DNA of 22,320 nt. Source: a virus. The position numbers and the translations under genes are program-made. The DNA lies in the IMG/VR virus record IMGVR_UViG_3300032323_000440, positions 1-22,320 of that record. The stretch is one strand, 5' to 3'. Numbering within the stretch: the first letter of the stretch is position 1; every line of letters starts with the position of its first letter. Under the pieces are notes generated by a model. The model ran no database searches and had not been told where the DNA came from. It saw nothing but the letters and a program-made list of their open reading frames with translations. Of the stretch, positions 1 to 22,320 are shown in pieces.

Positions 1-246
1 ATCAGGCACAAACTGCCAATTATCAGGTTCATATTTTTGAGCACCAAAGGTTAATACTTTAACGGTTTCTTCCAAAGCTAATGGTGGAAGAAGTCCATAC
101 ATCAATTTACCACCATCAAACTTGCGACCAATTGATTGTGTTGGTTGTGGTACCGCATCTTCATATACAGGTTGATAAGGAGCTTCCGCTACTATCCTAG
201 CATTATCATCGGTACCACGATTGCCTTTGTTATCTTGCCAGGCCAT
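1..246 (-). CDS. dATP/dGTP diphosphohydrolase-like protein, N-terminal part (cut by window edge)
   Basis: The first 82 residues are visible; the 3' part lies beyond the left edge. The ATG at 246-244 overlaps the stop of the glycosyltransferase gene by one base (TAATG), which supports this start. Residues 40-55 read GRKFDGGKLMYGLLPP and residues 65-77 contain LTFGAQKYEPDNW. This pairing of an FDxGKxxxxLLPP stretch with an FGAxKYxPDNW stretch is what I know from the N-terminal domain of phage dATP/dGTP diphosphohydrolases (MazG-like, all-alpha NTP pyrophosphatase relatives), which trim purine dNTP pools. The first 35 residues are polar and probably a flexible leader. The catalytic metal-binding acids would lie in the missing part, so the activity is inferred from the family only. 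It is probably translationally coupled to the upstream glycosyltransferase gene. Confidence 0.6.
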   Translation of the reverse strand, partial: MAWQDNKGNRGTDDNARIVAEAPYQPVYEDAVPQPTQSIGRKFDGGKLMYGLLPPLALEETVKVLTFGAQKYEPDNWQFVPD

Positions 247-1064
247 TACATTTCTCCGACAAAATTAGCAACTGCCGGCATATCTCCTTGAAAGTGATAG
301 GTACCAATATGTGATGTTTTCATCCAAGGACATAACCAGATTGAACCGCCAATCTTCCGCCACATCTGACAGAACATATAATCTTCACTCAAGTAACGAT
401 CCGAGCCGCCACCAGTGATTGAGTCTTTTGTGTCAATGACCGTATCAAAGAACGCATGAATGTATCGTGATCCATCAAAATTAGCCTGACCTACATGGTC
501 TGGTTTGTAACGAATAGTTGGATACTGTTCGGTCATTTTCTCAAAGACCTCACGGCGAATCATCATAAATCCTGTGCCAATTTCTAATACTTCAAGTGGT
601 TCCGTAACTGAGAATTGTGCTGTGCCTTTAACTGGATTGAAAACATAATCACCAGTAACTTTTTCAAGTATTTGTGGATCAATATCTGGTTTCTTCTCTA
701 CAGCTTTCTTAACTGATTTCCATTTGATGGCTTTCTTAGGATAAGGACCACCAGCAACTTCTTTATCTAGTGCAAGCAAAGCAATGACATCTTGTGGATT
801 AAAAGAAATATCCGAATCTAAGAACAACATGTGTGTACATTCTGAACGATGAATAAACTCATCTACAAGATAGTTTCTCGCACGAGTAATTAGTGATTCG
901 TTGAAAAGAAATGAAAATTTAATCTGTACGCCATACTGATAGCACAAGCCTTGTAAATCTAAACATGCCTTCATGTATAGTCCATGATTCATGCCGCCAT
1001 ACATTGGTGTAGCGACAAATAAACTCTTCTTTTGTAAATCTTCTTTTTTAATTGAAATTTCCAT
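246..1064 (-). CDS. GT-A type glycosyltransferase-like protein
   Basis: A 272-residue protein with a GT-A nucleotide-sugar transferase pattern: an N-terminal beta strand with FVATPMYGG (16-24), NESLITRARNYLVDEF (55-70), then the DxD-type metal/sugar-nucleotide motif in FLDSDISF (81-88), a GTGFMMIRREVFE segment, and SEDYMFCQMWR near the C-terminus, which resembles the acid-containing acceptor region of this fold. It should move a sugar from a nucleotide sugar to an unknown acceptor (phage DNA, a virion protein or a host glycan). I chose the ATG at 1064 because GGAGAA lies 6 bases upstream of it. An in-frame GTG at 1100 would start inside the terminator hairpin and has no Shine-Dalgarno. The gene sits just after an intrinsic terminator and no clear promoter of its own is visible, so it may rely on read-through. 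Confidence 0.75.
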   Translation of the reverse strand: MEISIKKEDLQKKSLFVATPMYGGMNHGLYMKACLDLQGLCYQYGVQIKFSFLFNESLITRARNYLVDEFIHRSECTHMLFLDSDISFNPQDVIALLALDKEVAGGPYPKKAIKWKSVKKAVEKKPDIDPQILEKVTGDYVFNPVKGTAQFSVTEPLEVLEIGTGFMMIRREVFEKMTEQYPTIRYKPDHVGQANFDGSRYIHAFFDTVIDTKDSITGGGSDRYLSEDYMFCQMWRKIGGSIWLCPWMKTSHIGTYHFQGDMPAVANFVGEM

Positions 1065-1079
1065 TTGTTCTCCGAGAAA

Positions 1080-1117
1080 TAAAAAAAAAGGGGCAACCAC
1101 TTTTGTGGAAACCCCTT
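1080..1117 (-). terminator. Rho-independent terminator after the winged-helix gene
   Basis: On the minus strand, AAGGGG-TTT-CCAC, an AAAA loop, GTGG-TTG-CCCCTT is followed directly by a run of nine to ten T. The stem has two paired blocks (GGGG/CCCC and CCAC/GTGG) around a small internal loop. It begins 14 bases after the stop codon of the winged-helix gene and ends just before the Shine-Dalgarno of the glycosyltransferase gene. Confidence 0.85.
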
Positions 1118-1130
1118 GTATTAAATCAGA

Positions 1131-1397
1131 TTAAACTGATTGAACACGAACGCCATTAGCACGGCATTGTGCTTTGAAAGACTTGCTTGGTGTACCTAAG
1201 CGATATACAGTCTGCACTTCACCAGCGATGTTTTTCTTGTTACCGTAGATTGCATAACCTTCTTGGCGCAACTCAGAGATGCGAGCAGAAACATTGGTGA
1301 TACCAAAGCGGCGTTGAGCTTGTTTGGTTGTGAATGTGTTGTAACCTTCTGTTTTTGTCAAAGCGGCCAACATCTTTTGTTTTGCTGATAATTTCAT
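1131..1397 (-). CDS. Small winged-helix DNA-binding protein
   Basis: An 88-residue basic protein. Residues about 19-48 (from YNTFTTKQAQRRFG through VSARISELRQEGY) form a helix-turn-helix: a first helix that selects a rule-like QAQRRFG turn, then a recognition helix ARISELR, then a wing beginning AIYGNKK and ending VYRLG. This pattern is typical of the small phage HTH proteins that I place in the Pfam HTH_55-like group. The start at 1397 is preferred over the ATG at 1409 because GGAG lies 7 bases upstream of it and inside the first codons of the longer form. The gene has its own near-consensus sigma70 promoter, a dyad over the -35 box and its own terminator, so it forms a single-gene unit. The role is inferred: an early regulator, possibly of itself. 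Confidence 0.75.
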   Translation of the reverse strand: MKLSAKQKMLAALTKTEGYNTFTTKQAQRRFGITNVSARISELRQEGYAIYGNKKNIAGEVQTVYRLGTPSKSFKAQCRANGVRVQSV

Positions 1398-1428
1398 GTA
1401 AAACTCCATATTTTAGTTAATAATAAAT

Positions 1429-1450
1429 CTCGTCAGACATCTTCAACGAG
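1429..1450 (-). promoter_or_regulatory. Stem-loop at the 5' end of the winged-helix transcript
   Basis: CTCGT (1450-1446) and ACGAG (1433-1429) on the minus strand form a perfect 5-bp stem with a 12-base loop. The predicted transcription start is about 1451, so the stem would sit at the very 5' end of the mRNA. Such 5' stems can protect phage mRNAs, or the dyad could be a DNA site near +1. Which of these applies is not decidable here. Confidence 0.4.
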
Positions 1451-1457
1451 TGAACAC

Positions 1458-1486
1458 ATTGTAACATTATGTAGTGTGTGTGTCAA
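1458..1486 (-). promoter_or_regulatory. Sigma70-like promoter for the winged-helix gene
   Basis: On the minus strand TTGACA (1486-1481, perfect -35) is followed after exactly 17 bases by TACAAT (1463-1458, one mismatch to TATAAT). The predicted start is about 1451, leaving about 53 bases of leader before the ATG at 1397. This is the best host-type promoter in the window that points with the genes. It lies right after the stop of the DruA-like gene. Confidence 0.8.
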
Positions 1487-1506
1487 GTATATTTGCGGTA
1501 TACTTG
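1484..1506. promoter_or_regulatory. Operator-like inverted repeat overlapping the -35 box
   Basis: A perfect 8-bp inverted repeat, CAAGTATA (1484-1491) and TATACTTG (1499-1506), is separated by 7 bases. One arm overlaps the -35 hexamer at 1481-1486. No T-run follows, so it is not a terminator of the gene ending at 1508. The arm spacing suits a dimeric helix-turn-helix protein bound to one face of the DNA. The winged-helix protein made from this promoter is the obvious but unproven candidate ligand. Confidence 0.5.
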
Positions 1507-1507
1507 T

Positions 1508-2773
1508 TTATCTGCCAACTTGTGGCAAATACTTGAACTTGGTTTCTTCCCAAGACAAGTATATTAGGTCATCATAGAATAAAGAATCATATGAAACAGT
1601 ATTCTTCTTCTGTAATTGCCTAATTCGACCCTTAGCATACTTGGTTTTCCAAATATTGGCAAGGGTTTCTTCACTGGTATCAAACGACTTTACCAGATCA
1701 GAATCGGTAATCTCCTTACGGAGAAATTCAAAGGTATTATTATAAAGAGAACTAAAATAGATACCACGTTGATGTTCGGTGCGAATCAATTCTTTTGGTA
1801 TTTGCAGTTTAGAATATGCAAAGTTTAAAGAACGATTTTTATGGTCACGCTTAAGTGGAAGACCTTGTGTATTTTTGGCTTCCCACCATTCAAAGTATTT
1901 GCGAGTATGATTTTCTTTAATCCAATCAAACACTAATTTTTTAGTTGACCTCGATGGTTCGAAAGCCACAGAACCAGAAGAAAAACCCATAGCGTTCCAA
2001 TGATCAAGTCCATCATACTGCGAAAGCCCTCCGGCTTTTGTTTTTCCGTATAATGACGTTGTAGTAACGCCAACAAGAGTGTCTCCATATTGTCTTTTCC
2101 AATCTGCCTGAACTGTATCTGATAAACACATCAATGCCAATAACTTACCACCCATGTAATTAAAACCTAGTGGTTGTAACGGAACGATGGTGGATCCAAT
2201 TGCAGTATGATTAATCATGTGTTGCTGTGTCTTAACATCTCTCGACCATCCGATGGCGTTATCTCTTGGAGTCAAGTCTAGAAAGTCTGAACTAATACAA
2301 ATAACACCAAGATACTTACCAGTAACTTCATCTGTTAAAACATAAAATAGATTACGACCAATATTTGAATTGTTCTTCATCGTGGAAGAAAATGTTCTGA
2401 TAGCGTTCCAACGAGCAGCATCTTCACCATTAGATAATACCATAACTGGTTTCAGTTTTTCATAATCATCAGGAGATTCTGGCACCCAAAAGTTTTTTCT
2501 AACTTCTTTAATGAGTTTATCTTGCTCTGGATCAACCATTTGTAACTCTGTGCCAAATACAGTGCTGGCTTCAAAGACAGGATATCTTTCTTTCACTTCA
2601 CACCATTTTTGATATAAAGTATATTCACGAACATCCATTTGCGAAGCATAAGTCAAGTCCTTAATTAGGACTTCCTTCATGTTTGCTTCATCAATGTGTT
2701 GAAATGAATTGACAGGATTTTTCTCTTGCCAATCATTCCATTGTTTTTCTACATACTCAATCGGTGTTGCCAT
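1508..2773 (-). CDS. DUF4338/DruA-like protein
   Basis: A 421-residue protein. Its central part (about residues 140-270) follows the pattern I remember for DUF4338, the family of DruA from the Druantia anti-phage system: a YLGVICISSDFLDL strand, then RDNAIGWS, a LILP-like TIVPLQPLGFNYMGGKLLAL, ADWKRQYGDTLVGVTTTS, and finally a DHWNAMGFSSG segment. The corresponding family features are GxxxFS, RDxxIGW, N-SKxL, DWxxxYG-xPVLxETFV and ANWxxxGxTxG. Several of these are changed (for example no ETF), so the protein is diverged. The family has no settled biochemistry that I can name with certainty; a nucleic-acid role is plausible. The ATG at 2773 overlaps the deformylase stop by one base (TAATG), so it is translated from the same mRNA as gp46 and the deformylase. 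The N-terminal 130 and C-terminal 150 residues show no motif that I recognise. Confidence 0.5.
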   Translation of the reverse strand: MATPIEYVEKQWNDWQEKNPVNSFQHIDEANMKEVLIKDLTYASQMDVREYTLYQKWCEVKERYPVFEASTVFGTELQMVDPEQDKLIKEVRKNFWVPESPDDYEKLKPVMVLSNGEDAARWNAIRTFSSTMKNNSNIGRNLFYVLTDEVTGKYLGVICISSDFLDLTPRDNAIGWSRDVKTQQHMINHTAIGSTIVPLQPLGFNYMGGKLLALMCLSDTVQADWKRQYGDTLVGVTTTSLYGKTKAGGLSQYDGLDHWNAMGFSSGSVAFEPSRSTKKLVFDWIKENHTRKYFEWWEAKNTQGLPLKRDHKNRSLNFAYSKLQIPKELIRTEHQRGIYFSSLYNNTFEFLRKEITDSDLVKSFDTSEETLANIWKTKYAKGRIRQLQKKNTVSYDSLFYDDLIYLSWEETKFKYLPQVGR

Positions 2774-3378
2774 TATTGTTTAATCTTTGCCAAGTTTTTA
2801 TTCATCTTATTAACCATCTTCAATATCTTATCTCGTTTCTTCATACCAGTTTGTAGTGCAAGAGGTTTTACTTTACTAGTATACACGATTCCATTTAAAT
2901 GGTCAAGCTCATGTTGAAAACAACGAGCAGACATACCATTAAAGGTTGCCTGTTTCCATTCTCCATTAAAGTCTTGGTATGTTACTGCAACTTCTTCTGG
3001 TCGTGTGATACTCAATGCCAATAAAGGAAAAGATAAACAACCTTCGGCCATATGAACTTCTTTGTGAGATTTCAATACAATACTTGGATTAAAAAATGCC
3101 ACAAAATTATCACCAGAACCCATCACAAAAACTCGATAAGGAAAACCACATTGATTGGCAGACAATCCATAACCATTGTGTTTCTTACAGGTTTCAACCA
3201 ATGAAGAGGCAAACTCCATTGGATTAACTGGTGGATTTGTAAAATCAAATTCAGGTAAGACCTGACGAAGAATTGGATGGGTATCTGGTATTAAATCAAA
3301 TAAAGGAATATTATACGTTGTTGCATAATTGTTATCCTTTAATGTATCTTCTGTATTAAAAACAATTGTTTCGCTCAT
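2773..3378 (-). CDS. def: Peptide deformylase
   Basis: A 201-residue metalloenzyme that removes the formyl group from the N-terminal Met of new proteins. All three family motifs are present: GYGLSANQCG (69-78, motif 1), EGCLSFP (112-118, motif 2, with metal ligand C114) and QHELDH (155-160, motif 3, with ligands H156 and H160 and catalytic E157). The length is slightly more than a typical bacterial enzyme (about 170) because of an N-terminal leader of about 30 residues. The start overlaps the gp46 stop by four bases (ATGA), giving tight coupling. Deformylase genes are known from marine cyanophages, where they are thought to favour maturation of short-lived photosystem proteins; here no photosynthesis gene is in view. 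The C-terminus is lysine-rich. Confidence 0.93.
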   Translation of the reverse strand: MSETIVFNTEDTLKDNNYATTYNIPLFDLIPDTHPILRQVLPEFDFTNPPVNPMEFASSLVETCKKHNGYGLSANQCGFPYRVFVMGSGDNFVAFFNPSIVLKSHKEVHMAEGCLSFPLLALSITRPEEVAVTYQDFNGEWKQATFNGMSARCFQHELDHLNGIVYTSKVKPLALQTGMKKRDKILKMVNKMNKNLAKIKQ

Positions 3379-5090
3379 TTTGCAATCCTACTAAAGTTAT
3401 TATGTTTCTCAAATTTAATAATCGACCTGAATTTATCAAATAACTGGTCACCTTTGTGTGAGATAACAAATACATTGGTATCTGTTCCCATCTCATGAAT
3501 CAATTTCAAAAATTCTTCTGTGCCAACACCATCAAGAGAAGAATCAAATACCTCATCAAGAATTAATAGGTTGGTATTTGTAGAGTTCTTCAATTTGGCA
3601 ACTTGTCGCCATGTAAACAATAGAGCCAAGTCAATACGCATCTTCTCACCTTCAGAAAAGTTGGCATATGAGAACTCATCACGGTGCCTAGACTTAATTG
3701 TTTCTTCAAACGATTCATTGATGTTAAAGTTTACAAAGAAGTCCATGGCAGTCAAATACTTATTAATTAACTTATTCATGATAGGTAAGTATTGACGAAT
3801 GATTTTGGTTTTGATGCCAGTATCTTTCAACAATGATCCTGCAAACTCATAGTATTGTTTCTCTGTGGCCAGTTCTTCTTGTTTTTTAATTAATACACCA
3901 AGTTCTTCTTTGAGTTCTTTTAACTTGGCATTTTCATCTTCAAGACTATCTTTGTGGTTGGTAAGTTCTTCTACTTCTCTTTGAAGTTTTGTAACGAACT
4001 TATTAATGGCAGATATTGTTGAGTTGTGTTTCACCACCTCGTTGTTATGTGCCGTAATGTGTTTAAGTCCGTGTTGTATTTCTTCGATTCGTTTATTTGT
4101 TGCCGTAATTTGAGTAGAGATGTCCGTTAAGGCTGTATTGACTTCCGATTTAGTGTTATTGAGAACAGAAACTTGGTCGGTTCGAAAAGATTCTTCAATA
4201 CTTTGCTTACAGGTTGGACAGTCTGAGTGTTCTTCATAAAAGGTTACCTCTTTATCAATCTTCTTAATGCGAGATTCGAGCTTAGACTCTAGTTGAATCA
4301 ACTTGGCACTTTTCTTTTGAACTGCCATTTGGTCGGCAATTTTGCTCTGCAACACGGCAATGTGTTTTTGAATTAACTCAACATCTCTTTCTAGTGTAAA
4401 GATTTGATCAACCGAATCGGCAATCTCTTTACGCTTCTTAGCAATTTCTTCATCAGAACGACTTTTGTGTTCTTCAATACTCTGTTTCTGAAAGTTGATT
4501 CTTTCTGAAGAAATATCCATCTCATATTTGTTTTTGATTGAGATATCTTTGATTGATGACATCTTCTCTTTAACAATTCCATTCATAGAGGAGAAAATGC
4601 CAATATCTAACAAATCTTCAATAATTAATCTGCGGTCAGCCGGAGATAATTGCATGAAAGGAACAAATGATGCTGAACCAAGAATAACCACTTGTGTAAA
4701 TGATTTGTAGTTAATCTTGAGAATAAACTTCTCCAAAAACTCTTGATAATCTTTTGCCTTGGCATCTTGGTCAAGTAGTTTGTTCTCAAGATAAACCTCA
4801 AACACATTAGGCTTAATACCACGAATTACTTTATAATGTTTTTTGCCAATAGAAAATTCAATCTCTACAACACAATCAGACTGGTTAATAGAGTTTAATA
4901 ATTGCGGTTTGTTTATCTTACGAAATGGTTTACCAAAAAGACCAAAACACAATGCATCAAGAATGGTGGATTTACCTGCACCATTGTTACCAATGATTAA
5001 TGTGTTTGGTGATTTTTGAAAGTTGATTTCAGTAAAAGTGGCACCGGTCGATAAGAAGTTTTTCCAACGGACTTTTTGAAATGTAATCAT
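3375..5090 (-). CDS. 46: gp46, SbcC/Rad50-type recombination nuclease ATPase subunit
   Basis: A 571-residue SMC-like ATPase, close to T4 gp46 (560). Walker A is GNNGAGKST (34-42). Two long coiled-coil arms flank a Rad50-type zinc hook, CPTC (C291 and C294). The ABC signature is NFSEGEKMRIDLAL, Walker B is LLILDEVFD (D512, E513) and the H-loop is VISHK (H545). With gp47 it forms the nuclease that processes DNA ends for recombination-dependent replication and host DNA breakdown. The start overlaps the stop of the dehydrogenase-like gene (ATGA) and the end overlaps the deformylase start (ATGA). The separation from gene 47 by a metabolic gene is unusual. Confidence 0.95.
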   Translation of the reverse strand: MITFQKVRWKNFLSTGATFTEINFQKSPNTLIIGNNGAGKSTILDALCFGLFGKPFRKINKPQLLNSINQSDCVVEIEFSIGKKHYKVIRGIKPNVFEVYLENKLLDQDAKAKDYQEFLEKFILKINYKSFTQVVILGSASFVPFMQLSPADRRLIIEDLLDIGIFSSMNGIVKEKMSSIKDISIKNKYEMDISSERINFQKQSIEEHKSRSDEEIAKKRKEIADSVDQIFTLERDVELIQKHIAVLQSKIADQMAVQKKSAKLIQLESKLESRIKKIDKEVTFYEEHSDCPTCKQSIEESFRTDQVSVLNNTKSEVNTALTDISTQITATNKRIEEIQHGLKHITAHNNEVVKHNSTISAINKFVTKLQREVEELTNHKDSLEDENAKLKELKEELGVLIKKQEELATEKQYYEFAGSLLKDTGIKTKIIRQYLPIMNKLINKYLTAMDFFVNFNINESFEETIKSRHRDEFSYANFSEGEKMRIDLALLFTWRQVAKLKNSTNTNLLILDEVFDSSLDGVGTEEFLKLIHEMGTDTNVFVISHKGDQLFDKFRSIIKFEKHNNFSRIAK

Positions 5091-5869
5091 CTAATTAATT
5101 TATTTTTTTCAATAGCAGAATTTAGAACGGATAATAGTATATCATTTTCTTTTGCGTATGTCAATAAAGCATTGGTATCTTTTGGAAAACAAGCACCACC
5201 AAAACCAAAGTGATTGTCCGGGCCAGGAACTTGTGTGTGTGAATTACCGATTCTTTTATCTATCAATACCAATTTTTCAACTTTGTTATAATCGATATTT
5301 GTTTTGTCGCAAAGAATTTTTAATTCATTCATAAAAACAACTTTTGTGGCAAGAAATGAATTAATTGTATATTTCATCATCGAAGCTTCTTCAATTGTTG
5401 CTGAATAAAAAACAGCACTAGGAAAAACATTCTGCAATACTGTTTTTGCCAATTCAATATATGTTTTATTATTTCCACCTATAACATGAAATCGTGACGA
5501 CAAATAATCATTAATGGCAGTTTTGGCAACCAAAAATTCTGGAACATAAACCAAATTTTCCATAAATTCATTTGCTGTGGTGTAAAAAGACGGTGGTGCT
5601 GTTACCTTACTAATAACAACACCTTTATAATTAACAGATTTTAGTTTATATAATACGTCTGATAAAATACTAGTATCACAAGAACCATCTTCTTTTTGTG
5701 GAGAAGGTACACAAACATATACTGCATCCACATCTTTAATTGATTTGTAACTACCAGTGACATTTGATAAGTTTGGATCAATAATATAATTAGAGTCAAT
5801 ACCTCGATATGAAGCGTTTACAGCTTTACCCACAAAACCAAAACCAATAATTGCAACGTTGTAATTCAT
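5087..5869 (-). CDS. UDP-glucose/GDP-mannose dehydrogenase-like protein, short form
   Basis: A 260-residue protein. The N-terminal Rossmann motif is GFGFVGKA (9-16), followed by VCVPSP and the conserved YVPEFL stretch. The central domain carries the family's catalytic cysteine in GFGGACFPKDTNAL (C227). Normal UDP-glucose 6-dehydrogenases are about 390-450 residues and end in a third domain that completes the UDP-sugar site; here the protein stops about 30 residues after the catalytic motif, so that domain is absent. The frame is clean and both gene junctions are tight (3 bases after gp47, ATGA into gp46), so this looks like a kept short form, not decay. It would oxidise a nucleotide sugar with NAD+, perhaps feeding the glycosyltransferases at the window ends. 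Substrate is not known. Similar short dehydrogenases occur in other large phages. Confidence 0.8.
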   Translation of the reverse strand: MNYNVAIIGFGFVGKAVNASYRGIDSNYIIDPNLSNVTGSYKSIKDVDAVYVCVPSPQKEDGSCDTSILSDVLYKLKSVNYKGVVISKVTAPPSFYTTANEFMENLVYVPEFLVAKTAINDYLSSRFHVIGGNNKTYIELAKTVLQNVFPSAVFYSATIEEASMMKYTINSFLATKVVFMNELKILCDKTNIDYNKVEKLVLIDKRIGNSHTQVPGPDNHFGFGGACFPKDTNALLTYAKENDILLSVLNSAIEKNKLIR

Positions 5870-5872
5870 GTT

Positions 5873-6943
5873 TTATGCTTGTTCCTGGTTCAATGCCTCA
5901 ACATATAATTCTTTAATTATAGTTTTTAGCCTTTCATTATCAATGTGTTCTTCTTTAATACTGTCTACATACTTGCCAATAATTGACATGGTATCTTCAG
6001 CTTGATCCAGCATATCATCTTCCATGCCTTCTGTCAAGTCTGTAAAGTCTTCCGCAATGGTAATATCGATTGGATTAACTTTGTATAAGTTGTCCATAAA
6101 CTTGTCAAACAGATAAGGATTGGTTTTGTTGAGTACCACAACTTTGACATAGGTATTGGTATACTTACTCAAATCTTTGCTGGTAATCTCTGTAATGGAG
6201 TTTTCTTTATCATCATAAACGATGCGGTGAAACATCACATTAGGATTAATAATAAACTCAAGCTTATAAGTATCAAGATCAAACAAATGAAAACCCCTCG
6301 GATCATTATAATCTTGCCAGGTGAGTTCATAGGGGTTTCCAAGATAAGTGATGTTATCACTAGAAGAACGGTGATGGTAATGGCCGCTGAATACACAATC
6401 GAAACGTCTAAAAAGTTCACGGTTCAATCCTTCTAAAGATGGCATACCACGATGCATGGCAAAACCGGCAATTTCAAAATGACCCATACAAATATCTGCC
6501 GATGTGTTAGATAACATTTCAATGGATTCTCCATGGTTCTCTGGACAAATCCAAGGCATCATGCAAATGTATGTATCATTGATTTGAATTGTTTGTGGAG
6601 TATCAATAACTTGAATGTTATTATATTCTTTGAGTAGAAGGTCTACCGAATTAACTTCATTGGTATTTTTAAAATAAGTGTCATGATTACCTGCCAACAT
6701 ATGAACTTTAACATTTCGTTTGGCTAACTCATCAAAAAACATCTCCTTGGTTCTTTTCAAGGAATAAAAATTTACATACTTGCGGCGGTCAAAAGTGTCT
6801 CCAAGAATGAGAACAGTATTAATACCATTATCGTCAAGGATAGGAAAGAATGTGTTTTTATAGAACTTCTCATAATAATCTAAGAAATGAATCGAGTCAT
6901 TTCTAGCACCAAAATGTTGGTCTGTTATAATCGCAATTTTCAT
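5873..6943 (-). CDS. 47: gp47, SbcD/Mre11-type recombination nuclease subunit
   Basis: A 356-residue calcineurin-like phosphoesterase, close to T4 gp47 (339). The metal-binding motifs come in family order: DQH (D8, H10), GDTFDRR (48-54, D49), GNHD (85-88), then MGHFE and SGHYHH in the second half. The C-terminal third is the capping/partner-binding part and ends in an acidic helical tail. It is the nuclease partner of gp46. The upstream gap of 17 bases is A/T-rich and holds no clear Shine-Dalgarno, so translation may depend on coupling or on low structure. The 62-residue gene lies directly before it. Confidence 0.95.
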   Translation of the reverse strand: MKIAIITDQHFGARNDSIHFLDYYEKFYKNTFFPILDDNGINTVLILGDTFDRRKYVNFYSLKRTKEMFFDELAKRNVKVHMLAGNHDTYFKNTNEVNSVDLLLKEYNNIQVIDTPQTIQINDTYICMMPWICPENHGESIEMLSNTSADICMGHFEIAGFAMHRGMPSLEGLNRELFRRFDCVFSGHYHHRSSSDNITYLGNPYELTWQDYNDPRGFHLFDLDTYKLEFIINPNVMFHRIVYDDKENSITEITSKDLSKYTNTYVKVVVLNKTNPYLFDKFMDNLYKVNPIDITIAEDFTDLTEGMEDDMLDQAEDTMSIIGKYVDSIKEEHIDNERLKTIIKELYVEALNQEQA

Positions 6944-6960
6944 AATATATTTTTTTTTAA

Positions 6961-7149
6961 TTAATCTGAAGGATGAGACCTATCCGGTTTAGGATTATCT
7001 GAATCATTTTCATTAATAAATTTAATTTCAGTAATTGATTCTGGAATTTTTAATTGGATTGAAAATTTAGTTGCTTCTTTAAAAGTTTTAAACCATTTGT
7101 AAAAAACAACGTCTTTTTTTTGTGTTGCGTAATAGGTTACTCTATACAT
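6961..7149 (-). CDS. Hypothetical 62-residue protein
   Basis: Not recognised. The ORF starts with ATG and has AGGAG 9 bases upstream, placed inside the last codons of gene 55, so it is very probably translated. The N-terminal 50 residues alternate basic, aromatic and hydrophobic residues (YRVTYYATQKK, then KWFKTFKEATKFSIQLK), suggesting a small beta-alpha-beta fold. The last 13 residues are charged and proline-containing, and probably disordered. It lies between late sigma gp55 and gp47 in the same direction. Confidence 0.7.
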   Translation of the reverse strand: MYRVTYYATQKKDVVFYKWFKTFKEATKFSIQLKIPESITEIKFINENDSDNPKPDRSHPSD

Positions 7150-7153
7150 TATA

Positions 7154-7696
7154 TCATTCTCCTAAAAACTTTTCAATACCTTTTGACTTCTTTGCCGTTG
7201 CAATATCCTTCTTTGCCTGTTTTGATTCTTCATAGTTGCCAATAAACTCTGCAATGTTATCATATAGTTCAAACTGTTTTGTGGTACCATCTTCTAGTTC
7301 CATCATTTCCATTTCATCAAGAATACCCATTTGTTCAGTAGCTTTATACTTTACGTAGGTCTGTTTCTTTTCTTTTGATATTCTTCGTAGAAAGGCAAAG
7401 TAAATGATTTGCGTGAAATAAGCAAATGGATTTTTGGATTTGGCAGGATCAAAGTTGTCAAAGTACATCAAACAGTTTTCAATACCATCTGACATCATTT
7501 CATCACGATAAGTATAGTTAATGAAGTTTGGCTTGTGAGAAAGACCTTCTGCAATCTTCATAAAACATTCTCCAATATAATTTGGAATAGCTGGAGGTGA
7601 TTTCTTATCTTTAATTGCCTTCTTGCAAGACTCTTTATAATCCACCAAAGCTTTCAGAAAATCTTCGTTATTAATGTAGTGTTTTTGCTTAGCCAT
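7154..7696 (-). CDS. 55: gp55, RNA polymerase sigma factor for late transcription
   Basis: A 180-residue protein, close to T4 gp55 (185). The core YRDEMMSDGIENCLMYFDNF followed by DPAKSKNPFAYFTQIIYFAFLRRISKEKK is the sigma region-2-like part that is diagnostic of gp55: it binds the beta' clamp helices and reads the TATAAATA late promoter. The C-terminal tail is charged and, in T4, contacts the sliding clamp. Two in-frame ATGs exist, at 7708 and 7696; neither has a good Shine-Dalgarno. I prefer 7696 because homologs begin with a short leader before the HYxNN segment. Late promoters of the matching type occur at several places in this window, consistent with its job. The gap before it carries an oppositely directed promoter-like sequence. 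Confidence 0.92.
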   Translation of the reverse strand: MAKQKHYINNEDFLKALVDYKESCKKAIKDKKSPPAIPNYIGECFMKIAEGLSHKPNFINYTYRDEMMSDGIENCLMYFDNFDPAKSKNPFAYFTQIIYFAFLRRISKEKKQTYVKYKATEQMGILDEMEMMELEDGTTKQFELYDNIAEFIGNYEESKQAKKDIATAKKSKGIEKFLGE

Positions 7697-7717
7697 AAAA
7701 TATACCATAAAAAGTTG

Positions 7718-7746
7718 TTGACAAAGGGCTTGCCATCGTGTATAGT
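7718..7746 (+). promoter_or_regulatory. Near-consensus sigma70 promoter directed against all genes
   Basis: On the plus strand TTGACA (7718-7723) is followed after exactly 17 bases by TATAGT (7741-7746). It lies in the 81-base gap between the 122-residue gene and gene 55. A transcript would begin near 7753 and run antisense through the end of the 122-residue gene towards uvsW. No plus-strand gene follows. It is a strong match to consensus, but chance cannot be excluded in AT-rich DNA. Confidence 0.5.
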
Positions 7747-7764
7747 TCTCGGTGTCCCCCTTTG
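7722..7764. repeat. Inverted repeat CAAAGGG...CCCTTTG around the antisense promoter
   Basis: A perfect 7-bp inverted repeat, CAAAGGG (7722-7728) and CCCTTTG (7758-7764), with a 29-base loop. It begins inside the -35 box of the plus-strand promoter and encloses its -10 box. No T-run follows on the minus strand, so it is not a normal terminator. Confidence 0.45.
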
Positions 7765-7777
7765 ATGTTAATATTAA

Positions 7778-8146
7778 TCAATGTAATACCTGTCCTTCTG
7801 AATCTTGTAAGGCATCCATAATATCTTCAATTTCATCGTCAGTCAATTCATCCGTGATTTCTTTTGCCTTCATTAAAGACTTAATTTTTTCCACAGTATT
7901 TAAGTAGTATTCCGCAAACTCATCATTAGGTTCAAATATTGTAAGTACATCACAAGATTTAATTGTGATTTCATTTTTCTTAATTAGTTGAACTGGCAAC
8001 CAATGTGACATAACTAAACCATTCTCATGTCCTCGATTTGTAATATCTACAGACATTGGTTCTGTAATTTGTAAATCATCAATTGGTAGTTTTATTAAAT
8101 CTCCAATAATATCTTCACCATTCTTTAATCGAACTATTTTTATCAT
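7778..8146 (-). CDS. Conserved hypothetical protein, Sm-like N-terminus suggested
   Basis: A 122-residue protein with no function that I can assign. The N-terminus MIKIVRLKNGEDIIGDL followed by a second strand pair (LQITEPMSVDI) and a MSHWLPVQL segment resembles small proteins of other marine T4-like phages whose five-strand pattern recalls the Sm/Lsm barrel. The C-terminal 35 residues are acidic (TDELTDDEIEDIMDAL) and probably helical. The ATG overlaps the uvsW stop by four bases (ATGA), so it is coupled to uvsW and lies before gene 55. The fold statement is inference from residue pattern only. Confidence 0.75.
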   Translation of the reverse strand: MIKIVRLKNGEDIIGDLIKLPIDDLQITEPMSVDITNRGHENGLVMSHWLPVQLIKKNEITIKSCDVLTIFEPNDEFAEYYLNTVEKIKSLMKAKEITDELTDDEIEDIMDALQDSEGQVLH

Positions 8147-9636
8147 TTCTTGAGTCCTATTTTATAAGTTTTAAAAACAAACTGTTCTTCATTATATATT
8201 TTAACTCGTTCAACGAAATGTTTCAAAGTAAAATTCATATGTTTTTTATATCTTAAATCATCTGCAATGTCGTAGAGGATGGCTTTTTCTTTTCCCTCTG
8301 ATTGCCGCAATCCACGGCCGATTGATTGTAAGTTTCGCACTCTTGACTTAGATGGACTTGCGAAGATGATGTTGTGCAGGTTTCTAATATTGATACCAGT
8401 AGAAAAAGTCCCAAAAGAAGCAACAACAATCGCATCGTTTTCTGTCTCCATAATTCGTCTAACTTCTTCTCTATCAGTAACATCTGTGCCACCATGAATA
8501 AAGAATACTTTTCTATCACCAATATTCTTGGTGTCTTTAATCATATCATACAGTATTTGTCCATGTTTGTCAACCATTTGATATAATATCAAGGTATTAT
8601 TACCTAAACTAACTGCAAGATTCTTAATGAATTTATTTCGATTTTCGTTTGAAATAAGATACTGTATTTCTTCTTGGTAAGTTGAATCTTTCATTCTCAA
8701 ACACACATCATCATCGTGTTTAAGTATTAGACATTTAATTTCAAAGTCCGATACCTGTTGTTTATCGATTAACTCTCTTGTAGTTATTACCTTTTTGACT
8801 GGACCAAACAATCCTTCTAGTACCAGTTTGTGTGTTTTGGTACCATCCAAAGTGCCTGTAAGACCTATTCTATATTTAGCATTGACACAGGATGTAAGTA
8901 TGGTGGTAAGAGATTGAGCTTTGAATAAATGCGCTTCATCACCTATGATATAATCAAACTGTTCAAAATATTCTTTTGGAAGTTTATACAATGACTGCCA
9001 AGTGGATATCGTCAACGGTTTGTCTGTGTCTTTTTCTTTGCCTTGATATATTCTATGGAGAAATGAATCCATATTTTTATTATTATAATCTGCAAAGTCG
9101 GAATATAACTGTTCAACCAAAGAAGTGGTTGGAACAATAACCAGTCCTTTAAGATTTTGGTATTTGTATAACTGTTGAAATATTAAATAGATGATTAATG
9201 ATTTACCTGAAGCTGTTGGTGATAATAATAAACATCTTCGTTTTTGCATGGCATGAATGTATGCCTCCACTTGATGTTCTCTTACCTCGATTGGTTCACC
9301 ACGAGCATGTATATTTAATTCACTGATAAACTTTTTGGCATGATAAACAGAACACTCATCTTCTACATCCAGTCCATCTTCATATTCAAATGTATATTCT
9401 CTTGATTCACAAAACTGTTCAATGTAAGGCAAAAGTCCTCGATACAACATGGAAGTTTGTAGGTTGTACAAACGTATTTTCCCGTCCCACACCCGATTGC
9501 GAAATGCAGGAACAAACTGGTGTCCAGGAACAAAGAAGGTAAAAAACTCCGATAACTCTTGTGCAATGTGACGCTCACAGGTTATCTTGGCATAGACTTC
9601 ATCTTTTTTGGAGATTAGTATATCATTGTCCGCCAA
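8143..9636 (-). CDS. uvsW: UvsW, ATP-dependent DNA/RNA helicase
   Basis: A superfamily 2 helicase of about 497 residues (T4 UvsW is about 500). An N-terminal domain with FRNRVWDGKIRLYN matches the UvsW N-terminal DNA-binding region. Walker A is SPTASGKS (about residue 140), the DEAH box is IGDEAHLF, motif III is GLTGTLDGT, and motif VI is SIGRGLRQ. It unwinds R-loops and remodels stalled forks during the change from origin-dependent to recombination-dependent replication. No ATG is available: the two possible starts are TTG at 9654 and TTG at 9636. I chose 9636 because GGGAGAG lies 7-8 bases before it. Either way the start overlaps the end of uvsY, which implies coupling. Confidence 0.94.
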   Translation of the reverse strand: MADNDILISKKDEVYAKITCERHIAQELSEFFTFFVPGHQFVPAFRNRVWDGKIRLYNLQTSMLYRGLLPYIEQFCESREYTFEYEDGLDVEDECSVYHAKKFISELNIHARGEPIEVREHQVEAYIHAMQKRRCLLLSPTASGKSLIIYLIFQQLYKYQNLKGLVIVPTTSLVEQLYSDFADYNNKNMDSFLHRIYQGKEKDTDKPLTISTWQSLYKLPKEYFEQFDYIIGDEAHLFKAQSLTTILTSCVNAKYRIGLTGTLDGTKTHKLVLEGLFGPVKKVITTRELIDKQQVSDFEIKCLILKHDDDVCLRMKDSTYQEEIQYLISNENRNKFIKNLAVSLGNNTLILYQMVDKHGQILYDMIKDTKNIGDRKVFFIHGGTDVTDREEVRRIMETENDAIVVASFGTFSTGINIRNLHNIIFASPSKSRVRNLQSIGRGLRQSEGKEKAILYDIADDLRYKKHMNFTLKHFVERVKIYNEEQFVFKTYKIGLKK

Positions 9637-10057
9637 TGAATCTCTCCCAATCAATAAATGACTTTAACTCCCAATGCCGATTCTTTAATTCACCCATTAT
9701 GGATTCCAAAACCGAAACCACTTCCTCATGGTACACCTTCTTTTCAAGTAACTTAATTAGGTGTGCATCAGCCTCAAGATAGGCATTAATATCCGACTTC
9801 AATACAAACTCAAAAGGTTCCCATTCGTATTCTTCTAGTTCTTCTTTGCTTAGTCTTCCAGAATAATAATCCAGTCTAATTTTTCTCATACGCAGATAAT
9901 CAAAGTGTGCCTTTTTAGAGGCAATCTTATGTTTGGTAAGAATAGAGAGATATTTGTTGTGTAGTGTGGGTATGCGAATGAGTTCTTTACCAGGTTCTGT
10001 CTGGTCCATTGCCGCATCATTTTCCCAATGTTTTAATACTTGTTCTAGATTTTCCAT
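9623..10057 (-). CDS. uvsY: UvsY, recombination mediator protein
   Basis: A 144-residue protein, close to T4 UvsY (137). The best match is RLDYYSGRLSKEE, the LDYYSGR block that I know from T4 UvsY, preceded by a basic helix KIASKKAHFDYLRMRK and followed by helical segments ending in ALK-like GELKNRHWELKSFIDW. UvsY loads the UvsX recombinase onto single-stranded DNA coated by gp32. uvsX is not in the window. The ATG at 10057 has no clear Shine-Dalgarno. A sigma70-like promoter lies about 30 bases upstream. The gene is followed by uvsW with a short overlap, as in many marine T4-like phages. Confidence 0.9.
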   Translation of the reverse strand: MENLEQVLKHWENDAAMDQTEPGKELIRIPTLHNKYLSILTKHKIASKKAHFDYLRMRKIRLDYYSGRLSKEELEEYEWEPFEFVLKSDINAYLEADAHLIKLLEKKVYHEEVVSVLESIMGELKNRHWELKSFIDWERFIGGQ

Positions 10058-10088
10058 AATATTTTCAATAGTCTAACACTAATTTTAC

Positions 10089-10117
10089 ATCATATCACAA
10101 TTCATGTTACATGGCAA
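10089..10117 (-). promoter_or_regulatory. Sigma70-like promoter for uvsY-uvsW and following genes
   Basis: On the minus strand TTGCCA (10117-10112) and TATGAT (10094-10089) are separated by 17 bases, each one mismatch from consensus. The predicted start is about 10082, giving a leader of about 25 bases to the uvsY ATG. It lies between a late gene and the first recombination gene, where a change of promoter class is expected. Confidence 0.6.
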
Positions 10118-10130
10118 GAATTAATGTTAA

Positions 10131-10661
10131 TTAAACTGGTATAAATTTAAATGTGTCATATACAAAAGTGGCATCAGCCGTAACAATATCATCAGCGGAC
10201 ATTCTTGTATCAAAGTTGATATCCGAAAGTGAAACGGGAAATATATTGGTAAACTGTACACGAATTACAGGATTATTCAGATTGTTTAATACCGTTAAAG
10301 TGGCATCACAGTATTGTTTCTTATCTTGTTTAGTGTATTCGTTCTGTAACGCCGTTTTTAGGTTTCTTTCGTCTGTACCATCAGGTGAGGCAAAAGAAAG
10401 GAACCAATCATATAGATTTTGCCATGCAATCATTCCTTCATCTACCAAGAAATTAACATTCAAATTATTGTAAGTTAACTGGTTACCAGGCGAGTATACA
10501 ATTATGCTTGGAAAGTTGATTGGAGCCTGTCCTACACTTACTCCTGGTATGTTTACAGACTGACAGAAGTATGTTGCTGCACCAATTCTATCAAAGGTTA
10601 ATAAAAACTTGGTTGGTTGTAGCAAGTTGGTATTTTGTGGTGTTCTAGATAGCACGGTCAT
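10131..10661 (-). CDS. Tail-tube-fold structural protein (gp3 position)
   Basis: A 176-residue protein. The pattern is that of the T4 tail-tube family (gp19, gp54 and relatives): an early KFLLTFDRI strand, SVNIPGVSVGQAPINFPS, then PGNQLTYNNLNVNFLVDE followed by an aromatic helix WQNLYDWF, and a C-terminal strand set ending DATFVYDTFKFIPV. It differs clearly from the gp19 at 17611-18153, so the phage has at least two proteins of this fold. In marine T4-like phages the gene between 23 and uvsY is generally called gp3 (tail completion/sheath stabiliser, 176 residues in T4), so that is the likely identity by place and length; a gp54-like tube initiator is the alternative. It is separated from gene 23 by a terminator and has a weak late promoter candidate. 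Confidence 0.75.
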   Translation of the reverse strand: MTVLSRTPQNTNLLQPTKFLLTFDRIGAATYFCQSVNIPGVSVGQAPINFPSIIVYSPGNQLTYNNLNVNFLVDEGMIAWQNLYDWFLSFASPDGTDERNLKTALQNEYTKQDKKQYCDATLTVLNNLNNPVIRVQFTNIFPVSLSDINFDTRMSADDIVTADATFVYDTFKFIPV

Positions 10662-10684
10662 ATTACAATCTCTGTTTTGATATA

Positions 10685-10692
10685 CATTTATT
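10685..10692 (-). promoter_or_regulatory. Weak late promoter candidate
   Basis: The minus-strand octamer AATAAATG differs from NATAAATA in its last base. The implied start is about 10679, 18 bases before the gene start at 10661, and it lies just after the gene 23 terminator, where a new promoter would be needed. The position is good but the sequence match is only fair. Confidence 0.3.
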
Positions 10693-10700
10693 TAGGAGCC

Positions 10701-10729
10701 AAAAAAAGAGACCTCCGAAGAGGCCTCTT
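10701..10729 (-). terminator. Strong UUCG rho-independent terminator after gene 23
   Basis: On the minus strand AAGAGGCCTC-TTCG-GAGGTCTCTT forms a stem of about 10 bp (one G-T wobble) closed by a UUCG tetraloop, followed at once by a run of seven T. It lies 32 bases after the gene 23 stop. The C(UUCG)G loop type is frequent in T4 terminators. Confidence 0.95.
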
Positions 10730-10760
10730 GAAATGTCATTCTTACGATGACTTTTTTGTA

Positions 10761-12089
10761 TTACATCAAGTTCTTCACACCAAAAATGCGATAGTACTTG
10801 TTTGTACGAGCATTCAAACCACCCAAACCAGCTCCAAGTCCTTCTGCGAATGGGTTTGATACCATTCCGTAACGAGTCTTGAAACCAATCTTTGGTTGGA
10901 ATGTATATTGGTCTACAGCACGAACCATCTGTAATGGAACGTATGGGCAATAGAACAAACCAGCATCGTATGGGCTAGAACCTTTGTAACCGATAGTTAC
11001 GAGTTCTTGATTGTTTGTGTACCCACCGAAGTATGGGTCAATATAAACCTTGATACGACCGTGTAACATACCAGCAAATGTGTTGCCTGTGTCATCTACT
11101 TGCAAATCAGCTTGGAGAGCAGGTGTGTACTGAAGAACACCAGCCATTGCCATAGCAGAAGCAACGTCAGAAGAAACGATTAACACGTTACCTTTTCCAC
11201 GGCGAGTTTGCTTAGCAATTACGTTAGCATCACGCTCGATTTGGAAAATTAGACCTTTGAAACGCTCAACTGACCAACGGCCGTTAGAGTCTGTATCTAA
11301 GTCAAAGAAACCTGCTGTTGTTGTACCATATTGAGCACCTGGAACGGCAACGGTGTAGATTGTACGAATAACTTCACGGTTAATTTCGGCAAGAACTTCT
11401 GTTGAAAGAATGTTGCTCAACTCTGTTTCAGCGTCAAGACCATGAATTGCTTTCAAGTCTTGTGCTAATTCGAGTGAGTACTCAGCTTTCAATGCACGGC
11501 TTTGGGCTGTAACAGTTACTTTCTCGATAGAGAAGGCCATTTGACCAAATGCTGTATTGCCATCCGAACCAAGGTATTCAGCAGTAGCTGTTGGCATGCC
11601 AATACCAGTTGTATAGCTGTTAGCAGCTAAAGATGCGGACACAACAGGGTTTGTACCTGTGTCGGTTGCAGTTGTACCAGCGAAACCGTATGGGTTACCA
11701 GCAGAACCTTTACCAGAGAACATTGTGTTGGCTTCGTTATAGAATGCCTCAGAACCATTTTGATCTACGTACTTAGCACGCATTGCAAAAATCAAACCGG
11801 TAGGACCTGTCATTGGCTGAACGCCAGCAACGTCATAAGCGATAAGATTTGGAAGCGCACGGCGTACCAAAGAAATCAAAATTGGGTCAAAGTTTTGAAC
11901 ACCACCAGTTACGTTTGTAGGACCTGGATCAGCTTCGTTCAAAGCAATACGATCTTGACGCATAGCTTGTTGTTGATTTTCCAAAACAAGTGCTGTTACA
12001 GCCTTCTTGTATGGGTCTTTGATGGACTCAAGTTCTGGATGTTCCAAAACAGGCTGCCATTTTTTTTGTAGTTCTTCTGTCATATACAT
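10761..12089 (-). CDS. 23: gp23, major capsid protein precursor
   Basis: A 442-residue HK97-fold capsid protein, shorter than T4 gp23 (521), so the T4 insertion domain is probably reduced. The block ISLVRRALPNLIAYDVAGVQPM-TGPTGLIFAMRAKY (72 onward) is the hallmark of gp23. The gp21 protease site (I/L-x-E) is best placed at ALNE|ADPG, after E52, next to the same region as T4 E65, so a 52-residue N-terminal piece would be removed. The C-terminus contains PFAEGLGAGLGGLNARTNKYYR. The start at 12089 has AAGGA 8 bases upstream; the internal ATG at 12083 is too close. It is probably read from the late promoter before gene 22 and ends at the UUCG terminator. No gene 24 vertex paralog follows. Confidence 0.97.
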   Translation of the reverse strand: MYMTEELQKKWQPVLEHPELESIKDPYKKAVTALVLENQQQAMRQDRIALNEADPGPTNVTGGVQNFDPILISLVRRALPNLIAYDVAGVQPMTGPTGLIFAMRAKYVDQNGSEAFYNEANTMFSGKGSAGNPYGFAGTTATDTGTNPVVSASLAANSYTTGIGMPTATAEYLGSDGNTAFGQMAFSIEKVTVTAQSRALKAEYSLELAQDLKAIHGLDAETELSNILSTEVLAEINREVIRTIYTVAVPGAQYGTTTAGFFDLDTDSNGRWSVERFKGLIFQIERDANVIAKQTRRGKGNVLIVSSDVASAMAMAGVLQYTPALQADLQVDDTGNTFAGMLHGRIKVYIDPYFGGYTNNQELVTIGYKGSSPYDAGLFYCPYVPLQMVRAVDQYTFQPKIGFKTRYGMVSNPFAEGLGAGLGGLNARTNKYYRIFGVKNLM

Positions 12090-12113
12090 GGTTATTTTCC
12101 TTATGTTTGTATA

Positions 12114-13304
12114 TTACTTCATAGTTTGTGAAATAGTTTTTGCATAAATGTTAATTGAAGGATCGTCAGAAAGAATTTTCTCTTTCTTTTCTTCTTCTAC
12201 CAACACCTCATCTAAAGCAGATGAATTGGCAACTTTAACATCAGCCTTGAAATAACTTTCTTTCAATGTTGTAAGTTTAGTACCAAATTCTTCTTCAGTA
12301 GTAAATTCCACACCCTCTGCGAGTGACTTCAATTTTTCTACTTGAGTCTGCGTAAGGCCCTCACACGCTGCGTAAATAGCCTCAACCTTTTTGGACTCGC
12401 TGAGCTCTTTCTTCATCTCAACAGCCACTTTGATCTGTTCATTCAAAGCATCTTCCAGTTCTTCAACCTTAGCTGTCAAACCTTCAACGACATCTACCTT
12501 TTCGGCAGGAATGTCAATGTAATGCTCTTCAAACAAACCTTTTAAACCTGTAATAAAATCTTCAACGATTTCGGAACGGAGTCCTTTTTCGATTGCAATT
12601 TCATTGTCTTTGACCCATTCTTCAACCATATAGTTGAGATAGTCATCAACTTTGGCAGCCAAATCTTCTTTAACTTCTTCAATGGCAGCTTCAAATTGTT
12701 CCATCAATTCTGTTTCGGCTTCGGCAATAACTTCTTCTGCACGAGCAATAACAGCAGCTTCAAAAATTGTCGAAGCCTTCTGAACAAATTCTTCCGAAAG
12801 GTTCTCGCCACCTAAAAGGGCATCTAAATCTTCTTTCATTTTTTCCTTGTTCATCATTTTTTTGATCATTTTTTTGTCTTGTGATTCATCTTCATGTTCT
12901 TCTTCATCTTCGTCTTTTTCTTCGGCAAATACATCGCCTTCAGATTCAGCTTCTTCGTAAGTTTGAACACCAACAGAACCTTTGTTCAAAGGCATTTGGT
13001 TTTTGCCAGTCTTGCCTTCAGGTTGTTCTATTGTACCAGATTGTGATGGTTGTGCAGACAACTTCTTCATTGGCTCAGAACCAACAGGTGGTTTTGCACC
13101 AGGTGCAGTTGCTGTTGGTGAACCTGATGTGTAATCAGGCAAAGCATCGGTTGTTTTGGTTACTGGACCACCAATACTTACTTCTTTAGTACCGTAAGCT
13201 ACATCGCCAGTAAGTTTTGCCGGTTTATCTTGACCACTTCTTTTACTGTCTACAGTTCCCTGTAGAATGTCTTTAGCGGCTTCGGACAGATTGAATTTTC
13301 CCAT
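12114..13304 (-). CDS. 22: gp22, prohead core scaffold protein
   Basis: A 396-residue acidic, largely helical protein, much longer than T4 gp22 (269). Residues about 25-115 are low in complexity and rich in Pro, Thr, Ser and Gly; residues about 117-142 are a Glu/Asp-rich patch; then a basic MIKKMMNKEKMK stretch; and from residue about 155 the scaffold part with DALLGGENLSEEFVQKASTIFEAAV, which I recognise from gp22 of T4-like phages, followed by coiled-coil. It assembles the inner core on which gp23 is laid and is cut by gp21; many I/L-x-E sites are present. AAGGAGA stands 8 bases before the ATG, and a perfect late promoter precedes that. Confidence 0.93.
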   Translation of the reverse strand: MGKFNLSEAAKDILQGTVDSKRSGQDKPAKLTGDVAYGTKEVSIGGPVTKTTDALPDYTSGSPTATAPGAKPPVGSEPMKKLSAQPSQSGTIEQPEGKTGKNQMPLNKGSVGVQTYEEAESEGDVFAEEKDEDEEEHEDESQDKKMIKKMMNKEKMKEDLDALLGGENLSEEFVQKASTIFEAAVIARAEEVIAEAETELMEQFEAAIEEVKEDLAAKVDDYLNYMVEEWVKDNEIAIEKGLRSEIVEDFITGLKGLFEEHYIDIPAEKVDVVEGLTAKVEELEDALNEQIKVAVEMKKELSESKKVEAIYAACEGLTQTQVEKLKSLAEGVEFTTEEEFGTKLTTLKESYFKADVKVANSSALDEVLVEEEKKEKILSDDPSINIYAKTISQTMK

Positions 13305-13332
13305 TTTGAAAATCTCCTTGATTTATATTGGA

Positions 13333-13340
13333 TATTTATA
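13333..13340 (-). promoter_or_regulatory. T4-type late promoter for genes 22-23
   Basis: A perfect TATAAATA on the minus strand, in the 37-base gap between genes 21 and 22. The expected start is about 13327, followed by AAGGAGA (13319-13313) and the ATG at 13304. T4 also starts late transcripts in this part of its head gene cluster. Confidence 0.85.
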
Positions 13341-13341
13341 A

Positions 13342-13986
13342 TTAAAGTTTTTTGACGAGTGATTCCCAAATGCGTAGACTTACTTTTTCTATATCAGCCT
13401 TAGAAGCTTCTTGAATCATCTTCTTTGCCTGAGTATATTGTTGTTCAGTCCATACACCGTTTACCATCACCCATTCTTTGCCTTCCATGATACCTTGTAC
13501 GAAAGCATTTGGAGCAGAAGGGTCTGCTACAATATCCGCCGCTGTGGCTAGATGAAAATCATCTTGAACTATGTTTACACCATTAACAGATTTAAGAGAA
13601 CCCATACCACGGGAAGACACACCAATTTGTGCGCCACCTTCGATAAGACTCTTAACAATGTTGCCCATAGGCGTGTCAAGAATTTTTGCTTTGCCTATCC
13701 AATCATTACCTTCTTGACGGAGACCCACGACCATGTGAGATACTCTATCAAGATTGATAGATGGGGTGTCTGGATGTCCCAGTTCACCAAAGGCACGATT
13801 TTTATTAATATATTGTTCTGTATATCTTTGTACTTCTTTGGCCATGGTCTCTTTGAGATACTTACGACCATTGCGGTTTACCACTTCTGCTTGGAGAAAT
13901 GGACCTTCGATGAACAAAGTTTTCTTGCCGTCTTTTTCTTCAGCAAGATATTGTAGTGATTCGGTGACTTCTGTTATTAGCTTCAT
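13342..13986 (-). CDS. 21: gp21, prohead core protease
   Basis: A 214-residue serine protease of the herpesvirus-assemblin-like fold, close to T4 gp21 (212). The first part has FIEGPFLQAEVVNRNGRKY, typical of gp21. The catalytic His lies in GELGHPD (H71) and the catalytic Ser in GVSSRGMGS (S124 or S125), followed by DDFHLATAADIVADPSAPNA. It matures the prohead by cutting core and shell proteins after I/L-x-E. The ATG overlaps the stop of the gp68-like gene by one base (TAATG). Confidence 0.96.
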   Translation of the reverse strand: MKLITEVTESLQYLAEEKDGKKTLFIEGPFLQAEVVNRNGRKYLKETMAKEVQRYTEQYINKNRAFGELGHPDTPSINLDRVSHMVVGLRQEGNDWIGKAKILDTPMGNIVKSLIEGGAQIGVSSRGMGSLKSVNGVNIVQDDFHLATAADIVADPSAPNAFVQGIMEGKEWVMVNGVWTEQQYTQAKKMIQEASKADIEKVSLRIWESLVKKL

Positions 13987-14378
13987 TATAGCCCCATAGC
14001 TTTTCGTTTTCTTAAAGAAATTTGTCTTTTTCTTAAAGATTGTCTTAATTTACTTCTTCTCTTAAACTTCGACCGTCTTGCAGCCATCTTACGATTTCTG
14101 CGTTCTTGTGGTAACATTCTTGTTAACTTACCACCACGAATCGTAAAACCTGGTACGGCCGACTTCTTAACTCTCCGCTGGATTTTACCCTTGCGGAATC
14201 TTACACGAACTAGTTGTGTTCTACCCATTTTCTGGATATTACCTTCATCTAATTCGTCCACGATCTCTATCTCTACTTGCTCTAATTTCTCAGCAACTAG
14301 TTCTTCAATTCTATCTACAAGAGCTTCTTTTGCCTCCGCTAGGTCACCATAAAAGAGGCAATCTATAAAATCCCTCAT
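13986..14378 (-). CDS. gp68-like prohead core protein
   Basis: A 130-residue protein of two unlike halves. Residues 1-48 are acidic and helical (DFIDCLFYGDLAEAKEALVDRIEELVAEKLEQ), a pattern shared by core scaffold proteins of T4-like phages. Residues about 50-130 are extremely rich in Arg and Lys (RRNRKMAARRSKFKRRSKLR and similar). T4 gp68 (141 residues, just before gene 21) is also a basic prohead core protein, so size, charge and place fit. I/L-x-E sites for gp21 occur in the acidic half. The basic half might contact packaged DNA or the acidic gp22 core. It starts 2 bases after the upstream stop and overlaps gene 21 by one base. Confidence 0.65.
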   Translation of the reverse strand: MRDFIDCLFYGDLAEAKEALVDRIEELVAEKLEQVEIEIVDELDEGNIQKMGRTQLVRVRFRKGKIQRRVKKSAVPGFTIRGGKLTRMLPQERRNRKMAARRSKFKRRSKLRQSLRKRQISLRKRKAMGL

Positions 14379-14380
14379 TA

Positions 14381-14905
14381 TTACGGAGTTACACCATAAG
14401 GAGGATAGTTAAATGCAGCAGGATCAGTAAACTGACCAGAACTATAAAAACGATTATCTTTATGTAATTCAATAATTAATGTGTAGGCAGCATTACCTGT
14501 GGTACCAACAGTTGTAATTGTTACGTTGCCTGTAGGACCAATAGCGTTATTTGGTATTGCAGGCATTTGATATTGTGGGTTTGTATCACCAGCACCAACA
14601 CCTAATGCATAAATTGTGGCATCACTAGTTGTTCCTTGCCATTTTAATTGTATGTGTCCAACTTCTGCATCAACATTATAAACAACACGAGAAATTGTAA
14701 ATGCTGAATTAGCAAAACCAGGAGCAGTTGTATTGCCAGCCTGATATGGTAAATTATTGGCATTTAACGCACCAGACAATGTTCGCGGATCAATAATAAC
14801 TGTCAAGGCTTCGTTTCCGCCAGCGGCATCAAAAATGCCAACCCGTTTAATTACGGTGCGTTTTGTTGTATCGACTAAAATTTGTGTACTGTTTGACGTT
14901 GCCAT
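14381..14905 (-). CDS. Unknown structural-type protein, paralog A of a tandem pair
   Basis: A 174-residue protein, rich in Asn, Thr, Ala and Gly, with an alternating pattern that suggests beta structure and no membrane segment or signal. It is homologous to the next gene upstream: both share an N-terminal DTT-x(3)-VIK-x(2)-G-x-FD, a central GAL(N/D)ANN(L/V)P, a middle RVVYN/RVWYD strand, and the nearly identical end GQF-x-DPAAFNYPPYG-x-T. AGGA stands 7 bases before the ATG. Its place between portal and protease genes and its composition suggest a virion protein, possibly a head decoration or core component. I know no T4 counterpart. Confidence 0.75.
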   Translation of the reverse strand: MATSNSTQILVDTTKRTVIKRVGIFDAAGGNEALTVIIDPRTLSGALNANNLPYQAGNTTAPGFANSAFTISRVVYNVDAEVGHIQLKWQGTTSDATIYALGVGAGDTNPQYQMPAIPNNAIGPTGNVTITTVGTTGNAAYTLIIELHKDNRFYSSGQFTDPAAFNYPPYGVTP

Positions 14906-14918
14906 TTTTTTATCCTAA

Positions 14919-15458
14919 TTATTTTGTACCAGTTATTCCGTATGGTGGGTAGTTAAATGCAGCTGGATCATTAAATTGACCACGCTGATAATATTGATTT
15001 AACTTTCTTACCTCCATAACAATTGTATAACTTGATGTGTTGCAATTTGGTGCTAAGCGACTTCTAATACCAATATCACCATTTGTATTAGCAATAGCGG
15101 TATTAGGATTTGGTATTGTTACCCAATTTCCGTTACCATCATATTCTCCGTTACCATTCATCAATAAAATAGTTTGTGGATTATCAGAATACCAATACAG
15201 TTCAACATCACCTTCATACGGCCATGTGTCATACCAAACTCGGTTGACAGTTAAACCATAATATGGTTTGGCTGTATTACTTAAACTTAAATGTGTCCTT
15301 AAAGGCACATTATTTGCATCTAACGCACCGTATAATGTATTTGCCTGTATACGATGTGCATTATCTTCATTTTCAGAACCATCAAACCATCCTGTTAATT
15401 TAATAACCGCATGTTCTGTGGTGTCTTTAATAACTTGATACGAATACCTATTCGCCAT
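14919..15458 (-). CDS. Unknown structural-type protein, paralog B of a tandem pair
   Basis: A 179-residue protein with the same layout as the gene that follows it (174 residues). The shared blocks are at both ends and in the middle; 15 of 17 residues match in the C-terminal block GQFNDPAAFNYPPYGIT. The middle part has diverged and is richer in Trp and Tyr (for example VWYDTWPYEGDVELYWYS), so the two copies may have different partners. The DNA of the C-terminal block is still similar (about 14408-14437 against 14951-14980). The start overlaps the end of the 76-residue gene by 11 bases. A NATAAATA octamer lies 63 bases upstream. Function unknown; a virion role is inferred from position. Confidence 0.75.
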   Translation of the reverse strand: MANRYSYQVIKDTTEHAVIKLTGWFDGSENEDNAHRIQANTLYGALDANNVPLRTHLSLSNTAKPYYGLTVNRVWYDTWPYEGDVELYWYSDNPQTILLMNGNGEYDGNGNWVTIPNPNTAIANTNGDIGIRSRLAPNCNTSSYTIVMEVRKLNQYYQRGQFNDPAAFNYPPYGITGTK

Positions 15459-15678
15459 CTACTTCTTCATCCATTGAACCTGTTGACGACCATTGCATGG
15501 CCGTGTAAGGTACCGTAACATATTTATTAATCTTATCCACATAATACAATGCAACTCTTTGATTATTTGGAAACAATCTAACCGATTTTCTTTTCATAAT
15601 CAAAACGGCAGGAGGATCCATTGAATCTTTCGATTCAGTTTTTTCACACAAAGAACGAATTTCTTTAAGAGTTTTCAC
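15448..15678 (-). CDS. Hypothetical 76-residue protein with GTG start
   Basis: Not recognised with certainty. The longer frame opens with TTG at 15747, deep inside the upstream gene. I prefer GTG at 15678, with AGGA 8 bases upstream, giving 76 residues and a 14-base overlap with the upstream gene. The middle is a small beta-rich stretch, AVLIMKRKSVRLFPNNQRVALYYVDK, then YVTVPYTAMQWS, and the end is acidic. It is placed between the small core gene and the paralog pair, so a head-assembly role is possible. Confidence 0.6.
   Translation of the reverse strand: MKTLKEIRSLCEKTESKDSMDPPAVLIMKRKSVRLFPNNQRVALYYVDKINKYVTVPYTAMQWSSTGSMDEEVDGE
15521..15528 (-). promoter_or_regulatory. Possible internal late promoter
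   Basis: AATAAATA on the minus strand inside the 76-residue gene, with an implied start about 57 bases before paralog B. It matches NATAAATA fully but also simply encodes Ile-Asn-Lys-Tyr, so chance is likely enough to keep confidence low. Confidence 0.3.
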
Positions 15679-15847
15679 CGTCAGTATCCTGTGGTTGTTC
15701 AGATTGTGCAAATAAATTTTGTGCAATCTCTTGTTTTTTGGTATCAATGTGTTGCATTACTCTATCATGTATACCTGCATATAACGCATCACGCATATCT
15801 TTTGCGTTATCTTCTGCTGCGTAATCTATAATCTGTTTTGTATCCAT
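15665..15847 (-). CDS. Small prohead core protein candidate (gp67 position)
   Basis: A 60-residue protein. MDTKQIIDYAAEDNAKDMRDAL followed by DRVMQHIDTKKQEIAQNLF is a two-helix pattern that recurs in core/scaffold proteins of T4-like phages (a short helix, a gap, then an LDxxKxEIAxxLF helix). The tail is acidic and polar. T4 has the small acidic core gene 67 at this exact place, after gene 20, so the role is likely. The ATG at 15847 is chosen over a TTG at 15859 because GGAG stands about 6 bases before it. A perfect late promoter ends about 13 bases before the gene, so the leader would be only about 13 bases long. Confidence 0.65.
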   Translation of the reverse strand: MDTKQIIDYAAEDNAKDMRDALYAGIHDRVMQHIDTKKQEIAQNLFAQSEQPQDTDGENS

Positions 15848-15865
15848 TTTATTCTCCAATCAAAA

Positions 15866-15873
15866 TATTTATA
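15866..15873 (-). promoter_or_regulatory. T4-type late promoter for the small core gene and following genes
   Basis: A perfect TATAAATA on the minus strand, overlapping the TAA stop codon of gene 20. The expected start is about 15860. The small core gene begins at 15847 with a GGAG between. Confidence 0.8.
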
Positions 15874-17545
15874 ATATCTGTTTCAATTTAACAAAAGTAC
15901 CAGGCGACTTTTCTTCTTGTGTCTGGTTCTGTTCTGCTTCTTTTTTTTGCAATTTCATCTGATGTTCGGCATCAACTGGACTCATTGGTTGGCTTGGTAC
16001 TTGTGACATCATTTGTTGTTGTGCCACATCATTCATAACACCAACTGGTAGACCCATACCAATTTCTTTTTCTTCATCAATCTCGATTTGCATTTCTTTG
16101 ATTTGGTCATCAGTTAAACGCAATACATTTCGTTGAATCCAAGCTTGTGAGAAATAACGACCTGTGTATGGGTCAACTGCACCCAACAAACCCAATCGTT
16201 CTTTCATTAATTCTGCTTCTTTTAACTCAGCAAAATTATTGTCTTTAATAAAGTCATAATAAATGTGTTCTTTAAATTGATCCCATTCATCAGCCGTGCA
16301 AATGCCTTTTAATACACACTGGACACGCAACGCCTGATTAAAGATGTCCGCAAACTTGTTACGCAACCGGTCAACAAACTTGGCAAACTTTAACTCATCA
16401 CGAGTAACTTCAGATGAACGGCCAATTGAGAAACCTTGTGCTGGTTCTAATCGTGAAATAGGAACACTTAATGAATTATATAGTTTCTTTTGGAAGTATT
16501 TAACATCTTCCAACTCACCTAAATTTTGACCACCAGGTAATGTAGTAATCTCTGTGCCTTTGCCACCTTCACGGCGAGGTAACCAAAAATCTTCCATCAT
16601 CGACAGGAACTTACGGTCGTCACGAACTTCACCTGTATTAGCATCATAGACAAGCTTGTTCTTGTACTTTACCATAATGTCACGGAGATATTGTTCTGCT
16701 TTTAACTTTGGCAAATTACCTACATCAATATAAAATATACGGCGTTCTGGTGCTCTTGAGATACGATAGATAACTGTCGCATCTTCAATCATACGCAACT
16801 GATTAAGTGGCTTTATAGCTTTGTGTAGATATGATAAAACAACAGCACGGCGGCTGTCCATGAGACCAGAAACAACGGAAATAATTGAATCAGTAGTGAT
16901 ACGAACGCCAATAGGACCATAATTGCTTGAAGAACCAGTAACGACTTTATCGTTGTAAATATAGTATTCGTTATAAACGTCAACAATCTCTGCACCTGTT
17001 TGTTCATCTTTTTTCTTTTTTATTTCACGAACTTTACGTAATTTACGTGGATCAATATATCTTAACTCTTTAATACCAGCAATTGGATTTTGTTTATCTA
17101 TAATCACATTATAATATAATCTACCGTCAATATAATAACGGCGGAATATATCTTGTGCCATATGTTTATAATTAAACAATCGCAATATAGTACCAAATTC
17201 TTCTTTAATTGCTTTTTTAATTTTGTCTGGTTGATCCAAATCATCTAAAACAATATCAATAATTTTACCATCATCATCTTGCACAATCGACTCATTCATG
17301 ATGTCATCGATGGCAGATTCAATTTCTGGTTGCATGGCCATCTCACGATAACGAGATATGAGTTCTACTTCATTCTTAGCCGTTCCATCTAAGTCAACAT
17401 ATGTACCATAATATGCGGCCGAAGAAATGGTTAATGCACCATCTTCATTAGAAGGTGGCGTAAAGGATGGTTGTGAAGATTGTTCATCCTCGGTTTTTCT
17501 CCGAGCAATCTCAAAACCAAAGAGTGAGAATTTATTAGTTGCCAT
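15869..17545 (-). CDS. 20: gp20, portal vertex protein
   Basis: A 558-residue portal protein, slightly longer than T4 gp20 (524). Family blocks include LISRYREMAMQPEIESAIDDI (about 62-82), RRYYIDGRLYYNVIID, LPGGQNLGELEDV (about residue 338), FQKKLYNSLSVPISRL and GRSSEVTRDELKFAKFVDRLR. The last 50 residues are Gln- and Met-rich and polar, perhaps a flexible crown. Twelve copies form the channel through which gp17 pumps DNA. Only a weak Shine-Dalgarno (GGA) precedes the ATG, and no late promoter lies in the short gap, so it is probably read from the gene 18 or 19 promoter through the UUCG hairpin. Confidence 0.97.
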   Translation of the reverse strand: MATNKFSLFGFEIARRKTEDEQSSQPSFTPPSNEDGALTISSAAYYGTYVDLDGTAKNEVELISRYREMAMQPEIESAIDDIMNESIVQDDDGKIIDIVLDDLDQPDKIKKAIKEEFGTILRLFNYKHMAQDIFRRYYIDGRLYYNVIIDKQNPIAGIKELRYIDPRKLRKVREIKKKKDEQTGAEIVDVYNEYYIYNDKVVTGSSSNYGPIGVRITTDSIISVVSGLMDSRRAVVLSYLHKAIKPLNQLRMIEDATVIYRISRAPERRIFYIDVGNLPKLKAEQYLRDIMVKYKNKLVYDANTGEVRDDRKFLSMMEDFWLPRREGGKGTEITTLPGGQNLGELEDVKYFQKKLYNSLSVPISRLEPAQGFSIGRSSEVTRDELKFAKFVDRLRNKFADIFNQALRVQCVLKGICTADEWDQFKEHIYYDFIKDNNFAELKEAELMKERLGLLGAVDPYTGRYFSQAWIQRNVLRLTDDQIKEMQIEIDEEKEIGMGLPVGVMNDVAQQQMMSQVPSQPMSPVDAEHQMKLQKKEAEQNQTQEEKSPGTFVKLKQIL

Positions 17546-17577
17546 ATATTGTATTATTCCAAATCAATTAATCATAA

Positions 17578-17599
17578 TTGGAGGACCGAAGTCCTCCAA
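17578..17599 (-). terminator. UUCG hairpin between genes 19 and 20 (weak or non-terminating)
   Basis: On the minus strand TTGGAGGAC-TTCG-GTCCTCCAA makes a perfect 9-bp stem with a UUCG loop. The following bases are TTATGATTAATTG, not a T-run, so full termination is doubtful. It may mark a processed 3' end or shield the gene 19 mRNA. Confidence 0.55.
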
Positions 17600-17610
17600 A
17601 CAAAAACATA

Positions 17611-18153
17611 TTAAGTTGTAGTATTTGATTCCCAGTATTGGAAAGCAAATGTTGCTGAGTATTCTTCAATAACATCATTAGAACCCCAATCTAAATCGAT
17701 TGGTGCGATGTCAAGTGGGAACAACCCTACAAACTTGTACTCCTTTAATACATTACCAGTCTTACCGTATTGTGTAACAATTGCATCAACCGTGTATGAT
17801 GAAGGACTTGCGGCCGCACCATTACGAACATTACCAGCATGACTATTGATAGAATTCATCCATGATTCGAGAGAGTTACGAATCAAGAAGTTTTCATCAT
17901 TAATAATCTGCAAAGTCCAGTCTGTAAATGTTCTGTTACCAGCAAACTTTAATTCACGACCAAAGTAAAACACAGGTACAGTACCTACGGTAGAACCAGG
18001 TAACTGTGCTGATTTGGCCATAAAGGTTGTTTGTTGACCGGCTGCGGTGCCATTAGTTGCAATTGTTGGGAATACCAAAGAGACCGAGAATAGATTGGGA
18101 CGAGCACCGTCACCAATCATATTTGCTCTAAATTCCGCTACATTAAATGCCAT
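17611..18153 (-). CDS. 19: gp19, tail tube protein
   Basis: A 180-residue protein (T4 gp19 is 163). The N-terminus AFNVAEFRANMIGDGARPNLF is typical of gp19, followed by a KSAQLPGSTVGTVPVFYFGRELKFAGNRTF block and a DWTLQIINDENFLIRNSLESW helix region. The C-terminal part has the VGLFPLDIAPIDLDW strand of the family. It polymerises into the inner tube of the contractile tail. AGGAGA lies 8 bases before the ATG, and a NATAAATA late promoter stands just upstream, overlapping the gene 18 stop. Confidence 0.96.
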   Translation of the reverse strand: MAFNVAEFRANMIGDGARPNLFSVSLVFPTIATNGTAAGQQTTFMAKSAQLPGSTVGTVPVFYFGRELKFAGNRTFTDWTLQIINDENFLIRNSLESWMNSINSHAGNVRNGAAASPSSYTVDAIVTQYGKTGNVLKEYKFVGLFPLDIAPIDLDWGSNDVIEEYSATFAFQYWESNTTT

Positions 18154-18175
18154 TTTGTTTTCTCCTATTCGTTAG

Positions 18176-18183
18176 TATTTATT
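18176..18183 (-). promoter_or_regulatory. Late promoter for gene 19
   Basis: AATAAATA on the minus strand, overlapping the TAA stop of gene 18. The expected start is about 18170, then AGGAGA at 18166-18161 and the ATG at 18153. The first base differs from the T4 TATAAATA, a change that is common in marine relatives. Confidence 0.65.
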
Positions 18184-19864
18184 AAGCTGCACCAACGATT
18201 GTTGTGAAGTCAACGCCAGTTCCAACAGCAACAAAGTTTAATTGGATGAAGTTGATAGAGCGAGCAGGCTTGATGTAAATATCGCCAACAAATTGATTAG
18301 TATCAATAATTTGTGGTGTATTATTGGTTGTATCACAAACAACACGGAAATCAGTGATGCCACGGCGACCTTGAACATCACGGAGATATGGAGTTACCAG
18401 TGCCACAAATTGAGCACGAGTAAATTCATCATTAAACTCAAATAATGAAAACTCTGCCGCTTTAGCAATTGACTTCTCCAATACAATGAACAATCTACGA
18501 ACATTGATACGGTCAAACGCTGACGGTTTACTTTGTAATGTTTTATCACCATATAACACGATACCCTGACCAGGGAATGATACTACTGGATTAACACCAG
18601 CAGAATACAATACATCTCGTTGCGTTTTGTTTGGATTCCATGCCAACTTAATAGCATTTTTGATTTGACCACGATTGAAACCAGCTGGTGAGAACCATGG
18701 GTCACGAACCGTATCAGTATTAACACAAAGACCAGCAATGTCACCATTTAACGGAATATAACGATACACATTGTTGTATTTGTCAAACATATACTTCCAA
18801 CCCGAATCGGCAACAACATAAGAACTTGACCGAGCAAGTGCTGTCAAATAAGTCTGAATGCTTGTTGTTTCGTTTCCAGCATTATTTACAACAGCTGAAC
18901 TTGGTGGAGAAATAAATGCCACACAATCTTTACGAGAATTTACCACATTGTCGATAACATATTGTTGTACATTAGCAGATGCATCACCTGTTACTACTAA
19001 AGAAATATCAATTAATTCTTTGTTTGAGAAAAAGTCATATGCAGATTGCAAATTACCTTCAGTAATAGAACTATTAGTACCACCAGCAAGAGAAACTGTT
19101 TGATTTGCAGGAGGAGAAACGAATGTTGCAGAAGCAGTTTGTCCCCAACTTGTGGCTGTATTTGCATAATCTACTGGATCAGTAGAATAAACATATCTAG
19201 ATTGATTGAATATTACTTGGCGATAGTAATTTGTGGAACCATTTAATGATGCATCAGAAGCTTTAGATACAAAACCATAAGTTTCTAATACTGTTCCTTG
19301 AGTGCCTGTAAATAAACCATCTTCATCAATAACAACTATGTGTAGTTCATCATTGGCACCACCAGCTGCTGTTGCATAATCTGATGTTCCTGGAGCACTA
19401 GTAAAAAATGATTTATAATTCCATGTTGAAAATGTTGCTGAATTAGCACAAACACTAACAGATAAAGAGTTACCTAATGCACCTGGATATCTTCCAACAA
19501 AAGCGCCATAGGAATTTGAATTATTGGCTGACAAATAAGAATCTTGAAATACATCTGAATTTTTAATTTGTACCGCAGTATTTCCAGTTGCATTGTTGCT
19601 TGATGCACCAACAGCACGAACAACACTTAAATTATTGCCATATGCTAAAAAAGAAGCTGACGTAAAGAAAGATGTTGCAGAATTTGAATCTGGTTTACCG
19701 AATGTATTAATTAGTGTGAGTTCGTTATCTACTAAGATAACCTTATCTGCTGGACCCCATGCAAAGGTTCCAGCAAAAGCACCGGCCGTAGTAAGTACCG
19801 AAGGAACGACTGTTGTTAAGTCGACTTCGGAAACATTTACGCCTGGAGAGATTTGAAACGCCAT
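18182..19864 (-). CDS. 18: gp18, tail sheath protein
   Basis: A 560-residue contractile sheath protein, shorter than T4 gp18 (659), lacking some of the exposed insert domains. The N-terminus FQISPGVNVSEVDLT and GAFAGTFAWGPADKVILVDNE, and the C-terminal SIAKAAEFSLFEFND, DVQGRRGITDFRVVCD and IYIKPARSINFIQLNFVAV are family hallmarks. The variable middle (about 95-330) is Asn-, Ser- and Thr-rich. Hexameric rings of it surround the gp19 tube and contract at infection. AAGGAG precedes the ATG, and a late promoter lies in the 71-base gap upstream. Confidence 0.97.
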   Translation of the reverse strand: MAFQISPGVNVSEVDLTTVVPSVLTTAGAFAGTFAWGPADKVILVDNELTLINTFGKPDSNSATSFFTSASFLAYGNNLSVVRAVGASSNNATGNTAVQIKNSDVFQDSYLSANNSNSYGAFVGRYPGALGNSLSVSVCANSATFSTWNYKSFFTSAPGTSDYATAAGGANDELHIVVIDEDGLFTGTQGTVLETYGFVSKASDASLNGSTNYYRQVIFNQSRYVYSTDPVDYANTATSWGQTASATFVSPPANQTVSLAGGTNSSITEGNLQSAYDFFSNKELIDISLVVTGDASANVQQYVIDNVVNSRKDCVAFISPPSSAVVNNAGNETTSIQTYLTALARSSSYVVADSGWKYMFDKYNNVYRYIPLNGDIAGLCVNTDTVRDPWFSPAGFNRGQIKNAIKLAWNPNKTQRDVLYSAGVNPVVSFPGQGIVLYGDKTLQSKPSAFDRINVRRLFIVLEKSIAKAAEFSLFEFNDEFTRAQFVALVTPYLRDVQGRRGITDFRVVCDTTNNTPQIIDTNQFVGDIYIKPARSINFIQLNFVAVGTGVDFTTIVGAA

Positions 19865-19916
19865 TTTATTCTCCTTGAATTATTATGTGTTCTTGGCAGT
19901 TATAATACCATACGAA

Positions 19917-19924
19917 TATTTATG
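19917..19924 (-). promoter_or_regulatory. Late promoter for gene 18
   Basis: CATAAATA on the minus strand, 12 bases after the gene 17 stop. The expected start is about 19911, leaving a leader of about 47 bases with AAGGAG close to the gene 18 ATG. It matches the relaxed NATAAATA form. Confidence 0.65.
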
Positions 19925-19935
19925 AAACATAGGAT

Positions 19936-21615
19936 TTACATACTTCTAAAGAAATCCTTACTATAGGCCGCATAAGTGTCTCCACCATCAGCCACTTCCC
20001 ATACATCACCACCTTCTACCATAAAATCATGTTCCAAACCATCTTCTATGATAGGTGCTGGTAAAACATCCTCATCTATTTGATTCATGTTTTCCAACTG
20101 AATCTGTTTTCTTAGGTCATGATTAACAATTTCTCTGAAATAGGCTTGTGTTGTTGCCCATGCAAAGATGACCAAAGTCATGGCCATATCATCATTTGCA
20201 CCTTCTGCTGCAGCAAATGAAGTCTTATGTTGTTCAAAAGTGGTTAACTCTGAGTAGGTATCAAAGTCATTAATGATTAACTTGTCACCTTCAATCAAAG
20301 TTTTAAGGTTAGAACAACCTACCGACTTGACCTGAGGAGACATTTTCAGTCCCATTTGAACACCTCTGGCAAAACCAGCAGACAATTGCTGTGGTTTTTT
20401 ATTGCCAGTAAATACTTTCAATAGGTTCTCATACTCTAAATCTGAATGAATAAAGTCTGCCACTTGAGGATTGTTATTAATTTCAACCAAAACATAGGCA
20501 TCATTGTATACTCTAGCCGCATTGACAATCACCGTTGGGAACAATATGGGTGATATTGACGAACTAGAATAGGTTGCAACCTGTTTATATGGTGTAGAAG
20601 ATATATCAATGACTGAAAATGTAGAACTATCCAAGTTTTTACCTTCAGATACATCGACTGTAATACAATAGAGGTGGTCTGATTTGGCATCTTCATGACC
20701 TTCTTTGATGGGATGTTCATATATCTTCATCTTATCATGTTCTGCAATTGGGTTCATGTACCTCAATTGTTGCAGTTTGTAACCAGAGATGAGTGTATTA
20801 GAAGAACCCAAAAACTCCGTTTCAAACTCTTGTGCAAACTGTCTTTCGGATGTATTACGAATTGTTTCTTCTTTCCACGCATCGTCACGACCTGGCACCA
20901 TAGACCAATGAATCTCAAAGTTCTTATAGTTGTTTCGACCTTCAATCGAATCCATCCATAGTTTGTAGAATAAATTCATACCATTTGGTGTAGAAACAAT
21001 AATAATCTTTGATGACTTACCGGAAGAGATTACAGGATAGACTGAGTTAAAGAACTCGTTGGCAATATTATTTGGGACAAAAGCAAACTCGTCTAAGAAT
21101 ACAATGTTAAAAGAACCACCTCGGATTGCTGAGGATGATGTGGAGGCAGCGATTACCTTAGACCCGTTCTCTAGTTCTACATTACCCTTGTTCCATGTCA
21201 CCACGCCTTGTTGGAGCCATTGTGGCAAATTCTCATACGCAAGTTGATACTTGGCTAGAATGTCACGAGCCAAAGAACCTTTGTTTGCCAGAACGGCTAC
21301 GTTTTGTGAATCGGTAAAGATAGTTGCCCAAAGAAGATAACCAACTGTTGTGGTAGTTTTACCAACCTGACGAGGACATTTAGTAATAACGAAACGATTA
21401 TCTTTAAACAGATTAATCATTTCTTTTTGAAAGTCCCACATCTTAAAGTTAATGAGACCTTCATCCACGTTTACAATCTTAATGTAATTTATACAAAAGT
21501 AAACTGGATCTTTAGAACACTTTACATATTCTTCAATCTGTTCTTTGGTATACTGATGGTCAACACCTACCTTTTTAAGTAGAGGGTTATCACGGTACGA
21601 ATCTTTAGTGTTCAT
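19936..21615 (-). CDS. 17: gp17, terminase large subunit
   Basis: A 559-residue packaging motor and nuclease (T4 gp17 is 610). The ATPase part has Walker A CPRQVGKTT (80-88, K86) and Walker B IVFLDEFAF (D175, E176), and the coupling motif VSTPNG (208-212). The RNase H-like nuclease part has acids in TVDVSEGKNLDSS (D321), LVEINNN (E378) and ANDDMAM (D475 or D476), matching the T4 triad in order. It cuts concatemers and drives DNA into the prohead through gp20. The ATG overlaps the upstream glycosyltransferase-like stop (ATGA). Gene 16 (small terminase) is not next to it on this side. Confidence 0.97.
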   Translation of the reverse strand: MNTKDSYRDNPLLKKVGVDHQYTKEQIEEYVKCSKDPVYFCINYIKIVNVDEGLINFKMWDFQKEMINLFKDNRFVITKCPRQVGKTTTTVGYLLWATIFTDSQNVAVLANKGSLARDILAKYQLAYENLPQWLQQGVVTWNKGNVELENGSKVIAASTSSSAIRGGSFNIVFLDEFAFVPNNIANEFFNSVYPVISSGKSSKIIIVSTPNGMNLFYKLWMDSIEGRNNYKNFEIHWSMVPGRDDAWKEETIRNTSERQFAQEFETEFLGSSNTLISGYKLQQLRYMNPIAEHDKMKIYEHPIKEGHEDAKSDHLYCITVDVSEGKNLDSSTFSVIDISSTPYKQVATYSSSSISPILFPTVIVNAARVYNDAYVLVEINNNPQVADFIHSDLEYENLLKVFTGNKKPQQLSAGFARGVQMGLKMSPQVKSVGCSNLKTLIEGDKLIINDFDTYSELTTFEQHKTSFAAAEGANDDMAMTLVIFAWATTQAYFREIVNHDLRKQIQLENMNQIDEDVLPAPIIEDGLEHDFMVEGGDVWEVADGGDTYAAYSKDFFRSM

Positions 21616-22320
21616 TGAAATAGATGTTCAATCTTTATTTTGGCATGAGGTGAACCGGCATCACCGTGATAGTCGGTACCAAAGTGTGTTACCCATGTGT
21701 CGGAGAAATTATTTAGTGGTAACATATACCTGTGGCCAAATCCTACAGGAATGTTTACAAACATATTACCTAAGTTGGCTGATTCACGAATACCCCATGA
21801 ACCTTTTTGACCAAAAGAAAAATAATCAGAGTTGATATGTTCTTCTACCAATTCTTTATCCATAATAAACATACCTTGATATGGATCGGATAGTGAAACA
21901 AACTTTTGACCTTCTACTATAATTGTTGGTCGATGGCCTTGATGGTGTGTGCAATCTAAAGAATATACTTCACCATTTACTTTTTGAACTCGGTGAGTGG
22001 CAGGTATAAAATTTAAATTGTTACGTTTGAACAATTCTCTGGTGTTTACCCAATAATCAAATGTTTTCTTTTCTATCTCAATGTTACCTTCAAGGTATGC
22101 AAAGTGTGTGTAATCTGATTTGAGAAACTCTGGCATATACTTCTTGTGTTCCCATGTGTGCCAGTATGGATGTTCTAAATCTACAACATGAATAGGTAAA
22201 CTAGAATCAAAATTAAAATTGCTGTTAATAATGAGTTTGATATTTGGTATAGCAGATAGTGTTTTTATTACTTCTTTGAACCGCTCTAATCTTTCTTCAA
22301 CATAATAAAAACAAACATTC
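21612..22320 (-). CDS. Glycosyltransferase-like protein, 5' end beyond the window
   Basis: The frame is open up to the right edge, so the true start is outside; the Met at 22136 is internal. The visible 236 residues begin VCFYYVEERLERFKEVIKTL, followed by a strand IKLIINSN, then LEHPYWHTWEHKKYMPEF, DYTHFAYLEGNIEI, and a FDYWVNTRELF stretch before FIPATHRV. This follows a family of GT-A-like proteins in which HPxxLTWEHR is followed by a YDYFLYxEDD block and YW. Here the expected EDD acid motif reads EGN, which could weaken metal and sugar-nucleotide binding. The C-terminal half has a PYQGMFIMDKE segment that recurs in the same family. It ends with an ATGA overlap into gene 17. Substrate and acceptor unknown. 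Confidence 0.65.
   Translation of the reverse strand, partial: NVCFYYVEERLERFKEVIKTLSAIPNIKLIINSNFNFDSSLPIHVVDLEHPYWHTWEHKKYMPEFLKSDYTHFAYLEGNIEIEKKTFDYWVNTRELFKRNNLNFIPATHRVQKVNGEVYSLDCTHHQGHRPTIIVEGQKFVSLSDPYQGMFIMDKELVEEHINSDYFSFGQKGSWGIRESANLGNMFVNIPVGFGHRYMLPLNNFSDTWVTHFGTDYHGDAGSPHAKIKIEHLFQ

What the first reader, a model, noticed from the sequence alone, without database searches (positions are those of the whole stretch)
1080..1506. Self-contained winged-helix regulator unit with a possible auto-operator
Within about 430 bases there is an inverted repeat over a perfect -35 box, a near-consensus sigma70 promoter with 17-base spacing, a stem at the transcript 5' end, a good Shine-Dalgarno, an 88-residue winged-helix gene, and a strong terminator. 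Everything else nearby is packed in overlapping operons. This looks like an early, independently expressed regulatory cassette that could have moved as a unit.
Basis: partly seen in the sequence, partly recalled or inferred. Interest (0 to 1): 0.62.

Follow-up and report, generated by a model that had tools for sequence, protein, structure and literature searches.

The report
Phage regulator gene with regulon box
In this T4-like phage a small DNA-binding protein gene has its own promoter with a symmetric control site, and half of that site recurs at a fixed spacing ahead of the promoters of replication, tRNA and other genes in its relatives, so it looks like the key site of a small undescribed phage control network rather than a movable cassette.

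Summary
The observed anatomy is real: a perfect 8+8 bp dyad (1484-1506) over the -35 of an 11/12 sigma70 promoter, a 5' stem, a Shine-Dalgarno, an 88-aa HTH_39 winged-helix gene and a strong terminator. In 139 distinct relatives the promoter is almost always kept, and the box (C)AAGTATACCRC in about three quarters. The dyad's left half is a directional box. In 706 kb of relatives it lies 7-9 bp upstream of the -35 of a limited set of strong promoters: the HTH gene, the gp43 polymerase operon, the gp45 clamp, a tRNA cluster leader, and a promoter pointing the wrong way beside gp55, with a copy in this window (7698-7746, +). Only the HTH gene's own promoter carries the inverted second half (102 of 127 distinct boxed promoters; 0 of 53 elsewhere). 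This fits a regulator of several promoters with an auto-operator. That the HTH protein binds the box is inferred, not shown. The moved-as-a-unit idea is not supported, because DruA-HTH-GT synteny is the rule. Identical HTH proteins occur with and without their own box. Related phage groups reportedly lack MotA and AsiA, so the box is a candidate for their missing prereplicative control.

The parts
1484..1506 (.). Dyad CAAGTATA-N7-TATACTTG over the -35; candidate (auto)operator with two inverted half-sites
   Evidence: in relatives
1495..1505 (-). Box AAGTATACCGC, ending 8 bp before the -35; shared with other promoters of related phages
1481..1486 (-). -35 hexamer TTGACA
1458..1463 (-). -10 hexamer TACAAT, extended (TG), 17-bp spacer
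1464..1475 (-). Conserved spacer TANATAAT-like stretch (TACATAATG here), seen at most HTH promoters
1429..1450 (-). Stem-loop at the 5' end of the predicted transcript (start about 1451)
1404..1407 (-). Shine-Dalgarno GGAG
   Evidence: read directly
1131..1397 (-). HTH_39 winged-helix protein, 88 aa
1081..1117 (-). Intrinsic terminator
1510..1530 (-). Second hairpin/palindrome over the DruA 3' end (ATTTGCCA-CAAGT-TGGCAGAT), with synonymous-site covariation
7698..7708 (+). Second copy of the box in the window, AAATATACCAT, 9 bp before a -35
7718..7746 (+). Promoter TTGACA-17-TATAGT pointing against all genes, between the gp55-like gene and the 122-aa gene; has counterparts with the box in relatives

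Best explanation
The unit is an independently promoted, vertically kept core gene for a small winged-helix (HTH_39) transcription factor of a T4-like phage. Its promoter is a strong host-sigma70 promoter with an upstream box, (C)AAGTATACCRC, 7-9 bp before the -35. The box is a cis-element shared by several prereplicative promoters of the phage group. Most likely the HTH protein binds the box, touches RNA polymerase at single-box promoters (gp43 operon, gp45, tRNA leader, the promoter beside gp55), and uses the inverted second half-site that only its own promoter has, lying over the -35, to limit its own synthesis. Shown by sequence: the box, its fixed spacing, its targets, and the extra arm at the HTH promoter. 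Inferred: that this protein is the binder. More weakly inferred: the sign of regulation (activation at single boxes, autorepression at the dyad).
For: The composite element scanned over all viral contigs lies ahead of the HTH gene and/or after DruA in 122 of 127 hits. PWM scan of 245 promoters in 706 kb: 24 carry the box against a mean of 2.0 (maximum 5) with shuffled matrices, 20 of 24 at 7-9 bp from the -35; strong hits pile up at gaps 7-9 and nowhere else within 125 bp apart from five at gap 118. Targets: HTH 134/171 promoters, gp43 leader 5/5, basic protein/tRNA leader 6/7, gp45 12/35, Hsp20 1/26; among 757 other promoters 35, 34 of them at gap 7-9. gp43 and gp45 confirmed by PHROGs. Both arms only at HTH: at least 6/8 pairs in 102 of 127, 0 of 53 at other targets; arms agree better than permuted pairs (5.68 against 5.43 of 8, 0 of 5000 permutations). 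The strongest boxes are at the HTH promoter (median 16.4; other classes 10.4, 12.1 and 14.5). Recognition-helix positions are invariant in 60 homologues, and the box core is strongly conserved too.
Against: No binding or expression data. The HTH gene lost or changed its own box at least 13 times on supported branches of the tree, and identical proteins occur with and without it. Five isolates, four with distant HTH_39 homologues, lack the element. The link between protein and box rests on location and site strength. A strict spacing to the -35 could also mean an intrinsic promoter element. The near-consensus -35 argues against a need for activation. Permutation tests ignore kinship.
Confidence: 0.5

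Rival explanations
1. The box is real but is bound by another factor (another phage protein or a host regulator); the HTH gene is only one of its targets.
For: The box sits ahead of several unrelated genes; the HTH promoter can lose it while other promoters of the same phage keep it (G015, G018, G030).
Against: The strongest copies, and the only two-armed ones, are at the gene of a DNA-binding protein. No other candidate binder was identified here.
Confidence: 0.25
2. The box is an intrinsic RNA-polymerase element (an UP-like or alpha-CTD contact), not an operator.
For: Strict 7-9 bp spacing to the -35 in nearly all boxed promoters.
Against: It is a specific TACC-containing sequence rather than an A/T tract, is absent from the great majority of other strong promoters of the same phages, and is often lost without loss of the promoter.
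Confidence: 0.13
3. The dyad acts as an RNA hairpin in a DruA-to-HTH read-through transcript, paired with the hairpin at 1510-1530.
For: Both fold well (tandem z -4.8; dyad alone z -6.1); the neighbouring DruA-end hairpin covaries at synonymous sites; G-U pairs far exceed A-C pairs in the eight arm pairs of the dyad.
Against: The box is kept when the sequence between DruA and the promoter is replaced (L005, L029, L035), its loop side is among the most conserved parts, other targets have the box without a hairpin, and U-U outnumbers G-U at one arm position.
Confidence: 0.08
4. The unit is a mobile regulatory cassette.
For: Own promoter and terminator; the element stays with the HTH gene when the upstream neighbour changes.
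Against: Nearly all 80 homologous loci keep the GT gene downstream and most keep DruA upstream; no copy in another context was found.
Confidence: 0.03

Closest known systems
T4 middle promoters: MotA and the MotA box (PMC2988021)
   Same: A phage-specific box at a fixed place in sigma70-type promoters of prereplicative genes, with a small phage DNA-binding protein as the known (T4) or proposed (here) reader.
   Different: The MotA box is (a/t)(a/t)(a/t)TGCTTtA, centred at -30, and replaces the -35. This box is AAGTATACCRC, centred near -49, with a near-consensus -35 kept. No MotCF domain was found in 10 contigs, but the control did not ring.
Pfam PF14090 HTH_39 / PHROG 4973
   Same: The protein matches both families and folds as a winged helix.
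   Different: No function or operator found for the family: no solved relative by sequence, and the literature search gave no paper for PF14090 and only single mentions of HTH_39 in two papers.
Autoregulated phage repressors and activators with palindromic operators (general class, from own knowledge)
   Same: Inverted half-sites over the -35 of the regulator's own promoter.
   Different: Here one half also serves alone, at strict spacing, at other promoters.

Membership tests
HTH_39 (PF14090) winged-helix protein | Score above Pfam's gathering cut-off | tested here: met
   32.8 bits against 21.3, E 6.4e-8
HTH_39 (PF14090) winged-helix protein | Winged-helix fold | tested here: met
   AlphaFold2 pLDDT 90.5, H-E-H-H-E-E-H; matches phage HTH-domain models at E 3e-5
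T4 MotA/AsiA middle-promoter system | MotA-box sequence at -30 in place of the -35 | tested here: not met
   TTGACA is retained and the box differs in sequence and position
T4 MotA/AsiA middle-promoter system | MotA gene present | tested here: inconclusive
   MotCF absent in 10 contigs, but no control genome rang and contigs may be partial
gp55 late promoter | TATAAATA-type -10 | tested here: not met
   No TATAAATA at the HTH promoter; the two exact matches in the window are at 13333 and 15866
Host sigma70-type early promoter | Near-consensus -35 and -10 with 16-18 bp | tested here: met
   11/12 here; 127 of 139 distinct relatives at least 11/12
Autoregulated regulator | The protein binds its own promoter | not testable with these tools
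   Needs a gel shift or footprint
Mobile cassette | Unit found in different genomic contexts | tested here: not met
   Conserved synteny in 80 loci

The most novel reading that the evidence does not exclude
HTH_39 is the prereplicative (middle-type) transcription regulator of a large group of T4-like phages that seem to lack MotA/AsiA. It acts through a new box, AAGTATACCRC, at about -49 of promoters that keep their -35, covers polymerase gp43, clamp gp45, tRNAs and a promoter opposing gp55, and limits itself through a second half-site found only at its own promoter.
Probability: 0.35. Interest if true: 0.75.

Novelty: new variant of a known kind. Interest (0 to 1): 0.55.

Why it matters
[quoted passage not shown] T4-like cyanophages are said to lack T4-like middle promoters (PMC5780444). 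How such phages time replication genes is open. A defined box, a target list and a candidate 88-aa regulator make the question directly testable.

Tried and rejected
Late promoter in the spacer: TANATAAT does not match the TATAAATA-type late sites. Operator private to the gene: the exact dyad-like pattern is found almost only at the HTH locus, but the half-site is shared, so this was dropped. Co-variation of HTH residues with an operator base: only weak signals, not in the recognition helix core and not corrected for kinship. RNA hairpin as the main explanation: kept as a rival. Hsp20 as a general target: only 1 of 26 promoters carries the box. PDB fold search: only weak winged-helix matches, none at E 0.001 or better. 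MotA search: no informative control. Transcript data for this group: none found in the literature searched.

Full report
What is there. The window is a 22.3-kb IMG/VR contig of a T4-like phage. The genes in order on the minus strand include terminase, tail, portal, prohead, gp23, UvsW, a gp55-like sigma, gp47, a UDP-glucose dehydrogenase, gp46, peptide deformylase, a DruA-domain protein, the HTH gene and a GT-like gene (several structural names are read from the translations). The gp23 protein is closest to Methylophilales phage Melnitz at 66%.

Conservation of the unit. 80 homologous loci from viral contigs nearly always keep the GT gene after HTH, and most keep DruA before it. Among 139 distinct upstream regions from three HTH-based searches, 127 have a promoter of at least 11/12, and 103 have at least 7/9 of AAGTATACC directly upstream. 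The logo shows a directional motif, (C)AAGTATACCRCA, then CTTGACA, then a conserved spacer TANATAAT, then TATRAT, then a 5' stem. The stem is present in all 114 distinct leaders, with compensating arms.

Is the dyad more than a half-site plus a -35? At HTH promoters with the box, 78 of 103 have at least 6 of 8 arm pairs, against 3 of 80 other early promoters. Left and right arms agree better than when re-paired at random (5.68 against 5.43, 0 of 5000; kinship not controlled). A compensated form CAAGTGT...ACACTTG occurs (L220, L240, L370). In L370 it is kept although the -35 reads TTGCAA. In about a quarter of distinct relatives the box is missing. In one common form the DruA stop lies 4-5 bp from the -35 instead of 21, and the same HTH protein occurs in both states. 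The box is therefore dispensable for keeping the gene.

The box is shared. A scan of all viral contigs for the composite element hit the HTH/DruA locus in 122 of 127 cases. Looser searches of 24-25 long relatives found the box also ahead of a tRNA-like leader and tRNA cluster with a 54-71 aa basic protein, ahead of the gp43 operon, ahead of a promoter opposing the gp55 region, and once ahead of Hsp20. Reversed-pattern controls gave 0 and 2. A PWM scan of 706 kb around 245 promoters gave 24 boxed promoters against a mean of 2.0 for shuffled matrices. Hits of score 10 or more sit at gaps 7, 8 and 9 (4, 11, 4) and otherwise at single positions, except five at gap 118. Classes: HTH 134/171, gp43 leader 5/5, basic protein 6/7, gp45 12/35, Hsp20 1/26, others 35/757, of which many are the promoter opposing gp55 and the tRNA leader. 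The window holds its own second copy at 7698-7746 (+). Only the HTH promoter has both arms.

Reading. A box at strict spacing with several targets among prereplicative genes suggests a trans-acting regulator that touches polymerase. A second inverted half over the -35, only at the regulator gene's own promoter, suggests self-limitation. The HTH_39 protein is the obvious candidate because its promoter has the strongest and most complete sites. This last step is inference: no binding data exist, five isolates with at best distant homologues lack the element, and another binder or an intrinsic polymerase element are open rivals. The sign of regulation is a guess.

Compared with what is known. The nearest analogue is the T4 MotA box system, from which it differs in sequence, position and retention of the -35 (PMC2988021). 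Related phage groups are reported to lack MotA and AsiA (PMC7029224; PMC5780444); the test here for MotCF was negative but without a working control.

Limits. Contigs may be partial. Promoters and starts are predicted, not mapped. Counts of sites include related phages even after removing identical sequences. The matrix was built from HTH sites, so the higher scores at HTH promoters are partly by construction. In one target class (the tRNA leader behind a SprT-like gene) the box overlaps coding sequence, but in others (L136, L499, L500) it does not. Target classes other than HTH, gp43, gp45 and tRNA were assigned by short motifs.

Noticed in passing
window 7698-7753 (+): A promoter with the same upstream box points against all genes, between the gp55-like gene and a 122-aa gene; its counterpart, often with a doubled TTGAC...CTTGAC, recurs in many relatives and would make RNA antisense to the 122-aa gene.
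   Followed up: partly
window 1510-1530 (-): Palindrome over the last codons of the DruA gene; third positions of its Leu and Gly codons covary as G-C, A-T or T-A in 145 distinct relatives (G/A against C/not-C, Fisher p 7e-21, kinship not controlled), suggesting an RNA hairpin.
   Followed up: partly
window 1508-2773 (-): A DruA-domain (PF14236) protein sits in the replication gene cluster of a T4-like phage and is conserved in most relatives; its role is unknown.
   Followed up: no
L441, L438, L442, L443, L436, L437: Composite terminator-promoters: the -35 TTGACA lies in the loop of an intrinsic terminator, the T-run is the promoter spacer, and TATAAT follows. L072/L073 carry a 13-bp palindrome around the -35 of the HTH promoter.
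   Followed up: no
L446, L447, L448, L239, L216: A conserved RNA of about 70 nt (GCGGTG...CCACCGCTCCA) just after the boxed promoter, tRNA-like at its ends but not called by ARAGORN or Rfam.
   Followed up: no
L469-L490: Hsp20 gene promoters of relatives often have a late-type TATAAATA lying between the -35 and -10 of an early-type promoter.
   Followed up: no
window 5087-5869 (-): A UDP-glucose dehydrogenase-like gene lies between gp47 and gp46.
   Followed up: no
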